From Saccharopolyspora rhizosphaerae (GTDB lineage: Bacteria > Actinomycetota > Actinomycetes > Mycobacteriales > Pseudonocardiaceae): a stretch of 64,000 nucleotides of DNA. Both the position numbers and the translations under genes were made by a program. The stretch is from contig NZ_RSAA01000014.1 of NCBI RefSeq assembly GCF_003931915.1, positions 248,001 to 312,000 of the forward strand, in the 5' to 3' direction. The notes below the pieces were generated by a model, which did no database searches, was not told the DNA's origin, and worked only from the letters and a program-made list of their open reading frames with translations. Shown here in pieces: positions 1 to 64,000 of the stretch; the first letter of the stretch is position 1; every line of letters begins with the position of its first letter.

Positions 1-285
1 GGCGGCGCGTTCGACTACACCGTCTGGTACGTCGACGAGCAGCCCACGCTGGGCCGCTTCGAGGCCGGCCTGACGCTGCCGGAGTCGACCCCGCCGCACT
101 GGTTGCTGTACTTCCAGGTCAGCCAGGAGGACGACACCGATTCCGCCATCGCGAAGGTCCGGAAGCTGGGCGGTGAGGTGCTGCGCGAGCCCACCGACAG
201 CCCGTACGGCCGGCAGGCCGTGGTGCGCGACGTCGTCGGCGCACGCTTCGCGCTGATCGACACCGCGCAACGCACCGGCGAGTGA
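1..285 (+). CDS. VOC-family (glyoxalase/bleomycin-resistance fold) protein, 3' part only
   Basis: Reading frame 1 is open from the first base to a TGA and gives the last 94 residues of a protein whose start lies outside the window. The segment carries the pattern of the C-terminal half of a vicinal-oxygen-chelate domain: a strand with HWLLYFQV, a stretch DTDSAIAKVRKLGGEVL, then PYGRQAVVRDVVGARFALID, which in the family supplies the last strand and often a metal-binding acidic residue. Two-domain VOC proteins of this type are common in actinomycetes and rarely have an assigned substrate. I infer family membership only and cannot give a reaction. Confidence 0.75.
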   Translation, partial: GGAFDYTVWYVDEQPTLGRFEAGLTLPESTPPHWLLYFQVSQEDDTDSAIAKVRKLGGEVLREPTDSPYGRQAVVRDVVGARFALIDTAQRTGE

Positions 286-583
286 GCCCTGCGCGACCAC
301 CTGGAGCACCGCGGCGGTACCGGCCTGAGACCCCGTCGAACTTCGACGGCTCTCCGTCGGAGTCGAACATCGCGCGAAGTTCGAACGCACCCGCGCGAGG
401 TGGAGGTCCGGAACAGAGGCTCCGCCGTGTTCCCGAACGGTTCTCGGGTTTCGCTGATGTGGCGGACCCGCTCCCGCGACCCGTTTCGTGGCGAGCTCGC
501 CGGGACGACGCGTGACGTGCTCGCGGAAAGGCGTACGAGGTTCCGCAGCCGGGCTCGCTGAGCGGAGCGGAGCCCACCGGGGA
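286..583. other. intergenic region with short dyads, no gene seen
   Basis: No convincing coding frame is present between the VOC gene and the sigma factor gene, whose stop codons face each other. The stretch holds a perfect 8-bp dyad, CCGTCGAA-C-TTCGACGG at 333-349, and a TCGAAC...GTTCGA pair at 363-384 separated by 10 bases. The first dyad could be part of a terminator for the convergent genes, but there is no T-tract. Confidence 0.4.
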
Positions 584-1462
584 CTAGTCCAGCACGACCG
601 GGTCGAGCTCGGTGAGGTGGTCGCGCTCGGCGATGACTTCGATCTCGGTGATCCGGCCGGCGCGGATGGTCATCAGGAACACCGAGTGCGCCTTGCCGCG
701 TGGCGCGTAGGCGGCACCGATGGCATCGGCGACCAGCGCCGGGCGTGCGAGCTTGGCCCCGCCCTGGAACGCCCGGGCCACCAGCTCCGCACCGCGCGAC
801 TCGGTGGTGAGCGCCGGGGCACCGGCCTTGCGAGCTCGGGCCGCGGCGTCCACCGCGCGCTGATCGGCACGCAGCACCACGTCCGGGTCGAGCACGGTGA
901 GCAGGCCCTCGAAGTCACCCTCCCGGGCCGCGCGCAGGAACGCGTCGACGACCTCGCGCTGGGCGACCAGGTCTGGCTCTGACCGCTCCCTGCGCACCCG
1001 CCGACGGGCCCGGCTGGCGAGCTGCCGGGTGGCCGACGGGCTGCGCCCCACGATCGCCGCGATGTCGTCGAAGGGCACCGCGAACATGTCGTGCAGGACG
1101 AAGGCGAGGCGCTCGGCGGGTTCGAGGGCGTCGAGCACCACGAACAGCGCCAAGCCCACCGAGTCGGCCATCACCGCCTCGGTCTCCGGCGTCGGCCCTT
1201 CAGAAGGCTCGGGCAGGTCCTCGGCGGGCGACTCGGGCCGGGACCGCCGGGAGCGCAGCACGTCCAGGCAGATGCGACCGACGACCGTGGTCAACCAGCC
1301 GCCGAGGTTGCTCACCTCGTCGGTGCCCGCGCGGGACACCCGCAACCAGGCCTCCTGCACGGCGTCCTCCGCCTCGGCGTGGGACCCGAGCATCCGCAGC
1401 GCCACCGCCGCGAGTCGCTTGCGGTGCTGCTCGAACTGCTTCGCCAGGAATTCCTCGTCCAT
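584..1462 (-). CDS. ECF sigma factor with SnoaL-like C-terminal extension (ECF41/ECF56 type)
   Basis: This 292-residue protein has sigma region 2 in its first 80 residues (DAVQEAWLRV, then GWLTTVVGRICLDVLRSRR) and region 4 around residues 105-160 (DIAAIVGRSPSATRQLASRAR). A further 130 residues resemble the SnoaL-like domain that in this ECF group controls sigma activity in place of a separate anti-sigma factor. The DGGGR and NPDKL signatures described for classical ECF41 proteins are not seen: the tail reads AERDHLTELDPVVLD, so it may belong to a sister group. The ATG is preceded by GGAGGAA at good spacing. The gene is divergent from an AhpD/decarboxylase-like gene, the usual partner class. 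An upstream TGTCACA-N16-CGTC promoter suggests autoregulation. Confidence 0.88.
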   Translation of the reverse strand: MDEEFLAKQFEQHRKRLAAVALRMLGSHAEAEDAVQEAWLRVSRAGTDEVSNLGGWLTTVVGRICLDVLRSRRSRPESPAEDLPEPSEGPTPETEAVMADSVGLALFVVLDALEPAERLAFVLHDMFAVPFDDIAAIVGRSPSATRQLASRARRRVRRERSEPDLVAQREVVDAFLRAAREGDFEGLLTVLDPDVVLRADQRAVDAAARARKAGAPALTTESRGAELVARAFQGGAKLARPALVADAIGAAYAPRGKAHSVFLMTIRAGRITEIEVIAERDHLTELDPVVLD

Positions 1463-1463
1463 C

Positions 1464-1490
1464 GGTCACATTCCTCCGCCTCGACCCGTC
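1464..1490 (+). promoter_or_regulatory. ECF-type promoter reading toward the decarboxylase-like gene
   Basis: GGTCACA at 1464-1470 and CGTC at 1487-1490 are separated by exactly 16 bases. This matches the ECF41 consensus TGTCACA-N16-CGTC at all but the first position. It reads rightward to the ATG at 1541. It lies inside the 5' end and leader of the sigma gene transcribed the other way. Confidence 0.65.
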
Positions 1491-1499
1491 ATGAGGAAT

Positions 1500-1526
1500 G
1501 ACGAGCCGGAACGGGCTCGTGTGACA
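1500..1526 (-). promoter_or_regulatory. ECF-type promoter reading toward the sigma factor gene
   Basis: On the minus strand TGTCACA (1526-1520) and CGTC (1503-1500) are separated by exactly 16 bases, a perfect match to the ECF41 consensus. It faces the plus-strand promoter with the two CGTC elements only 9 bp apart. The spacer contains a perfect 7-bp dyad, ACGAGCC...GGCTCGT. This implies that the sigma factor activates its own gene. Confidence 0.7.
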
Positions 1527-1540
1527 GGGAGGTACCCACC

Positions 1541-1996
1541 ATGCAAGCACGGATGAACAACCCCGCGATGCTGCTCCCGGAGGCGTTCACGTCCATCCAG
1601 GCGCTGCTGAAGGCCGTCCACTCGGTCGACGTCCCGGCGCAGATCCTGGAACTGGTGCACTTGCGCTCCAGCCAGATCAACGGCTGCAGCTTCTGCGTGC
1701 ACTACAGCGCGAAGCAGCTCAAGCAGGCCGGCATGAGCGACGACCGGATCTGGTCGGTGGCCGCGTGGCGGGAGGCTCCCTGGTTCAGCGACGCCGAACG
1801 AGCGGCTCTGGAACTCGCCGAGGCCACGACCCGGATCGCCGACCGCGGCGAACCCGTAGACGACGAGCTGTTCAAGCGCCTCACCGAGCACTTCAGCGAG
1901 GAGCAGATCGCGGCGCTGACCCTGATGATCGGCGTCTCCAACATGTTCAACCGGATCAACGCCGTCACCCGGCAACCCGCGGACGCCACCTTCTGA
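1541..1996 (+). CDS. AhpD-like / carboxymuconolactone decarboxylase family protein
   Basis: This 151-residue protein has the CMD/AhpD core motif NGCSFCVHYSAKQ, with Cys49, Cys52 and His54 forming the CxxCxH redox centre known from AhpD-type alkylhydroperoxidases. It lacks the fusion partners of true 4-carboxymuconolactone decarboxylases, so a peroxidase or thiol-redox role is more likely than protocatechuate catabolism; this is inference from the motif. GGGAGG precedes the ATG by 8 bases. Its promoter matches the motif read by the divergent ECF sigma factor, and such sigma factors typically control a carboxymuconolactone decarboxylase, oxidoreductase or epimerase gene beside them. Confidence 0.88.
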   Translation: MQARMNNPAMLLPEAFTSIQALLKAVHSVDVPAQILELVHLRSSQINGCSFCVHYSAKQLKQAGMSDDRIWSVAAWREAPWFSDAERAALELAEATTRIADRGEPVDDELFKRLTEHFSEEQIAALTLMIGVSNMFNRINAVTRQPADATF

Positions 1997-2007
1997 CCCG
2001 GCCCGCC

Positions 2008-2037
2008 GGAATCCGCGTCCCCCTGGACGCGGATTCC
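2008..2037 (+). terminator. hairpin after the AhpD-like gene
   Basis: A perfect 13-bp stem (GGAATCCGCGTCC) with a CCCT loop begins 12 bases after the stop codon. No T-tract follows, which is common in high-GC actinobacteria. Confidence 0.65.
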
Positions 2038-2182
2038 CACCGCGTTGGGGACGTCCTCGACCGGTTCGAACGCCCTCTCGACGTCCGTTCACCGCGCTAC
2101 GGGAGCAGAACCGCGCTCGCAGGACAGCCGGTTCCGCCGAGGTCACGTCAGCACCGGCTGGAGCAGCGCAGGGACCTCTCTC

Positions 2183-2914
2183 TCAGGGAGTGACGAGACC
2201 GGTCGGCTTGGTCCGGGTCCGGAGGCGGTAGCTGACCGGGATCGTGCGGCCCGGGGACTCGGCGGCCGCCCGGGCGGCGGTCCCGGCCGAGAACTCGATG
2301 CGCAGGACCGCCTCCAGCGTCTCCCGGTCGTCGAAGCGCCAGAGCGTGGAGACCGTCGTGCTGGTGAAGTGGTGGCGGGTGAAGAACGACTCGATGGCGT
2401 CCGGATCGATCTGCGGAGCATCGGCGCGCATCCAGTCGCCGTAGGGCGGGGCGGCCGCGTCCAGGTCGATGATCGCGAGCGTGCCGCCTGGGCGCAGGAC
2501 CCGCTCCGCCTCGGCGAGGCCCGGTTCGCAGCCGGGCCCGAAGAAGTAGGCCGTGCGGGCGTGCACCAGGTCGGCGCTGCGGTCCGCCAGCGGGAGGCGC
2601 TGCGCGGGGGCGAGGCGGACGTCCACCCCGGGCGTGCCCGCCGTGCGGGCGCGAGCGCGCTCCACCAGCGGCTCGTGCGGCTCGACACCGATCACCGAGC
2701 GAGCGGTGGCGGCGAAGACCGGCAGGTGGAAGCCGTCACCGCAGCCCACGTCGACCACGTCCAGGCCTGCCCAGTCCCGCTCGGCTCGCAACGCCTTCCA
2801 CAACGCTCCGGTCGAGTCCTGAGCGCGGTTCTCCGCCTCGTAGACCTCCGGCCAGTTCCAGATGTTCGGGCTCGGCCGGACCTCCGGAGCCCGCTTCGCG
2901 CGCCGGGTCCGCAT
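2183..2914 (-). CDS. class I SAM-dependent methyltransferase
   Basis: This 243-residue protein carries methyltransferase motif I as VVDVGCGDGFHL at residues 53-64. An acidic motif II follows (VIGVEPHEPLVERA), and a post-motif region reads AERVLRPGGTLAIIDL near residue 155, the usual order for a UbiE/Methyltransf_11 small-molecule enzyme. The substrate cannot be read from the sequence. Its ATG overlaps the cdsA stop codon in TGATG, so the two are probably translationally coupled and share the frr-cdsA transcript. The coupling to phospholipid synthesis may be positional only. Confidence 0.82.
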   Translation of the reverse strand: MRTRRAKRAPEVRPSPNIWNWPEVYEAENRAQDSTGALWKALRAERDWAGLDVVDVGCGDGFHLPVFAATARSVIGVEPHEPLVERARARTAGTPGVDVRLAPAQRLPLADRSADLVHARTAYFFGPGCEPGLAEAERVLRPGGTLAIIDLDAAAPPYGDWMRADAPQIDPDAIESFFTRHHFTSTTVSTLWRFDDRETLEAVLRIEFSAGTAARAAAESPGRTIPVSYRLRTRTKPTGLVTP

Positions 2915-3798
2915 CAGCCCGGGATCAGCCAGAAGAGCATCATCCAGGCGAGCGGTGCCGACGGCAGCAGCGAGTCCATCCGGTCCATCAGGCCGCCGTG
3001 CCCGGGCAGCAGGTTGCCCATGTCCTTGATGCCCAGGTCGCGCTTGATCACCGACTCCATCAGGTCACCGATCGTCGCGCTGCAGACCAGCGCCGCGCCG
3101 ACCAGCGCACCCATCCACCACTGGCCGTCGAGCAGCAGCCACACCGACAGCACACCGGCGAGCACGCCGCCGATCATCGACCCGGCGAAGCCCTCCCAGG
3201 ACTTCTTCGGGCTGATCACCGGCGCCATCGGGTGCTTGCCGAACAGCACGCCGGACGCGTAGCCACCGGTGTCCGAGGCGACCACGCAGATGAGGAAGAC
3301 CAGCACTCGGAAGGCGCCGTCCTCCGGTCGCACCAGCATCGCGGCGAAGGCCGTGAACAGCGGGACGTAGGCGACGGTGAACACCGATGCGGTCACGTCG
3401 CGCACGTAGCCCTCGATGCCGTTGCGGAACCGCCACACCAGGCAGCCCAGCACGGTGATCGCGAACGAGATCAGGATGCCGCGCAGGCCGAACGGCCAGG
3501 ACAGCCACATCATGGCCTGCCCACCGATCAGCACGGGTGCTAACGAGACCCGGATGCCCGCCGCGCGTCGCACGGCGTGGGCCAGTTCGATGGTCGAGAC
3601 CAGAGCGGCCGCTGCGGCGATGCCGATGAACACGAAACGGACCATCAGCAACGAGAGGATGACGGCCGCCCCGAGCACGACCCCGACGCCGATGGCGGCG
3701 CGGAGGTCACGTCCGGCCCGGGAGGGACGCGAAGGCGGGTCCGGAACGTCGTCGGCCGACATTCCGGACTCGTCTGCACACTGGCCGGGCGTCACCAC
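2914..3798 (-). CDS. cdsA: phosphatidate cytidylyltransferase
   Basis: CdsA makes CDP-diacylglycerol from phosphatidic acid and CTP in the cytoplasmic membrane, the branch point for phosphatidylinositol, phosphatidylethanolamine and cardiolipin. The protein has about eight hydrophobic segments and the full C-terminal family signature at residues 249-275: SVIKRDLGIKD, then PGHGGLMDRMDS, with the metal-binding aspartates. The first in-frame start is a GTG that directly follows the frr stop. An internal ATG at codon 13 is a possible alternative. Placement after pyrH and frr is the standard bacterial order. Confidence 0.94.
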   Translation of the reverse strand: MVTPGQCADESGMSADDVPDPPSRPSRAGRDLRAAIGVGVVLGAAVILSLLMVRFVFIGIAAAAALVSTIELAHAVRRAAGIRVSLAPVLIGGQAMMWLSWPFGLRGILISFAITVLGCLVWRFRNGIEGYVRDVTASVFTVAYVPLFTAFAAMLVRPEDGAFRVLVFLICVVASDTGGYASGVLFGKHPMAPVISPKKSWEGFAGSMIGGVLAGVLSVWLLLDGQWWMGALVGAALVCSATIGDLMESVIKRDLGIKDMGNLLPGHGGLMDRMDSLLPSAPLAWMMLFWLIPG

Positions 3799-4356
3799 TC
3801 AGACCTCGAGGAGTTCCGCTTCCTTGTGCTTGAGCAGCTCGTCGACCTGACCGGTGTAGCGGTGGGTCAGGTTCTCGAGTTCCTTCTCCGCACGCGAGCC
3901 CTCGTCCTCACCGGCTTCACCCTCCTTGACGATGCGCTCGATCTCCTCCTTCACCTTGCGGCGGATGCCGCGGATGGTGACCCGGCCTTCCTCGCCCTTG
4001 GCCTTGGCGAGCTTGACCATCTCCTTGCGGCGTTCCTCGGTCATCTGCGGGATCGCGACGCGGATGAGCTGACCGTCGTTGGACGGGTTGACCCCGAGGT
4101 CGGAATCGCGGATCGCCTTCTCCATCGCACCCAGCTGACTGGCGTCGTAGGGCTTGATGACGACCAGCCGCGCCTCCGGGACGGAGATGCTGGCGAGCTG
4201 GTTCAGCGGCGTCGGCGATCCGTAGTAGTCGACGACGATGCCGGAGAACATCGCGGGGTTCGCGCGACCGGTGCGGACGGAGGCCAGCTCATCCTTGGCC
4301 ACCTCCACAGCCTTTTGCATCTTCTCCTCGCCTTCGAGAAGAGCTTCGTCGATCAC
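3799..4356 (-). CDS. frr: ribosome recycling factor
   Basis: Frr splits post-termination ribosomes together with EF-G. The 185-residue length is that of the family. Diagnostic segments are [20 protein letters not shown] near the N terminus, the [10 protein letters not shown] turn, and the C-terminal three-helix-bundle strand [20 protein letters not shown]. It lies 101 bases downstream of pyrH and abuts cdsA with no gap, so the pyrH-frr-cdsA block is probably one operon. Confidence 0.97.
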
Positions 4357-4457
4357 GGCTGCTCCTTAAGTGTGCCGACCAGTGGACGTTGCAAGTGTGG
4401 CGTGTCGTTCGGCGCGCCTCCTGGGCGGCCCCACGACCAGATCAGGATCCAGCACCC

Positions 4458-5207
4458 TCAGAGCTCCTCGGCGGCCGGGGTGCTGACCAGCGTGCCGATC
4501 TTCTCACCGCCCACGGCGCGGGCGATGTTGCCTTCCTCCAGGAGGTTGAACACCAGGATGGGCATCTGGTTGTCCATGCACAGGCTGAACGCCGTCGCAT
4601 CCGCGACCTTCAGGCCGCGTTCGAGCACCTCGCGGTGGGTGATGTGCTCGAACAGCTTCGCGTCGGGCGTGGTCTTCGGGTCGGCGGTGTAGACGCCGTC
4701 AACGGCCTTGGCCATCAGCACGACCTCGCAGCCGATCTCCAGCGCCCGCTGCGCGGCGGTGGTGTCGGTGGAGAAGTACGGCATGCCGGTGCCGGCGCCG
4801 AAGATGACCACGCGGCCCTTCTCCATGTGCCGGGACGCCCGCCGCGGGATGTAGGGCTCGGCGACCTGGCCCATCGTGATCGCGGTCATCACCCGGGTGT
4901 CGATGCCGTGCTCGCGTTCCAAGAAGTCCTGCAGCGCCAGGCAGTTCATGACCGTGCCCAGCATCGCCATGTAGTCGCCGCGCGCGCGGTCCATGCCGCG
5001 CTGCTGCAGCTCGGCGCCGCGGAAGAAGTTCCCGCCACCGATCACGATGGCCACCTCGACCCCGTCGGCGACGATCTCACCGATCTGGCGTGCCACGGTG
5101 GCGACCACTTCGGGATCGATCCCGACGGCGCCGCCCCCGAACATCTCGCCGCCGAGCTTGAGCAGCACGCGACCGTAACCACGCTGAGCCGGGCCGTCGT
5201 CGGTCAC
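4458..5207 (-). CDS. pyrH: UMP kinase
   Basis: PyrH phosphorylates UMP to UDP in pyrimidine nucleotide synthesis and works as a hexamer of the amino-acid-kinase fold. The 249-residue protein has the phosphate-binding start [14 protein letters not shown], the [15 protein letters not shown] loop, and [17 protein letters not shown], which binds UMP. GTG serves as the start. It lies between tsf and frr as in most bacteria. A strong terminator after tsf separates it from the ribosomal genes upstream, so it should have its own promoter in the 240-base gap. Confidence 0.97.
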
Positions 5208-5333
5208 TTGGATCCTCCCGCGAGGTCTTGACAGTGCACTTCATCGGTGTGTGCGGGTTGTGAACCGGGTACCCGCCTGGTGAGCGACCGATACCCGGGC
5301 GCGGCTCCGCTCCGCGGAACCGCCGCTACTTGC

Positions 5334-5368
5334 AAAAGCGCCCCGCCTCGTTGACGAAGGCGGGGCGC
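5334..5368 (-). terminator. intrinsic terminator of the rpsB-tsf operon
   Basis: A perfect 11-bp stem (GCGCCCCGCCT with its complement) closes a 9-base loop and, read on the minus strand, runs directly into CTTTTGC. It lies 83 bases past the tsf stop. This is one of the few hairpins in the window with a recognisable T-tract. Confidence 0.85.
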
Positions 5369-5450
5369 CGTGCCGTGTCCCACGGCCGCCGGGGCCGGTG
5401 CGCCGGCCGAACCCCCACCGGGGTGCGGCCGGCATCCGCCGCGGCGTGGA

Positions 5451-6266
5451 TCAGGCCTGACCGACCTCGAACCGGACGAAACCGGTCACGGTCACGCCGG
5501 CCTCGTCCAGCAGGGCCTTGACGGTCTTCTTGTTGTCCTGCACGGACGGCTGGTCCAGCAGGCAGTTCTCCTTGAAGAAGCCGTTGAGACGACCCTCGAT
5601 GATCTTCGGCAGGGCCTTCTCCGGCTTGCCCTCCTCCTTGGCGGTCTCCTCGGCGATCCGACGCTCGTTGGCCTGGATGTCCTCGGGGACGTCGTCGCGG
5701 GAGAGGTAGGTGGGCTTGAGCGCGGCGACCTGCATCGCGGCGCCGCGAGCGGCCTCCGAGTCGTCACCGGTGTACTGCACCAGGACGCCGACCTGCGGGG
5801 GCAGGTCCGCGGAGCGGCGGTGCAGGTAGGTGGCCACCTGGCCGTCGAAGTTCTTGACCCTGCGCAGCTCCAGCTTCTCACCGATCTTGGCGGAGAGCTC
5901 CTGGATGGCCTCGCCGACGTTCTTGTCGTCCAGCTTCGCGGCCAGCGCGGAGTCCACGTCGGTCGCACCGGCGGCGGCCGCAGCGGAGACGACCTTGTTG
6001 GCCAGCTCGATGAACTCGTCGTTCTTGGCGACGAAGTCCGTCTCGCTGTTCAGCTCGATCAGAACGCCGTTCTCGGCGGCGACCAGGCCCTCGGCGGTGG
6101 CGCGCTCGGCGCGCTTGCCGACGTCCTTGGCGCCCTTGATGCGCAGGCCCTCGACGGCCTTGTCGAAGTCGCCGTCGTTCTCCTCAAGAGCCTTCTTGCA
6201 GTCCATCATGCCGGCGCCGGTCAGCTCGCGAAGACGCTTGACGTCGGCCGCACTGAAGTTCGCCAT
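5451..6266 (-). CDS. tsf: translation elongation factor Ts
   Basis: EF-Ts is the guanine nucleotide exchange factor for EF-Tu. The protein is 271 residues when started at the ATG that gives [20 protein letters not shown], the universal N terminus. An upstream in-frame start would add 21 residues unlike the family and is rejected. The catalytic [10 protein letters not shown] motif is at about residue 80. The second domain, ending in the tail [11 protein letters not shown], is complete. It follows rpsB, as almost everywhere in bacteria. Confidence 0.97.
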
Positions 6267-6409
6267 CGTGCGTAGTCCGTCCCTGTTGATACGGAGGTGG
6301 AAGATCTTTCCGGATTGCGGACCCGACACCGAGCGGAGCGCCGCGATCAGCGGCAGTGCTCTCGGCCCGACGTGGGTCTGGTGCCAGTGTGACTGGCGAG
6401 CAGCCTGAT

Positions 6410-6450
6410 CGCGCTGCGCACCCGGTGAGGTCCAGCGGGTGCGCAGCGCG
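6410..6450 (-). terminator. hairpin in the rpsB-tsf gap
   Basis: A perfect 14-bp stem (CGCGCTGCGCACCC with its complement, 13-base loop) starts 6 bases after the rpsB stop. The flanks CCTGATC and GATCAGG can extend it into the stop codon. No T-tract follows. It probably acts as a partial terminator that lowers tsf expression relative to rpsB. Confidence 0.6.
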
Positions 6451-6455
6451 GGTGA

Positions 6456-7283
6456 TCAGGACTGCGCGGGCTGCTGCTCGCCGCCCTCGGCGGCCTGGCC
6501 GGAACCGGCCAGCAGTTCCTTCTCCCACTCGGCCAGCGGCTCGTCGCCGGCCGGCTTGTCCTCGCCACCCTCGGCGGCGGCACCGTTGTTGCGGCCGGAG
6601 CGGGCCATCAGGCCCTCGGCGACACCATCGGCGACCACGCGGGTGAGCAGCGCGGCGGAGCGGATCGCGTCGTCGTTGCCCGGGATCGGGTAGTCGACCT
6701 CGTCCGGGTCGCAGTTGGTGTCCAGGATCGCCACGACCGGGATGCCGAGCTTGCGAGCCTCACCGACGGCGATGTGCTCCTTCTTGGTGTCCACGATCCA
6801 CACGGCGCTGGGCACCTTGGACATGTCGCGGATACCGCCGAGCGTCTTCTCCAGCTTGTCCTTCTCGCGGGTCAGCATCAAGATCTCCTTCTTGGTGCGA
6901 CCCTCGAAGCCACCGGTCTGCTCCATGGTCTCGAGTTCCTTGAGACGCTGCAGACGGCGGTGGACGGTCTGGAAGTTGGTCAGCATGCCACCCAGCCAGC
7001 GCTGGTTGACGAACGGCATGCCGACCCGCTGGGCCTGCTCGGCGATCGCTTCCTGCGCCTGCTTCTTGGTGCCGACGAACAGGATCGTGCCGCCGTGGGC
7101 GACGGTCTGCTTGATGAAGTCGAACGCACCATCGATGTAGGTCAGCGTCTGCTGCAGGTCGATGATGTAGATGCCGTTGCGCTCGGTGAAGATGTAGCGC
7201 TTCATCTTCGGGTTCCAGCGCCGGGTCTGGTGCCCGAAGTGCACGCCGCTGTCGAGCAGCTGCTTCATGGTGACGACGGCCAT
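6456..7283 (-). CDS. rpsB: 30S ribosomal protein uS2
   Basis: uS2 binds late to the 30S head and is needed for S1 or mRNA docking. The N terminus [19 protein letters not shown] and the motif [19 protein letters not shown] are diagnostic, as is [20 protein letters not shown]. The 275-residue length includes a non-conserved Gly/Glu/Gln-rich tail of about 45 residues, normal in actinobacteria. It begins the rpsB-tsf operon and is divergent from an M23 peptidase gene. Confidence 0.97.
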
Positions 7284-7527
7284 GGCCTGTGTTCACCTCT
7301 TGAGTCAGGCGCGTCCTGCGCGGACGCGCGATTTCCGGTTGCTGCGACGAGCCGGGTGACCCGCCGCCCTGGTGCCCGCCCGACTCCCCCACCCACCCCT
7401 CGACGAGGCGGGACCGCGGGAGACCCGGTGGCCGACCGGCGCAGCACCCGGAGCGATCCGGGAGCAGTTCGGTGGCGCACGCGCGGGCACGCGTAGTCGG
7501 TCCGTGCGCACACGAAACCGCGTGGAC

Positions 7528-7533
7528 AGTGTA
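7528..7533 (-). promoter_or_regulatory. possible -10 element for rpsB
   Basis: TACACT on the minus strand fits the actinobacterial TANNNT -10 pattern and would give a leader of about 240 bases. No good -35 is visible at 16-18 bases. Confidence 0.3.
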
Positions 7534-7571
7534 CTGGACGCGCAACCCACCACCCGATCGCGGACCGGGAG

Positions 7572-7599
7572 TGGTCCACAGGCGCCCGGTTTGTCCACA
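7572..7599 (+). promoter_or_regulatory. two DnaA-box-like nonamers
   Basis: TGGTCCACA (7572-7580) and TTGTCCACA (7591-7599) lie in the same orientation, 19 bases apart start to start, in the divergent rpsB/M23 promoter region. The second is a perfect match to the high-GC actinobacterial DnaA box and the first differs at one base. They could mark DnaA-linked control. Single-mismatch nonamers do occur elsewhere in the window, so chance is not excluded. Confidence 0.4.
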
Positions 7600-7651
7600 G
7601 ATCTTCCGTCCGTCCTGGTCATCGCGCACGTGAGTGGGCCACGGTGGAGGC

Positions 7652-8155
7652 ATGCGGATCCTGATCCCGGCCCTGCTCGGCGTCACCCTGGCCTGCTTCG
7701 CCGGGCCGGCTGTCGCCGACGCCCCACCTGCGGCTCCGGCCCCGCCCGCCGCGGTGGGGTTCGGCTGGCCGCTGGACCCGCCCGCGGTGGTGCGCCCGTT
7801 CGAGGAACCCGAGTCGGCGTTCGGCCCGGGGCATCGCGGGGTGGACCTGGCGGGACGGGCCGGCCAACCGGTGCTGGCAGCGGCCGAGGGCGTGGTGGTG
7901 CACGCCGGGTTGCTGGTGGACCGCGGCGTGGTCTCCGTGGAGCACCCCGGCGGGCTGCGCACCAGCTACGAGCCGATCACCCCGCTGGTCGCGCGCGGCG
8001 ACCGCGTCACCCGCGGGCAGGTGATCGGCCACCTGGAACCCGGGCACCCCGGTTGTCCGGCGCAGGCGTGCCTGCACTGGGGCCTGCGGGAGGGCGGGGA
8101 CTACCGCGATCCCCTCTCGCTGATCGGAAGCCAGGTGCGGCTGCTGCCGTGGTGA
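7652..8155 (+). CDS. secreted M23-family metallopeptidase-like protein
   Basis: The protein has 167 residues when started at the ATG after GGTGGAGG. It begins with a Sec signal peptide (MRILIPALLGVTLACFAG, cleavage likely near AVADA) and continues as an M23/LytM domain. The first zinc motif, HRGVDLAG, is intact. In the second motif the usual HxH is CLHWG: the zinc-ligand His is kept, but the first, catalytic His is Cys. Related actinobacterial proteins can share this change, so activity is uncertain. A short Pro/Ala linker follows the signal. It should act on or bind peptidoglycan outside the membrane. It converges on whiG with a 5-base gap. Confidence 0.85.
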   Translation: MRILIPALLGVTLACFAGPAVADAPPAAPAPPAAVGFGWPLDPPAVVRPFEEPESAFGPGHRGVDLAGRAGQPVLAAAEGVVVHAGLLVDRGVVSVEHPGGLRTSYEPITPLVARGDRVTRGQVIGHLEPGHPGCPAQACLHWGLREGGDYRDPLSLIGSQVRLLPW

Positions 8156-8160
8156 TCAGG

Positions 8161-9111
8161 TCAGCTCTGCTCGGTGAGCTTCGTGCGCAGCCGCAGCACC
8201 GCGCGGGTGTGCAGCTGGCAGACGCGGGACTCGGTGACGCCGAGGACCTTGCCGATCTCGGCGAGCGTCAGGTTCTCGAAGTAGTAGAGGGTCACCACGA
8301 TCCGGTCCCGCTCGCTGAGGCGCTCGACGGCTTCGGCGAGCTGGCGCCGGCTGTCGCGGTCGACCAGGGCGGCCACCGGGTCCTCGGCCCGGTCGTCGGG
8401 CAGCGTCTCGGCCAGCGAGGCCTGCGCGTTCCCGGCGCCGATCAGGTCGTCCAGCGCGACGACGCTGGTCATCTGCAGCTGGGCGAACAGCTCGCGCAGC
8501 TCCTCGATGGACAGCTCCAGCTCTTCCGCCAGCTCCGCGTCGGTGGCCGTGCGCTGCAGCTTCGCCTCGAGCCGCTCCAGCGCCCGCTCCACGTCGCGGG
8601 CCCGGCTGCGCACCGAACGCGGAACCCAGTCCTGGGCGCGCAGGTCGTCGAGGATCGCACCGCGGATCCGCTGCATCGCGTAGGTCTCGAACTTCAGCCC
8701 GCGCTCGGGCTCGAACTTCTCGATCGCGTCGACCAGCCCGAATATCCCTGACTGGATCAGGTCGGAGATCTCCACGTGCGATGGCAGACCGGTGCCCACC
8801 CGGCCCGCGACGTACTTGACCAGCGGCGCGTAGTGCAGCACCAGCCGGTCGCGCAGCTCCTGCGTGGGGTGCTCCCCGAACTTCTGCCACAGCGCGACGA
8901 TGCCTGCCTCGACCTCATCACCGCTGCGCTGGCCGTTGGTGTCCCACACCGCCTGGGCGGTGGCCAGCGCCAGAGCTCCGGGCAGCTTCGGCCGGTGGCC
9001 GTTGGCGGCGCCGCCCTGGTCGCGGTCGTTCACCGGTGCCGAGTTCGATCTCGCGGCCACCGTGTCGGCGCCGCCCCCGGCATGGTCAGGAACGGGGGTG
9101 GGTTCGGTCAT
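8161..9111 (-). CDS. whiG: RNA polymerase sigma factor WhiG (sigma-28/FliA family)
   Basis: WhiG directs early genes of aerial-hypha differentiation in sporulating actinomycetes. This 316-residue protein has an unconserved N-terminal 65 residues. Region 2 follows ([60 protein letters not shown]), then region 3 ([19 protein letters not shown]) and region 4 with the helix-turn-helix [20 protein letters not shown]. The order of conserved blocks and the [10 protein letters not shown] sequence separate it from SigB/SigF types. Its start overlaps the end of xerC by 26 bases, so it is read from the yraN-comM-dprA-xerC side. Confidence 0.93.
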
Positions 9112-10054
9112 GGATCGCCTTCAGCCGTTCAACGGTCACGTGGGTGTAAAGCTGGGTCGTTGCGAGCGTAGCGTGACCAAGCAACTCCTGAACGCTACGG
9201 AGGTCTGCGCCACCCTCCAACAAATGGGTCGCAGCCGAGTGCCGAAGTCCGTGCGGCCCCATGTCAGGCGCACCACCGACCGCGCCGAGTGCGTCGTGCA
9301 CGGTTCGCCGCACTGCCCTCGGATCGAGTCGTCCACCCCGGACTCCCAGGAACAACGCGGAGTTCGACGGATCGCGGACCAGTTTAGGCCGTCCGGAGTG
9401 GAGCCAACGCCCGAGTGCCTCATCGGCGGGTAGGCCGAACGGCACGACCCGTTCCTTGTCCCCTTTACCGATCACGCGCAGGACACGACGTTCGCGGTCG
9501 ACGTCCTCGACGTCCAATCCGCACAGCTCGGCCACGCGAACACCGGTGGCGTACAAGACCTCCACGACTGCGTGATCACGCAGAGCAACCGGATCACCTT
9601 GTTCCGCACCGGAGGCTGAGGCGCTCATGGCCTGATCGGCCTGGTCGGCGCGCAGCACCGGCGGCAGCTTGCGTGGACGCGAGGGCACGGCGAGCCTCGG
9701 GCCGGGGTCGGAGGGCAGCAGCCCTGCCTTGAACGCCCACGCCGTGAAGGCTCGCGCCGACGCCGTCCTGCGGGCCAGCGTGGATCGGCTGCGCCCCGTG
9801 CTGTGCTGCGCGGACAACCACTCTCGGAGCACCTGCAGGTCGAGCCCGCCCAGACCGGCGTCACCCGCGGCAGCGGCCAGGTGCGCCAGCAGCGAGACGA
9901 CGTCGGTGACGTACCCGCGCACGGTGTGCGCGGAGAGCCCGCGTTCGACGTCGAGCTGCCGCTCGAAGGCGTCCACAGCGGAACCCAGTTCTTCGGGCAG
10001 ACCGGCACGGACCTCGCGGAGGCCGGGCCGGCTCGCGGGACGTCCACCGGTCAT
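9086..10054 (-). CDS. xerC: tyrosine recombinase XerC
   Basis: XerC, with XerD, resolves chromosome dimers at dif during division. The 322-residue protein started at the ATG after GGGGG has the N-terminal SAM-like domain (residues 25-115). The catalytic set is Arg173 (ATGVRVAEL), Lys200 (GKGDKER), His268 and Arg271 (HGLRHS), His294 (LLGHA) and the nucleophile Tyr303 (TQLYTH). An upstream in-frame extension of 31 residues is not like the family. The dprA-xerC-whiG order is conserved in actinomycetes. Phage integrases have the same residues, but this length and location favour the housekeeping enzyme. Confidence 0.92.
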
Positions 10055-10254
10055 GCCCCCGACGCTCGTCGCAAACCGTTCGCCGGTCAAGCATCGCCAC
10101 GCTCCTCGCACTGTTCCCGATGTCACGTTGCGAGGTCGTGCCACCACCTCCCGTCACGAAATCCGCTGCGCACAGCGCTGATCCGCGCTCGGACCACGAG
10201 CCCGGACCGGCTCCTTCCACGTCGCTTTCACCAGGCTTTCCCGCGGCTTGCCCC

Positions 10255-11415
10255 TCATGTCGCCACCGGGCTCCACCCGCCTTCCGTCCGTCGCGCGAAA
10301 CCGTCGAGTTCCAGTTCCGGAAGGACCGCGCGAACTCGCTTCAGCGGCAACCCGCAATCGCGAGCGAGCTCCACGTCCGCTGCCGAGACCATCCCGGTCA
10401 ACGCGTCGTAGACGCGCCGCGCGTCGGGGTGCAGCCGGTCCGTGGCGCGCGAGCGGCCCGCGATCGCTTCGGCCGGGTGCACGCCCAGCGGGCTGAGCAG
10501 CTCGACCACCTCCGCGGCGCGGGTGACCAGCACCGCTTGCCCGGAACGCACCATGGAGTGGCAACCGACGGAGTTCTGCGAGGTCACCGGGCCGGGCACG
10601 GCCAGCACCGGGCGCCCCAGCAGGTCGGCGGTGTTCGCGGTGTTGGCCGCGCCGCTGCGCGCGCCCGCTTCCACCACCACGGTCGCCTGCCCCATCGCGG
10701 CGATCAGGCGGTTGCGCACCAGGAAGCGGTGTTTGCGCGGAGGCGTTCCCGGCGGGTACTCGCTGACCACCACGCCCTGGTCGGCGATCGCGCGCAGCAA
10801 CCGGCTGTGCCCGGCCGGGTAGTCCACGTCCGCACCGCAGGCCAGGAACGCCACCGTGCGCCCGCCCGCCGAGAGCGCACCCCGGTGCGCCGCCCCGTCG
10901 ATGCCGTAGGCCGCGCCGGAGACGACGGTGAAGCCCGCCTGGGCCAGGTCGTGCCCGAACTCGGCCGCTACGTGCTCGCCGTACCCCGACGCCGCACGGG
11001 CGCCTACGACACCCACCGCCTGCTCGGCGACCTCCGCGAGCTCGGCCCGGCCCCGCACCCACAGCGCCAGCGGCTCCGCCACGTCCGGCAGGTCGACCTC
11101 GCGCGCACCGGCGAGCTCGGCGAAGGCCTCCGCCGGCCACTCCGGGCCTTCGGGGATCAGCAGCCGGAGCCCGGCCGCGTCCCCGGCGCGCAGCAGCTGC
11201 TCCCCGGAGACCTCGCCGCGCCGCGCCTCGACCTCCGCCAGCACCGGCGCGGGAGCTCGCTTCCGCAGGATCGCGTCCACGGCGGCCCGTGCTCCGCGCT
11301 CGGCGACGAAGCGCGCCAGCGCCTGCGCCGGTGGCTCGGCCACGGCCGCCAGGAAGGCCCTGGCCTGCAACAGCTCTTGCCTGCTCTTCTCGCTCAGCGA
11401 CGCCCACCTGCCCAT
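10255..11415 (-). CDS. dprA: DNA-processing protein DprA/Smf
   Basis: DprA binds single-stranded DNA and loads RecA, with a known role in natural transformation where competence exists. The 386-residue protein has an N-terminal helical part and the Rossmann-like DprA domain with AVGVVGARAASGYG, GAAYGIDGAAHRGAL, ACGADVDYPAGH and FLVRNRLIAAM. A C-terminal winged-helix-like domain (residues 310-386) follows. The ATG shares its A with the comM stop (TGATG), so translation is coupled. A long upstream extension in the same frame overlaps comM and is not used. Confidence 0.94.
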   Translation of the reverse strand: MGRWASLSEKSRQELLQARAFLAAVAEPPAQALARFVAERGARAAVDAILRKRAPAPVLAEVEARRGEVSGEQLLRAGDAAGLRLLIPEGPEWPAEAFAELAGAREVDLPDVAEPLALWVRGRAELAEVAEQAVGVVGARAASGYGEHVAAEFGHDLAQAGFTVVSGAAYGIDGAAHRGALSAGGRTVAFLACGADVDYPAGHSRLLRAIADQGVVVSEYPPGTPPRKHRFLVRNRLIAAMGQATVVVEAGARSGAANTANTADLLGRPVLAVPGPVTSQNSVGCHSMVRSGQAVLVTRAAEVVELLSPLGVHPAEAIAGRSRATDRLHPDARRVYDALTGMVSAADVELARDCGLPLKRVRAVLPELELDGFARRTEGGWSPVAT

Positions 11416-12926
11416 CAGACCGCCCTCCTGTCCCGGAACTCCAACGCGGCGGCGACGTGGTCGGGCCCTGGCCACGGACTGCCGTCGAGGTCGGCCAAGG
11501 TCCAGGCGACCCGCAGGCAGCGGTCGGCACCGCGCGCGGTGATCGCACCCGCCTCCAAACCGCGCTCCAGCAACGCGGTCGTCTCCTCCGGCAGCGCGAA
11601 CTCCTTGCGCAGCACCGGCCCTGGCACCTCGCTGTTGGTCTGCCACCCGTGGTCGGACCAGCGCTCGCGCGCCAGCTTCCGGGCCTGCGCGACCCGCTCG
11701 CGCACGACCGCGGTGCTCTCCGGCTCGGCACCCGCGCCGGTGCTCATCGCCGAGATCGGCCGGGTGCGCACCCGCAGGTCGACCCGGTCCAGCAGCGGAC
11801 CGGAGAGCTTGCCGAGGTAGCGCCGCCGCACCTGCGGCGGGCACTGGCAGTCCAGCTCACGCGCAGGTGCGCACGGGCACGGGTTGGTGGCCAGCACCAG
11901 TTGGAAGCGCGCCGGGTAGCGCAGCGTCCCGTCGCGGCGCGCGAGCCGGACCTCGCCTTCCTCCAGGGCCGTGCGCAGCGCCTCCAGCCGCTTCGGCCCC
12001 AGCTCGCAAGCCTCGTCCAGGAGCAGCACGCCCCGGTGGGCCCGGCTCACCGCGCCGGGCGTGGCCACACCGGTGCCACCACCGATCAGCGCTGGGATCG
12101 ACAGCGACGGGTGCGGAGCCACGAAAGGCGGCCTGCGCACCAGGAACCGCGTCGACGACTCGCTCAACGACCGCAGCGCCGTGACCTCCAGCGACTCCGC
12201 CCGGGTCAGCTCGGGCAGCAGCCCGCACAACCGCTTGGCCAGCATCGTCTTACCGGTCCCCGGTGGCCCGACCATGAGCAGGTGGTGGCCGCCTGCCGCG
12301 GCGACCTCCAAGGCCCAGCGGGCCTCCGGCTGGCCGAGGACGTCGGACAGGTCCGGCACCGGCTCCGGTCCGGGCTCCGCCGCCGTCGGCGCGTCCTCGC
12401 GCAGGTCGGCCAGTTCGCGCAGCCAGGCGATCACCTCCCGCAGGTGCTCCGCGCCGAGGACCTCGACCCCCTCCACCAGGTGCGCCTCGGCCAGCCCCTC
12501 GAGCGGCACGACCGCGCGGCGCACGCCCGAGCGCCGCGCGGCCAGCAACGCCGGTAGCAGCCCGCGCACACCACGCAGGCGCCCGTCCAACGCCAACTCG
12601 CCGAACAGGACCGTGCCGCGCAGCCGGTGCGCCGGCACCTGCTCGCTGGCCGCCAGCACCGCGCACGCCAGCGCCAGGTCGTAGGTCGTGCCGGCTTTCG
12701 GAAGGGCTGCCGGGGACAGCGCGAGCGTGATGACCCTGTCCACGGGCCACTCCTCCCGGCAGTTCTGGACCGCCGCCGCGACCCGGTTCTTCGCCTCCTT
12801 CAGCGCGCTGTCGGGCAGGCCGATCAGCTGCACCGACGGCAGGCCGGAACGCACGTCGGCCTCGATCTCCACCAGCACGCCGTCCACGCCGAACAGCGCG
12901 ACCGCCCACGTCGTGCGCAGCGCCAT
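11415..12926 (-). CDS. comM: YifB/ComM-family Mg-chelatase-like ATPase
   Basis: ComM is a hexameric AAA+ helicase that promotes branch migration during uptake of transforming DNA; in actinobacteria the role is not established. The 503-residue protein shows the N-terminal ChlI-like domain (SGLPSVQLIGLPDSALKEAK), Walker A GPPGTGKT at residues 220-227, Walker B GVLLLDEA, a Cys-rich insert (NPCPCAP, DCQCPP) typical of the family and the C-terminal arginine-finger domain. Its start directly follows the yraN stop and its stop overlaps dprA. Confidence 0.94.
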   Translation of the reverse strand: MALRTTWAVALFGVDGVLVEIEADVRSGLPSVQLIGLPDSALKEAKNRVAAAVQNCREEWPVDRVITLALSPAALPKAGTTYDLALACAVLAASEQVPAHRLRGTVLFGELALDGRLRGVRGLLPALLAARRSGVRRAVVPLEGLAEAHLVEGVEVLGAEHLREVIAWLRELADLREDAPTAAEPGPEPVPDLSDVLGQPEARWALEVAAAGGHHLLMVGPPGTGKTMLAKRLCGLLPELTRAESLEVTALRSLSESSTRFLVRRPPFVAPHPSLSIPALIGGGTGVATPGAVSRAHRGVLLLDEACELGPKRLEALRTALEEGEVRLARRDGTLRYPARFQLVLATNPCPCAPARELDCQCPPQVRRRYLGKLSGPLLDRVDLRVRTRPISAMSTGAGAEPESTAVVRERVAQARKLARERWSDHGWQTNSEVPGPVLRKEFALPEETTALLERGLEAGAITARGADRCLRVAWTLADLDGSPWPGPDHVAAALEFRDRRAV

Positions 12927-13415
12927 TCAGAACACCCCCGGCAGGTGCTCGACGCGTGCCCCCTCGCCCGGGGGCCACAGCACCGAGACGACGTCGAAGC
13001 GGACCCGGCACCCGACCAGGTCGCGCTCGGCCAGCCAGGCGCGGGCCACCGAGCGGAGGCGGGCGACCTTGTCCGGGCCGATGGCGCCGAGCGGGCCGCC
13101 GTAGTCCACCCCCGACCGGGCCTTGACCTCGCAGAACACCACCAGCTCCCCGTCGGTGGCGACGACGTCGAGCTCACCTCGTGGGCAGCGCCAGTTGCGG
13201 TCGAGCACGACCAGCCCGGCGCGCTCCAGCAGCTCGGCGGCCATCCGCTCGGCAACTCTGCCCAACTCGTGCCTGCGGCCGCCCGCCAGGTGGTCTGACA
13301 GCGGTGCGGTGATCTTGCCGGTGCGCACGAGAACCTCCCCCGGAATCGAATCGGCGATCCCGATCCGGAGGGGCGACGAGAATTCCGCGACCACATCTCC
13401 GAGAACGGGATGCAC
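12927..13415 (-). CDS. YraN/UPF0102 nuclease-fold protein
   Basis: The core from about residue 50 has the YraN pattern: [18 protein letters not shown], then [20 protein letters not shown] and FCEVKARSG, which carries the E-x-K active-site pattern of restriction-enzyme-like folds. The reaction is unknown; the family sits beside rnhB and comM in many genomes. The 162-residue length exceeds the usual 120 because the first GTG adds an unconserved N-terminal 45 residues, so the real start may be later. It heads the yraN-comM-dprA-xerC-whiG run. Confidence 0.85.
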
Positions 13416-13562
13416 CTCACGGTGCCCATACAGGGGCGAAAAACCAAACAGGTTCGAGGAATTGGGGATGGAATGGTCTTCTGTGGATGATCACCACTCA
13501 CACCTGCGTGTGGTGGATTTCGCGTATCCGGGTTTTCATCGAACAAATCCCGTTGCGCACAG

Positions 13563-13601
13563 CAAGAAAAAGCCCGGGCGGCCACATCTGGCCGCCCGGG
13601 C
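13563..13601 (-). terminator. intrinsic terminator of the lepB-rnhB-DUF2469 operon
   Basis: A perfect 13-bp stem (GCCCGGGCGGCCA with its complement) and a CATC loop are followed on the minus strand by CTTTTTCTTGC. It separates this operon from yraN. Confidence 0.85.
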
Positions 13602-13645
13602 ATCACGTAGTGCTTCTCCTCAAGAACGCGGCGGAGCCGCCGCCC

Positions 13646-13705
13646 CACACGTGGGACCTCAACCGGCACCGCCGCGAGTTCTGAGCGACGTCGTGGCGAG
13701 CCGAC
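13646..13705 (+). repeat. left part of dispersed intergenic repeat (copy A)
   Basis: The stretch reads GTGGGACCTCAACCG, then GCACCGCCGCGAGTTCTGAG, then GTCGTGGCGAG. It closely matches sequences in three other intergenic regions of the window (near 23605, 35856 and 60090). Only the left end is clear here; no right end is seen. Confidence 0.6.
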
Positions 13706-13790
13706 CCCGCCCCGCACCGGCGCACACCCAGAGGTGGGCACGGAGCAACTGCGCTCTCCCCGTCCGCAGGTTCCTGGCCCTCACCAGGGA

Positions 13791-14114
13791 CTAAGCCCCG
13801 AAGGGGCCGTTCTCCGGGAGACGGAGGTCCGGCTTGTCCAGCTCCTCGACGTTGACGTCCTTGAACGTGATCACCCGGACGTTCTTGACGAACCGCGCTG
13901 GGCGGTACATGTCCCAGACCCAGGCGTCGGACATCGACACCTCGAAGTAGACCTCCGAGTCTGAGTTGCGCACCTGCACGTCCACCGCGTTGGCCAGGTA
14001 GAAGCGCCGTTCGGTCTCCACGACGTAGGTGAACTGACCGACGATGTCGCGGTACTCCTTGTAGAGCTGCAGCTCCATCTCGGTCTCGTACTTCTCGAGA
14101 TCCTCGGCGCTCAT
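13791..14114 (-). CDS. DUF2469 family protein
   Basis: This 107-residue acidic protein begins MSAEDLEKYETEMELQLYKE, a pattern conserved across actinobacteria (the Rv2901c group of mycobacteria). The rest is rich in aromatic residues, such as FEVSMSDAWVWDMYRPARF. No function is established. It follows rnhB in the lepB-rnhB-DUF2469 order typical of the phylum and precedes a strong terminator, so it is the last gene of that operon. Confidence 0.88.
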   Translation of the reverse strand: MSAEDLEKYETEMELQLYKEYRDIVGQFTYVVETERRFYLANAVDVQVRNSDSEVYFEVSMSDAWVWDMYRPARFVKNVRVITFKDVNVEELDKPDLRLPENGPFGA

Positions 14115-14147
14115 CGCTGTGCGAGCCCTTCTGCGTTTCCGTTCGGA

Positions 14148-14900
14148 CTACAACGCTTCATTGTCCACCACATCCTCCGTCGAGGCATCGAACAAACCGG
14201 GCTTGCTGGTCACAGCGCGCGGCGAGCGCATCCCGTGCCGCGTGGCGGCCGCCACCACGTTGGCGTAGGACCAGCGGTGCTCGACGCACGGGCCGTGCTC
14301 GGTCAGCCGCGCCGTGTGCAGCGGGGTGCAGTAGCCCTTGTGCTCGTCGAAGGCGTAGCCCGGGAACTGCTCGTGCAGCTCACCGGCCATCAGGCGGTCC
14401 CGGGTGACCTTGGCCAGCACCGAGGCCGCCGCCACGCACGCGGCCACCAGGTCACCCTTGACGACCGCGACGCTCGGCGTCGCCAGACCCTGCACCTTGA
14501 AGCCGTCGGTCAGCACGTAGCCCGGGTGCTCGGTGAGCTGCGCGACCGAACGGCGCATGCCCTCCAGGTTGGCCACGTGGATGCCCAGCGCATCGACCTC
14601 CTCGGCGGGGATGACCACGGTCGAGCAGCTCAACGCGCGGGCGGTGATGCGGTCGTAGAGCCGCTCCCGGTCCGCCTCGTTCAGGACCTTCGAATCGGTC
14701 AGGCCGTCGAACCGCTTCCCGTCACCCGGCTTGAGCACGCACGCCGCGACCACCAGAGGGCCCGCGCAGGCTCCTCGACCGGCTTCGTCGACACCGGCGA
14801 CCGGGCCCAACCCCCGGCGGTCCAGGGCGCTCTGCAAGGCCCAGTTGCCACTGCTGCGTCGGATCACCGACCGAGGTGGCCGGAAGTCCGTCACCGTCAC
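14148..14900 (-). CDS. rnhB: ribonuclease HII
   Basis: RNase HII cleaves at ribonucleotides in DNA and the RNA strand of hybrids. The 250-residue protein has the catalytic block [18 protein letters not shown], with Asp38 and Glu39. Further motifs are [20 protein letters not shown] and [21 protein letters not shown], completing the acidic active site. A C-terminal tail of about 35 residues is not conserved. GTG start; the gene follows lepB by 7 bases. Confidence 0.95.
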
Positions 14901-14907
14901 TTCGAGG

Positions 14908-15813
14908 TCACTCCGACTGCCGTTGCTTGGTCACTGCACCGACGAGCCTACGACCCACCCACACGGTGGGGAACGCCGCAGCGAACCCGACCCCCAGCGG
15001 CAGCCCGCCCTGCCATGCCGGCGCACCCAGCGCCGCCGACTGCGGGTTGGGCTCCGGGATGCTCTGCCAGCGGGTCGGCGGGAGCACGATGACCTGGGCC
15101 TTGCCGATCACGTTGTCGACCGGGACCGCACCGTTGATGCCACCGCCGCCTTGCACGCGGGAGTCCGAGGAGTCGTTGCGGTTGTCACCCATCACCCACA
15201 GGTGCCCCGGAGGCACGGTGACCGGTGCGAACTCGTCCTGGCCGACGCCGCGGCCCGGCTCCCAGTACAGGTAGGGCTCGTTGAGCGGCTTGCCGTCGAC
15301 CAGCACCCGGTTCTGCGGGTCGCAGCACTCGACGGTCTGGCCGCCGACGGCGATGACCCGCTTGACGAAGTCCTTCTCGTCCGGGGCACCGAAGCCCAGC
15401 AGCGACGCAGCGCCCTGGAAGAAGCCGGCCACCGGGTTGGTGGTCTCCTCGCTGGTGAACTCGTTCTGCGCCCACGCCTGAGGGCCGCGGAAGACCACGA
15501 CGTCGCCGGGCTCGGGGTCGGAGAAGCGGTAGGAGACCTTGTCGACCAGCACCCGGTCGTTGTTGCAGCCGGTGCAGCCGTGCAGGGTCTGCTCCATCGA
15601 CTGCGACGGGATCACGTACACCCGGGCCAGGAACGCCTGGATGAGGACGGTGAGCACCAGGGCGGTGACGATCAGGATGGGCAGCTCCACCCAGAAGGAA
15701 GACTTCTTCTTGCCCTTCTGATCGGGCTGGTGAGCCGCTCCGCCGGAGGCACCTCCCCGGTGCTCCGAGTCGTGGGGCTCTTCCGCTGATCCGCTGCGCA
15801 TGACGTCGGCCAC
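14908..15813 (-). CDS. lepB: signal peptidase I
   Basis: Signal peptidase I removes Sec and Tat signal peptides at the outer face of the membrane. The 301-residue protein has a charged cytosolic N terminus of 40 residues and a transmembrane helix (residues 42-65). The catalytic Ser72 lies in PSQSMEQTL, the catalytic Lys151 in [12 protein letters not shown], and [11 protein letters not shown] follows near residue 205. A second hydrophobic helix lies near the C terminus. A Cys-rich CTGCNN and ECCDPQN pair in the periplasmic part may form disulfides. The gene heads the lepB-rnhB-DUF2469 operon. Confidence 0.95.
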
Positions 15814-15984
15814 GCGGCCAGGCTACTCGAACCGCGAGCGGGGGCGTCGCGCTGCCCCGGCGCGGCGGCGCGGGAACCCCGTCCGGTGATGCCGCGATGA
15901 CGTGCTCCTTCGCGGATCATGCCGGTCCAGCGGCGCCTCCCGCGAGATGTCGGCCTGCGCCGATCACCCGAAGGTGGAGAAGAG

Positions 15985-16018
15985 GGAGGGCCCGGGTGCG
16001 ATCGCACCCGGGCCCTCC
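15985..16018 (-). terminator. 34-base perfect palindrome after rplS
   Basis: The sequence from GGAGGGCCCGGGTGCG to its complement is perfectly self-complementary with no unpaired loop, centred on GCGATCGC. It lies 22 bases past the rplS stop. There is no T-tract. It may stop both rplS transcription and read-through from the other side. Confidence 0.75.
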
Positions 16019-16040
16019 GTTACTGCTCGTCTCGCGTCGA

Positions 16041-16400
16041 TCAGGACGCCGAAGCGGTCTCCCGCTTCTCCTTGATCTTCGCGGCCTTACCGCGCCGGTC
16101 GCGCAGGTAGTACAGCTTCGCCCGCCGAACATCACCGCGAGAGACGACCTCGATCTTCGCGATGTTCGGGGTGTGCACCGGGAAGGTCCGCTCCACACCG
16201 ACACCGAAGGAAACCTTGCGCACGGTGAAGGTCTCCCGGATGCCATCGCCCTGGCGGCGGATGACAGCGCCCTGGAAGACCTGAGTCCGCTCGCGCGAAC
16301 CCTCGATGACGCGGACGTGAACCTTCAGCGTGTCACCGGGCCGGAAAGCCGGGATGTCGGAACGCAGCGACTGGGCGTCCAACGCGTCCAGGGTGTTCAT
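16041..16400 (-). CDS. rplS: 50S ribosomal protein bL19
   Basis: bL19 lies at the 30S-50S interface. The 119-residue form starting [20 protein letters not shown] is chosen because an in-frame upstream extension of 25 residues is unlike the family. Conserved segments [30 protein letters not shown] and [20 protein letters not shown] are all present. It follows trmD in the order rpsP-khpA-rimM-trmD-rplS, with a leader of about 195 bases that may hold its own promoter. Confidence 0.97.
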
Positions 16401-16595
16401 CGGTGGTCCGTCCTCATCCGTGTCGAAGGCACCCGTGTTCTCACATGTCGATGACCCGACCTGGAAGGTGGGCACCGCCCGACACGGGGTGAACTTGCTC
16501 TTTGCGCATGTCGAACCGGTCTGCTCGACCGCATCAACCTGTCCAGTGTGCCAGACCCGCGAATCGCGCCTGATCGGGCCCCTGCAGCCAGGAGC

Positions 16596-17387
16596 TCAGC
16601 GCGACGCGTCTCCGGTCCCACTGGAGTCGTCGGAAGCATCCGACGCGCGTAGTTTATCGAGCTGCTCCCGGTCAGCCGCATCCAGGTCCCCTTCCGGCAG
16701 GGCTGCGAGCAGCTCCGGCCGCCGGTGGTAGGTGCGCTCCAGGGCCTGATCGCGCCGCCAGCGGGCGATCGCGGCGTGGTTGCCCGACCGCAGCACGTCC
16801 GGGACCGGGCGGTCGCGCCACACCTCGGGGCGCGTGTAGCAGGGGCCTTCCAGCAGGCCGTCGGAGAACGAGTCCTGCTCCGCCGACTGCGGGTTGCCCA
16901 GCACGCCGGGGAGCAGCCGGACCACGGCTTCGATCATCGTCAGCGCGGCGACCTCGCCGCCGACCAGCACGTAATCGCCGATGGAGACCTCTTCGACCGG
17001 CATCCGGGTGGCCGCGTCGTCGATGACCCGCTGGTCGATGCCCTCGTAGCGACCGCAGGCGAAGACCAGCCACGGGTCCTTCGACCAGCGCACGGCGGTC
17101 TTCTGGTCGAACGGGCGGCCCGCCGGGGTCGGGACGACCAGGCGGGGTGTGACGTCGCGGCCGGAGCAGACCTCGTCGAGGGCCTCACCCCAGACGTCGG
17201 GCTTCATCACCATGCCCGGGCCCCCGCCGTAGGGGCTGTCGTCGACCGCGCGGTGCACGTCGTGGGTCCAGTCGCGCAGGTCGTGCACACCGACGGAGAT
17301 CCGCTCGCGCTCGATGGCCTTGCCCAGCAGCGCTTCCCGCAGCGGGTTCAGGTAGTCGGGGAAGATCGTGATGACGTCGATGCGCAT
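16596..17387 (-). CDS. trmD: tRNA (guanine-N1)-methyltransferase
   Basis: TrmD makes m1G37 in tRNAs and prevents +1 frameshifting. It is a SPOUT-fold homodimer. The 263-residue form begins [19 protein letters not shown], the family N terminus. Also present are [33 protein letters not shown] and [19 protein letters not shown], the knotted SAM site, followed by a DSF...YTRPEVWR tRNA-binding region. An in-frame upstream extension of 22 residues is rejected. It follows rimM by 167 bases. Confidence 0.96.
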
Positions 17388-17554
17388 GGTGGCCTCGTCT
17401 GGAGAACGCCCGGTCCACGGGCGTGACTGCGGTGGGAGCGGCGGCGTTCGCACCCGAGCGACGTGCGCCGCCGCGGGACGTGCTGGGCGGCTACCTGCAG
17501 CGTGGCACCTGAGCAGGCGCGTTCAAGCCCCGCAGGACGACCGCGCTCCCAGGT

Positions 17555-18115
17555 CTACTCGAGCAGGCCTTCGGGCGGGTCGAGCACGACCTTCCCGGCG
17601 TCGACGTCCACTTCGGGGACGATCGCCGCGACGAAGGGCACCAGCGCCTCGCGCTCGCCCTTCTCGGCGTCCGGGTCCTCGACCGCGATCGAGAGGAGTT
17701 CGCCGGCCGGGGAGTGCAGCACGTCGCGCACCACACCCACCTCAGAACCGGAGACCAGGACCGCGCGGAGCCCGATCAGCTCGGTGTCGTGGAACTCGTC
17801 CGGGTCCTCGGGCGACTCGGCCTGGTCGGCGGAGACCGTGAGCAGCGCTCCGCGCAGCTCCTCCGCGGCGTCCCGGCCGTCCACGCCCTCAGCGCGCACC
17901 AGAAGCCGCCCGGCGTGCTGCCGGGCGGCTGTCACGGTGAGGCTCTGCGCGCTCTTCTTGCCCTGACCGGACCGGTGCTTCAGACCGAGCACCGACCCGG
18001 GAACGAACCGCAGCTCCGGGCTGTCGGTGAGCACCTCGACGACGAGCTCGCCCCGCACGCCATGCGGTCGCACCACGCGCCCCACTGCGAGGGCCTCCGG
18101 CTGGAGTTCGTTCAT
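17555..18115 (-). CDS. rimM: 16S rRNA processing protein RimM
   Basis: RimM assists maturation of the 30S head with uS19. The 186-residue protein has the N-terminal domain ([21 protein letters not shown]) and the C-terminal PRC-barrel ([40 protein letters not shown]). The end DPPEGLLE is typical. It follows khpA by 5 bases and lies in the rpsP-khpA-rimM operon. Confidence 0.95.
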
Positions 18116-18120
18116 GCTGG

Positions 18121-18360
18121 TCAGCGGTCGGTGTCGACCACGTCGACCCGGATGCCACGACCACCGATGCCGGTCATCACGGTGCGCAGGGCCGTGGCGG
18201 TGCGACCACCACGGCCGATGACCTTGCCCAGGTCGTCCGGGTTGACGTGCACCTCGAGGGTGCGACCACGCCGGGTCGTCAGCAGCTGGACGCGGACATC
18301 GTCGGGGTTGTCGACGATGCCGCGAACCAGGTGCTCAAGCGCGTCCGAGAGGACTGTCAC
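18121..18360 (-). CDS. khpA: KH-domain RNA-binding protein KhpA
   Basis: This 79-residue single KH domain has the RNA-binding loop [16 protein letters not shown] (GxxG-type) and no other domain. KhpA proteins bind RNA, often with KhpB/Jag, and affect cell elongation and division in other bacteria. The GTG start overlaps the rpsP stop by 4 bases (GTGA), so it is translationally coupled to bS16. The position between rpsP and rimM is conserved in Gram-positive bacteria. Confidence 0.93.
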
Positions 18361-18833
18361 GCCTGACCGTCCTCGGACTTCTGCTCGTCAGCGGCCTCGG
18401 CCTTGGTCTCGTCGGCCTTGTCCTCAGCCTTGGCGTCGGACTTCTTGCCACCCTTCTTCTTCGGGGTGGTGGCCTCGACGGTCGGCTCCTCGCCGGCGGC
18501 TGCCAGAGCCTCTTCGAACAGCTCCTGCTTGCTCTTCTTCGCCTCGGCGACCTTGAGGTTGCCCTCGGCACCCGGCAGGCCCTTGTACTTCTGCCAGTCG
18601 CCGGTGATCTCCAGGATGTTCTGCACCGGTTCGGTCGGCTGCGCGCCGACACCCAGCCAGTACTGCGCCCGCTCCGAGTCGACGACGATGCCGCTCGGGT
18701 TCTCCTTCGGGTGGTACTGGCCGATCGTCTCGATGACCCGGCCGTTGCGACGGGTGCGGGCGTCCGCGACGACGATGCGGTAGTGCGGCTCCCGGATCTT
18801 GCCGATCCGCGCGAGCTTGATCTTCACAGCCAC
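18357..18833 (-). CDS. rpsP: 30S ribosomal protein bS16 with charged C-terminal tail
   Basis: bS16 is an early 30S assembly protein. The first 80 residues ([55 protein letters not shown]) are the full conserved domain. A further 75 residues rich in Lys, Glu and Ala ([20 protein letters not shown]) form a low-complexity tail. Such tails are common in actinobacterial S16 but their length varies. The gene starts the rpsP-khpA-rimM run. Confidence 0.96.
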
Positions 18834-19010
18834 GGGTGCTGGTGCTCCTCAGACTCTCATTGGTGCTCCGGTGAGCGATGCGCAAACCGCGTGGGGCAGC
18901 GATTCGCAAAGCTCGTAGGTCATATCGCCAGCGAGGGGTGAGAGGGACCCCGCGCAGCGAACAGCAACTCATTCTGCCAGACCGCACCCCGAACGGGCCT
19001 GCGGGGTCGC

Positions 19011-19766
19011 TCAGGTGGGCATCAACCCCAGGGACACGAGCAGCAGCCCGAGGGCGGGCAGGAAGTTGTTGACCTGGTGGGCGATCACACTGGCGGTGAG
19101 GCGGCCGGTCACCATCCTGGCCAGCCCGATCGGGATGGTGATCACCAGCAGCAGCCAGGTGCGGGCGGGTTCCAGGTGCCCGATCGCGAACACCGCCGTG
19201 CTCAGCACGAACACGTTGAGCTGGCTCCAGCGCAGCCGCTCCATCGCACCCCACAGCAGGCCGCGGTAGAGCAGTTCCTCGCACAGCGGTGCGACCAGCC
19301 AGACGTGCAGGAACACCAGCACCGCCACCACCGGCGGCAGCCGGACGCCGTCGAGGAGGCTGCTGACCGTGGACGTCTGCCCCGGATCGGCGAAGTGGGT
19401 CCACACCGCGGTGGCGGCCGTGGTGGTCACCAGCCCGACCCCGCCGATGGCCAGCCCGGTCCGCACGTCCGACCAGCGCCACTGCAACCCGAAGTCCAGC
19501 AGCGGACCGTTGCCGCGCAGCACGGTGATGAGCACGGCCAGGCCCCCGGCCAGCAGGGTGGGCAGCACCAGCATCAGCACGACCGACCAGACGCCCGGTG
19601 TGCCGAACGCGGCGGCCAGCACCACCGAGGTCAGCACGAAGACGCCTTCGGCCAGGAAGAACGCCCCGAGCCCCCAGCGGTGCGTGCGCACCGGCGGGTC
19701 GGCCACCCAGGTGCGGCCGGAAGGTGCGGGCTCGCCGGCCACCCCGGGTTCTTGTGTTGAGCGCAC
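19011..19766 (-). CDS. CPBP-family intramembrane metalloprotease, paralogue 1
   Basis: This multi-spanning membrane protein of 251 residues has the three CPBP (Abi/CAAX-protease-like) motifs: EELLYRG, FAIGHLEP and AHQVNN. They supply the Glu, His and His/Asn active site of this glutamic-type intramembrane protease family. Substrates are unknown. GTG is chosen as the start because GGAGGGGG lies 3 bases before it; a TTG further upstream would overlap that site. A close paralogue lies directly upstream in the same orientation with aligned motifs, so the pair probably arose by tandem duplication. Confidence 0.87.
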   Translation of the reverse strand: MRSTQEPGVAGEPAPSGRTWVADPPVRTHRWGLGAFFLAEGVFVLTSVVLAAAFGTPGVWSVVLMLVLPTLLAGGLAVLITVLRGNGPLLDFGLQWRWSDVRTGLAIGGVGLVTTTAATAVWTHFADPGQTSTVSSLLDGVRLPPVVAVLVFLHVWLVAPLCEELLYRGLLWGAMERLRWSQLNVFVLSTAVFAIGHLEPARTWLLLVITIPIGLARMVTGRLTASVIAHQVNNFLPALGLLLVSLGLMPT

Positions 19767-19895
19767 GTGCCCCCTCCGCAATGCCGAACGGCGGGTCGAC
19801 GACCCGCGTGACGATGTCGGCTGACACCGGCGGAAGCCGTCAGGCTATACCGGAACCCGGCCGTGCCACGATCACCACGAGGTGGGGCGGGGTGT

Positions 19896-20687
19896 TCATC
19901 CGGCCACAGCGAACAGCAGGAGGGCGGGCAGGAAGTTGTTCGTGGCGTGGGCGACCATGCTCGCGGCGACCCGCCCGGTGATGAGCCGGGCCATGCCGAT
20001 GGCGAGTCCCCCGACGAACAGGACAGGGGTGCGCCACGCCTCCTGGTGGATGAGCGCGAAGATCACCGAGGTGAGGATGAGGATGGCCACGCGCGGGATC
20101 CGGTAGTGCTCCATGGCACCCCACAGCGCGCCGCGCATGAGCAGCTCCTCGGTCAGCGGGGCGCCCAGGAAGGCGAACAGGGCGAACAGGAACAGCCAGA
20201 CGGTCCGGTCGCCCTGCATGAGCCGGGACAGGTCGGTCTCCGGCGGCGGACCGGTGAGCGCGATGATGACCAGCGTCGCCATCCAGGACCCGAACAGCGC
20301 GCAGAGCCCGCACACCAGGCCGACCTTGAAGTCGCGCTTCCTGGGCACGATGCCGAAGTCGGCGCGCAGGCCATGCCCGCGCCACCACGAGAAGATCGCC
20401 GGCACCAGGCCGAGCAGGATGTTCGGTGCGAAGGCGAGCAGCAGCAGCGGACCGGTGTTGGGCGGCTGCGCCGGGTCGAACCCGCCCTCGGGCTGGGGCT
20501 TGACGGCCCCCAGGACCACCACGGCCAGGTAGTAACCGCCGTAGCCGAGGAAGAACGCGGCGAAACCCCAGGCCAGCGAGCCGCGCCGGGCCGCTTCCAG
20601 CCGCGCTTCCCAGAACGTGCGGTACAGGTCGGCGGAGCCGTCCACCCGGTGCATCGGCTGAAGGTACGGATCCCGCTTCTCCCCCAC
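19896..20687 (-). CDS. CPBP-family intramembrane metalloprotease, paralogue 2
   Basis: This 263-residue membrane protein has TEELLMRG, IFALIHQEAW and AHATNNFLPAL, aligning motif for motif with the neighbouring paralogue (both continue GALWGAME or GLLWGAME after the first motif). A cytosolic N terminus of about 45 residues precedes the first membrane segment. The GTG start is preceded by GAGGGGAG at good spacing. Members elsewhere act in bacteriocin immunity or protein processing; no such partner is visible here. The gap to its paralogue is 129 bases, so the two may be cotranscribed. Confidence 0.87.
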   Translation of the reverse strand: MGEKRDPYLQPMHRVDGSADLYRTFWEARLEAARRGSLAWGFAAFFLGYGGYYLAVVVLGAVKPQPEGGFDPAQPPNTGPLLLLAFAPNILLGLVPAIFSWWRGHGLRADFGIVPRKRDFKVGLVCGLCALFGSWMATLVIIALTGPPPETDLSRLMQGDRTVWLFLFALFAFLGAPLTEELLMRGALWGAMEHYRIPRVAILILTSVIFALIHQEAWRTPVLFVGGLAIGMARLITGRVAASMVAHATNNFLPALLLFAVAG

Positions 20688-20796
20688 AAGACGCTCCCCT
20701 CGACACCTCAACCCTAAGCGCTCGCACACGGGGTCGCCGTGTTCGCCAGGCGAGGTGGAAACGATTGCGGTGACCGTTCCCAGCGTGTTCGAAGGG

Positions 20797-21867
20797 TCAG
20801 AAGACCTTGCCGCCTAGGAGGATTCGCTTCGGGTCGCGGAGGGCGTCCAGGTCCTTGCGCGGATCGGCCTCGTAGCACACCAGGTCGGCGGGAGCACCGT
20901 GCTCGACGCCCGACCAGCCCAGCCACTCGCGGGCGCCCCACGAGGCGGCGCTGAGGGCCTGCTCGGTGGACATGCCCACCCGGTTGAGCGCGGCGACCTC
21001 GTCGGCCAGCACGCCGTGCGGGATGCCGCCGCCGGCGTCGGTGCCCGCGTAGACCGGGATGCCCGCCTCGATGGCCTTGGCCACGGTGGCGTCGGCCCGC
21101 TCGTAGAGGGCGTTCATGTGCGAGGCGTAGTCCGGGTACTTCGTCGCAGCGGCGGCGAAGCCCGGGAAGTTCTCCACGTTGACCAGCGTCGGAACCAGCG
21201 CGGTGCCGCGTGCGGCCATCAGTTCGACCGTCTCGTCGGTCAGCCCGGTGCCGTGCTCGATGCAGTCGATGCCCGCCTTGACCAGGCCGGGCAGGGCGTC
21301 CTCGCCGAACACGTGAGCGGTGACGCGAGCACCGAGCCGGTGCGCGGTCTCGATGGCCTCGGCCAGCACCTCGTCGCTCCACAAGGGAGCCAGGTCGCCC
21401 ACCGAACGGTCGATCCAGTCACCGACGAGCTTGATCCACCCGTCGCCGTAAGCGGCCTGCTCGGCGACCGCGGACGGCAGGTCCCGCTCGTCCTCGAGGT
21501 CGTCGGACAGCTTCGGGATGTAGCGCTTGGGCCGGGCCAGGTGCTTGCCCGCGCGGATGATGCGCGGCAGGTCGTCGCGCTCCTGCAGCGGCCGGGTGTC
21601 GATCGGCGCGCCGCAGTCGCGGAGGAGCAGGGTGCCCGAGTCCCGGTCGGTCTCGGCCTGGCTCGCGGCCTCGTCGAGCTCGACCGGGCCCTGGGTGCCG
21701 ATGCCGACGTGGCAGTGCGCGTCGACCAGCCCGGGCAGCACGTAGCCGCCGTCGAAGACGGTCTCGGCTCCGGCGACCGGTTCCAGCGAGATCCGGCCGT
21801 CGACGATCCACAGGTCCCGCTGCGCGCCCTCGGGCAGCACCGTGGCGCGCAGGTGCAGCGCGGTCAC
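20797..21867 (-). CDS. amidohydrolase family protein
   Basis: This 356-residue protein is a metal-dependent hydrolase of the imidazolonepropionase/prolidase-like amidohydrolase group. It has DAHCHVG (first HxH pair), WIKLVGD with a possible metal-bridging Lys, TAHVFGED, IEHGTGLTD and GTDAGGGIPHG, which together give the complete ligand set. The flanking beta-sandwich strands at both ends (HLRATVLPEG, LVCYEADPRKD) are present. The substrate is unknown. Its start overlaps the ffh stop by 4 bases (GTGA). An amidohydrolase gene beside ffh is common in actinobacteria, with no known functional link to protein export. Confidence 0.88.
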   Translation of the reverse strand: MTALHLRATVLPEGAQRDLWIVDGRISLEPVAGAETVFDGGYVLPGLVDAHCHVGIGTQGPVELDEAASQAETDRDSGTLLLRDCGAPIDTRPLQERDDLPRIIRAGKHLARPKRYIPKLSDDLEDERDLPSAVAEQAAYGDGWIKLVGDWIDRSVGDLAPLWSDEVLAEAIETAHRLGARVTAHVFGEDALPGLVKAGIDCIEHGTGLTDETVELMAARGTALVPTLVNVENFPGFAAAATKYPDYASHMNALYERADATVAKAIEAGIPVYAGTDAGGGIPHGVLADEVAALNRVGMSTEQALSAASWGAREWLGWSGVEHGAPADLVCYEADPRKDLDALRDPKRILLGGKVF

Positions 21868-23426
21868 TTGTCCTTCTTGTCGAAGTTGAGCTTCGACGGG
21901 TCGAAGCCCGGCGGCAGCTGGTTCGCCGTCGGGTCCAGCTTGGACAGGTCCGGGCCGGCACCGCCGCCCATGCCGGGCATCCCACCCGGAGGCAGGCCGG
22001 GCAAGCCACCGGGCATGCCCTTCATGCCCTTCGGCGGGGTCGGGCCGCCCTTGCCCTTCTTGCCCTTCTTCCCCTTCTTGCCCTTGCGGTTCTTGCTACC
22101 GCCGCCTCCGCCGCCGAAGCCGCCGAACTGGCCCGCCATGCGCTGCATCATCTTGCGGGCCTCGAAGAACCGGCTGACCAGGTCGTTGATGTCGCTGACG
22201 GTCACACCGGAGCCGCGCGCGATGCGCTGGCGGCGCGAGGCGTTGATGATCTTGGGATCGGCCCGCTCGGCCGGGGTCATGCCGCGGATGATCGCCTGGA
22301 TGCGGTCCAGCTGCTTCTCGTCGAAGTTGGCCAGCTGGTCCTTCATCTGACCCGCGCCCGGGAGCATGCCCAGCAGGTTCTGCAGCGGACCCATCCGCCG
22401 CACCGCCTGCATCTGCTCCAGGAAGTCCTCCAAGGTCAGCTGGCCGGTGCCCAGCTTCTCCGCGGCCTTCTCGGCCTGCTCCTGGTCGAATGCCTGCTCG
22501 GCCTGCTCGATCAGGGTGAGCACGTCACCCATGCCCAGGATCCGGTTGGCCATCCGGTCCGGGTGGAAGACGTCGAAGTCCTCCAGCTTCTCGCCGCTGG
22601 AGGCGAACATGATCGGCTGGCCGGTGACCTCGCGGACCGACAGCGCGGCACCACCGCGGGCGTCACCGTCGAGCTTGGTCAGCACCACGCCGGAGAAGCC
22701 CACGCCGTCGCGGAAGGCCTCGGCGGTGTTCACCGCGTCCTGACCGATCATCGCGTCGAGGACGAACAGGACCTCGTCCGGCGTGACCGCGTCCCGGATG
22801 TCGGCGGCCTGCTTCATCATCTCCTCGTCGACACCCAGCCGTCCGGCGGTGTCGACGATGACGATGTCGTGCTGCGCGCGCTTGGCCTCGTCGATGCTGT
22901 CGCGGGCGACCTGCACCGGGTCGCCGACGCCGTTGCCCGGCTCGGGCGCGTACACCGGGACCCCGGCGCGCTCGCCGACGACCTGCAGCTGGTTCACCGC
23001 GTTCGGCCGCTGCAGGTCGCAGGCCACCAGCATCGGCGTGTGGTTCTGACCGGACAGCCACTTGGCGAGCTTGCCCGCCAGCGTAGTCTTACCGGAACCC
23101 TGCAGACCCGCGAGCATGATCACCGTCGGCGGGTTCTTCGCCAGCTCCAGGCGACGGGTCTCGCCGCCGAGGATGGTGACGAGCTCCTCGTTGACGATCT
23201 TGACGACCTGCTGCGCCGGGTTCAGCGCCTGCGAGACCTCGGCACCCTTGGCCCGCTCCTTGACACCCTTGATGAACCCGCGCACGACGGGGAGCGCCAC
23301 GTCCGCTTCGAGCAGGGCGATGCGGATCTCCCGCGCGGTGGCGTCGATGTCGGCTTCGGACAGCCGCCCCTTGCCGCGCAGGTTCGTCAGGACCGAGGTG
23401 AGCCGGTCGGAGAGTGTGTCGAACAC
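21864..23426 (-). CDS. ffh: signal recognition particle GTPase Ffh (SRP54)
   Basis: Ffh binds 4.5S RNA and signal sequences and docks with FtsY, which is also in this window. The 520-residue protein has the N domain (MFDTLSDRLTSVLTNLRGKG), the GTPase with GLQGSGKTT at 107-115, DTAGRLGVDEEM, TKLDGDARGGAAL and the Met-rich M domain with ARGSGVTVSDIN. A C-terminal tail of about 80 residues is rich in Gly, Lys and Pro (KGKKGKKGKKGKGG) and ends in LNFDKKDK; long tails are usual in the phylum. The translational overlap with the amidohydrolase suggests one transcript. Confidence 0.96.
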   Translation of the reverse strand: MFDTLSDRLTSVLTNLRGKGRLSEADIDATAREIRIALLEADVALPVVRGFIKGVKERAKGAEVSQALNPAQQVVKIVNEELVTILGGETRRLELAKNPPTVIMLAGLQGSGKTTLAGKLAKWLSGQNHTPMLVACDLQRPNAVNQLQVVGERAGVPVYAPEPGNGVGDPVQVARDSIDEAKRAQHDIVIVDTAGRLGVDEEMMKQAADIRDAVTPDEVLFVLDAMIGQDAVNTAEAFRDGVGFSGVVLTKLDGDARGGAALSVREVTGQPIMFASSGEKLEDFDVFHPDRMANRILGMGDVLTLIEQAEQAFDQEQAEKAAEKLGTGQLTLEDFLEQMQAVRRMGPLQNLLGMLPGAGQMKDQLANFDEKQLDRIQAIIRGMTPAERADPKIINASRRQRIARGSGVTVSDINDLVSRFFEARKMMQRMAGQFGGFGGGGGGSKNRKGKKGKKGKKGKGGPTPPKGMKGMPGGLPGLPPGGMPGMGGGAGPDLSKLDPTANQLPPGFDPSKLNFDKKDK

Positions 23427-23477
23427 GGGTTCACGGGCTCCAGAGTCGATGAGGGTGTACCTGGGTACCTGTCTGAG

Positions 23478-23518
23478 GGTAACCGGCCCGCGCCGAGCAT
23501 CGGCGCGGGCCGGTTACC
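23478..23518 (-). terminator. 19-bp perfect hairpin between the DEAD-box gene and ffh
   Basis: The stem GGTAACCGGCCCGCGCCGA and its complement close a GCA loop with no mismatch. It lies 240 bases after the DEAD-box stop and 52 bases before the ffh start on the same strand. It could end the helicase transcript or act in the ffh leader. No T-tract. Confidence 0.65.
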
Positions 23519-23604
23519 ACCGGAGGTTCCCGATCAATTCAGCTTGGGCTCCACGACCAGTTCCGCGCACGAGCGGCGCAGCCGGAAGGTTCGCGGACCA
23601 CGCT

Positions 23605-23740
23605 CGCAACCGGCACCGCCGCGGGTTCTGACACGTCGTCTGGCGAGTACGCGCGACGCCGTGCAACGGGCATGCATCAGGAGTGGCGCGGAGTCCAGAC
23701 GGCGTGTCAGCTCCCGCTACCTGCACCGCCACGCAGAACG
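23605..23740 (+). repeat. dispersed intergenic repeat, full copy (copy B)
   Basis: The left end reads CAACCGGCACCGCCGCG, GTTCTGAC and GTCGTCTGGCGAG. The middle contains GCGCGACGCCG, CATGCATCAGGAG and GGCGCGGAG. The right end reads CTACCTGCACCGCCACGC. Left, middle and right all align with copy D near 60090-60220. It lies between the DEAD-box gene and ffh and has no plausible coding frame. Confidence 0.65.
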
Positions 23741-23759
23741 AGCGGTGACAGGCGATTCC

Positions 23760-25499
23760 TCAGGCGCCCGTGTGGCGGAGGTCCCTCTTGGGGCCCGTGC
23801 GGTGCTGCGGGGAGCGCTGGCCCGCGGACTGGCCCTTCCGGTGCGGGCGCGGCTTGTTGTCGCGGTCCCGGCCACCGGCGGGGCGGCGCGGACGGCGACT
23901 GATGATCTCCCCGTCGGCGCGGGTGATCTTCAGGCCGCGGCCGGCGACCTGGGTGGTGCGCAGCTTGCTCAGCAGCTCCTCGGGCAGGTCCGCGGGGAGC
24001 TCGATCAGCGTGTGCTCGTTGCGGATGTCGATGTGCCCGATGTGCTTGCTCGGCACACCGCCCTCGTTGGCCAGCGCACCGACCAGCGCGCGCGGCGTGA
24101 CCCGGTTCCGGCGGCCGACCTCGACCCGGTAGGTGTCGGTGTCGCCGTTGCTGCCGTGGAAGGCCGCACCGTTCTGGCGCACCGGCTCGGACTCAGGCTC
24201 GAGCAGCAGCGGCCGGTCGCCCTGGGCCATGGCGGCCAGCGCGGCCGCGATCTGCGAAGCGGGCACGTCGTGCGTCCGCTCGTACTCGTTCACCAGCTCC
24301 TGGAAGACCTCCAGGCCGCCCTTGGCCAGCGTGTCGGTGATGCTCTGGGCGAACTTGGCCAGCCGGCGGTCGTTGACCGCGTCGATGGTCGGCAGCTCCA
24401 TCTGCTGGATCGGCTGACGGGTGGCCCGCTCGATGGCGCGCAGCAGGTGGCGCTCGCGCGGGGAGACGAACAGGATCGCCTCACCGCTGCGCCCGGCACG
24501 ACCGGTGCGGCCCACGCGGTGCACGTAGGACTCGGTGTCGTGCGGGATGTCGTAGTTGAGCACGTGCGAGATGCGCTCGACGTCGAGACCGCGGGCCGCC
24601 ACGTCGGTGGCCACCAGGATGTCGACCTTGCCGTCGCGCAGGTGGCCGATGGTGCGTTCGCGCTGGGCCTGGGCGATGTCGCCGTTGATGGCCGCCGCGC
24701 TGAAGCCGCGGGCCTGCAGCTTCTCCGCGAGCTCCTCGGTGAGCTGCTTGGTCCGCACGAACACGATCATCGCGTCGAAGCTCTCGACCTCGAGGATGCG
24801 GGTCAGCGCGTCCAGCTTGTTCGAGGGCCGCACCGGCACGTGCCGCTGGTTGATGTTGGTGGCCGTGGAGGTCTTGGTCTTGACCGAGATCTCCGCCGGG
24901 TCGTTCAGGTAGTTCTGCGTGATCTTGCGGATGCCCTGCGGCATCGTCGCGGAGAACAGCGCGACCTGGCGGCGGGCCGGGACCGACTGCAGGATCTTCT
25001 CGACGTCCTCGATGAAGCCCATGCGCAGCATTTCGTCGGCCTCGTCGAGCACCAGGTTCTTCAGCTCGGTCAGGTCCAGCGACCCCTTCTCCAGGTGGTC
25101 GATGATCCGGCCGGGGGTGCCCACGACGACGTGCGCACCGCGGCGCAGGCCCGCCAGCTGCGGGCCGTAGCCGGTGCCGCCGTAGATCGGCAGCACGTGG
25201 AAGCCGGGCAGGTGCGAGGCGTAGCGCTGGAAGGCCTCGGAGACCTGGATCGCCAGCTCACGGGTCGGCGCCAGCACCAGGGCCTGCGGCTTGGTGCTGG
25301 TCAGATCGATGTTGGACAGGATCGGCAGCGCGAACGCGGCGGTCTTGCCGGTCCCGGTCTGCGCGAGGCCCAGCACGTCGCGGCCTTCCAGCAGCAGCGG
25401 GATCGTCTGCTCCTGGATCGGCGACGGGGCCTCGTACCCGATCTCGTTCAGCGTTTTCTGGACGCGCTCGTCGAGGTCGAGTTCAGCGAAAGTAGGCAT
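23760..25499 (-). CDS. deaD: DEAD-box RNA helicase with DbpA-type RNA-binding domain
   Basis: The 579-residue protein starts MPTFAELDLDERVQKTLNEI; an in-frame extension of 55 residues upstream is unlike the family. It has the Q motif (SPIQEQTIPLLL), AQTGTGKT, VLDEADEML, SAT, and HRVGRTGRAGRSG of the second RecA domain. From about residue 470 a DbpA/CsdA RNA-binding domain follows (YRVEVGRRNRVTPRALVGAL, HIGHIDIRNEHTLIELP). A basic Arg/Gly/Lys tail ends the protein. CsdA/DeaD helicases help ribosome assembly and mRNA decay, notably in the cold. The leader of nearly 300 bases would suit post-transcriptional control. Confidence 0.94.
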   Translation of the reverse strand: MPTFAELDLDERVQKTLNEIGYEAPSPIQEQTIPLLLEGRDVLGLAQTGTGKTAAFALPILSNIDLTSTKPQALVLAPTRELAIQVSEAFQRYASHLPGFHVLPIYGGTGYGPQLAGLRRGAHVVVGTPGRIIDHLEKGSLDLTELKNLVLDEADEMLRMGFIEDVEKILQSVPARRQVALFSATMPQGIRKITQNYLNDPAEISVKTKTSTATNINQRHVPVRPSNKLDALTRILEVESFDAMIVFVRTKQLTEELAEKLQARGFSAAAINGDIAQAQRERTIGHLRDGKVDILVATDVAARGLDVERISHVLNYDIPHDTESYVHRVGRTGRAGRSGEAILFVSPRERHLLRAIERATRQPIQQMELPTIDAVNDRRLAKFAQSITDTLAKGGLEVFQELVNEYERTHDVPASQIAAALAAMAQGDRPLLLEPESEPVRQNGAAFHGSNGDTDTYRVEVGRRNRVTPRALVGALANEGGVPSKHIGHIDIRNEHTLIELPADLPEELLSKLRTTQVAGRGLKITRADGEIISRRPRRPAGGRDRDNKPRPHRKGQSAGQRSPQHRTGPKRDLRHTGA

Positions 25500-25794
25500 G
25501 CGGAACGCAGGTCTCCCTAGGTGGGTCGTCGGGGGGCTGATCGCGGAAAGGTCCGGCGCCACCCCGTGCGTGCTGACGAGGTCGTGCGTCCACTCGGTGG
25601 CGTGCGGCGAACCTGAGGGACTCCGCTTGCGCTTGTCGAACCGCGCGCTCCACCCGACGCACACCCTGTTGCCAGTGACCCGCAGCTCGAAAAATCTCAG
25701 CCTGGCGCAGCGACATCTGGCCGCAGCACCGGGTCTCCAGAGTAGTCATCACGATCAGTTGATGTCGGCCCGCCCCCACCCAACGGGACGTAGG
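25500..25794 (-). other. long leader upstream of the DEAD-box gene, no gene seen
   Basis: No supported coding frame and no strong dyad is visible between the DEAD-box start and the end of the P-loop ATPase gene. It is probably the promoter and 5' leader of the helicase. Long leaders are known for cold-inducible helicase genes elsewhere. Confidence 0.35.
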
Positions 25795-26376
25795 TCACGT
25801 CTCGACGTCCAGCCGCAGGCCACCGGCCACCTCGGAGCGGGTGAACAGGTGCACCCGCCGCCAACCGGGCAGCGGGCGGCCCGCGAGCAGGCGCTCGTGC
25901 ATCCGCTCGGCGCGCCGGACGTGCCGGCGGAAGGAACCGGACCGGATCACCCTGCCCCGCGCGAGCTGGCCGTCGAGCGCCGAGCCGGCGTCGACGTGCA
26001 ACCACAGCAGGACGGTGCGCCGCCCGGTCAGCCAGGCGAACAGGAGCAGCACCAGCCGGGTGGTCGCCCGGGTCGCGGGCTCGTGCGCGACGACCGGACC
26101 CGAGCTGACCAGGCAGGCCCAGGCGATCCGGGAGCGGTGCACCAAGTGCACCACCGGCCGGTAGTAGCGGTACGGGACGTCCGGCGAGAGCTCCCGCAGC
26201 CGGGTGCGCACCTGCTCGGAGTCGAGCCGGACGACGTCCTCGGCCGCGTGCATCTTGGCCAGCACCGTGCTCTTGCCGGCGCCCGGGACGCCGGCGAGGA
26301 CGACCAGCGAGCGTCGGCCGACCCGCACGGAAGGGGTCGGGTCGGCGGCGAGGGGAGAAACGTCCGGGATGTCCAC
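25795..26376 (-). CDS. P-loop AAA/kinase-like ATP-binding protein
   Basis: The 193-residue protein has a Walker A GVPGAGKS at residues 29-36, a following RLDSEQVRTRLREL, and a hydrophobic LVLLLFAWLTGRRTVLLWLHV strand region typical of the small Zeta-toxin or kinase-like AAA_33 fold. Tail residues are basic (RHVRRAERMHERLLAG). Such proteins often phosphorylate small molecules, but no substrate can be named. It follows two hairpin terminators and precedes the DEAD-box gene by 295 bases, so it is likely monocistronic. Confidence 0.75.
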   Translation of the reverse strand: MDIPDVSPLAADPTPSVRVGRRSLVVLAGVPGAGKSTVLAKMHAAEDVVRLDSEQVRTRLRELSPDVPYRYYRPVVHLVHRSRIAWACLVSSGPVVAHEPATRATTRLVLLLFAWLTGRRTVLLWLHVDAGSALDGQLARGRVIRSGSFRRHVRRAERMHERLLAGRPLPGWRRVHLFTRSEVAGGLRLDVET

Positions 26377-26513
26377 GGCCGCTCCAGGTTACGCGGCGTC
26401 GATCTTGGATGAACGAGATTGGAGGACTCACCCGCCGCAGTGCTGGACAGCGCCGGCGGGCGAGGCCACGCGGAGGCGGCGGCTCCGGTCACGCGCTCCC
26501 GGTCTGGCGTGAG

Positions 26514-26546
26514 AAAAGGCGGCCCGCTCCCCCAGGGCGGGCCGCC
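26514..26546 (-). terminator. hairpin with T-tract before the ATPase gene
   Basis: A perfect 10-bp stem (GGCGGCCCGC with its complement, 9-base loop) is followed on the minus strand by TTTTCTC. It is the second hairpin after glnB, about 255 bases beyond the first. Confidence 0.75.
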
Positions 26547-26801
26547 TCGTGCGCTCCCGGGTACCGCACCCGGCCTTCCACGCGGGAGGCGCACCCCCTC
26601 GCCTCCCACGCACCCCCTGCGATCGCGGCCACTCCCGACGAGCCCGCCCGACCCCCAGCACGGGCGCGATCTCCGGGTCTCCCCTGATCGCCGCGTCGCA
26701 CTGAGAAGTCTGCCCGCACCGGCGTTCTCGCGAGACCGTGACAATGCCCGAGTACGCCTGCGTAGTTGTACGCACCCGCACCGGGGGAACCTGCCAACGA
26801 C
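26547..26801 (-). other. apparently empty stretch between two terminators
   Basis: About 255 bases lie between the glnB terminator and a second T-tract terminator on the same strand. I see no coding frame with actinobacterial codon pattern, and no tRNA. A small RNA ending at the second terminator is possible; no promoter is clear. Confidence 0.3.
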
Positions 26802-26840
26802 GGAGGGCGCCTCCCGACCCGTGGTCGGGAGGCGCCCTCC
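26802..26840 (-). terminator. hairpin terminator of amt-glnB
   Basis: A perfect 18-bp stem (GGAGGGCGCCTCCCGACC with its complement) closes a CGT loop, starting 17 bases after the glnB stop. No T-tract follows. Confidence 0.75.
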
Positions 26841-26857
26841 AGCGCTGCTCCGGGAGC

Positions 26858-28530
<1,673 letters not shown>

Positions 28531-28577
28531 ATTGCCTCCCCGTGCGAACCGAGTTGGCCGCATCATGGGAAATGCCT

Positions 28578-28604
28578 GTTTCAGGCGAACCGTCCTGCTG
28601 TTAC
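28578..28604 (-). promoter_or_regulatory. possible GlnR-type nitrogen-control site upstream of amt
   Basis: Read toward amt the sequence is GTAAC, 17 bases, GAAAC. GlnR boxes are built from GTNAC and GAAAC half-sites with 6-base gaps; here the middle half-site is degenerate. A further GTAAC lies at 28632-28636. The same GTAAC-N17-GAAAC spacing occurs upstream of asnB. Confidence 0.4.
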
Positions 28605-28650
28605 GGCGGCGTGAAAGGGGACACGCCGGCGGTTACGTCCTGTTGACACG

Positions 28651-29868
28651 TCACGCCCGTGCGCGGTCGACCACAGACGGGACCTGCACCGGCCGTCCGA
28701 CCGAGAGCCCGCACGCGAGCCAGCCCGCTGCGCAGCCGAGGATCAACGCCAGCGGTAGCGCCCACGCGCCGGTGACGTCGTGCAGCAGGCCGATGAGCAG
28801 CGGTCCGGCCGCGGCGATGAGGTAGCCGCCGCCTTGCGCCATGCCGGACAGGGCGGTGGTGGTGTCGCTGTCCGGCGAGCGCAGCCCCAGCAGGGTCAGC
28901 GCGAGGCCGAACGCGGCGCCCTGCGCCAGGCCGAGCACCGCGACCGCGGGCCACAGCAGCGCCGTCGGGCCCAGCAGGATGCCGCCGAAGCCGGACATGA
29001 GCATCAGCGCCAGGACGACGATGATCGGCCGCTGGTCGTGCATCCGCCGGCACAGCACCGGGATCGACATCGAGCCGGCGGCCTGGATCGCGGCCTGCAC
29101 GCCCAGTGCCAGGCCGGCCAGGCCCGGGCTCATCCCGCGGCTCTGCAGCATCGTCGGCAGCCAGCCGAACACCACGTAGGCCAGCGAGGACTGCAACCCC
29201 ATGAAGAAGGTGACCTGCCAGGCCAGCGGGCTGCGCCAGAGGAGGCCCGGGCTCACCGGCTTCGGCGCGGCGACCGCGCTGCCGCGCACCGCGACCAGGC
29301 TGATCACCAAGGCCACGAGCACGGGCACGGCCAGCAGACCCAGCGGAGCCCGCCACTCGGAACCCAGCGCCTCGCCGATCGGCACCACGGCGGCGGCCGC
29401 CACCGCCCCGCCCAAGGTCAGGCACATCGTGTAGACGGCGGTGACCACCGGGACCCGGTGCGGGAAGTCCCGCTTGATCAGACCGGGCACCGCCACGTTG
29501 GCCACCGCGATGCCCGCGCCGACCACGACCGTGCCCACCAGCAGCGTCGGGATGTCGCCGAAGGCGCGCAGCGAGTTGCCGACCAGCAGCACCACCAGGC
29601 AGCCCAGCAGCACCCGCTCGTCGCCGAAGCGCTGCCGCAACCTCGGCGCCACGAACGCGAACGCGCCCAGGCACACCACCGGCAGCGTCGTCAGCACGCC
29701 GCTGAAGGTGCCGGTGACCCCCAGGTCGCGCTCGATGCGCTCCAGCAGCGGCGCCACCGCGGTGAACGGCGGCCGCAGCGCCACGGCCACCAGCACGACC
29801 ACGACCACGGTCACCACGGCGGTGACCCGCTGGGTCCGCGGCGGCCTCCCCTGCACTCCGGTGCCCAC
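28651..29868 (-). CDS. MFS transporter of the CynX/NimT type
   Basis: The 405-residue protein has twelve hydrophobic segments and the RPPFTAVAPLL start of the first helix, which is typical of the CynX/NimT (cyanate or nitroimidazole transport) branch. The central pattern SSLAYVVFGWLPTMLQSRGM is also characteristic. Substrates cannot be read from the sequence. GTG start with GAGAGGGATG upstream. It lies downstream of ftsY with a 245-base gap and upstream of amt on the same strand, without clear operon links. Confidence 0.85.
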   Translation of the reverse strand: MGTGVQGRPPRTQRVTAVVTVVVVVLVAVALRPPFTAVAPLLERIERDLGVTGTFSGVLTTLPVVCLGAFAFVAPRLRQRFGDERVLLGCLVVLLVGNSLRAFGDIPTLLVGTVVVGAGIAVANVAVPGLIKRDFPHRVPVVTAVYTMCLTLGGAVAAAAVVPIGEALGSEWRAPLGLLAVPVLVALVISLVAVRGSAVAAPKPVSPGLLWRSPLAWQVTFFMGLQSSLAYVVFGWLPTMLQSRGMSPGLAGLALGVQAAIQAAGSMSIPVLCRRMHDQRPIIVVLALMLMSGFGGILLGPTALLWPAVAVLGLAQGAAFGLALTLLGLRSPDSDTTTALSGMAQGGGYLIAAAGPLLIGLLHDVTGAWALPLALILGCAAGWLACGLSVGRPVQVPSVVDRARA

Positions 29869-30070
29869 GCAACATCCCTCTCTCGAGCAGTCAGCACAGC
29901 GTGACCGCCCTGAGCAGCCAGCCTCCGCTCAACCCAACTACACCGCACAGCGCGGAAGCACCCTCCCGCTTGGTGAGTCTCTGCACATCACGGCGCGGAA
30001 ATCCGCCGAATCCACCCAATCCGCCCCAAAGCCAGCGACCAGGGCGAACACCCGGCCGAGGAACGCGAGA

Positions 30071-30100
30071 GCCCCCGACGCCGCGGTGGCTGCCGGGGGC
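30071..30100 (-). terminator. imperfect hairpin after ftsY
   Basis: A 7-bp GCCCCCG/CGGGGGC stem with a partly paired interior lies 13 bases past the ftsY stop. No T-tract. A weak candidate. Confidence 0.4.
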
Positions 30101-30113
30101 ACTCGGAGGAGGG

Positions 30114-31655
30114 TCAGTTCAGCAGGGCGTCGACGAAGGCGCCCGGTTCGAACGGCGCCAGGTCGTCGGGGCCCTCGCCGAGCCCGACGAGCTTGACCGG
30201 GACGCCGAGCTCGCGCTGCACCTGGAAGACGATGCCGCCCTTGGCGGTGCCGTCGAGCTTGGTCAGCACGATGCCGGTGACGTCGACGACCTCGGAGAAC
30301 ACCCGGGCCTGCATCAGCCCGTTCTGGCCGGTGGTGGCGTCGAGGACCAGCAGGACCTCGTCGACCTGCGCCTTCTTCTCGACGACGCGCTTGACCTTGC
30401 CGAGCTCGTCCATCAGGCCGGTCTTGGTGTGCAGCCGGCCGGCGGTGTCGACCAGCACCGCGTCCACGGCGGTGTCGCTGCCGCGGCTGACGGCCTCGAA
30501 GGCGACGCTGGCCGGGTCGGCGCCCTCGTTGCCGCGCACGACCTCGGCGCCCACGCGCTCGCCCCAGGTCGCCAGCTGCTCCACGGCGGCGGCCCGGAAG
30601 GTGTCGGCGGCGCCCAGCAGCACGTGGCGGCCGTCGGCGACGAGCACCCGGGCCAGCTTGCCGGTGGTGGTGGTCTTGCCCGTGCCGTTGACACCCACGA
30701 CCAGCAGCACCGCCGGCTTGCCGCCGTTGGCCGGGTCGCCGTGCGGCAGGGCGCGCACGGAGCGCTCCATGTCCTGGCCGAGCGCGTCGACGAGCACCTC
30801 GCGCAGGACCGTGCGGGCCTCCTCCGGGCTGCGGACGGCGCGCGAGGCGATCTCGGAGCGCAGCCGCTCGGTGATCTCGGTGGTGGTGGCCGCGCCGAGG
30901 TCGGCCATCAGCAGGGTGTCCTCGATCTCCTCCCAGGAGTCCTCGTCGAGGTCACCCGCACCGAGCAGCCCCAGCAGGCCCTGGCCGAAGGTCGAGCGGG
31001 ACCGGGAGAGCCGTCCGCGCAGCCGCTCCAGACGACCCGCGGTGGGCTCGATCTCCTCGGGCTCGACCACGGGGGTCTCGGGTTCCGGCGGAGCGGCCGG
31101 CTTCTCGGCCTCCGGCTCGACCGCGGGCTTCTCCGGTTCCGGCGGAGCGGCCGGCTTCTCGGCCTCCGGCTCGACCGCGGGTTTCTCCGGCTCCGGCTCG
31201 ACCGCGGGCTTCTCCGGCTCCGGCGGGGCAGCGGGCTTCTCGGCCTCCGGCGGAGCGGTGGCCTGCTCGGGAACCTCCGGCTGGGTGACCGGCTCGGCCG
31301 TCGCGGTCTCGTCGGGGAGCTCGACGTCGACGATGCCGCGCCGCTCGGTGTCGCGCGGGACCGCCGCGTCGTCGCCGACGCCCGGTTGGCCCTCCACCTC
31401 GGTGCGCTCGTCGACCGGGTGCACCGGCGCGGCGGGATCCGCCGCCTCCGGCTCAGCGGTGGCGGCGCCGCTGGCGAAGCTGATGCCGCCACCCGCTTGG
31501 TAGCCGCCGCCCTTGACCTGGGTGCGGCGTTCGGCTTCGTCCTTCTCGCGCAGGCTGATCCGCCGCCGTCGGTTGAGCACCACACCGGCGACCACGGCGA
31601 GAGCCAGCACCACCGCGACAACGACGATGATCAGGATCAGGTTTGAGGTGGTCAC
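30114..31655 (-). CDS. ftsY: signal recognition particle receptor FtsY
   Basis: FtsY docks SRP-ribosome complexes at the membrane. The 513-residue form starts at a GTG after GGGAGG and begins with a transmembrane helix (residues 5-27), as usual in actinobacteria. An acidic Pro/Glu/Lys-rich region of about 120 residues built from EKPAAPPEPEKPAVEPEAEK-like repeats follows. The NG domain has GVNGTGKTTTT near residue 315, DTAGRLHTKTGLMDEL, TKLDGTAKGG and the end PGAFVDALLN. The repeated region contains a 54-bp tandem DNA repeat. It should work with the Ffh encoded about 8 kb away. Confidence 0.95.
   Translation of the reverse strand: MTTSNLILIIVVVAVVLALAVVAGVVLNRRRRISLREKDEAERRTQVKGGGYQAGGGISFASGAATAEPEAADPAAPVHPVDERTEVEGQPGVGDDAAVPRDTERRGIVDVELPDETATAEPVTQPEVPEQATAPPEAEKPAAPPEPEKPAVEPEPEKPAVEPEAEKPAAPPEPEKPAVEPEAEKPAAPPEPETPVVEPEEIEPTAGRLERLRGRLSRSRSTFGQGLLGLLGAGDLDEDSWEEIEDTLLMADLGAATTTEITERLRSEIASRAVRSPEEARTVLREVLVDALGQDMERSVRALPHGDPANGGKPAVLLVVGVNGTGKTTTTGKLARVLVADGRHVLLGAADTFRAAAVEQLATWGERVGAEVVRGNEGADPASVAFEAVSRGSDTAVDAVLVDTAGRLHTKTGLMDELGKVKRVVEKKAQVDEVLLVLDATTGQNGLMQARVFSEVVDVTGIVLTKLDGTAKGGIVFQVQRELGVPVKLVGLGEGPDDLAPFEPGAFVDALLN
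31081..31188. repeat. 54-bp tandem repeat inside ftsY
   Basis: Two 54-base units (31081-31134 and 31135-31188) differ at one position, and degenerate partial units follow. Each encodes 18 residues of the Pro/Glu/Lys-rich linker, so changes in copy number would keep frame. Confidence 0.85.
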
Positions 31656-31745
31656 CCGCTCATCCTCCCACCCGCTCCGACCGATCCGGCCAGGCACCTG
31701 CTGCGCGGTCGTGTGAGCAATTCACCAACAATGAAGGCGAAGTGC

Positions 31746-31775
31746 TTGCCTTTTCATGGCCGGGTGCAATACACC
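31746..31775 (+). promoter_or_regulatory. possible promoter of anmK, leaderless start
   Basis: TTGCCT (31746-31751) and TACACC (31770-31775) are 18 bases apart. The -10 ends 6 bases before the anmK ATG, so transcription would start at or beside the start codon. Leaderless mRNAs are frequent in actinobacteria. Confidence 0.45.
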
Positions 31776-31781
31776 ACAGGT

Positions 31782-32966
31782 ATGCGCTGGTGGCGAGTGG
31801 TGGGACTGCTCTCGGGGACGTCGATGGACGGCATCGACGTGGCCGTGGCCGATCTGCGGCTCGACGGCGAGTCGATCGAGCTCCGCCCGCTCGGCGAGGA
31901 AACCTGCCACTACCCCACCGACCTGCGCGAAGAGCTCCGCCTCGCGCTGCCTCCCGGCGACCTCGACGCCGAAGCCCTCTGCCGGTTGGACACGCGCGTC
32001 GGCCAGGCCTTCGCCGACGCCGCACGCACGGGTGCGGAGCTGGCCGGTGGCAGCGCCGACTTCGTCGCCTCGCTCGGCCAGACCCTCTTCCACTGGGTCG
32101 ACGGCGGCCAGGCCCGCGGCACCCTGCAAATCGGCCAGCCCGCCTGGATCGCCGAGGCCACCGGCCTCCCGGTGATCTCCGACCTGCGCGCCCGCGACGT
32201 CGCCGCCGCCGGGCACGGCGCTCCGCTCGCCGGAGTCCTCGACGCGCTCTGGCTCGCGGGCGACGACTCCCAGGGGACCCAGGTCGCCCTCAACATCGGC
32301 GGCATCGCCAACATCACCGTGGTCGGAGGCAGCCGACCGCTCGCCTACGACACCGGGCCCGGCAACGCCCTGATCGACCTCGCCGCGCAGCAGCGGACCG
32401 GCAGGCCCCAGGACACCGACGGGGCGTTGGCCGCAACCGGAACGGTGCACGGGGACCTGCTGAAGCTCCTGCTGGCCGACGAGTACTACCGGCTGCCCGC
32501 CCCGAAGTCGACCGGCAAGGAGCACTTCGGCTCCGCCTACCTCACCCGGGTGCTCCAGGAGCTCGGCGAACCGGTCTCCGACGGCGACCTGCTGGCCACC
32601 CTGACGGAGCTGACCGCGCGCACCATCGCCGACGCCTGCCGCGCTGAAGGGGCGGGGCGCGTCGTCGTCGCGGGCGGCGGGGTGCACAATCCTGTGCTGC
32701 TGACCGCACTGCGCCGCTCGCTGGACGTCCCGGTGCTGGTCAGCGACGAGCTCGGGATGCCCGCCGACAGCAAGGAGGCCCTGCTCACCGCCCTGCTCGG
32801 CTTCCTGACCTGGCACGGGCTCCCCGGCAACACACCCGGGACCACCGGGGCGGTCGGCCCCAGGATCCTCGGCAGCATCACACCCGGCGCCACTGGATTG
32901 CGGCTGCCCGAACCAGCCACCACACAGCCCCGGCGGCTGATCATGCGATCAGCCGCGACGAACTAG
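31782..32966 (+). CDS. anmK: anhydro-N-acetylmuramic acid kinase
   Basis: AnmK phosphorylates and opens 1,6-anhydro-MurNAc to MurNAc-6-phosphate in cell-wall recycling. The 394-residue protein has GLLSGTSMDGIDVAV at the N terminus, ASLGQTLFHW, GHGAPLAGVLDALWL, LNIGGIANIT and DTGPGNALIDLAA, together the complete ASKHA-fold active site. The ATG chosen is the one where this conserved start begins; an upstream in-frame start adds 23 unlike residues. A sodium/solute symporter gene follows by 8 bases with a strong ribosome site, so the pair forms an operon. Confidence 0.92.
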   Translation: MRWWRVVGLLSGTSMDGIDVAVADLRLDGESIELRPLGEETCHYPTDLREELRLALPPGDLDAEALCRLDTRVGQAFADAARTGAELAGGSADFVASLGQTLFHWVDGGQARGTLQIGQPAWIAEATGLPVISDLRARDVAAAGHGAPLAGVLDALWLAGDDSQGTQVALNIGGIANITVVGGSRPLAYDTGPGNALIDLAAQQRTGRPQDTDGALAATGTVHGDLLKLLLADEYYRLPAPKSTGKEHFGSAYLTRVLQELGEPVSDGDLLATLTELTARTIADACRAEGAGRVVVAGGGVHNPVLLTALRRSLDVPVLVSDELGMPADSKEALLTALLGFLTWHGLPGNTPGTTGAVGPRILGSITPGATGLRLPEPATTQPRRLIMRSAATN

Positions 32967-32974
32967 GAGGCCAG

Positions 32975-34474
32975 ATGCGATCGCTCGACCTCGTCGTGAT
33001 CGGGTTGTACCTGATCGCGATGCCGGCCCTGGGATTGCTGCTCAGCGGCAAGCAGAAGAGTTCCCAGGACTACTTCGTCGGCGGGCGCACCCTGCCCTGG
33101 TGGGCGGTGTGCTTCTCGGTGGTGGCCACCGAGACCTCGACGCTGACGGTGATCAGCGTGCCGACGGTCGCCTACCTCGGCAGCTTCACCTACCTGCAGC
33201 TGGCCATCGGCTACCTGATCGGCCGCGTCGTGGTCGCCTTCGTGCTGCTGCCCCGCTACTTCGCCGGGAACCTGGTCAGCGCCTACGCCTTCCTCGGTCA
33301 GCGGTTCGGCACCGGCCTGCAGGGCACCGCGTCGGTGACCTTCCTGGTCACCCGGCTGCTGGCAGACGGCTTGCGGCTGTTCGCCACCGCGATCCCGGTC
33401 AAGGTCATGCTGGCGGCGTTCGACGTGCACCTGGCGTACTGGCAGATCATCGCCCTGCTGTCGATCCTGACCGTGATCTACACCTACTTCGGTGGCATCC
33501 GGGCCGTCGTGTGGGTGGACGCGATCCAGATGTGCGTCTACGTCGGAGGTGCCGTCCTGGCCGGGTTCGTCCTGGCGGGCAAGCTGCCCGGTGACTGGTT
33601 CTCCACCGCCCTGGCCGAGGGGAAGTTCCAGCTGTTCGACTTCTCCTCGTCGGTCATCACCGACCAGTACGCGTTCTTCACCGCCGTGATCGGTGGCGCG
33701 GTGTTCGCGATGGCCTCGCACGGCGCCGACCAGCTCATGGTCCAGCGGCTGCTGGCCTGCAAGGACCTCAAGGACGGGCGGCGGGCGCTGATCGCCAGCG
33801 GTGTCGTGGTGGCCCTGCAGTTCGGGCTGTTCCTGTTCATCGGCACCATGCTGTGGTCGCTCTACAAGGGCGCCACGCCTGATGCGATGGGCCTGTCCAG
33901 CTCCGACGAGCTGTTCCCGCAGTTCATCGTCAACGAACTGCCACCGGGCGTCTCGGGCCTGTTCATCGCGGGCATCCTCGCCGCCGCGATGAGCACCCTC
34001 GGCTCCTCGCTGAACTCGCTGTCGACCTCGACCGTCAGCGATCTCTACCAGCGGCTGTCGAAGAAGCCGCTCAGCGACGCCTCGGTCCTGAAGATGGGCA
34101 AGGTGTGGACGCTGGTGTGGGCCGTGGTCTTCGTGGTGTTCGCCTCGATGTTCACCAGCACCGAGAACCCGGTGGTCGAGGTCGGCTTGAGCATCGCCAG
34201 CTACACCTACGGCGCGCTGCTGGGGTCGTTCCTGCTGGGGCTGCTGGTCAAGCGCGCCCGGCAGGCCGACGCGATCATCGCCTTCGTCTCGACCATCGCG
34301 GTCGTGCTGGTGTTCGTCGTCGGCGTCAGCTTCCCCGACGGCGAAGGGGGCGAGACCTCGCTGGCCTTCCCCTGGTACACCCCGCTCGGCGTGATCGTCA
34401 CCCTCGCGGTCGGCGGTCTGCTGTCGCTCCGCCACAGCCGCACCACCGAGGAAGCGGAGCGCGAAACCGTCTGA
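32975..34474 (+). CDS. sodium:solute symporter (SSS family)
   Basis: The 499-residue membrane protein has 13 predicted helices of the LeuT-like SSS fold. SSS features are DYFVGGRTLPWWAVCFSVVA, the ETSTLTVISVP sodium-site helix, IYTYFGGIRAVVWVDAIQ and GLFIAGILAAAMSTLGSSLN. GGAGG lies 5 bases before the ATG. It is cotranscribed with anmK, which makes import of a cell-wall sugar such as anhydro-MurNAc, or a sialic-acid-like compound, a reasonable guess. SSS substrates cannot be assigned from sequence alone. Confidence 0.9.
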   Translation: MRSLDLVVIGLYLIAMPALGLLLSGKQKSSQDYFVGGRTLPWWAVCFSVVATETSTLTVISVPTVAYLGSFTYLQLAIGYLIGRVVVAFVLLPRYFAGNLVSAYAFLGQRFGTGLQGTASVTFLVTRLLADGLRLFATAIPVKVMLAAFDVHLAYWQIIALLSILTVIYTYFGGIRAVVWVDAIQMCVYVGGAVLAGFVLAGKLPGDWFSTALAEGKFQLFDFSSSVITDQYAFFTAVIGGAVFAMASHGADQLMVQRLLACKDLKDGRRALIASGVVVALQFGLFLFIGTMLWSLYKGATPDAMGLSSSDELFPQFIVNELPPGVSGLFIAGILAAAMSTLGSSLNSLSTSTVSDLYQRLSKKPLSDASVLKMGKVWTLVWAVVFVVFASMFTSTENPVVEVGLSIASYTYGALLGSFLLGLLVKRARQADAIIAFVSTIAVVLVFVVGVSFPDGEGGETSLAFPWYTPLGVIVTLAVGGLLSLRHSRTTEEAERETV

Positions 34475-34492
34475 CCCCGCTCCCACAGCAAA

Positions 34493-34538
34493 CCGGATGG
34501 CCTCGGTGATCGGCACTCGGACCACCGAGGTCATCCGG
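34493..34538 (+). terminator. hairpin terminator of the anmK-symporter operon
   Basis: A 16-bp stem (CCGGATGGCCTCGGTG with its complement, one G-T pair) closes a 14-base loop, 18 bases after the symporter stop. No T-tract. Confidence 0.7.
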
Positions 34539-34636
34539 CGCCCGGGAGAAGGCACCCCGACCACCACGGCGCACCCCGGCGATCCGGACTCCGACCAGAT
34601 GGGCCGGCCGGTCTCAGGACGTGCAGAACCGCGTGA

Positions 34637-35290
34637 TCAGAGGGTCAGCGGCAGCAGGCCGGCGAGCAAGACCAGGACGAACACGGCGATGCTCACGCCG
34701 ATCATCAGGCCGAAGCCGGGGGTCTCCTGCGGCGTGGGGCCGATCGCGCCGTCGATGAACGCGATGGCCGGCGCCCGGTAGTAGACGTCGAGCTGCTGCC
34801 CTGCGCCGACCGGGATCACCGCGGTCGCGTTGCCGACCTTCCACAGGTAGTTCACGTGCACCTGGATCTGGTGCTGCCCCGGCGGGAGGTCGATCGGGTT
34901 CTTGCCCCAGGTCAGGTTCGGACCCGGCTGTCCGTTGATCGTCACCTGCGGCTTGAACAGCAGGAACGCCCACGCCAGCCAGTGGTGCGAGCAGTCGATC
35001 AGCAGCCGGCCCATCCCGGGAGGAGGCGGCGGGAACTGCGGCGGCAGCTGCTGCTGGGGCATCTGCTGCGGCGGCATCTGCTGCATCGGTCCGGACTGCG
35101 GGTAGCCGGGCGGCATGCCCTGCTGCGGGTAGCCCTGCGGCGGCGACTGCGGGTAACCCTGCTGCGGGTAGCCGGAAGGCATCGGTTGCTGCGGCATGGG
35201 GCCGGAAGGCGGGCCGTACCCGGGCGAATGCGGGTAGCCCTGCTGCGGATACGGCGACTGCCCTGGCGGCGGGCCGTACGGGTTGGTCAT
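34637..35290 (-). CDS. Pro/Gln/Tyr-rich membrane protein of unknown function
   Basis: The 217-residue protein starts at the ATG (a GTG one codon upstream is possible) 8 bases after AGGAG. The first 90 residues are low complexity: repeats of the form [11 protein letters not shown] and [12 protein letters not shown]. The folded part (residues 93-185) begins [20 protein letters not shown] and has beta-rich segments such as [19 protein letters not shown]. One transmembrane helix ends the protein ([20 protein letters not shown]). I do not recognise a family with known function; similar tail-anchored proteins with disordered N termini occur in actinomycetes. It is transcribed away from the next gene. 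Confidence 0.75.
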
Positions 35291-35483
35291 CACGATCTCC
35301 TAGTGCCTGCCTCGGTCCCCGCGCTCGGGGTGGTGCTCGCGGAAGCACGACGCCGACGCCTCGCCCGGTGAGATGCCGGATCACGCACATCTTCGCGCAT
35401 CCGTTCCCCTCCTCCCAAACCCCGGTCGACAACACCTGGGCACAGCCCTTCAGGACCGCCGACCACGCGCCGATCACACATCA

Positions 35484-35825
35484 ATGGGGATGATCATCCG
35501 CACCGGGCGGGCTGGAACGGGGACCACGCACAGCACCGGGCACGAGCGGTTCCAGGACTTGCTGAGCGCCTACGCCACCGGCGACCTCGACGACGTCGAG
35601 TGGCTGATGATGCGCACCCACCTCTCCGAGTGCGCCCACTGCCAGGCCCAGATGAGCCGCCCGCCGCTGTGGAACCGCGCCGCTCCTCGGCTCATCACCT
35701 CTGAGCACGAGGTTCCGGACCGATCGGCGCGCGACGCCGCCCCCGGTTGGACCGTCGCGCTCGGCGTGGTCCTGGTGGCCACCCTGGTCGCCTTCGGAGT
35801 CGGCTACGCCCTCGGCGGCAGCTAG
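35484..35825 (+). CDS. membrane-anchored zinc-finger anti-sigma-like protein
   Basis: The 113-residue protein has an N-terminal zinc-binding anti-sigma-type domain with the pattern HERFQDLLSAYATGDL, then THLSECAHCQAQM. His46, Cys50 and Cys53 form the HxxxCxxC zinc motif. A single helix near residues 89-108 (WTVALGVVLVATLVAFGVGY) would anchor it. In ZAS anti-sigma factors this arrangement holds an ECF sigma at the membrane, but no sigma gene lies beside it. The start is uncertain: two ATGs are two codons apart and no strong ribosome site is seen. Confidence 0.72.
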   Translation: MGMIIRTGRAGTGTTHSTGHERFQDLLSAYATGDLDDVEWLMMRTHLSECAHCQAQMSRPPLWNRAAPRLITSEHEVPDRSARDAAPGWTVALGVVLVATLVAFGVGYALGGS

Positions 35826-35855
35826 CTCAACACATGCGGCGGTAACCGCTCCGTC

Positions 35856-35945
35856 AGATGTGGGCCTCAACCGCCATCGCCGCAGGTTCTGAGCGGCTCG
35901 CGAGGAGCACGCCGGGTTCCTGCCACCCGCACCGCCGCGCAAGCC
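35856..35945 (+). repeat. dispersed intergenic repeat, shortened copy (copy C)
   Basis: The left end (GTGGGCCTCAACCGCC, then GCCGCAGGTTCTGAGCGGC) and right end (GGTTCCTGCCACCCGCACCG) match the two ends of copies B and D, but the middle is about 45 bases shorter. It lies between two convergent genes. Confidence 0.6.
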
Positions 35946-35955
35946 GACAACCGGC

Positions 35956-38900
35956 CTACTCCAGCACCGAAGCCACGTCACCTTCTTCTGGTGCGCCTTC
36001 GGGTTCCGGCTCGCTCCGGTCCGACTTCCCCTTCAGACGCTGCGAGATCACCTGCGTGATGCCGTCGCCGCGCATGGTCACGCCGTAGAGCGCGTCGGCG
36101 ATCTCCATGGTCGGCTTCTGGTGCGTGATGATGATCAGCTGCGAGGTGGTGCGCAGCTGGTCGAGCAGCGTGATCAGGCGGCGCAGGTTCGTGTCGTCGA
36201 GCGCGGCCTCGACCTCGTCCATCACGTAGAACGGCGAGGGGCGGGCGCGGAAGATCGCCACCAGCATGGCCACCGCGGTCAGCGACTTCTCGCCACCGGA
36301 CAGCAGCGACAGCCGCTTGACCTTCTTGCCCGGGGGACGCGCCTCGACCTCGACACCCGTGGTGAGCATGTCCTCCGGGTCGGTCAGCGTCAGGCGTCCC
36401 TCGCCGCCGGGGAACAGGACCTTGAAGACGACCTCGAACTCCTTCGCCACGTCCTGGAACGCCGAGCTGAAGACCTCGAGGATCTTCTCGTCGACCTCCT
36501 TGACCACGCTGAGCAGGTCGCGGCGGCTGTCCTTGAGGTCCTCGAGCTGGGTGGACAGGAACTTGTAGCGCTCCTCCAGCGCGGCGAACTCCTCCAGCGC
36601 CAACGGGTTCACCTTGCCCAGCAGCGAGAGGTCCTTCTCGGCGCGCTTGGCGCGGCGCTCCTGGGTGGCGCGGTCGTAGGGCACCGGCGGCGGAGCGCTG
36701 ACCTCGTCGCCGCGCTCCTTGGCCGCCTCGTACTCGGCGACCTCGGCGGGGCTCGGCGGCACCGGCACGGTCGGGCCGTACTCGTCGACGAGGTCGTCGA
36801 GACCGATCCCGAAGTCCTCGATGATCTTGGTCTCGAGCTGCTCGATGCGCAGCCGCTGCTCGGCGCGCACCACCTCGTCGCGGTGCACGGCGTCGGTGAG
36901 CTTCTCCAGCTCGCCGGAGAGCTCGCGCACCCGCGCGCGGACGACGCCGAGCGCTTGCTCGTGCTCGCTCTGCTTGGCCTGCGCGACGTCCCGCTCCTCG
37001 GTGGCGGCTTGCAGCGACACCGAGATCCGCTCCAGCGCGGTCTCGGCGCCGTCCACGACGGCCTGGGTGACGCGGGCGGCGCGTTGGCGCGCCTCCCGGG
37101 CCGCTTCGGCGCGGGCGCGGGCCTCGCGCTCGTGACGCGCGGCGCGGCGCAGCTGGTCGGCCTTGCCCTGCACGGCGCGGGCGCGTTCCTCCGCGGTGCG
37201 CTGGGTCAGCCGGGCGTCCATCTCCTGCTGGCGCACAGCGGTGAGCTCGCTGGAAAGCCGGTCCCGCTCGTCGGTGTCGGGCTCGGCGGCCTCCTCCTGC
37301 TCGTTCTTGACCGCCTCCAACCGCTCTTCGAGCTCGGCGAGCTTCGTCAGCGACTGGTCGCGGGTTTGCTCGACCTTGGCCCGCTGCTCGGTGATCCGCT
37401 CGACCTCGGAGGAGGCGTTGCGGGCCGCGCGCTGCAGGCTCGACAGCCGCTCGGTGCTGCGAGCCCGGGCGACCTTGGCCTCGTTGATCTGCTCCTGCGC
37501 GGCGCGGGCCTCGGCCCGACGCGATTCCTCTTCGGCGCGGGCGCCTTCCAGGGCGGCCGAGTGCTGCTCGAGGCGGCGTTCGGCGCCGGCGAGCTCGGCT
37601 TCGGCCTCGTCGACCGCGGCGCGGACCTCGATGACGCTCTGCTGGTCGTCGGACCCGCCGGTGGCCCAGTGCGCGCCGAGCACGTCACCGGCCGAGGTCA
37701 CCGCGCGCACGCTCGGCTCGGCTTGCACGAGGTCCCGCGCGTCGTCGAGCGTGTCCACCACGGCCACCCGGTCGAGGGCGCTGAGCACCGCGCCCTTGAG
37801 CTCGTCGGGGGCGCTGAGCAGGTCCACCGCCCAGCGGGCGGATCCGGGCAGCTGCGGCCAGTTCGAGCGGTCGACGTCGGCGTCCGACCCGATCACGACA
37901 CCGGAGCGCCCGGCGTCGTCGGACTTGAGCAGGTTCAGCGCTTCCACCGCGTCGGTGACGCCGCGGACCACCACCGCGTCGGCGACCGCACCCAGCGCCG
38001 CGGCGAGCGCGGCCTCCGCGCCCGGCTCCACGGTCAGCAGCGCGGCGACCGAACCCAGCAGGCCGGGCACCCGGTCACCGGCGGAGAGCAGCGCTCCAGC
38101 ACCATCCTTGCGCTGCAAGCCCATCGACAGGGCGTCGACGCGCGCCTTCCAGGACGCGATCTCGCGTTCGGCGGCCCGCTCCTCCTTGACCAGCTCCTCC
38201 ACCCGGGCGCGGGCCGCGTCGCGGGCTTGCGCCGCGTTCTGGTGGCGCTCTTGGAGTCCGGCGTCGTCGGAGTCCTGGCCGCCGCTCTCCTCCTCGGCGT
38301 CGGCGACCGCGCTGTGCGCCTCCTCGGCGCGCGCGGTGGCCTCCTCCAGCTGTTCGGTGAGGCGCTCGATCTCGGCGGCGCTGTCGCTGACCTTCCCGCG
38401 CAGCGACTCGACCTGCCCGGACAGCCGCGCGGCCCCTTCACGTCGGTCGGCGATGGCGCGCACCGCCGCCATGTGGGCCTGTTCGGCCTGCTTGAGCTGC
38501 GATTCCAGGTCGGAGCGGTGCTGCACGACCTCCTGCAGCGCCTCGCGGGCCTCTTCGACCTGCTCGCGGAGCTCCACCTCGTGCTCGGCGGCCTCCTCGG
38601 CCTCGGCGTCGAGCTGGTCGGGGTCGCGGCCGGGGCGGTGCTCTTCGGTCTGCTCGGTGAGGTGCCGGTGCCGTTCGGCGGCCAACCGCAAGGTGCCGCG
38701 CAGGCGCTCTTCCAGCGCGGACAGCCGGTACCAGGTCTCCTGGGCCTTGTTCAGGCGCGGCGCGTCGGCGGCGACGGCCTCTTCGAGGGTCTTCTCCTCG
38801 GACTGGGCGAACTGCAGCGCGCGCTCGACCTCGGTGCGCTTGGCGCGCGCGGTTTCCTGGTCGGCCTCGTCGCGGGCCAGCTCCGCCCGCGCGGTGACCA

Positions 38901-39597
38901 GGTCGTCGGCGATCAGCCGCAGCCGGGCGTCGCGCAGGTCGGCCTGCACGGTCTGCGCCTTGCGGGCGATCTCGGCCTGCTTGCCCAGCGGTTTGAGCTG
39001 GCGCCGCAGCTCGCTGGTGAGGTCGGTCAGACGCGTCAGGTTGGCCTGCATCGCGTCGAGCTTGCGGAGCGCCTTCTCCTTGCGCTTGCGGTGCTTGAGC
39101 ACACCCGCGGCCTCTTCGACGAGGCGGCGCGTCTCGTCGGGCTTGGCCTGCAGGATCGACGACAGCTGGCCCTGACCGACGATGACGTGCATCTCGCGGC
39201 CGATGCCGGAGTCCGACAGCAGTTCCTGCACGTCCATCAGCCGGCAGCTGTTGCCGTTGATCTCGTACTCGCTGGCGCCGTCGCGGAACATCCGGCGGGT
39301 GATGGAGACTTCGGTGTACTCGATCGGCAACGCGCCGTCGGCGTTGTCGATGGTCAGCGTGACCTCGGCGCGACCCAGCGGGGCGCGGCCCGCGGTGCCC
39401 GCGAAGATCACGTCCTCCATCTTGCCGCCGCGCAGGTCCTTGGCGCCCTGCTCGCCCATCACCCAGCGCAGGGCGTCGAGCACGTTGGACTTGCCGGAAC
39501 CGTTCGGGCCGACGACGCAGGTGATCCCCGGCTCGAAGCGCAGCGTGGTGGCCGAAGCGAAGGACTTGAACCCCTTCAGCGTCAGGCTCTTGAGATG
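35956..39597 (-). CDS. smc: chromosome segregation protein SMC
   Basis: SMC, with ScpA and ScpB, compacts and separates daughter chromosomes. The 1213-residue protein has MHLKSLTLKGFKSFA (GTG start) and Walker A GPNGSGKSN. Long coiled coils run from about 170 to 500 and from 660 to 1020, around a hinge (near residues 505-660). The C-terminal head has LSLLSGGEKSLTAVAM and the Walker B FYVMDEVEAALDD. The length fits actinobacterial SMC. An in-frame GTG start 13 codons upstream is possible but would be unlike the family. It follows acyP by 91 bases. Confidence 0.96.
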   Translation of the reverse strand, partial: HLKSLTLKGFKSFASATTLRFEPGITCVVGPNGSGKSNVLDALRWVMGEQGAKDLRGGKMEDVIFAGTAGRAPLGRAEVTLTIDNADGALPIEYTEVSITRRMFRDGASEYEINGNSCRLMDVQELLSDSGIGREMHVIVGQGQLSSILQAKPDETRRLVEEAAGVLKHRKRKEKALRKLDAMQANLTRLTDLTSELRRQLKPLGKQAEIARKAQTVQADLRDARLRLIADDLVTARAELARDEADQETARAKRTEVERALQFAQSEEKTLEEAVAADAPRLNKAQETWYRLSALEERLRGTLRLAAERHRHLTEQTEEHRPGRDPDQLDAEAEEAAEHEVELREQVEEAREALQEVVQHRSDLESQLKQAEQAHMAAVRAIADRREGAARLSGQVESLRGKVSDSAAEIERLTEQLEEATARAEEAHSAVADAEEESGGQDSDDAGLQERHQNAAQARDAARARVEELVKEERAAEREIASWKARVDALSMGLQRKDGAGALLSAGDRVPGLLGSVAALLTVEPGAEAALAAALGAVADAVVVRGVTDAVEALNLLKSDDAGRSGVVIGSDADVDRSNWPQLPGSARWAVDLLSAPDELKGAVLSALDRVAVVDTLDDARDLVQAEPSVRAVTSAGDVLGAHWATGGSDDQQSVIEVRAAVDEAEAELAGAERRLEQHSAALEGARAEEESRRAEARAAQEQINEAKVARARSTERLSSLQRAARNASSEVERITEQRAKVEQTRDQSLTKLAELEERLEAVKNEQEEAAEPDTDERDRLSSELTAVRQQEMDARLTQRTAEERARAVQGKADQLRRAARHEREARARAEAAREARQRAARVTQAVVDGAETALERISVSLQAATEERDVAQAKQSEHEQALGVVRARVRELSGELEKLTDAVHRDEVVRAEQRLRIEQLETKIIEDFGIGLDDLVDEYGPTVPVPPSPAEVAEYEAAKERGDEVSAPPPVPYDRATQERRAKRAEKDLSLLGKVNPLALEEFAALEERYKFLSTQLEDLKDSRRDLLSVVKEVDEKILEVFSSAFQDVAKEFEVVFKVLFPGGEGRLTLTDPEDMLTTGVEVEARPPGKKVKRLSLLSGGEKSLTAVAMLVAIFRARPSPFYVMDEVEAALDDTNLRRLITLLDQLRTTSQLIIITHQKPTMEIADALYGVTMRGDGITQVISQRLKGKSDRSEPEPEGAPEEGDVASVLE

Positions 39598-39688
39598 CAC
39601 GGCTGCCGTCGACCTTCCCGTCGGTTGCGCGACCACGTCCGGGAGACTCTACCGTCGATCGACGCGAACTCGACGCAGAACCGCAGGT

Positions 39689-39973
39689 TCAACGCTCGAC
39701 GAAGCCCGTGAGGTCGCCCTTGGGTTCCATCCACAGCTCGGCCACGTGGTCCACCCGGCCCGGGGTCGCGCCGGAACGCAAGGCTTCGAGGAGTTGCTCG
39801 CAGGCCTCCCGCGGCCCTTCGGCGACGACCTCGACGCGGCTGGCGGGCAGGTTGGTGGCGCTGCCGACCAGCCCGAGCTCCAACGCGCGAGAACGCGTCC
39901 ACCAGCGAAAACCCACGCCCTGCACCTGTCCGTGCACACGCGCGATCAGTCGTGCCCGTTCCGAATCCGTCAC
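39689..39973 (-). CDS. acyP: acylphosphatase
   Basis: This enzyme hydrolyses carboxyl-phosphate bonds such as acetyl or carbamoyl phosphate. The 94-residue protein has ARVHGQVQGVGFRWWTRSRA with the catalytic Arg23, then GLVGSATNLPASRVEVVAEG with the catalytic Asn41. In most members the second motif reads GWVRN; here it is GSATN. The small basic fold is otherwise complete. It lies upstream of smc in the same direction, as in many actinobacteria. Confidence 0.92.
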   Translation of the reverse strand: MTDSERARLIARVHGQVQGVGFRWWTRSRALELGLVGSATNLPASRVEVVAEGPREACEQLLEALRSGATPGRVDHVAELWMEPKGDLTGFVER

Positions 39974-40044
39974 GGCCCCGATGATGCCGCGTCCTCGCGG
40001 AGCTCACACCAGCGGCGGTTGATCGAACCGCAACCAGGCCCCGG

Positions 40045-40050
40045 TATGAT
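40045..40050 (+). promoter_or_regulatory. possible -10 of the mucin-like gene pair
   Basis: TATGAT is a near-perfect -10, 69 bases before the ATG. A TTGATC lies 20 bases upstream, too far for a normal -35, so only the -10 is suggested. Confidence 0.35.
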
Positions 40051-40118
40051 CCGCCAGATCCCGGCGCGAGCCGGGGTGGACGGGGGACGAGACGGACCGA
40101 CACGAGTTGGGGCACCCG

Positions 40119-40604
40119 ATGGACCCGTTAGACGTGGAAGACCCGGACGCCCGGCCGAAGCGGCTGGTGGTGCTCGCCGCGTCCGGCATCGCCGTCGCCA
40201 CGGTCTTCGCCACCACCGCTGCAGTCGTGGCGGGTTCCAGCCGGCAGGAGTCCGCCGGTCCGGACATCACGCTGCACCCCACGACCTCGCGGACGACGGC
40301 CACCTCCTACACGACCGCGCCGCCGATGCCGCCGGGCCCGCCGATCACCGGCACCACGAGCTCGGAGACCTCCAGCAGCGGCGAGACGTCGTCGTCCACG
40401 CGCACCTCCACGTCGACGACGACCTCGACGACCGAGGCACCGCCACCGCCTCCCACCACGACGACGCGCACGCCGAAACCGACGCCCACCCGGCCTTCGC
40501 CGACCCGGCCGCCGACGTCGCCTCCCACCACGACGACGACCAAGCCCAGCCCGACGCAACCGACTCCGTCGGCCAGCTCCAGCTCGACCCAGTTCCCGAA
40601 CTGA
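40119..40604 (+). CDS. single-pass protein with Ser/Thr/Pro-rich extracellular tail
   Basis: The 161-residue protein has a cytosolic stretch of about 18 residues, one hydrophobic helix (LVVLAASGIAVATVFATTAA), and an extracellular region of about 110 residues made almost only of Thr, Ser and Pro (TSTSTTTSTTEAPPPPP, TRPSPTRPPTSPP). This looks like a disordered, probably O-mannosylated stalk with no folded domain at the end. No function can be assigned. Its stop overlaps the start of a small Cys-rich protein gene (TGATG), so both are translated together. Confidence 0.72.
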   Translation: MDPLDVEDPDARPKRLVVLAASGIAVATVFATTAAVVAGSSRQESAGPDITLHPTTSRTTATSYTTAPPMPPGPPITGTTSSETSSSGETSSSTRTSTSTTTSTTEAPPPPPTTTTRTPKPTPTRPSPTRPPTSPPTTTTTKPSPTQPTPSASSSSTQFPN

Positions 40605-40792
40605 TGTCCCTGGCAGTGCACGCGTGCCGGTCGCTGTGCTCGTGGCACCGGACTCCCCGGGAGCTCGACGGGCTTCCGCTGCTGGCCTGCCGGGGGTGCG
40701 GTTCGCAGTGGATCCGCAGCGAGGGCTGGACCCCGATCGACCACACCGGCCGCATCCCGGACGACGTCCGCGCGGAGCTGCGGAAGCGCTGA
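40604..40792 (+). CDS. 62-residue Cys-rich, probably zinc-binding protein
   Basis: The ATG shares its A with the TGA of the upstream gene, and the frame stays open for 62 residues with strong high-GC codon bias. It has Cys8, Cys12 and His15 (HACRSLCSWH), then Cys29 and Cys32 (LACRGCGSQW), a pattern that could bind one zinc as a ribbon. The rest (IRSEGWTPIDHTGRIPDDVR) is polar. I know no described family. It converges on the P-loop kinase gene with a single base between stop codons. Confidence 0.65.
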   Translation: MSLAVHACRSLCSWHRTPRELDGLPLLACRGCGSQWIRSEGWTPIDHTGRIPDDVRAELRKR

Positions 40793-40793
40793 G

Positions 40794-41408
40794 TCAGCTC
40801 GGGTCGCCGTCCACCACGAGATCCGCCCGGCCCCGGGTCGCGGCGACGGCCTCGGCGTTGCGCTCGTCGCTGCGGTGGACCCATTCCGCGGCCTGCTCCG
40901 GTGTCCGGCCGTAGCGGACGTGCCGGTCGATCAGCCGCTGCACGCGAACCTCGTCCGAAGGCGCGAGGAACCAGCACTCGTCGAGCAGACCGCGCACCTG
41001 CGACCAGGGTTGGGTGTCGAGCAGCAGGTAGTTGCCCTCGGTGATCACCAGCGGGACCTCGGGTTCCACGGCGATCTCGGCGGCGAAGGACTCCTCGACC
41101 TCGCGGTGGAAGTTCGGCGCGTACACCGTCTCGGCGCCCTCGCGGATCCGCCGCAGCAACGCGACGTACCCGGCGGCGTCGAAGGTGTCCGGAGCACCTT
41201 TGCGGTCGGTGCGGCCCAACCGCTCCAACTGCGCGTTGGCCAGGTGGAACCCGTCCATCGGGACCATGACGGCGGAGTCACCGAGCTCACGCAGGACCCG
41301 CTCGGCCACGGTCCCCTTGCCGGCCCCGGGCGCTCCGGTGATCCCCAGGAGCCGCCGTTGTCCACCCTCCGCGAGCCGCTTCGCCCGCGCGATCAACTCC
41401 GAGTACAC
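40794..41408 (-). CDS. nucleoside/pantothenate kinase-like P-loop protein
   Basis: The 204-residue protein has Walker A GAPGAGKG near residue 25-32 and VPMDGFHLANAQLERLG. APNFHREVEE and VITEGNYLLLDTQPW follow; the order is that of the uridine kinase/PanK-like family (YfdR/FrcK-like proteins). The C terminus has RHVRYGRTPEQAAEWV. The real substrate is unknown; distant relatives phosphorylate sugars or pantothenate. The GTG preceded by GGAGGAGGATGAGG is chosen; a GTG six codons upstream lies inside that site. Confidence 0.82.
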   Translation of the reverse strand: MYSELIARAKRLAEGGQRRLLGITGAPGAGKGTVAERVLRELGDSAVMVPMDGFHLANAQLERLGRTDRKGAPDTFDAAGYVALLRRIREGAETVYAPNFHREVEESFAAEIAVEPEVPLVITEGNYLLLDTQPWSQVRGLLDECWFLAPSDEVRVQRLIDRHVRYGRTPEQAAEWVHRSDERNAEAVAATRGRADLVVDGDPS

Positions 41409-41441
41409 GCCCTCATCCTCCTCCACCCGTTCCCGGGTGGT

Positions 41442-42287
41442 TCAGCGGAGGCCGGGGTGGAGGCCTGCGCCGGGAGCGTTGGCCGAGGCGTCGTCCCACA
41501 CCTCGGCGAGGAGGTCCCGAACGTACTCGGCCAGGCGGGCGTTGTCGGCCGGGGCGAGGGTGCTCCACGCCCGCCCGTCGCCGCTGCGACGGACGACGTG
41601 CAGGTAACGGCCCCGGCCGGTGTCGTGGAAGGCGACGACGCGACCGGCCCGCTCGGGCTTGCCGCGACCGGGGTTGCCTTCTGCGCCGAACTGGCCGCGC
41701 ACCCCCATGCCGTCGGCCATGTTCGCGACGTCAGCGGCGTCGTCGTGCGTGATGCCGAGGATGCGCAGCTCGTCGGTGAGACCCAGCGGGTTCCCCGCGC
41801 CGGCGGCGTCGGCTGCCTGGCGCAGGACGTCGTTGGGCAGGCTCACCGCGCGTCCCGGACCGGGCGGCACGTCACCGGCCACCGACACGGCGGCTTCGGC
41901 CAGCGCACCACCCCGGACCGGGGTCAGCTCCACCACGTCGCCGTCGACGACCGTCAGCAGCCCTTCACCGCCGTTGGCGCAGGCCAGGGCACGGATCGAG
42001 CGGTCGGCCCAGATCCGGCCGTCGATGCTGCGCTGCGGCCGGTCCAGCAGCCCGAGCAGGTCGGCGAGCTCGACCTCGACGCGATCGCGCTTCGTCTCGG
42101 CGAGCCGCTTGTGCCGCAACGATTCCCACGCCCCGGCGACGAGCTCCGCGCGCTTCGAGTAGGTGCTCCCCGGGCTGGGCACGTCGAGGACGACGTGCCG
42201 TCGTTCGTCGAGCCCGGCTGCTTCGCAGACCACGTCGAACTCCAGCGCGGACAGGTGGATCGGCTCTGCTTCGGCTCCGGGACGCAC
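41442..42287 (-). CDS. EspG-family type VII secretion chaperone
   Basis: EspG proteins bind PE-PPE dimers in the cytosol and deliver them to the ESX channel. This 281-residue protein has the family features HLSALEFDVVCEAAGL at the start, the RIWADRSIRALAC core strand and the FHDTGRGRYLHVVRRSGDG hairpin near residue 225. It lies 2 bases downstream of a PPE-like gene, the usual partner. The GTG start has no obvious alternative. No ESX core gene (eccB-E) is in the window, so this set must use machinery encoded elsewhere. Confidence 0.85.
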   Translation of the reverse strand: MRPGAEAEPIHLSALEFDVVCEAAGLDERRHVVLDVPSPGSTYSKRAELVAGAWESLRHKRLAETKRDRVEVELADLLGLLDRPQRSIDGRIWADRSIRALACANGGEGLLTVVDGDVVELTPVRGGALAEAAVSVAGDVPPGPGRAVSLPNDVLRQAADAAGAGNPLGLTDELRILGITHDDAADVANMADGMGVRGQFGAEGNPGRGKPERAGRVVAFHDTGRGRYLHVVRRSGDGRAWSTLAPADNARLAEYVRDLLAEVWDDASANAPGAGLHPGLR

Positions 42288-42289
42288 CG

Positions 42290-43621
42290 TCAGCCCTGCT
42301 TCTCCGGCTCGTCGCCGTCGGCGTCGTCCCCGGTCGGCTCGGCCTCCTCGGCCTCCGGCTCGACCTCCTCGGCCTCCGGCTCGACGTGGCCGAGCACAGC
42401 GGGCGCGACCAGGCGGTCGTCGTCGAACGGGGTTTCCTCGGCGGTGTACTTGTTCTCGTGCTCGGTGTCCTCGCCGGGCTTGTCGCCACGCGTCGCCGCC
42501 GGGGACATCACCGACCCCGGCGCCGGCCGGCTGCCGGGGGTGCCGCCCGCGGCCTTGCCCGCCACGGTGTCGCCGGGACCGCCGCCGACGGACCCGCCAC
42601 GCGGGTTCGCCGGGGTCTTCGACTCGCCCGCGCCTGGAACCACCCCGGGCCCGGTCGCGGTCGCCGGGGTCCGCCCACCGACGAACTTGCTCGCCGCGTA
42701 GGCCCCGATCCCGGCCACGGCCGCACCGCCTGCGGCGATCCCGAGAACGGTGCCGGTGCCGAGCCCATCTCCGGTGCTCTGCCCGGCCTGCGGGTCCGGT
42801 TCGGTGCCGAACTCGGCGGCGTGCTCGTCCGGCTGCTGCTCGTCGGGACGCGGCTGCTCGTCCGGACGACCACCGGGGCGCTGGCCTGCGGGTGGTGGCG
42901 CCGCAGGAAGTTTCGGCGGAGCGTGCCGGTCCCCGCGGGGCTGCCCGCCACCGGCCGTCCCACCGACGACGGCACCGGTGCCCTCCCCCGCGGAGCCTCC
43001 CGGGGTGGACCCGAACGACCCGATCCCGGCCGACGGCGTCGACCCGGGCGGGGCCGCGGGCACGACCGCGGCGGCCGGCATCGACGGCAGCGGCTGGTAG
43101 GTCTGGGCCTGCTCGACCGAGGTGTCGCGGTAGTTCGACAGCGCCGCCTGCGCCGCCCGCTTCTGCGCCTCGATCTGCTTGGCCTCCTGGTCGTAGTCGC
43201 TCTCATAGCCGAAACCGCCGCCAGCCCACTCGAAGACGTTCTCCGACTGCTCGTGCCCCAGCTCGTCGGGGTTCGGCAACGTGTGCCGCGCCGACTCGTA
43301 GCCGCCTGCCTGCGCGGCCACGCTGCTCGCGGACACCGCGAGCGGATCGGGGGCGTCACCGAGGGCCACGCTCTGCTGCCGGGTCGCCTCCGCCGCCAGG
43401 CTTCCCGCGCTGCCGTGCCACTCGACCTGCAGCTTCGCCAGTTCGCGGCGCAGCGTGTCGTCGAGGTCGACGACGACCTGCACGCACTTGTCCAGGGCGC
43501 GCACAGCCCCCTGCATCGCCTGGGTGCCCTGGCCCTGCTTGATCTGGGCGATCCACTCCTGCAATTCCGGGATGTCCATCCCCTGGAAGCGGATGTCGCG
43601 GAGCGGGTCGATGTAGGTCAC
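42290..43621 (-). CDS. PPE-like type VII secretion substrate
   Basis: The 443-residue protein starts with a helical PPE-like domain of about 170 residues holding the W-x-G motif VEWHGSAGSL. A Pro/Gly-rich low-complexity region (residues 180-300) follows, then a hydrophobic GTGTVLGIAAGGAAVAGIGA segment, and an acidic tail with VEPEAEEVEPEAEEAEP. It is encoded between a DUF3558 lipoprotein and espG. As in other actinomycetes it probably pairs with the PE-like protein encoded upstream and is exported through an ESX system. Confidence 0.82.
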   Translation of the reverse strand: MTYIDPLRDIRFQGMDIPELQEWIAQIKQGQGTQAMQGAVRALDKCVQVVVDLDDTLRRELAKLQVEWHGSAGSLAAEATRQQSVALGDAPDPLAVSASSVAAQAGGYESARHTLPNPDELGHEQSENVFEWAGGGFGYESDYDQEAKQIEAQKRAAQAALSNYRDTSVEQAQTYQPLPSMPAAAVVPAAPPGSTPSAGIGSFGSTPGGSAGEGTGAVVGGTAGGGQPRGDRHAPPKLPAAPPPAGQRPGGRPDEQPRPDEQQPDEHAAEFGTEPDPQAGQSTGDGLGTGTVLGIAAGGAAVAGIGAYAASKFVGGRTPATATGPGVVPGAGESKTPANPRGGSVGGGPGDTVAGKAAGGTPGSRPAPGSVMSPAATRGDKPGEDTEHENKYTAEETPFDDDRLVAPAVLGHVEPEAEEVEPEAEEAEPTGDDADGDEPEKQG

Positions 43622-43630
43622 CGCAGCCCC

Positions 43631-44236
43631 CTAGCTCCGAGCCTGCAACGTGCTGACGACGGAATGCGCCGCCGTCTGGGCCTTCTCGCACATCTGGTCC
43701 GCGGTCATGGCGTTCGGCGTCTGGAGCTGCATGTTGACCCACACCGTCTGGCCCGGCGCCGCATCGACGAACGCATCGCACCCGAGGCTCTCGCCGCCGT
43801 TGATCTGGCTTTGGACCGCGCCGAAACCGTTCAGCTCGTAGCTCTGGCAAGTTCCCGGACTGGAGTTGATCTTGCCCAGGAACAGGTCGATGGCCTCAGG
43901 AACGATCCGCACGCCGATGGCGAAGCGCGCCGCACCGGTGTCCCCGAGGTAGCCGCACCCGTTGTAGTTGCTGCCGTCCTTGGGCAGCGGCTCTCCCGGC
44001 CCCACCTGCAACGACGTCAGCTGCTCGACGCTCATCCAGGTGCAGACGTCGGAATCCTGCTTGCCCGCCACCGGGAGCTCCCCCGGTCGCTGCGGGAGGT
44101 CCGGCGATGCGGGCGTAGCCGGCGGAGGAGCCGGATCGGGGCCGTTGACCGTGCACCCGGCCAGTGCGATGACGGCGGCAGCGGAGGCAACCGCCGCTGC
44201 GAACCCACTACCGAGGCGCACCGGCAGTCTCCTCAC
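43631..44236 (-). CDS. DUF3558-type lipoprotein
   Basis: The 201-residue protein has a lipoprotein signal with the lipobox LAGC (Cys28), so the mature part is tethered outside the membrane. The domain has VCTWMSVEQLTSL, then NYNGCGYLGDTGAARFAIGV and SLGCDAFVDAAPGQTVWV, matching the DUF3558 pattern with its four conserved cysteines. Function is unknown, although members recur beside type VII substrates. The GTG overlaps the preceding stop by 4 bases; a second GTG five codons later has a better-placed GAGGAG. Confidence 0.83.
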   Translation of the reverse strand: MRRLPVRLGSGFAAAVASAAAVIALAGCTVNGPDPAPPPATPASPDLPQRPGELPVAGKQDSDVCTWMSVEQLTSLQVGPGEPLPKDGSNYNGCGYLGDTGAARFAIGVRIVPEAIDLFLGKINSSPGTCQSYELNGFGAVQSQINGGESLGCDAFVDAAPGQTVWVNMQLQTPNAMTADQMCEKAQTAAHSVVSTLQARS

Positions 44237-44598
44237 CTCGTGCTCCGCTTCGACTGGAACGAAGCGCTGATCTCTTCGTCGGTGTAGCCGTAATGCTTGG
44301 CCGCCTCGCCCAGCTGCTCACCGAGCGCGAGCACGTTGTCCACGTACTGCTGGAGCCGGTGGAAGTGCGAGTCGGGGTTCCCCAGCAGGTTCGCGGTCCA
44401 CACGGCCGCAGCGCGCTGGGAGATCTGGTCGCCGGCCGGCGGACTCACGGCGAGGCTCGGGGCGAGGTCGTTCAACCGCTGGCTCGCTTCTTCGGCCGCG
44501 GCCAGGATGGTCTTGCGCACTTCGAGCACGTTGTCCTTGTTGACCGTGATGGCCTGGCCGGCCGCTCCGGGCGGCGCGGGCGGCGGTGGTGTCGTCAT
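44233..44598 (-). CDS. PE-like/WXG100-like type VII secretion substrate
   Basis: The 121-residue protein is a predicted helical hairpin (VLEVRKTILAAAEEASQRLN, then HFHRLQQYVDNVLALGEQLG) followed by YGYTDEE. Tyr103-x-x-x-Asp107 matches the YxxxD/E export signal of type VII secretion. The ATG after GGGGGGC is chosen; an in-frame extension of 38 residues upstream is unlike the group. It heads a tight four-gene run: this gene, DUF3558 lipoprotein, PPE-like, espG. Confidence 0.8.
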   Translation of the reverse strand: MTTPPPPAPPGAAGQAITVNKDNVLEVRKTILAAAEEASQRLNDLAPSLAVSPPAGDQISQRAAAVWTANLLGNPDSHFHRLQQYVDNVLALGEQLGEAAKHYGYTDEEISASFQSKRSTR

Positions 44599-45040
44599 CG
44601 CGGGAGCCCCCCAGGTCGCGGCGGCACTGATCACCAGGTCGGGCCCGACACTAGCAGCGCCGCAGGACGCCGAGCACCGCTTTGCGCGAACTTCCCCGCC
44701 CCTCCTCAGCATTGTTGGATGTCATTAGCGATGATCTTCATCCACTGCTGTGCTGCCAGGCACACCCCCGCGCGGGCGGGGCGGACACCCCGCTGGAAAC
44801 CCCGGCCCCTCCGCGAAGGGGGCGCGAGCCCAGGCGAGGCCCTGTCGCCACCGCGAGAGGACGGTTCCACCTGAAGCCCCCCGACCTCGTCGAGCCACCG
44901 AGGGCAACCGACTGACAGCGAGGGCAGCAACCCACGAACCCAACGGGGCCACACCCCGGCACGGCCTCCCCGAGCGCCGCTTCCTCCCGGTTTCGGCTGG
45001 TCTGCGCGGTTTGCGGGTGGGTGACTTCACTCCGGAGTTG
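44599..45040. other. divergent intergenic region, no gene seen
   Basis: About 440 bases between the PE-like gene and asnB hold no supported coding frame. It must contain the promoters of both; apart from the GTTTC-N17-GTTAC motif just after it, I recognise no element. Confidence 0.35.
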
Positions 45041-45067
45041 GTTTCATCGATGCAACGATCTCGTTAC
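45041..45067 (+). promoter_or_regulatory. possible GlnR-type site upstream of asnB
   Basis: GTTTC, 17 bases, GTTAC; on the minus strand this is GTAAC-N17-GAAAC, identical in half-sites and spacing to the motif upstream of amt. Here the middle half-site (GTTGC) is also close to GTNAC with 6-base gaps on both sides. It lies 89 bases before the asnB ATG. Confidence 0.4.
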
Positions 45068-45155
45068 CCTAGCTAACAAGTCGGTGCGTGGGAAACCTCG
45101 TTGCGAAGCGCCCGAAAACCGCAGGAAACGTACGAGATTGGGGATACGTCCGGAC

Positions 45156-46982
45156 ATGTGCGGAATCTCCGGCTGGATCGACTTCCAGCGCGACCTGACC
45201 GAGCACCGCTCCACAGTCGACGCCATGTGCGACACGATGACGTGCCGTGGCCCGGACGCCGGCGACACCTGGGTGAGCAGGCACGCCGCGCTCGGGCACC
45301 GGCGACTGGCCATCATCGACCTGCCCGGCGGCGCCCAGCCGATGGAGGCCGAGGGCGGCCAGGTCGCCATCGTCTACAGCGGTGAGGCCTACAACTTCAC
45401 CGAGCTGCGCGACGAACTCCGCCGCCGCGGCCACCGCTTCGACACCGACAGCGACACCGAGGTCGTCCTGCACGGCTACCTCGAGTGGGGCGCCCAGGTC
45501 GCCGAGCACCTCAACGGCATGTTCGCCTTCGCCATCTGGGACTCCCACGAGGAGAGGCTGCTGCTGATCCGCGACCGGATGGGCATCAAGCCGCTGTACT
45601 ACTACCCCACCGAGGACGGCGTGCTCTTCGGTTCCGAGCCGAAGGCGATCCTGGCCAACCCGCTGGCCGAGAAGGTCGTCGACGCCGACGGGATGCGCGA
45701 GCTGTTCGGCATGGTCAAGACCCCGGGCCAGGCCGTGTGGGCCGGCATGCGCGAGGTCGAGCCGGGCACGGTCGTCACCCTCGACCGCACGGGGCTGCGC
45801 GAGCAGGCCTACTGGAAGCTGCAGGCCACGGAGCACACCGACGACCAGCAGGCGTCCGTGGGGCACGTGCGCGAACTGCTCGACGACATCGTGCAGCGCC
45901 AGCTGGTGTCGGACGTCCCGCGCTGCGTGCTGCTCTCCGGCGGTCTCGACTCCAGCGCCATCACCGCGCTGTCCGGCCTGCACCTCGCCAAGAGCGGTGA
46001 GCAGGTGCGCAGCTTCGCGGTCGACTTCCTCGGCCAGACCGAGAACTTCGTGCCCGACCCGCTGCGCGCGACCCCGGACGGTCCGTACGTGCGCGACGTC
46101 GCCGAGCACGTCGGCTCGCAGCACCAGGACATCATCCTCGACCCCGACACCCTCGCCGACCCGGAGGTGCGCCGCGCGACCGTGCAGGCCCGCGACTTCC
46201 CGATGGGCCTGGGCGACATGGACCAGTCGCTGTACCTGCTGTTCAAGGCGATCCGGCAGCACTCCACGGTGGCGCTGTCCGGTGAGTCCGCCGACGAGGT
46301 CTTCGGCGGCTACAAGTGGTTCCACGACCCGGACGTGCGTGCGGCGGACACCTTCCCGTGGCTGGCGGCCGTGCAGAGCCAGGGTGCGGGCTTCGACGTG
46401 CTCGACCCGGAGGTCTCCGCGGCGCTGGACATGCCGTCGTTCATCGCCGACGGCTACCGCACCGCGCTGAGCGAGGTCCCCACCCTTGACGGGGAGAGCG
46501 ACCTGGAGCGGCGGATGCGGGAGATCTGCTACCTGCACCTGACCCGCTTCGTGCGCATCCTGCTCGACCGCAAGGACCGGATGAGCATGGCGGTCGGCCT
46601 CGAGGTGCGCGTGCCCTTCTGCGACCACCGCCTGGTGGAGTACGTCTTCAACACCCCGTGGTCGCTGAAGACCTTCGACGGTCGCGAGAAGAGCCTTCTG
46701 CGACACGCCACCGCCGACACGCTGCCGAAGTCCGTGGTCGAGCGGGTGAAGAGCCCGTACCCGTCCACTCAGGACCCGAAGTACGCGGCGGCGCTGCAGC
46801 GCCAGGTCCGCGACCTGGTCAAGGCCGGCAACCCCGGGCTGTCGGTGCTCAACCAGAAGTGGATCGCCGAGGCGGTCGAACAGGACCCGGCGAGCATCGA
46901 CACGGCCGCCCGTCACACCTTCGAGCGCGCCCTCGACCTCGCGGTCTGGTTCGACCTGCACAACCCGACGATCAAGCTCTGA
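45156..46982 (+). CDS. asnB: asparagine synthase (glutamine-hydrolysing)
   Basis: AsnB makes asparagine from aspartate, ATP and glutamine. The 608-residue form starts MCGISGWIDFQ, exposing Cys2, the glutaminase nucleophile; the 45 codons upstream in the same frame are unlike the family. The glutaminase domain (residues 1-200) has HRRLAIIDLPGGAQPM and YNFTELRDEL. The synthetase domain has the PP-loop LSGGLDSSAI at about 260 and SGESADEVFGGYKWF near 378. The C terminus is complete. A GlnR-like motif upstream would fit nitrogen control. Confidence 0.95.
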   Translation: MCGISGWIDFQRDLTEHRSTVDAMCDTMTCRGPDAGDTWVSRHAALGHRRLAIIDLPGGAQPMEAEGGQVAIVYSGEAYNFTELRDELRRRGHRFDTDSDTEVVLHGYLEWGAQVAEHLNGMFAFAIWDSHEERLLLIRDRMGIKPLYYYPTEDGVLFGSEPKAILANPLAEKVVDADGMRELFGMVKTPGQAVWAGMREVEPGTVVTLDRTGLREQAYWKLQATEHTDDQQASVGHVRELLDDIVQRQLVSDVPRCVLLSGGLDSSAITALSGLHLAKSGEQVRSFAVDFLGQTENFVPDPLRATPDGPYVRDVAEHVGSQHQDIILDPDTLADPEVRRATVQARDFPMGLGDMDQSLYLLFKAIRQHSTVALSGESADEVFGGYKWFHDPDVRAADTFPWLAAVQSQGAGFDVLDPEVSAALDMPSFIADGYRTALSEVPTLDGESDLERRMREICYLHLTRFVRILLDRKDRMSMAVGLEVRVPFCDHRLVEYVFNTPWSLKTFDGREKSLLRHATADTLPKSVVERVKSPYPSTQDPKYAAALQRQVRDLVKAGNPGLSVLNQKWIAEAVEQDPASIDTAARHTFERALDLAVWFDLHNPTIKL

Positions 46983-47021
46983 CCCACACCCCGAAGGGCA
47001 CCCGCACCAGGCTCCACTTCG

Positions 47022-47065
47022 GGGGGAGGGGTGGACAACTCGCGCGAAATGTCCACCCCTCCCCC
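47022..47065 (+). terminator. hairpin terminator of asnB
   Basis: A perfect 16-bp stem (GGGGGAGGGGTGGACA with its complement) closes a 12-base loop, 39 bases after the asnB stop. No T-tract. Confidence 0.75.
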
Positions 47066-47263
47066 GGGCGGGTGACGGATGCAGCACACCCGGCGCCGTG
47101 ACCTCGAGCTCGACTCGTGAGGTGGGCGCGAGGCACCCGGTGGCGGGGCTGCCGCCGCCAGCGGTGCGGGGTGTCGTTCGGGTGGTTGGTCGCGGCCCTG
47201 GCCGGCCGCACGATCGCCCGGACCGGTCGCCGCCTTCCCGGACGTCGGAAGAGAGCCGGAGTC

Positions 47264-47300
47264 TTCAGGCCCTGCCCCGTTCGACGGGGCAGGGCCTGAA
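47264..47300 (-). terminator. hairpin terminator of mutM
   Basis: A perfect 17-bp stem (TTCAGGCCCTGCCCCGT with its complement) closes a TCG loop and ends 6 bases from the mutM stop. Confidence 0.8.
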
Positions 47301-47306
47301 CTCGCC

Positions 47307-48191
47307 CTAGAGGTGGGCGTTGCGGGGTTTGGGCTGGCAGACCGGGCAGCTGAAGGCGGAACGGTTCATCCAGGGGTCCCGGCGGATCGACGCCCCGCAG
47401 CGCGGGCACGGGTTGCCGGCCTGCCCGTAGACCGCGAGCGAGCGGTCGAAGTAACCCGACTCGCCGTTGACGTTGACGTAGAGCGCGTCGAAGGACGTGC
47501 CGCCCGCGTGCAGGGCTTCCCCGATGACGTCGGTGACCGCTCGGACCAGCTCGCGGACCTTCGGCCGCGTCATGGTCGACGTCGGACGGGCCCAGTGCAG
47601 CTTGGCCCGCCACAGGGCCTCGTCGGCGTAGATGTTGCCGATCCCGGACACCAGGCTCTGGTCGAGCAGCGCGCGCTTGATGCCCGTGCGGCGGGAGCGC
47701 AGCCGCTCGGTCAGCCGCGTCAGGTCGAACACCGGCTCGAGCGGGTCCGGGGCGATGTGCGCGACCGGCTCCGGCAGGGCGACCCCGTCGACCTCGACCA
47801 GCTCGGCGAGCTGCAGCCCGCCGAAGGTGCGCTGGTCGACGAACCGCAGCTCAGGACCGTCGTCGGTGAAGCGCATCCGCACCCGCAGGTGCTTCTCAGC
47901 GGGCGCGTCGGTGGGCTGGACGAGCAGCTGACCGCTCATGCCCAGGTGCACGACGAGGGCTTCGCCGTCGGTCTCCCCGGAGCCGCCTCCGAGTTCGATC
48001 CACAGGTACTTGCCCCGCCTCCGCGCGGCGGTGAGCACCCGTCCGGCGAGCCGGGCCGCGAGGTCCTGCGCGCCGGGGACGTGGCGGCGGACGGCGCGCG
48101 GGTGCAGGACTTCGACGCTGGAGAGCTTCCGGCCCGCGGCGTGTTCGGAGACTCCGCGGCGGACGACCTCGACCTCGGGCAACTCAGGCAC
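47307..48191 (-). CDS. mutM: formamidopyrimidine-DNA glycosylase
   Basis: MutM removes 8-oxoguanine and formamidopyrimidines. The 294-residue form starts at GTG so that Pro2 and Glu3 ([12 protein letters not shown]) form the catalytic N terminus; a long in-frame Arg/Pro-rich extension upstream is rejected. Also present are GRRGKYLW-type [34 protein letters not shown] and the zinc finger with [11 protein letters not shown] and FSCPVCQ. GAGGAT precedes the start. A T-tract terminator lies between it and rnc, so it has its own promoter. Confidence 0.95.
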
Positions 48192-48238
48192 GAGCACATC
48201 CTCACCCACGGACGAGGAGCCTCCGGAGGCGGGCGCGC

Positions 48239-48279
48239 AAAAAGGGGTGTGAGCAGGGCGGGCCCTGCTCACACCCCTT
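48239..48279 (-). terminator. intrinsic terminator of rnc
   Basis: A perfect 17-bp stem (AAGGGGTGTGAGCAGGG with its complement) and 4-base loop run into a T-rich end on the minus strand, 21 bases after the rnc stop. Confidence 0.85.
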
Positions 48280-48300
48280 CCGGTCAGAGGACTCGCGCGC

Positions 48301-49089
48301 TCAGGACGCGGAGTCGGCCGCCGAGCTCTCCTCGGCTGCGGTCGAGCCGTCCTCGGCCGCAGCGGCGGCGTTGACCTGCTCGTCAAGCTGGCGCCAGGCC
48401 GCTTCGGCCGCTTTCTGCTCGGCTTCCTTCTTGGTGCGGCCGTCGCCGCGACCGTAGGTCTGACCACCGACCACGACGAAGGCGCTGAACTCCTTGCGGT
48501 GGTCCGGGCCTTCCTCTTCCACGCGGTACTCGGGCACCCCGAGCCCCGCGGAGGCGGTCAGCTCCTGCAGGCTGGTCTTCCAGTCCAGGCCGGCACCGCG
48601 CTGCGGCGCTTCGGCCAGCAGCGGCTGGAAGAGCTTGTGCACGACCGCACGGGCGACGTCGATGCCCTCGGCCAGGTAGACGGCGCCGAGCACCGCCTCC
48701 AAGCCGTCAGCGAGGATGCTCGCCTTGTCACGGCCCCCCGTGAGCTCCTCGCCACGTCCCAGCAGCAGGTACTCACCGAGTCCGCCCTCACCGAGCCCGC
48801 GCGCCACTCCGGCCAGCGCGTGCATGTTGACCACGCTGGCACGCAGCTTCGCGAGCTGCCCCTCCGGCAGGTCCGGGTGCTCGTTGTAGAGGTGATCGGT
48901 GATCACCAGGCCGAGCACCGCGTCGCCGAGGAACTCCAACCGCTCGTTCGGCGGGAGACCGCCGTTCTCGTACGCGTACGAGCGGTGGGTGAGGGCAAGG
49001 GTGAGGAGCTCGGCGTCGAGTTCGACGCCGAGCGCTGCCAACAACGGAGCCCGGTCCACCTGACGGGCTCGTGACTGCTTTCCCCCCAC
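48301..49089 (-). CDS. rnc: ribonuclease III
   Basis: RNase III cleaves double-stranded RNA in rRNA processing and decay. The 262-residue protein has the signature [13 protein letters not shown] at residues 48-60, the [16 protein letters not shown] catalytic helix, and a double-stranded RNA-binding domain ([38 protein letters not shown]). The last 30 residues are Ala/Ser/Glu-rich and not conserved. GTG start 14 bases after rpmF; this is the rpmF-rnc order of the phylum. Confidence 0.95.
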
Positions 49090-49103
49090 TACGTGACCGC
49101 CGC

Positions 49104-49286
49104 TCAGGCGGGCTGGACGACCTGACGGCCGTCGTACTGACCGCAGGCCGGGCAGACGACGTGCGGCAGCTTCTGCTCACGGCAGGAGCGGTTCGAGCAC
49201 TCGACCAGCGTCGGCGCCGAGGTCTTCCACGACGAACGGCGGTGACGGGTGTTGGCCCGGGACATCTTGCGCTTCGGGACGGCCAC
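49104..49286 (-). CDS. rpmF: 50S ribosomal protein bL32
   Basis: The 60-residue protein starts [20 protein letters not shown], the family N terminus, and has the zinc set Cys30, Cys35, Cys45 and Cys48 ([15 protein letters not shown]). It is thus the zinc-binding form; a zinc-free paralogue, if any, is not in the window. It lies 2 bases after the DUF177 gene, as in most bacteria. Confidence 0.96.
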
Positions 49287-49288
49287 GA

Positions 49289-49861
49289 CTACTTCTCCTC
49301 TTCGGTACCGCCGAACCGCTCTTGAAGCGCGGCCCAGCGAGGATCAATGGTCTCATGCGTGTGCTCGGGGGCGAGCTCGGCCCACTTCACGCCGCACCCG
49401 GAGCACAGCCCCTGGCAGTCCGGCGAGCACAACGGTGAGGAGGGAAGCGACAGCAACATCGCGTCCCGCACCACCGGTTCGAGGTCGATCAGGTCGTCCA
49501 CGACCCGCTCCACCTCGTCGTCATCGGTGCTGGTGTCGGTAGCGCTGTCCGGGTAGGCGAACAGCTCGCGGAGCTCGACCTCGACCTCCTCGGAGACCGG
49601 GTCCAGGCACCGCGCGCACTCGCCGGCCAGCGCGGCCGATGCCGTGCCCGACACCAACACGCCCTCCACCACGGACTCGGCCAGCAGGTCCAGCTCCACC
49701 GGCTCGCCCTCGGGCACCTTGATCATGTCCAGCCCGAAGCCGGCCGGCGCCGGGGCCTTGCGCGTGTAGGCACGGCTGCTGCCGGGCCGGTGGCCGATCT
49801 CCCGGGTGTCGATCACCCAAGGGCCGGCTTGCGCAGTGCGCGGTTCATGGCTCTGAGACAT
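49289..49861 (-). CDS. DUF177/YceD-family protein
   Basis: YceD proteins are linked to 23S rRNA maturation in other bacteria and plants. The 190-residue form starting [13 protein letters not shown] has [20 protein letters not shown] and the C-terminal Cys block [19 protein letters not shown]; these are the family's four-cysteine features. ATG or GTG codons further upstream would lengthen it by 10 or more residues without conserved sequence, so the start is uncertain. It precedes rpmF by 2 bases. Confidence 0.9.
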
Positions 49862-50136
49862 CACGAATTTCGGTGCTTGATGAACGGGCATTGGTCCGAC
49901 GTTGGGAACGGACCCCGACGAATCGGGCACTGCGTCCCAAGTCAGCCCTCCCAGCGTACGTGACGCCCCGCGATGAACGACACCAGCCCCGGTCCAGCGC
50001 GGCACGGCCCGGCTCGACTGGTTGGACCACTCGGCCGATCAGCTGGTCCGGCAGCCAGAACTTCCCCTCCCGCCAACAGCGGATTACCGTGCGGGGAAAA
50101 TCATCAGTCGGGGAATTCGCGAAGCGTGGACGAACC

Positions 50137-50661
50137 ATGACCGACGAGAGACCCCGGCTCGGCGAACCCGTGCACCGGTTCGCCGACCTCCCGCCCGACC
50201 AGGTGCGCGGGACCAGGAACGCCTGCACCGCGCTGGGCTCGCTCGCGATCGCGCTGAGCGTGCTGTCCTGCGCTGTGATCCTCCTCTGCGGCTACTTCGC
50301 GCCGCACCCGACCGTCCCCATCCCGGTGCTGGCCGTCGTGCTGGGCTCTGCGGCAGCCGTCATGGCGCTGGTGTGCTCGCTGGCGCTGTTCACCGGCAAG
50401 CGGTGCGTGCGCGCCGGGCGCTTCCACGCGGACGAGGCCGCCCGCTGGCGGCACGCCGGCTTCGTGTGCTGGCTGCTCGCGCTGCTGACGTCCGCGGTGT
50501 CCGCGCTGTCGTTCCACAGCGCGGTCCGGATCGACGCCATCGTCTACGGGCACCTGGCCTACACCGGCCCGATCACGGCCCACCTGGTGCTGCTGATCTC
50601 GCCGCTGCTGGTGGCGACCGCCGCGACCGTGGCCACGCACCAGGTCCTGAAGGAGCCGTGA
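50137..50661 (+). CDS. four-helix membrane protein of unknown function
   Basis: The 174-residue protein has a cytosolic N terminus (MTDERPRLGEPVHRFADLPP) and four hydrophobic helices. Between helices 2 and 3 is a charged loop GKRCVRAGRFHADEAARWRH. Nothing matches a family I can name. Its stop codon abuts the stop of the convergent sepIVA gene with no base between (TGATCA), so transcription from both sides must collide or overlap here. Confidence 0.7.
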   Translation: MTDERPRLGEPVHRFADLPPDQVRGTRNACTALGSLAIALSVLSCAVILLCGYFAPHPTVPIPVLAVVLGSAAAVMALVCSLALFTGKRCVRAGRFHADEAARWRHAGFVCWLLALLTSAVSALSFHSAVRIDAIVYGHLAYTGPITAHLVLLISPLLVATAATVATHQVLKEP

Positions 50662-51393
50662 TCAGTTCGCGCCAGCGGAGGGCTGCCACTCCTCGTAGTC
50701 GAACGGAGCGCCCATCGGGCTGCGCAGCTGCTGGCGGCCCTTGCCGACCGTGCGCAGGGTGCGGCTGAGCAGGTCTTCGAAGTCGGCCAGGCGGGCGTCG
50801 ACGTAGGCGTCGCACTCGCTGCGCAGCCGCTCCGCCTCCTCGTGGGCCTCGTCCACGATCCGCTTGGACTCGGCGTTGGCGGCCTGCGCGACCTCGGTGT
50901 CGGTGACCAGGCGGGCCTGCTCGGCCTTGCCCTCGTGCACCGACTGCTCGTAGGCGGCGCGACCGGCCTGCACCATGCGGTCGGCCTCGGACTGCGCACG
51001 GCTGACGTAGTCCTCGTACTCGCGCCGACCGGCCGTGACGGTCTGCTCGGCCTGGCCGCGCGCGTCCGACAGCACGTGGTCGGCCTGCTCGCGGGCCTCG
51101 GCGAGCAGCTGCTCGGCCTCGGCGCGGGCTTCGGCGAGGGTGCGCTCGGCCTCGGAACGGGCCTCGGCCACGGACTTGTCGGCCTCGGTCTGCGCCTTGG
51201 TGACCACCTCGTCGCGGTGGTCGAGCACGTCCTGAGCGTCGTCGAGCTCCTGCGGGATCGCGTCCCGCACGTCGTCGAGCAGTTCCAGCACGTCTCCGCG
51301 GGGCACCACACAACCCGAGGTCATGGGGACGCCACGCGCCTCTTCGACGATCGTGACGAGCTCGTCGAGGGCCTCGAACACCCGGTACACCAT
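50662..51393 (-). CDS. sepIVA: DivIVA-domain septation protein SepIVA
   Basis: The 243-residue protein is nearly all coiled coil. It starts MVYRVFEALDELVTIVEEA with a GVPMTSGCVVPRGDVLELLD region typical of the mycobacterial SepIVA/Rv2927c group, then repeats of the form SEAERTLAEARAEAEQLLAEA. In mycobacteria SepIVA coordinates cell-wall synthesis and septation. The ATG after GGGAG is chosen over a start 12 codons upstream. It lies downstream of coaD, the conserved neighbourhood. A tropomyosin-like coil alone would be weak evidence, but the N terminus and context support the name. Confidence 0.88.
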   Translation of the reverse strand: MVYRVFEALDELVTIVEEARGVPMTSGCVVPRGDVLELLDDVRDAIPQELDDAQDVLDHRDEVVTKAQTEADKSVAEARSEAERTLAEARAEAEQLLAEAREQADHVLSDARGQAEQTVTAGRREYEDYVSRAQSEADRMVQAGRAAYEQSVHEGKAEQARLVTDTEVAQAANAESKRIVDEAHEEAERLRSECDAYVDARLADFEDLLSRTLRTVGKGRQQLRSPMGAPFDYEEWQPSAGAN

Positions 51394-51621
51394 GATCTCC
51401 CTGCAGTCGTTCAGCGCCGCGCCGCTCAAGCATCTCAGAACGCCACGCGATGCCGATCACGGGCCGTTCCCCTCACAGTCTGCCTGCGCGGGGCGCACAC
51501 CAGCGGGAAATCAGCCATCCGCGTGTCAAGCCACCGATCGAGCACGAAGGGGTGAGGCCGCGGCTCTCGTGGTGGTCGGCGGACCCACGCCAGGGGCGTC
51601 AGCCCGCCGGCGCCAGGGCGC

Positions 51622-52104
51622 TCAGCCGTTCTCGGCGATGCGCTCGCGGAGCCGCTGCTCGATCTTGGGCGGGAGCAGGTTGGAGACGTCCCCACCGTAG
51701 GTGGCGACCTCCTTGACCAGCGACGACGCCAGGAAGCTGTAGAGCGGGTTGGTCGACATGAACATCGTCTCGACCCCGGACAGCTGCTGGTTCATCTGCG
51801 CCATCTGCAGCTCGTAGTCGAAGTCGCTCACGGCGCGCAGGCCCTTGACGATCGCGCCGATGTCGTTGGCCTTGCAGTACTCGACCAGGAGGCCGTGCCA
51901 GGCGTCGATGCGCACGTTGGGCCAGGGGGCGGTGACCTCGCGCAGCATCTCGAGGCGCTCCTCAACGCTGAACAAGCTCTTCTTGCTCTTGTTGATCAGC
52001 ACCGCGACGACGACCTCGTCGAACAGGCCGGACGCTCGCTCGATGATGTCCAGATGACCGTTGGTGACGGGGTCGTATGAACCTGGACATACCGCACGCC
52101 TCAT
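51622..52104 (-). CDS. coaD: phosphopantetheine adenylyltransferase
   Basis: CoaD makes dephospho-CoA. The 160-residue form starts MRRAVCPGSYDPVTNGHLD, so the nucleotidyltransferase motif PGSYDPVTNGH is at residues 7-17. An extension of 45 codons upstream is rejected. The second motif KGLRAVSDFDYELQMAQMN and the end SSLVKEVATYGGDVSNLLP are standard. It follows rsmD by 53 bases in the same direction, as in most actinobacteria. Confidence 0.96.
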   Translation of the reverse strand: MRRAVCPGSYDPVTNGHLDIIERASGLFDEVVVAVLINKSKKSLFSVEERLEMLREVTAPWPNVRIDAWHGLLVEYCKANDIGAIVKGLRAVSDFDYELQMAQMNQQLSGVETMFMSTNPLYSFLASSLVKEVATYGGDVSNLLPPKIEQRLRERIAENG

Positions 52105-52157
52105 GTGCGGGACGTTAGCAGCACGACCACGGGATCCCCAGGCCCACGTGTCCTGGG

Positions 52158-52718
52158 TCACCGCTCGTCGATCACGGCCCAGTGCACCGCGGTGTCGCCG
52201 TAGCGCTTCGAGCGCACCGCCTCGAGCGGAGCCGGCCACTCCGGGTCCCCGCTGCGGACCGCGCGTTCCACGACCACCACGCTCCCCGGCCCGACCCAGC
52301 CGTGGGCCACCAGCCCGTCCAGCACGCGTTGCAGCAGCTCAGCGGAGAGGTCGTAGGGCGGGTCGGCGAGCACCACGTCGTAGGGTTCGTCGGCCGTGGT
52401 GGCGGTGAGCGTCTCGGCCTTGGCCTGCTCGACCCGAACGTCGCGGAAGCCGAGGGCGGTCGCGTTGCGCTTGAGGACTTGGGCCGCACGGCGGTCGGAC
52501 TCGACGAACGTGGCGTGCCCGGCACCGCGGGAGAGCGCCTCGAACCCGAGCGCCCCGGAACCGCCGTAGAGGTCGAGCACGCGCAGGCCCTCGATGTCGA
52601 GCATCGTCTCCAAGGAGTTGAACAGCGCTTCGCGGACCCGCTCGGAGGTCGGCCTGGTCCCCTTCGGGGGCACTTCCAGGCGTCGGCCGCCCGCGCTCCC
52701 CGCCACGATCCGCGTCAC
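52158..52718 (-). CDS. rsmD: 16S rRNA (guanine(966)-N(2))-methyltransferase
   Basis: RsmD methylates G966 of 16S rRNA. The 186-residue form starts MTRIVAGSAGGRRLEVPPKG (GTG) with RVREALFNSL. SAM motif I is VLDLYGGSGALGFEAL, and the catalytic motif is ADPPYDL (DPPY, as in N2-guanine methyltransferases). In-frame extensions upstream have no conserved sequence. It is divergent from helD. Confidence 0.94.
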   Translation of the reverse strand: MTRIVAGSAGGRRLEVPPKGTRPTSERVREALFNSLETMLDIEGLRVLDLYGGSGALGFEALSRGAGHATFVESDRRAAQVLKRNATALGFRDVRVEQAKAETLTATTADEPYDVVLADPPYDLSAELLQRVLDGLVAHGWVGPGSVVVVERAVRSGDPEWPAPLEAVRSKRYGDTAVHWAVIDER

Positions 52719-52819
52719 CCGCTCATCGTCGCGCACCGCTGGTCGGCGGCTGTTCCGCGGGTCCGCCACCACCCCGCATCTTACGCCCGCCGACCTCCCC
52801 CGGTGGAGGGCGGGACACG

Positions 52820-52847
52820 TTGGGCTGCACGGGTTCGCGCGTATTCT
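52820..52847 (+). promoter_or_regulatory. possible promoter of helD
   Basis: TTGGGC and TATTCT are separated by 16 bases, and transcription would start about 35 bases before the GTG. A good -10 with a partial -35. Confidence 0.5.
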
Positions 52848-52888
52848 GTCAGGTCTGCCCACCGCGCCAGACCGGGAGAAACTCACAG

Positions 52889-54952
52889 GTGTCCGAAGCA
52901 TCCGAGAAGCAGGCCGAGATCGCGGTCGAGCAGGAGCACGTGGACCGCGTGTACGCCCGGCTCGACGAGCTGCGCTCCGAAGCCGAGGCGATGCGCGACA
53001 AGAGCTACGAGTACGGGCGTGAGGCCACGCCCGAGGCGCTCAACGAGCGCGACGTGATGCTCCACCACGCCAACCGGACGCTGCAGGCGCTCAACGCCGA
53101 ATCCGAGGGCCTGGTGTTCGGCCGCCTCGACCTGGGCACCGGCGACGTGGTCCACATCGGCCGGTTGGGCATCCGGGACGAGCGCTTCGACAACCTGCTG
53201 GTGGACTGGCGGGCTCCGCTGGCCGCCGCCTTCTACCAGGCCACGCCCGAGCACCCGCAGGACGTGGTCCGCCGGCGGGTGATCCGCTGCTCGCGCGAGC
53301 AGGTGGTCGACGTCTCCGACGACCTGCTCGCCCCCGACCGGGCCCCGACCGACATGCGCGTCATCGGTGACGGCGCGCTGATGGCGGCCTTGACGCGGTC
53401 GCGCGGCGAGACGATGCGCAACATCGTCGCCACCATCCAGAAGGAGCAGGACGAGGCGATCCGCGCACCCGAGGGCGGCGTCACCGAGATCACCGGTGGC
53501 CCGGGCACCGGCAAGACCGCCGTCGCGCTGCACCGCGCCGCCTACCTCCTCTACCGCGAGCAGCGGAAGCTGGGCGGCCCCGGCGTGCTGGTCGTCGGAC
53601 CGTCGCCGGTGTTCATGAGCTACATCTCGCGGGTGCTGCCGTCGATGGGCGAGCACAACGTGGAGCTGCGGGCGCTCGGCGAGGTGCTCGACGGGATCAG
53701 CACCGCCAAGATGGACGATCCGCGCACCGCCGAGGTCAAGGGCTCCTCCCGGATGGTCAAGGTGCTGCGCCGCGCGCTGCGCCTCCCGCCGCCGGACGCG
53801 CCCGACACGCTCCAGCTGTTCTACCGGGGCACCGTGCTCAAGCTGGAGGCCGACGAGCTCAAGCGGATCCGCCGGAGCCTGCACAACAAGGGCGGTCAGC
53901 CGAACAAGATGCGGATGAAGGCCGCCGACGCGTTGCTGGAGGCCCTGTGGCAGCAGGCGCGCGGACTGGCGGGCGAGAACTTCCAGCCCGACCGCGACCA
54001 GCTGATCAGCGAGATCGGTGAGCGCATCGAGTTCCACCGGTTCCTGGTCGCCTGGTGGCCCCCGCTGTACCCGGTGCAGGTGCTGCGCTGGCTGTCCGAC
54101 CCCGAGCGCCTCGCGCGCGCTGCGCGGCGGCTGCTGGCGGCCGACGAGGTCGACCTGCTGGCGAAGTCCTGGGCGTCGCTCACCAATTCGAACCCGTCCG
54201 AGTGGACGGTGGCCGACATCGCCCTGATCGACGAGCTGCGGACCACGATCGGTCCGCCGCCGAAGCGCCCCGCCCGCACCGACCCGGAAGCCGAACAGCC
54301 GCGCCGCGCGGTCAACTACGACGAGTACGCGCACGTGGTGGTCGACGAGGCGCAGGACCTCTCGCCGATGCAGTGGCGGATGGTCGGCCGTCGCGGCCGG
54401 CACGCGAGCTGGACCATCGTGGGCGACCCGGTCCAGTCCTCCTGGCCGGACCCGGCGGAGGCCGCCACGGCCCGCGCGGAGGCGCTGAGCGCCCAGCGCG
54501 CGCACCGCACGTTCACGTTGCGCACGAACTACCGGAACTCGGCGGAGATCTTCGACCACGCCGCGAACGCGGTGCGCGACCTGGTCAACCCGGACGACCT
54601 GCCGACAGCGGTGCGCACGACGGGCGTCGAACCGGACGTGCGCGAGGTGCCCGCGGACGAGCTGCCCACCACCACCCGGGACGTGATCGCGGACCTGCTG
54701 CAGCGTGCGGAAGGCACGGTCGGCGTCATCACCACGATGTTCCGCAGGGACGAGGTCCGAGCCTGGCTGTCCGATGTGGACGAGCCGCGGCTGCGGGTGG
54801 TCGGCAGCCTCGACGCCAAGGGCATGGAGTACGACGCGGTGGCGGTGGTCGACCCCGAGGGGCTGGCCGCCGAGTCGACCACGGGTCGGCGTGCGCTGTA
54901 CGTCGCGCTCAGCCGCGCCACCCAGCTGCTCACGGTGCTCTCCCCGCAGTAG
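52889..54952 (+). CDS. helD: HelD-type RNA polymerase recycling helicase
   Basis: HelD is a superfamily 1 ATPase that enters RNA polymerase channels and removes stalled DNA and RNA. The 687-residue protein starts with a charged coiled-coil (QEHVDRVYARLDELRSEAEA). A domain typical of HelD follows (GRLDLGTGDVVHIGRLGIRD, DWRAPLAAAFYQA), then Walker A GGPGTGKT at about 202, VVVDEAQDLSPMQ near 482, and late motifs LRTNYRNS and ALYVALSRATQLL. The size and family features fit class II HelD of actinobacteria, some of which (HelR) protect RNA polymerase from rifamycins. The GTG after GGGAGAA is chosen. It is followed by a strong hairpin and is probably monocistronic. Confidence 0.88.
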   Translation: MSEASEKQAEIAVEQEHVDRVYARLDELRSEAEAMRDKSYEYGREATPEALNERDVMLHHANRTLQALNAESEGLVFGRLDLGTGDVVHIGRLGIRDERFDNLLVDWRAPLAAAFYQATPEHPQDVVRRRVIRCSREQVVDVSDDLLAPDRAPTDMRVIGDGALMAALTRSRGETMRNIVATIQKEQDEAIRAPEGGVTEITGGPGTGKTAVALHRAAYLLYREQRKLGGPGVLVVGPSPVFMSYISRVLPSMGEHNVELRALGEVLDGISTAKMDDPRTAEVKGSSRMVKVLRRALRLPPPDAPDTLQLFYRGTVLKLEADELKRIRRSLHNKGGQPNKMRMKAADALLEALWQQARGLAGENFQPDRDQLISEIGERIEFHRFLVAWWPPLYPVQVLRWLSDPERLARAARRLLAADEVDLLAKSWASLTNSNPSEWTVADIALIDELRTTIGPPPKRPARTDPEAEQPRRAVNYDEYAHVVVDEAQDLSPMQWRMVGRRGRHASWTIVGDPVQSSWPDPAEAATARAEALSAQRAHRTFTLRTNYRNSAEIFDHAANAVRDLVNPDDLPTAVRTTGVEPDVREVPADELPTTTRDVIADLLQRAEGTVGVITTMFRRDEVRAWLSDVDEPRLRVVGSLDAKGMEYDAVAVVDPEGLAAESTTGRRALYVALSRATQLLTVLSPQ

Positions 54953-54956
54953 TCGC

Positions 54957-55000
54957 CGAGCGGGAGGGCGGTCCGGCTGGAACGGGCCGCCCTCCGCTCG
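54957..55000 (+). terminator. hairpin terminator of helD
   Basis: CGAGCGGGAGGGCGG pairs with CCGCCCTCCGCTCG with one bulged G, closing after a further GTCC/GGGC section. It starts 4 bases after the helD stop. Confidence 0.65.
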
Positions 55001-55011
55001 CGCACCGGTTG

Positions 55012-55058
55012 TTGACCACGCCACACCGCTCACCTAGCGTGGGATATGAGATATCATG
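55012..55058 (+). promoter_or_regulatory. importer promoter with GntR operator (site O1)
   Basis: TTGACC (55012-55017), 17 bases and TAGCGT (55035-55040) form a promoter whose start would fall near 55047. The AT-rich site ATGAGATATCATG at 55046-55058 lies over that start point. Its 11-mer TGAGATATCAT is identical to the one in site O4. Confidence 0.6.
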
Positions 55059-55078
55059 CGTCACAACGGGGTGGTTGC

Positions 55079-56416
55079 ATGCACGATCCCGCCACGTCCA
55101 CGGCCGCCACCGGGCAGGCCACGGGCAAGCGGTCCCAGGTCCGCTGGCTGATGGTCGTCCTGGTCGCCTTGGCGACCGCCATCGCCTACATCGACCGCGC
55201 GAACCTCAGCGTCGCCAGCGATCCGATGCAGCAGGAGCTCCAGTTCTCCGACGAGCTCAAGGGCGTCATGCTGTCGTCGTTCTTCTGGACCTACGCGATC
55301 TTCCAGCTGCCGGGCGGCTGGCTGGTCGACCGCTACGGACCGCGGGTGCTCTACGCGGTGGCCGTGGTGTGGTGGTCGATCGGCACCGCGGCGACGGCTC
55401 TGACCCGGGGTTTCGCCGGAGTGATCGGGTGCAGGCTCGCGCTGGGCGTCGGCGAGGCGCCCGTGCAGTCGGCCAACGCCCGCGTGGTGTCGGAGTGGTT
55501 CCCCCGCAAGGAGCGGGCTTTCGCGTCGTCCCTCTTCGACACGGGCTCGGAGTTCGGCAGCGCGCTGTCGGTTCCGCTGGTGACGTTGCTGATCGCGCTG
55601 GTCGGCTGGCGCGGCTCGTTCCTCGTCACCGGTGCGCTGGGCCTGGTGTGGGTCGCGGTGTGGCTGCTCGTCTACCGCTCACCGCGGAAGCAGAAGTGGG
55701 TCAACCAGGCCGAGATCGACTACATCGAGCGGGGCGGCGGCCGCACCGAGGAGAAGGAGCTCGACGAGGGCGGCAAGCAACCGATGAAGTGGCGGGACCT
55801 GTTCCGCTACTCCACGACGTGGGCGCTGGTGGCCGGCTACACCTGCCGCGGCGTGATCATCTACTTCTTCATCACCTGGTACCCGGACTTCCTGGTCAAC
55901 CAGCAGGGCTTCTCACTGCTGGAACTCGGCCTGTACGGCGCGATCCCGGGCCTGGCGGCGATGGTGGCCAACTGGCTCGGCGGCTTGTTCTCCGACTGGC
56001 TGGTCCGGCGCGGCACCCCGCTGGCGTTGGCGCGCAAGATCCCGCTGGTGGTCGGCATGCTCGGAGCCTCGACGATCGCGCTGGCCTCGATCGCGCCGAA
56101 CCCGGTGTGGGCGCTGGCGTTCCTGACGGTGTCCTACTGCAGCGCGGCGGTGTCCACCGGCGCGCTGCTGTCGCTGCCCGCGGACGTCGCGCCGACGCCG
56201 CGCAACGTGGCGTCGCTGACCGGGGTGCAGAACTTCGGATCGCAGCTCGGCGGCATCATCGGGCCGATCGTGATCGGTTTCCTGCTCGGCACCGGGCAGT
56301 TCGCCTACGTGTGGCCGCTGGTGTTCGCCGGCGCGATGTGCGTGCTGGGGGCCCTCGTCTACGCGTTCGTGGTGAAGGTCAAGCCCCTCGACGAGCAGGC
56401 ACCGATGTTCGGGTGA
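55079..56416 (+). CDS. MFS importer of the anion:cation symporter (ACS) type
   Basis: The 445-residue protein has twelve membrane segments and the ACS-type first-helix region RWLMVVLVALATAIAYIDRA. QLPGGWLVDRYGPRVLYAVA follows. ACS members such as GudP, DgoT or ExuT import glucarate, galactonate or hexuronates with protons. The pairing with a sugar-acid-type dehydratase downstream supports such a substrate; the exact one is unknown. The ATG (MHDPATSTAAT) is chosen; an upstream in-frame start lies within the operator. A convergent GntR gene follows after a 26-base palindrome. Confidence 0.9.
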   Translation: MHDPATSTAATGQATGKRSQVRWLMVVLVALATAIAYIDRANLSVASDPMQQELQFSDELKGVMLSSFFWTYAIFQLPGGWLVDRYGPRVLYAVAVVWWSIGTAATALTRGFAGVIGCRLALGVGEAPVQSANARVVSEWFPRKERAFASSLFDTGSEFGSALSVPLVTLLIALVGWRGSFLVTGALGLVWVAVWLLVYRSPRKQKWVNQAEIDYIERGGGRTEEKELDEGGKQPMKWRDLFRYSTTWALVAGYTCRGVIIYFFITWYPDFLVNQQGFSLLELGLYGAIPGLAAMVANWLGGLFSDWLVRRGTPLALARKIPLVVGMLGASTIALASIAPNPVWALAFLTVSYCSAAVSTGALLSLPADVAPTPRNVASLTGVQNFGSQLGGIIGPIVIGFLLGTGQFAYVWPLVFAGAMCVLGALVYAFVVKVKPLDEQAPMFG

Positions 56417-56422
56417 TCCACG

Positions 56423-56448
56423 ACGGTCCCCTCCGCGGAGGGGACCGT
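56423..56448. terminator. perfect 26-base palindrome between convergent genes
   Basis: ACGGTCCCCTCCG and its complement form an uninterrupted palindrome between the importer and GntR genes, 6 bases from each stop. It likely ends transcription from both sides. Confidence 0.8.
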
Positions 56449-56454
56449 TCTCGT

Positions 56455-57147
56455 TCAGGACTCGGCCTTCTCGGCCGCTTCGAGGTTGGTGAGGGACTTC
56501 TGGATGTGGTCCCGGACGAGGCGTTCGGCTTCGTCCTCGTTGCCGTCGCTGACCGCGGCGAGGATCTCGGCGTGCTCGACGAACTCCTCCCGCCAGGTCG
56601 GCCAGCGGTCCCACAGCAGGTTGACGACACCGAGCGCGGTGAGGTCCTGCAGGTCGTCGAGCTGGTCGACGACCAGGGCGTTGCCGCAGCCGGAGTACAG
56701 CGACCGGTGGAAGCGGCGGTTGGCCATGCTCAACTCGTGGTTTTCGCCCGCGCTGAGCAGTCCGGCGGCCTCGTTGAGCGCGCCCTGAGCACGGTGCACC
56801 ACGTCGGCGGACTCGCAGCGGGTGGTGGTCCTGACGGCCCACGGCTCCAGCAGCAGCCGGACCTCGTAGACCTTGCGGACGTCTTCGAGGGTGAGCGTGC
56901 GGACGGTGATCCCCTTGTTCGGCACCACCGTGACCAGGCCGGTGTGGGCCATGCCGATCAGCGCCTCGCGCACCGGTGTCTTGGACACGCCGAGCAGCTC
57001 CGACAGGCGCCGCTCGACCAACGTCTCCCCGGGGCGCAGCTCACCGGCGAGGATCGCGTTGCGGAGGGAGTCCGCGACCAGGTCGGTGCGGCTGGCAGGC
57101 CCGTTCAGGGGACGCAGCCTGGAAGAGTCACTGGCCAGCTGGGTCAC
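56455..57147 (-). CDS. GntR-family (FCD) transcriptional regulator
   Basis: The 230-residue protein has a winged helix-turn-helix in residues 18-80 (LRNAILAGELRPGETLVERR, LSELLGVSKTPVREALIGM) and an all-helical FCD ligand-binding domain. Metal-site residues lie in NRRFHRSLYSG, EEFVEHAEILAAV and VRDHIQKSL. FCD regulators usually repress and are released by an organic or sugar acid. The GTG start lies 7 bases from a candidate operator in its own promoter. Its probable targets are the importer, the TPP enzyme and the RraA/dehydratase pair, each with a related AT-rich site. Confidence 0.92.
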   Translation of the reverse strand: MTQLASDSSRLRPLNGPASRTDLVADSLRNAILAGELRPGETLVERRLSELLGVSKTPVREALIGMAHTGLVTVVPNKGITVRTLTLEDVRKVYEVRLLLEPWAVRTTTRCESADVVHRAQGALNEAAGLLSAGENHELSMANRRFHRSLYSGCGNALVVDQLDDLQDLTALGVVNLLWDRWPTWREEFVEHAEILAAVSDGNEDEAERLVRDHIQKSLTNLEAAEKAES

Positions 57148-57153
57148 ACCCCC

Positions 57154-57165
57154 GATGATATGTCA
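57154..57165 (-). promoter_or_regulatory. GntR operator at its own gene (site O2)
   Basis: TGACATATCATC on the minus strand has the ATATCAT core found at the other three sites. Its TATCAT could serve as a -10, giving a nearly leaderless message, so binding would block polymerase. Confidence 0.6.
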
Positions 57166-57220
57166 CGGGCGCCCGACACGGCCGGACGACCTGCGGGTTC
57201 CCGACCTGGCGTCCTCACGG

Positions 57221-57233
57221 TGTATGATATACC
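57221..57233 (-). promoter_or_regulatory. GntR operator upstream of the TPP enzyme gene (site O3)
   Basis: Read on the minus strand it is GGTATATCATACA, again with the ATATCAT core; on the plus strand TATGAT could be a -10. It ends 31 bases before the ATG of the TPP enzyme gene. Confidence 0.6.
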
Positions 57234-57264
57234 ACACTGCGAGATCGAATGCTGCGAGGGAACC

Positions 57265-58818
57265 ATGCGCACCGTCGCCCAGACCGTGACCCGCGTGCTC
57301 GCCGACGCGGGAGTCGAACACGGCTTCACCGTGCCCGGCGAGTCGTTCCTGGGCCTGCTCGACGCGTTCACCGGGACACCCGAGCTGACGCTGGTCTCGA
57401 CGCGGCACGAGAGCGGTGCCGCGTTCATGGCCGAAGCGTGCGCCAAGTTGAGCGGGGTGCCCGCGGTGGCGATGGCCAGTCGCGGCCCGGGCGCGACGAA
57501 CCTGTCCATCGGCGTGCACACCGCGCGGCAGGACCACACCCCGATGGTGGTCCTGCTCGGCCAGGTGCCCTCGACCAAGCTGGGCCGCGAGAGCTTCCAG
57601 GAGGTCGACCTCGCGGCCCTGTACGCGCCGCTGGCGAACTGGACGGCGCAGCCCGCCACGGCGGCCGAGGTGCCCGGTCTGGTCGCCGAGGCGCTCGCGC
57701 AGGCCACCGGCCCCCGCCCTGGGCCGGCCGTGGTGGCGGTGCCCAGCGACTTCTGGGACGAGCCCTTCCCCGGGCCGCTCCCGGCCCCGGGTGCCGTCGT
57801 CGCCGAGGAACCGGACGTCGCCGGGGTGGCTGAGCGCCTGGCCGCAGCGCGCAGCCCCGTGGTGATCTCCGGTGCCCGGGATCCCCGCAGCCACCGGGAG
57901 CTCGTCGCCGCAGCCGAGGAGCTCGGACTCGCGGTGTACACGGGTTTCCGGCGGCAGGACTCCTTTCCGGAGGACCACCCCCACTTCGCCGGGCACCTCG
58001 GCCTGGCCGTGCCGGACGCGCAGCTCAAAGCGTTGGAGAACGCCGACGTGGTGCTCACGGTCGGCATGCGGCTCGACGAGGTGACCAGCCAGGGCTTCCG
58101 CTTCCCGCTCCCCGAGCAGGAACACCTCCAGCTGCCGACCTCGGCGCTCGGCGCGCTGCGCGCGACGGCCCCGGCACGGCGGCGCGACTGGTCAGCGGCG
58201 CACGCGGCGGTCACCGAGTTCATGGCACCACCCGAGTTCCCGGCGCGCTCGGCGCTGCACCCGACCGAGGTGGTGCGCGCGCTGCGGCGGCTCGCGCCGC
58301 GCGACGCGGTGGTCACCAACGACGCGGGCAACTTCTCCGGGTTCGCGCACCGCTACTGGTGCTTCACCGAACCCCGCACCCAGCTCGGCCCCTGCAACGG
58401 CGCGATGGGCTACGCGGTCCCCGCCGCCGTGGCCGCCAAGCTCGTCGCTCCGGAGCGCACCGTGCTCGCGATGGTCGGCGACGGCGGCGCTCTGATGACC
58501 GGCCAGGAGGTCGAGACCGCGGTGCGGCACGGGGCTCCCGTGGTCGTGGTGGTGTTCCAGAACGGCCTGTACGGCACGATCGCGCTGCACCAGGTGAAGA
58601 GCAGCCGTGCGATGTCCGCGGTCGACATCGGCGCGGTGGACTTCGCCGGGTGGGCGCGGAGCCTCGGCGCCGCCGGGTACACAGTCGACGCCCGCGAGCA
58701 GCTGGAGCCGGCGATCCGGGCCGCCCTGGGCGAGGACCGGCCGTGCGTGCTGGACGTGCGCACCGATCCTGACGTGCTCACCGCGGACGCGAGGCTAGGG
58801 GACTTCCTGGAGAGCTGA
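57265..58818 (+). CDS. thiamine-pyrophosphate-dependent enzyme (acetolactate synthase-like)
   Basis: The 517-residue protein has the three-domain layout of the POX/AHAS family. The N-terminal Pyr domain has the catalytic Glu in RHESGAAFMAEA. The central domain carries PVVISGARDPRSHRELV, and the PP domain has the cofactor motif GDGGALMTGQEVETAVRHG with FQNGLYGT about 30 residues on. It is shorter than acetolactate synthase (about 560-590 residues) and shows no paired regulatory subunit gene, so a 2-keto-acid decarboxylase or carboligase role in the island's pathway is more likely. The ATG follows GAGGG. Its last 24 bases overlap the convergent dehydrogenase gene. Confidence 0.88.
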   Translation: MRTVAQTVTRVLADAGVEHGFTVPGESFLGLLDAFTGTPELTLVSTRHESGAAFMAEACAKLSGVPAVAMASRGPGATNLSIGVHTARQDHTPMVVLLGQVPSTKLGRESFQEVDLAALYAPLANWTAQPATAAEVPGLVAEALAQATGPRPGPAVVAVPSDFWDEPFPGPLPAPGAVVAEEPDVAGVAERLAAARSPVVISGARDPRSHRELVAAAEELGLAVYTGFRRQDSFPEDHPHFAGHLGLAVPDAQLKALENADVVLTVGMRLDEVTSQGFRFPLPEQEHLQLPTSALGALRATAPARRRDWSAAHAAVTEFMAPPEFPARSALHPTEVVRALRRLAPRDAVVTNDAGNFSGFAHRYWCFTEPRTQLGPCNGAMGYAVPAAVAAKLVAPERTVLAMVGDGGALMTGQEVETAVRHGAPVVVVVFQNGLYGTIALHQVKSSRAMSAVDIGAVDFAGWARSLGAAGYTVDAREQLEPAIRAALGEDRPCVLDVRTDPDVLTADARLGDFLES

Positions 58819-59874
58819 GGTCACCCCGGCGCGCTCGGCGACACCGCGCAGCTGCTCGACGAGCGAGTCGGGCATCGGGATCCCGTTGCGGGAACGGTCC
58901 TCTCGTGCGGCGGCTTGCGGATCTCCCGCCACCAGGACGGGTTCGTCCGGGTTCAGCGGCGGGGTCGCGTGCAGGTGGTCGATGGCGTCGTCGAGGTCGT
59001 CCTCGAACTCGCCCGGTGGCCGGAACCCGCTCGGGTCGAGGGCGAGGAAGAAGTGCCCGATGTTGTGCGGATCCTCAGGTGCGCGGCTGGCCGGGAAGGC
59101 ACCGCCGCAGAGCGTGGCGGCCAGGACGTGTGCCATCACGCTCAGCCCGTAGCCCTTGTGCGAGCCCAGCTCGGGTGTGCCGCCGAGCGGGGTCAGGCCG
59201 CCGACGTCCTCGTGGCGCAGGATGTTCAGGGCCCGGTGCGAGTCGGTCACCGGGCGGGCGTCGGCGTCGACGACCCAGCCTTCGGGCAGCGGGCGTCCCT
59301 GGAAGTCGTAGACCTTGACCTTGTTGACGGCGGCCGTGGTGGTGGCGATGTCGAGCAGGAAGTGCGGGTTGCGCCGGGCCGGTGCGGCGAACGCGATCGG
59401 GTTGGTGGCCAGCACGGGAACCACCGAGCCGGTCGGTGGCGAGGCGGGGAGGTTGGCCGAGCTGGTGACCAACCCGATCAGCCCTCGCCGGGCGGCCATC
59501 TCGGCGTAGTGGCCGGCCGCGCCGAAGTGGTGCGAGTTGACCACCGAGACCACGCCGACGGTTCCGGCACTGGCCTTGTCGATGGCCAGGCGCATGGCCT
59601 GCTCGCTCGCCGGGTGCCCGAGGCCGCCGTGCGCGTCGACCAGCGCGGACGCGGCGTCCTCGCGCACCACGGTCGGTCTCGCGCGCAGGTCGAGCCTGCC
59701 TTGAGCGCGGAACTGCTCGTAGGTCATCAGCATCGACACGCCGTGCGAGTCGATGCCCGCCAAGTCCGTCCCGACCACCACCTCGGCAGTGGTCTCAGCC
59801 AGGTCCTGGTCCATGCCCCACGCCACGAGGACGTCGACCACCAGCTCGCGCACCACGTCCGCAGACACCCGCAC
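58795..59874 (-). CDS. Ldh2-type (malate/L-lactate dehydrogenase family) oxidoreductase
   Basis: The protein of about 359 residues belongs to the NAD(P)-dependent Ldh2/MDH family, which includes ureidoglycolate, 2,3-diketogulonate, sulfolactate and Delta1-piperideine-2-carboxylate enzymes. It has TDLAGIDSHGVSML with the catalytic His, VNSHHFGAAGHYAE, and LATNPIAFAAPA. The late block GSHKGYGLSVMAHVLAATLCGG is also present. The exact substrate is unknown. The start is ambiguous: three GTG codons follow GAGGAGG; the second is used here. It lies downstream of the RraA-like gene on the same strand, separated by the repeat region. Confidence 0.88.
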   Translation of the reverse strand: MRVSADVVRELVVDVLVAWGMDQDLAETTAEVVVGTDLAGIDSHGVSMLMTYEQFRAQGRLDLRARPTVVREDAASALVDAHGGLGHPASEQAMRLAIDKASAGTVGVVSVVNSHHFGAAGHYAEMAARRGLIGLVTSSANLPASPPTGSVVPVLATNPIAFAAPARRNPHFLLDIATTTAAVNKVKVYDFQGRPLPEGWVVDADARPVTDSHRALNILRHEDVGGLTPLGGTPELGSHKGYGLSVMAHVLAATLCGGAFPASRAPEDPHNIGHFFLALDPSGFRPPGEFEDDLDDAIDHLHATPPLNPDEPVLVAGDPQAAAREDRSRNGIPMPDSLVEQLRGVAERAGVTSALQEVP

Positions 59875-59965
59875 CACGCCTCCTCACCTCCGCACCACAG
59901 CGGAGAACATCCAGGGTTGTTCAGAACGCAGCGGAGGTCACCGTCTTCAGCTGTGGCACCAACCA

Positions 59966-60103
59966 GCACCGCCGCAGATCCAGACGGCCCGCGGCGGCAG
60001 CCGCATCTTCAAGTGAGGGACTCACCTCGCACCGCCGCAGATCCAGACGGCCCGCGGCGGCAGCCGCATCTTCAAGTGAGGGACTCACCTCGCACCGCCG
60101 CAG
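59966..60103. repeat. 63-bp tandem repeat, two full units and a partial third
   Basis: Units 59966-60028 and 60029-60091 are identical; each starts GCACCGCCGCAG and contains CATCTTCAAGTGAGGG. A third start, GCACCGCCGCAG, at 60092 changes into the left end of repeat copy D. The array lies between the RraA-like and dehydrogenase genes. Confidence 0.9.
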
Positions 60104-60220
60104 GTCCGGAGCGGCTCGGGGCGAGTGCGCCGCGACGCCGCGTGTCCAGACATGCTCAAGGAGCGGCGCACGGAGCCACGGAGCCGCCCAGGTCCTGCCA
60201 CCCGCACCGCCACGCAGACC
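60086..60220 (+). repeat. dispersed intergenic repeat, full copy (copy D)
   Basis: The left end is CACCTCGCACCGCCGCAGG, then GGAGCGGCTCGGGGCGAG. The middle has CGCGACGCCGCG, CATGCTCAAGGAG and GGCGCACGGAG. The right end is GGTCCTGCCACCCGCACCG, then CCACGCAGACC. It aligns along its full length with copy B and at both ends with copy C. Confidence 0.65.
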
Positions 60221-60237
60221 AATCTTGTGAACAAGTT

Positions 60238-60981
60238 TCAACGCCAGGGGTTTTCGGTGGCCCACTCCTGGTACGCGACGCGGCTCGTCTCATCCGGCGG
60301 GTAAGTTCCGCGCAGGGGCAGCCCGGATTCCACCCGGGAGAGGACGAACTCCTCGAGGTGCTCCTGGGCAGCGGCGGCCTCGGCGACCTCCTCGACGAGG
60401 TGGCGGGGGATGCACACCACGCCGTCGGCGTCGCCGACGAGCACGTCGCCCGGGTAGACGGCGACCTCGCAGCACCCGATCGGCACCTGCATGTCGACCG
60501 CGTGGTGCTGGATCAGGTTCGTGTTGGCCGACGGGTTCACCGCGAACGTCGGCATCTCCAGGCTCGTGAAGCCGTCGGAGTCGCGCACCGATCCGTCGGT
60601 GACCACGCCCGCGCAACCCCGGTGCAACAGCCGGGTCGCCAGGATGTGGCCGAGGGACGCCGCGCGCTGCTTCCCGCGCGAGTCGATGACCAGCACCTCA
60701 CCGGGGCTCACCGACTCCACGGCCTTGCGCTGCGGGTGGTCGTAGTCCTGGAAGACCGACAGCACGTCGACGTCCTCCCGGGCCGGGATGTAGCGCAACG
60801 TGAAGGCGACACCGACCATGGTGGTCTGGTCGGGGTTCAAGGCGCGCAGGCCTTGCATGAACTGGTTGCGCAGCCCGCGCGAGAGCAGCTGCGTGGTGAT
60901 GGTCGCCGTGCTGGCGTAGCGCAGCGCCCGGACCGTGCCCTCCGGCAGCGGATCGGAAGCCGTGACCGCGGTGTCCACCAT
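60238..60981 (-). CDS. RraA-like / HMG-aldolase-family protein
   Basis: The 247-residue protein has the RraA-fold core ESVSPGEVLVIDSRGKQRAA, GHILATRLLHRGCAGVVTDG and VRDSDG (Arg133, Asp134). The late motif PGDVLVGDADGVVCIPRHL follows. Members act as metal-dependent 4-hydroxy-4-methyl-2-oxoglutarate/oxaloacetate aldolases or as RNase E regulators. In a sugar-acid island an aldolase or decarboxylase role is more likely. It is longer than E. coli RraA (161 residues) but normal for the catabolic group. The ATG follows AAGGGG. It is divergent from the dehydratase across site O4. Confidence 0.85.
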   Translation of the reverse strand: MVDTAVTASDPLPEGTVRALRYASTATITTQLLSRGLRNQFMQGLRALNPDQTTMVGVAFTLRYIPAREDVDVLSVFQDYDHPQRKAVESVSPGEVLVIDSRGKQRAASLGHILATRLLHRGCAGVVTDGSVRDSDGFTSLEMPTFAVNPSANTNLIQHHAVDMQVPIGCCEVAVYPGDVLVGDADGVVCIPRHLVEEVAEAAAAQEHLEEFVLSRVESGLPLRGTYPPDETSRVAYQEWATENPWR

Positions 60982-61008
60982 CTTCGCCCCTTCGCATCGT
61001 CGGAGGTC

Positions 61009-61024
61009 TGAGATATCATATACC
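61009..61024. promoter_or_regulatory. GntR operator in the shared RraA/dehydratase promoter region (site O4)
   Basis: TGAGATATCATATACC; its first 11 bases are identical to site O1 and the other half reads GGTATATGATAT on the minus strand, like site O3. TATCAT (plus) and TATGAT (minus) could both act as -10 elements, so one bound repressor could silence both directions. Confidence 0.65.
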
Positions 61025-61101
61025 GCGAGGCAAGGTCGCGGCCCGCGATCGCCAGCCAAGACGCCCGAACAGCGAAGTTCCAGGAAGGGAGCGAGCCCGC
61101 C

Positions 61102-62832
61102 ATGTCGCGTCCCCGGCTCACCGCCGAGCAGCTGCGCAGTCACCGCTGGTTCGGCGTGGACACCATGCGCTCGTTCGGGCACAAGTCCCGCGCCAAGCAG
61201 ATGGGCTACGACGCTGAGGACTACTCCGGCAAGCCCGTGATCGGGATCGTCAACACCTGGAGCGACATCAACCCGTGCCACACGCACTTCCGCGAGCGGG
61301 TGGCCGACGTCAAGCGCGGGGTGCACCAGGCGGGCGGGTTCCCGCTGGAACTGCCGGCGATGTCGCTGTCGGAGCCGTTCCAGAAGCCGACCACGATGCT
61401 CTACCGGAACATGCTCGCAATGGAGACCGAGGAGCTGCTGCGCTCCTACCCGGTCGACGGCTGCGTGCTGATGGGCGGCTGCGACAAGACCACGCCAGGC
61501 CTGATCATGGGCGCCACCAGCGTCGACGTGCCGTCGCTCTTCCTGCCCGCCGGACCGATGCTCAAGGGGCGCTGGAAAGGCGTGACCTTGGGCAGCGGGT
61601 CGGACACCTGGAAGTACTGGGCGCAGCGCCGCGCCGGCACCCTCGGCGAGCGGGAGTGGGGCGAGATCGAGGACGGCATCGCCCGCTCCCCCGGGCACTG
61701 CATGACGATGGGCACCGCCTCGACGATGACCGCGGCGGCCGAGGCGCTCGGCCTGGTGCTCAGCGGCGGCTCGTCGATCCCGGCGGCGTTCTCCCACCAC
61801 CCGCAGCTGGCGGTGGCGACCGGGCGCCGGATCGTCGACCTCGTCTGGGAGGACTTCAGGCCGCGCGAGATCTTGACCCGGGAGGCGTTCGAGAACGCCG
61901 TCGCGGTGGTGATGGCCATGGGCGGTTCGACGAACGCGGTGATCCACCTGGTCGCGATGGCCGGGCGCGCGGAGGTCGACCTCCCGCTGGAGGTCTTCGA
62001 CGACCTGTCCCGCCGGGTCCCGGCGCTGGCCAACATCCGGCCGTCCGGTGAGTACCTGATGGAGGACTTCCACGACGCGGGCGGCTTGCGCGGGCTGATG
62101 GCCGAGCTCGGCGAGCTGCTGCACCGGGACGCGATCACGGTGACCGGCCGGACCCTCGGGGACGACCTCGACGGCGCCGAGGTGCACGACACCGACGTGA
62201 TCCGCCGCCGCGACAACCCGCTGTCGGAGCAGGGCGGGCTGGCGGTGCTGCGCGGGTCGCTGGCACCCGACGGTTGCGTGGTCAAGACCAGCGCGGCCAG
62301 CCCGGGCCTGCTGCAGCACGCGGGCAGGGCCGTGGTCTTCGACTCCTACGAGGACATGGAGGAGCGCATCGACGCCGAAGACCTCGACGTCGACGAGAAC
62401 TCGGTGCTGGTCCTGCGCGGTGCCGGGCCGCTCGGCGGTCCGGGCATGCCGGAGTGGGGGATGCTGCCGATCCCGAAGAAGTTGCTGCAACGCGGGATCA
62501 CCGACATGGTCCGGATCTCCGACGCGCGGATGAGCGGCACCAGCTACGGCACCTGCGTGCTGCACGTGGCACCGGAGTCGTACGCGGGCGGGCCGCTCGC
62601 GCTGGTCCGCGACGGCGACCTGGTCGAGCTCGACGTGCCCGGCCGGCGGCTCGACCTGCGCGTCGACGCCGAGGAGCTGGAGCGCAGGCGCGCCGAGTGG
62701 AAGCGGCCGGAACCGACCTTCGCGCGCGGTTACGGCAAGTTGTTCGCCAAGCACATCACCCAGGCCGACAAGGGCTGCGACTTCGACTTCCTCGAGGGTG
62801 CAGGCGGCGCGCCCGAACCGGCCATCCACTGA
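61102..62832 (+). CDS. IlvD/Edd-family sugar-acid (pentonate-type) dehydratase
   Basis: The 576-residue protein is an iron-sulfur dehydratase. It has cluster ligands Cys59 (SDINPCHTHF), Cys127 (MGGCDKTTPG) and Cys200 (SPGHCMTMG). These are the same positions I recall for the [2Fe-2S] L-arabinonate dehydratase of Rhizobium. DARMSGTSYGT near residue 478 holds the likely base Ser478. It should turn an aldonic acid into a 2-keto-3-deoxy acid. True IlvD acts in valine and isoleucine synthesis and aligns differently at GHKSRAKQMGYD. The ATG follows GAGCGAG; a DHDPS-type gene follows by 15 bases. Confidence 0.9.
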   Translation: MSRPRLTAEQLRSHRWFGVDTMRSFGHKSRAKQMGYDAEDYSGKPVIGIVNTWSDINPCHTHFRERVADVKRGVHQAGGFPLELPAMSLSEPFQKPTTMLYRNMLAMETEELLRSYPVDGCVLMGGCDKTTPGLIMGATSVDVPSLFLPAGPMLKGRWKGVTLGSGSDTWKYWAQRRAGTLGEREWGEIEDGIARSPGHCMTMGTASTMTAAAEALGLVLSGGSSIPAAFSHHPQLAVATGRRIVDLVWEDFRPREILTREAFENAVAVVMAMGGSTNAVIHLVAMAGRAEVDLPLEVFDDLSRRVPALANIRPSGEYLMEDFHDAGGLRGLMAELGELLHRDAITVTGRTLGDDLDGAEVHDTDVIRRRDNPLSEQGGLAVLRGSLAPDGCVVKTSAASPGLLQHAGRAVVFDSYEDMEERIDAEDLDVDENSVLVLRGAGPLGGPGMPEWGMLPIPKKLLQRGITDMVRISDARMSGTSYGTCVLHVAPESYAGGPLALVRDGDLVELDVPGRRLDLRVDAEELERRRAEWKRPEPTFARGYGKLFAKHITQADKGCDFDFLEGAGGAPEPAIH

Positions 62833-62847
62833 TCGAGCGGAGGAGCG

Positions 62848-63750
62848 ATGCCCACCAGCGTCGAAGCGCTGCACGGGGTCACCGCGATCACCGTGACCCC
62901 CTTCGACGGCACGGTCGCCCCGGACTGGCCCGGTTACGAGGCGGTCGTGGCGCGGATGGCCGAGGCCGGGGTGCAGGTGATCACACCCAACGGCAACACC
63001 AGCGAGTTCTACGCGCTGTCCCGCGACGAGTGGCAGCGCGCCAACGAGGTGACCGCGGCCGCGGCGGGTGGTTCGGTGGTGATGCCGGGCATCGGCTACG
63101 ACATCGCCACGGCCCAGGACATGGCGGTGGCGGTTCAGCAGCTCGGTGCGTCGCTGGCGATGCTGCACCAGCCGGTGCACCCCCACCAGTCGGTGGCGGG
63201 GTGGGTGGCTTACAACCGCCAGATCGCGCAGTCCGCGCCCGGTCTCGCTTTCGTGCTCTACGTCAAGGACCCCCGCGTTGGCGCCGACGCGCTGGGCGCG
63301 TTGTTCGACGCCTGCCCGAACGTGGTCGGCGTGAAGTACGCGGTGGCCGACCCGCCGCGATTCGGCGAGCTTTGCGCCACGCTGGGCGAAGACCGGGTCG
63401 CCTGGTCGTGCGGGTTGGCCGAGCGCTGGGCACCGGCGTTCTGGCCGCTGGGCGCGGCCGGGTTCACCTCGGGCGGGGTCAACGTGGCCCCGAAGCTCTC
63501 GCTCGACTACCTCGCCGCCCTGCGTGCGGGCGATCAGGCCCGCGTCCAGCGGTTGTGGTCGCTCATCGCTCCGTTCGAGGAGATGCGCGCCGCGGACGCC
63601 ACCGCCTGCAACGTCGCGGTGGTCAAGGAGGCGCTGGCGCAGCAGGGCCTGTGCGGGGCGGGCGTGCGGCCACCGGCCGGTGTCCTGTCCCCGCAACAGC
63701 GGGAACAGGTCACCGGCATCCTGGCTTCCTGGTCCGAGGCCGGTTATTGA
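62848..63750 (+). CDS. DHDPS/NAL-family lyase or dehydratase
   Basis: The 300-residue TIM-barrel protein has the Schiff-base Lys163 (VVGVKYAV) and the catalytic Tyr138 (FVLYVKDPR). In place of the DapA GTTGE loop it has NGNTSEF (residues 48-54). It is therefore not a DapA for lysine. After an aldonic acid dehydratase, a DHDPS member typically either cleaves the 2-keto-3-deoxy acid or dehydrates it (for example to 2-oxoglutarate semialdehyde). Which one happens here cannot be told. The ATG follows GGAGGAG. Its stop overlaps the convergent gene by 7 bases. Confidence 0.88.
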   Translation: MPTSVEALHGVTAITVTPFDGTVAPDWPGYEAVVARMAEAGVQVITPNGNTSEFYALSRDEWQRANEVTAAAAGGSVVMPGIGYDIATAQDMAVAVQQLGASLAMLHQPVHPHQSVAGWVAYNRQIAQSAPGLAFVLYVKDPRVGADALGALFDACPNVVGVKYAVADPPRFGELCATLGEDRVAWSCGLAERWAPAFWPLGAAGFTSGGVNVAPKLSLDYLAALRAGDQARVQRLWSLIAPFEEMRAADATACNVAVVKEALAQQGLCGAGVRPPAGVLSPQQREQVTGILASWSEAGY

Positions 63751-64000
63751 CCGTCGATCCGCACGAACGCCTTGGCCGAGGAAGCCCAGCGGTAGTGCTC
63801 GGTGTGCCCCTGTCCGGTGTCGAAGTCGGTGATCCACACGGCGATGTCGCCGTGGAACACCTGGTACTCCTCGGGCACCTGCGTCCACACCGGCGGGCTG
63901 ACCACGGTGCCCAGCGTCTGCGGCTCGGTGCCGCCCGGGTCCGTGGTCATGCCGATCAGCGCCCGGGAGTACTCCGCATCGCGGGGCCCGCACTCCACCA
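63744..64000 (-). CDS. 3' part of an unknown gene
   Basis: An open frame enters from the right edge and ends in TAA, giving 84 or more residues, including EEYQVFHGDIAVWITDFDTG and EHYRWASSAKAFVRIDGQ. A GTG at 63998 could be a start but the frame is open to the edge. I recognise no family. It converges with the DHDPS-type gene and overlaps it by 7 bases. Confidence 0.6.
   Translation of the reverse strand, partial: VECGPRDAEYSRALIGMTTDPGGTEPQTLGTVVSPPVWTQVPEEYQVFHGDIAVWITDFDTGQGHTEHYRWASSAKAFVRIDGQ

Follow-up and report, generated by a model that had tools for sequence, protein, structure and literature searches.

The non-phosphorylative catabolism of sugar acids has several lower branches, which proceed through an aldolase (Dahms), a dehydratase (Weimberg) or a 4-dehydrogenase. 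The oxidative L-arabinose pathway of the Weimberg type comprises the araD dehydratase, an L-KDP dehydratase and a 2-ketoglutarate semialdehyde dehydrogenase. RraA-like proteins have precedents both as pyruvate aldolases and as 2-keto-3-deoxy-acid dehydratases. The seven-gene island considered here lies in a 64,000-nucleotide stretch of the genome of Saccharopolyspora rhizosphaerae, an actinobacterium from soil (the window). It resembles the Weimberg-type pathway in combining an L-arabinonate-type IlvD/EDD dehydratase with a DHDPS-family partner, but this partner does not show the residue pattern of L-KDP dehydratase, none of the seven genes was assigned by Pfam to an aldehyde dehydrogenase, and a TPP-dependent enzyme, an Ldh2-type oxidoreductase and an RraA-like protein are added.

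A closer counterpart is the plasmid cluster araD-DHDPS-ALDH(NADP)-RraA of two Rhodobacterales, Salipiger sp. CCB-MM3 and Thioclava sp. 'Guangxiensis', with 60-61% identity for the dehydratase, 38-39% for the DHDPS protein (same clade) and 44-47% for RraA. That cluster has an aldehyde dehydrogenase, a TTT transporter and, in one case, a lactonase-like gene, all lacking in the island; it has no annotated TPP enzyme or Ldh2, and its dehydratase ends in Phe instead of the His of the island protein. The engineered 1,2,4-butanetriol route (arabonate dehydratase plus KivD or MdlC) also places a TPP decarboxylase right after a sugar-acid dehydratase, but is artificial, unlike the island. A natural example of the RraA family in sugar-acid catabolism is FlDet of Flavobacterium UMI-01, a 2-keto-3-deoxyglucarate dehydratase/decarboxylase described as forming 2-ketoglutarate semialdehyde (PMC8563752); its substrate is a C6 diacid, unlike the aldonic acid proposed for the island, and the likeness is one of family.

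No description of the whole gene set as a pathway was found in the open-licence literature, in line with an earlier sequence-only reading that the set matches no known pathway, and no gene context was found in the Streptomyces uronate dehydrogenase paper. The same reading regarded the set as unusual, which holds for the TPP enzyme and Ldh2 but not for the dehydratase, DHDPS clade and RraA, since these occur together on the two Rhodobacterales plasmids. The unusual part is the TPP enzyme plus Ldh2, of which the TPP enzyme is the better conserved.

Gene Content and Conservation

All seven open reading frames called earlier from the sequence were confirmed in place with the expected Pfam families (MFS_1, GntR plus FCD, TPP enzyme N/M/C, Ldh_2, RraA-like, ILVD_EDD N/C and DHDPS). 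The features, in window coordinates, are as follows.

55047..55057, minus strand: operator-like site ATGATATCTCA before the MFS gene; genome motif match, at most one mismatch in L163-L167
55079..56416, plus strand: MFS transporter, ACS type; Pfam MFS_1, best NCBIfam model the D-galactonate transporter TIGR00893
56455..57147, minus strand: transcription factor of the GntR/FCD family that probably represses the island; Pfam, NCBIfam
57155..57165, plus strand: operator-like site ATGATATGTCA before the GntR gene; genome motif match, kept in relatives
57224..57234, plus strand: operator-like site ATGATATACCA before the TPP gene; genome motif match, kept in relatives
57265..58818, plus strand: TPP-dependent enzyme, 517 aa; Pfam, NCBIfam; Glu49 in 9/9 aligned rows
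58795..59877, minus strand: Ldh2-type NAD(P)-dependent oxidoreductase; Pfam Ldh_2, NCBIfam
59966..60123, no strand: 63-bp tandem repeat, 2.5 copies, in the RraA/Ldh2 spacer
60238..60981, minus strand: RraA-like protein; NCBIfam PRK08245 subfamily, 307 bits against a cut-off of 208
61009..61019, minus strand: operator-like site ATGATATCTCA in the RraA|IlvD divergent promoter; genome motif match, kept in relatives
61102..62832, plus strand: IlvD/EDD sugar-acid dehydratase; PRK13016 (L-arabinonate dehydratase) above cut-off; Cys59/127/200, His576 last
62848..63750, plus strand: DHDPS-family enzyme of the 3e96/3d0c clade; Lys163, Tyr138, Ala165, NGNTSEF loop

The island is a single unit flanked by unrelated genes. 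Its upstream neighbour is a UvrD-type helicase gene; on the downstream side are genes for a small protein whose start resembles a signal peptide and for pyruvate carboxylase. These neighbouring reading frames were taken from the window, and helicase and carboxylase were assigned to their Pfam families in the orthologous locus L163.

The identical seven genes were found in the same order in five other Saccharopolyspora loci (L163-L167), and six of the seven, rearranged, on a Pseudonocardia contig (L168). Three loci appear to have been entered twice (L028=L164, L029=L165, L030=L168); L028 and L029 lack the spacer that holds the tandem repeat. RraA and the TPP enzyme occur together in eight more Pseudonocardia loci, where the stretch read also contains GntR in seven and IlvD in six, so that Pseudonocardia genomes carry a smaller set of GntR, RraA, TPP enzyme and IlvD with a different transporter. 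Conserved co-occurrence, which the earlier reading had proposed to look for, is present as the full order in Saccharopolyspora and as partial sets in Pseudonocardia. Among eight Pseudonocardia genomes, DHDPS homologues are present in six (seven matches, the exact operator-like site at one only) and Ldh2 homologues in seven (two close, at 53%; none at a listed site).

The TPP enzyme was found in 92/390 genomes of the family sample and 6/396 of the phylum sample, and the DHDPS protein in 10/249 of the order sample at E<=1e-50, the own genome being counted each time; on plasmids, the TPP enzyme had zero matches at E<=1e-60. Forty TPP loci were read out of 91 matches outside the own genome: RraA was present in 14, GntR in 14, IlvD in 12, and DHDPS and Ldh2 in six. 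IlvD, RraA and DHDPS were all missing from 26 of the 40, and the TPP enzyme may therefore have a different or wider role there. The 80 DHDPS loci include a GntR homologue in 64 and a TPP orthologue in three, a TPP match of 27% identity in L041 having been left out of this count as a non-orthologue.

Operator-Like Sites

The motif ATGATATNYCA has four matches in the 5.82 Mb genome, every one inside the island: one each in the promoters of MFS, GntR and TPP, and one in the divergent RraA|IlvD promoter. It was derived from these four sites themselves, so that its independent tests are only the lack of further genome sites, the relatives and the Pseudonocardia sites. A first motif guess, NTGATATCATN, gave zero genome matches and was replaced. 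All four sites are kept in the five other Saccharopolyspora loci, where 20/20 promoters have a site with at most one mismatch and 17 are exact; the Pseudonocardia contig L168 has a single site with one mismatch. The smaller Pseudonocardia version carries TGGTATACCA, which occurs 18 times in the eight genomes: 15 times in TPP/RraA/GntR loci, once before GntR on a broken contig, once, in one of the eight genomes, before an unlinked DHDPS homologue, and once between a different RraA-like gene and a GntR gene.

An operator-like site is therefore common to the regulator gene and its presumed targets, as in a GntR/FCD regulon, and is kept in relatives; a lack of shared regulation, which the earlier reading had named as a possible refutation, was thus looked for and not borne out. 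These sites support co-regulation of the seven genes, and the GntR protein is probably a repressor acting at them. Chance neighbourhood is ruled out by gene content kept across two genera and the operator-like sites in common.

The Dehydratase and Its Substrate

The IlvD protein passes the sugar-acid dehydratase model PRK13016 (974 bits, cut-off 882), and Cys59, Cys127 and Cys200 are where they had been placed before. Its chain ends in His576, and a His at the extreme end of the chain is described as typical of the sugar-acid dehydratase subfamily of IlvD/EDD (PMC11316719). In a tree of 45 proteins (47 loci given, 46 matched, L081 being the exception; fragments L202 and L049 dropped, leaving 44 plus the window), the 12 TPP-linked IlvD proteins, window included, form one clade with no other members (support 100/97). 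All 12 end in His, compared with 6 of the 33 others (L032, L034, L041, L065, L070 and L212).

By these sequence features the IlvD protein is classed as a sugar-acid dehydratase, and its likeliest substrates would be L-arabinonate, D-galactonate or D-fuconate, that is, a C5/C6 aldonic acid of (2R,3S) configuration. The MFS protein reaches 313 of 395 bits with the D-galactonate transporter model, under the cut-off (NCBIfam). L-Threonate was also considered, because it has the (2R,3S) configuration. It is held to be less likely since the L-arabinonate dehydratase of Rhizobium is described as inactive on it (PMC11316719); for PuDHT, the nearest solved relative of the island protein, some L-threonate activity is described (PMC9314677).

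The DHDPS-Family and RraA-Like Proteins

In L-KDP dehydratase (KdaD), Gln is described as replacing the aldolase Tyr, with a Glu two residues past the Schiff-base Lys (PMC9795676). The island DHDPS protein has Tyr138 and Lys163-Tyr-Ala165, and the Tyr, Lys and Ala are present in 16/16 loci read (three fetched twice included); it is not the known L-KDP dehydratase, whose Gln and Glu are missing. KdgD is described as having a catalytic Tyr and Lys, and a Thr in contact with the carboxylate at C6 (PMC13398020). Tyr138, Lys163 and Thr51 align with KdgD 4ur7, the Tyr and Lys being general in the superfamily, and two KdgD models of NCBIfam are failed (NF002958, 122.7 of 278 bits; TIGR03249, 107 of 374). 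The NGNTSEF loop was found at residues 48-54. The solved members of the clade, 3e96 and 3d0c, carry a family name only, and no characterised member was found in it, in line with the earlier suggestion that this protein may begin an undescribed branch.

The RraA-like protein passes only PRK08245, a subfamily labelled 'hypothetical protein' in NCBIfam, and misses the equivalog cut-off of HMG/CHA aldolase (PRK09262, 88.5 of 179 bits). The segment DG[SA]VRD is present in 22 of 24 loci read (three fetched twice), and DGSVRD (129-134) is likely the counterpart of the essential enolate-site Arg of HMG/CHA aldolase.

The TPP-Dependent Enzyme

The TPP enzyme passes none of the 25 NCBIfam models listed of 57 matched; among these, the best is PRK08199 (494 of 539 bits), and the acetolactate synthase models are missed as well (PRK08322, 304 of 509). 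Solved structures give no clear favourite among a BbmA protein, acetolactate synthases, pyruvate oxidases and benzoylformate decarboxylases. The Lys of acetolactate synthases, which we take to lie near residue 125, gives way to another residue in the window protein and in two from Saccharopolyspora, and is kept in six of nine aligned rows. An AlphaFold model (four sequences) had a mean pLDDT of 50 and was unusable.

The TPP gene directly adjoins IlvD in Pseudonocardia loci L183, L185, L186, L188 and L190. In L115 it adjoins a non-homologous MR_MLE acid-sugar dehydratase, with a TRAP transporter, GntR and aldehyde dehydrogenase nearby, and a cluster of Fe-alcohol dehydrogenase reading frames (typed via one member) is present in 15/45 TPP loci; both contexts fit an aldehyde as product. 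Decarboxylation of a 2-keto acid to an aldehyde is the highest-rated reading of this enzyme, although it is held tentatively.

Proposed Pathway and Alternatives

We lean, by a small measure, towards an accessory, GntR-controlled regulon for an aldonic acid of plant type, a variant of non-phosphorylative sugar-acid catabolism with the TPP enzyme at the 2-keto acid. The MFS protein would take up the aldonic acid and the IlvD protein would dehydrate it to a 2-keto-3-deoxy acid, on which the RraA-like and DHDPS proteins would work, as pyruvate aldolase or second dehydratase. The TPP enzyme would use a 2-keto acid of the same node, and Ldh2 would interconvert a 2-hydroxy acid and a 2-keto acid. Against this explanation, RraA, DHDPS and TPP enzyme would compete uneconomically for one 2-keto-3-deoxy acid, and the TPP enzyme may thus act later or on a different keto acid; its failure at every listed model, the lack of a clear favourite among solved structures and the 26 of 40 loci also count against it, as do the single mismatched site of L168 and the Pseudonocardia homologues of DHDPS and Ldh2, of which just one, a DHDPS homologue, has the exact site.

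Another possible but improbable route is aldol cleavage followed by carboligation, in which RraA and/or DHDPS would cleave the 2-keto-3-deoxy acid, with pyruvate as one product and glycolaldehyde, glyceraldehyde or lactaldehyde as the other, the TPP enzyme would ligate this aldehyde with an acyl unit derived from a keto acid, and Ldh2 would handle the resulting 2-hydroxy/2-keto acid. It agrees with the aldolase Tyr138 and Schiff-base Lys163, with the RraA segment and its presumed essential Arg, and with the top TPP scores (BbmA and catabolic acetolactate synthases), and it accounts for TPP enzyme, RraA and IlvD together without DHDPS in Pseudonocardia. However, its product would need further enzymes that the island lacks, and the replaced Lys in the window also speaks against it, a weak point given the six rows that keep it.

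An ordinary Weimberg-type route is less probable still: RraA or DHDPS would form 2-ketoglutarate semialdehyde by dehydrating the 2-keto-3-deoxypentonate, an unlinked aldehyde dehydrogenase would complete the pathway, and TPP enzyme and Ldh2 would act on another acid, with the regulator in common. The Rhodobacterales plasmid loci (L122, L123), with araD, the same DHDPS clade, NADP aldehyde dehydrogenase and RraA, favour it, as does the described FlDet product (PMC8563752). The semialdehyde dehydrogenase had been reported absent, which is true of the island and of the exact operator; two unlinked homologues of the NADP enzyme (47 and 46% identity) are present elsewhere in the genome and could supply this activity, a further point in favour of the route. 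Yet the exact operator was found nowhere outside the island, the DHDPS protein lacks the Gln and Glu described for L-KDP dehydratase (PMC9795676), aldehyde dehydrogenase was found in 0/80 DHDPS loci (two queries, E<=1e-20; some loci end at contig ends), and the TPP gene lies directly beside IlvD in the five Pseudonocardia loci.

Implications

Within the favoured aldonic acid regulon, the TPP enzyme as a natural 2-keto-3-deoxy-aldonate decarboxylase/carboligase, opening a further non-phosphorylative lower branch with the RraA-like protein and the new DHDPS clade, is a rather doubtful but possible reading. For the step limiting the engineered conversion of arabinose to 1,2,4-butanetriol, an efficient enzyme is described as not reported (PMC10644656); should 2-keto-3-deoxy acids prove to be substrates of the TPP enzyme, this step would have a natural counterpart. 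The reading, if true, would also help assign function to the RraA-like PRK08245 subfamily and to the 3e96/3d0c DHDPS clade, and the regulon offers a compact set that is testable in soil bacteria and E. coli.

Organization and Distribution of the Island

The seven genes at window positions 55079–63750 form a real, conserved catabolic unit. They are arranged as follows:

55079–56416, + strand, MFS gene
56455–57147, − strand, GntR/FCD gene
57265–58818, + strand, TPP enzyme gene
58795–59877, − strand, Ldh2 gene
60238–60981, − strand, RraA-like gene
61102–62832, + strand, IlvD/EDD gene
62848–63750, + strand, DHDPS gene

The island opens with an operator-like site at 55047 and closes with the stop codon of DHDPS at 63750. 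Genome DNA past the window confirms this end: what follows is a small protein whose start resembles a signal peptide, and then a pyruvate carboxylase, whose family, like that of the flanking helicase, was taken from the orthologous Saccharopolyspora locus L163. The statements of the sequence-only reading that were checked proved correct, including the dehydratase residues Cys59/127/200. A 63-bp unit (59966–60123, 2.5 copies) lies inside the RraA/Ldh2 spacer of about 360 bp, which is absent in two related loci (L028 and L029).

The TPP gene is an accessory trait within its own genus: it was present at ≥78% identity in 6 of 22 genomes (own one counted) and at 42% in one further, and no match at E ≤ 1e-100 was found in 15 of the 22. 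In the family it is present in 92 of 390 genomes, own one counted. A search for conserved co-occurrence, which the sequence-only reading had proposed, recovered all seven genes in identical order in five other Saccharopolyspora loci among 40 TPP loci read, and six of the seven, rearranged, on one Pseudonocardia contig. Eight more Pseudonocardia loci combine TPP and RraA (7/8 with GntR, 6/8 with IlvD), and 26 of the 40 carry TPP without IlvD, RraA or DHDPS (15 of genus g4, 10 of g8, 1 of g326). Based on this gene content, GntR, RraA, TPP and IlvD constitute the common core, and DHDPS, Ldh2 and the transporter are variable; an ORF cluster in the Pseudonocardia TPP loci was typed, through members, as an Nramp-like transporter.

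DHDPS-clade neighborhoods were read for the best 80 of at least 527 confirmed loci, some cut by contig ends. Among these 80, GntR was found in 64, IlvD in 56, RraA in 8, an MR_MLE acid-sugar dehydratase in 6, and Ldh2 and a true TPP homolog in 3 each; aldehyde dehydrogenase (two queries, E ≤ 1e-20) was found in none.

Shared Operator-Like Sites

The motif ATGATATNYCA occurs at four exact sites: one immediately ahead of each of the MFS, GntR and TPP genes, and one in the RraA/IlvD intergenic region. No fifth exact site exists in the 5.82 Mb genome, where a reversed control pattern gave 0, and 500 dinucleotide-shuffled versions of the island produced none. With ≤1 mismatch, 5 sites were counted in the island vs. 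a mean of 0.05 (maximum 2) in 300 shuffles, a comparison that is circular for the island itself since the motif was derived from it. In the five related loci (L163–L167), all 20 matching promoters carry the site at ≤1 mismatch, 17 of them exactly, and alignments with L028 and L029 show the sites as conserved blocks amid less conserved promoter DNA; the Pseudonocardia contig L168 has a single site, with one mismatch. The island Ldh2 has no site of its own; in L028 and L029 the Ldh2 frame either overlaps RraA or is separated from it by less than 40 bp, so the two are probably read together.

In Pseudonocardia, the palindrome TGGTATACCA occurs 18 times in 8 genomes, 15 of them within cluster loci. 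On a separate contig of genome G882, one copy lies about 30 bp ahead of GntR; another directly precedes an unlinked DHDPS homolog (55% identity) of G882, which links DHDPS with the regulon in that one genome. In genome G880, a copy stands between another RraA-like gene and a GntR-like gene (L215:2290–3754, a second such pair). The DHDPS homologs of the other five Pseudonocardia genomes having one, and the Ldh2 homologs of these genomes, were not at a listed site. Among the best 80 DHDPS-clade loci (of at least 527), the palindrome precedes the DHDPS gene in two, both from Kutzneria. Shared regulation, on which the earlier proposal had been staked, was thus looked for, and putative operator sites common to the island promoters and kept in relatives were found; the island genes are apparently co-regulated.

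Sugar-Acid Dehydratase and the Aldolase-Like Proteins

The IlvD protein passed the L-arabinonate dehydratase model (974 bits vs. a cut-off of 882) and ends in histidine, a hallmark of sugar-acid dehydratases. Its nearest solved relatives are 8ej0 and 5j83, named in PMC11316719 as the Paralcaligenes enzyme PuDHT and the Rhizobium L-arabinonate dehydratase, respectively. By that paper and PMC9314677, these dehydratase features indicate a (2R,3S)-configured C5/C6 acid as the likely substrate. In the tree, the 12 dehydratases linked to TPP form a single clade (support 100/97) and all end in APEPAIH, vs. a terminal His in 6 of 33 others. Dehydratases of Lentzea and Crossiella, from the same family as the host, fall outside, so the clade reflects more than host kinship. 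A second sugar-acid-type IlvD paralog, His-ending and 53% identical, is encoded outside the island in its own genome (L212:6964–8748, on contig C4 of about 104 kb).

Two precedents make action of the RraA-like enzyme on a 2-keto-3-deoxy acid plausible: HMG/CHA aldolase, a class II pyruvate aldolase that also has oxaloacetate decarboxylase activity (PMC5065237), and FlDet, which converts 2-keto-3-deoxyglucarate to 2-ketoglutarate semialdehyde by dehydration and decarboxylation (PMC8563752).

The DHDPS protein clusters with 3e96 and 3d0c, solved structures bearing the family name alone; the next characterized relative is KdgD (4ur7). It may catalyze aldol cleavage or dehydration. In Rhodobacterales clusters, the same clade occurs together with aldehyde dehydrogenase. 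Streptomyces loci of about 4–16 kb (L050, L058 and others) place GntR-DHDPS-IlvD beside an NAD-epimerase-type protein, presumably uronate dehydrogenase-like, a KdgD-subfamily protein and a 394-aa protein with no Pfam match at the cut-off used. With ABC permeases and a pectate lyase also present in L058, these loci are a putative pectin-use neighborhood.

TPP Enzyme and Ldh2

Of the 57 NCBIfam models matched by the TPP protein, the 25 shown all scored below their cut-offs. It matched solved structures of a BbmA protein, acetolactate synthases, pyruvate oxidases and benzoylformate decarboxylases, and Glu49 occupies the position of the Glu that activates the TPP cofactor. Ldh2 fell below the cut-offs of all five equivalog models matched, the best being L-sulfolactate dehydrogenase (204 vs. 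500 bits).

At L115:902–13242, the TPP gene adjoins an MR_MLE dehydratase unrelated to IlvD, a TRAP (DctP/DctM) transporter, GntR and aldehyde dehydrogenase; creatininase-like and amidase-like genes are also present, and the neighbors differ in the TPP loci L114 and L116–L118. An ORF cluster typed via one member as Fe-alcohol dehydrogenase was found in 15 of 45 TPP loci. Two unrelated dehydratase families beside the TPP group suggest that it acts on, or near, the dehydratase product, and partners converting aldehydes and alcohols suggest an aldehyde product. On these grounds decarboxylation is tentatively ranked first as the TPP reaction, at somewhat under even chances, and carboligation next.

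In many of the 26 loci of g4, g8 and g326 (within L169–L201), TPP adjoins the ORF assigned via one member to Fe-alcohol dehydrogenase, and TPP in these 26 loci may have a different or broader role. At L176:8235–16399, the genes after GntR-TPP encode two Amidohydro_2 proteins, a Rieske protein, an Nramp-like transporter and an FAD oxidoreductase; a TGGTATACCA site is also present, and the locus would be another catabolic set around the TPP enzyme.

The claim that the set fits no known pathway holds in part: the seven-gene set was not found described in the open-licence papers searched, which does not establish its absence from print. Judged by its predicted enzymes, the island would encode a variant form of non-phosphorylative sugar-acid catabolism whose lower part is undescribed.
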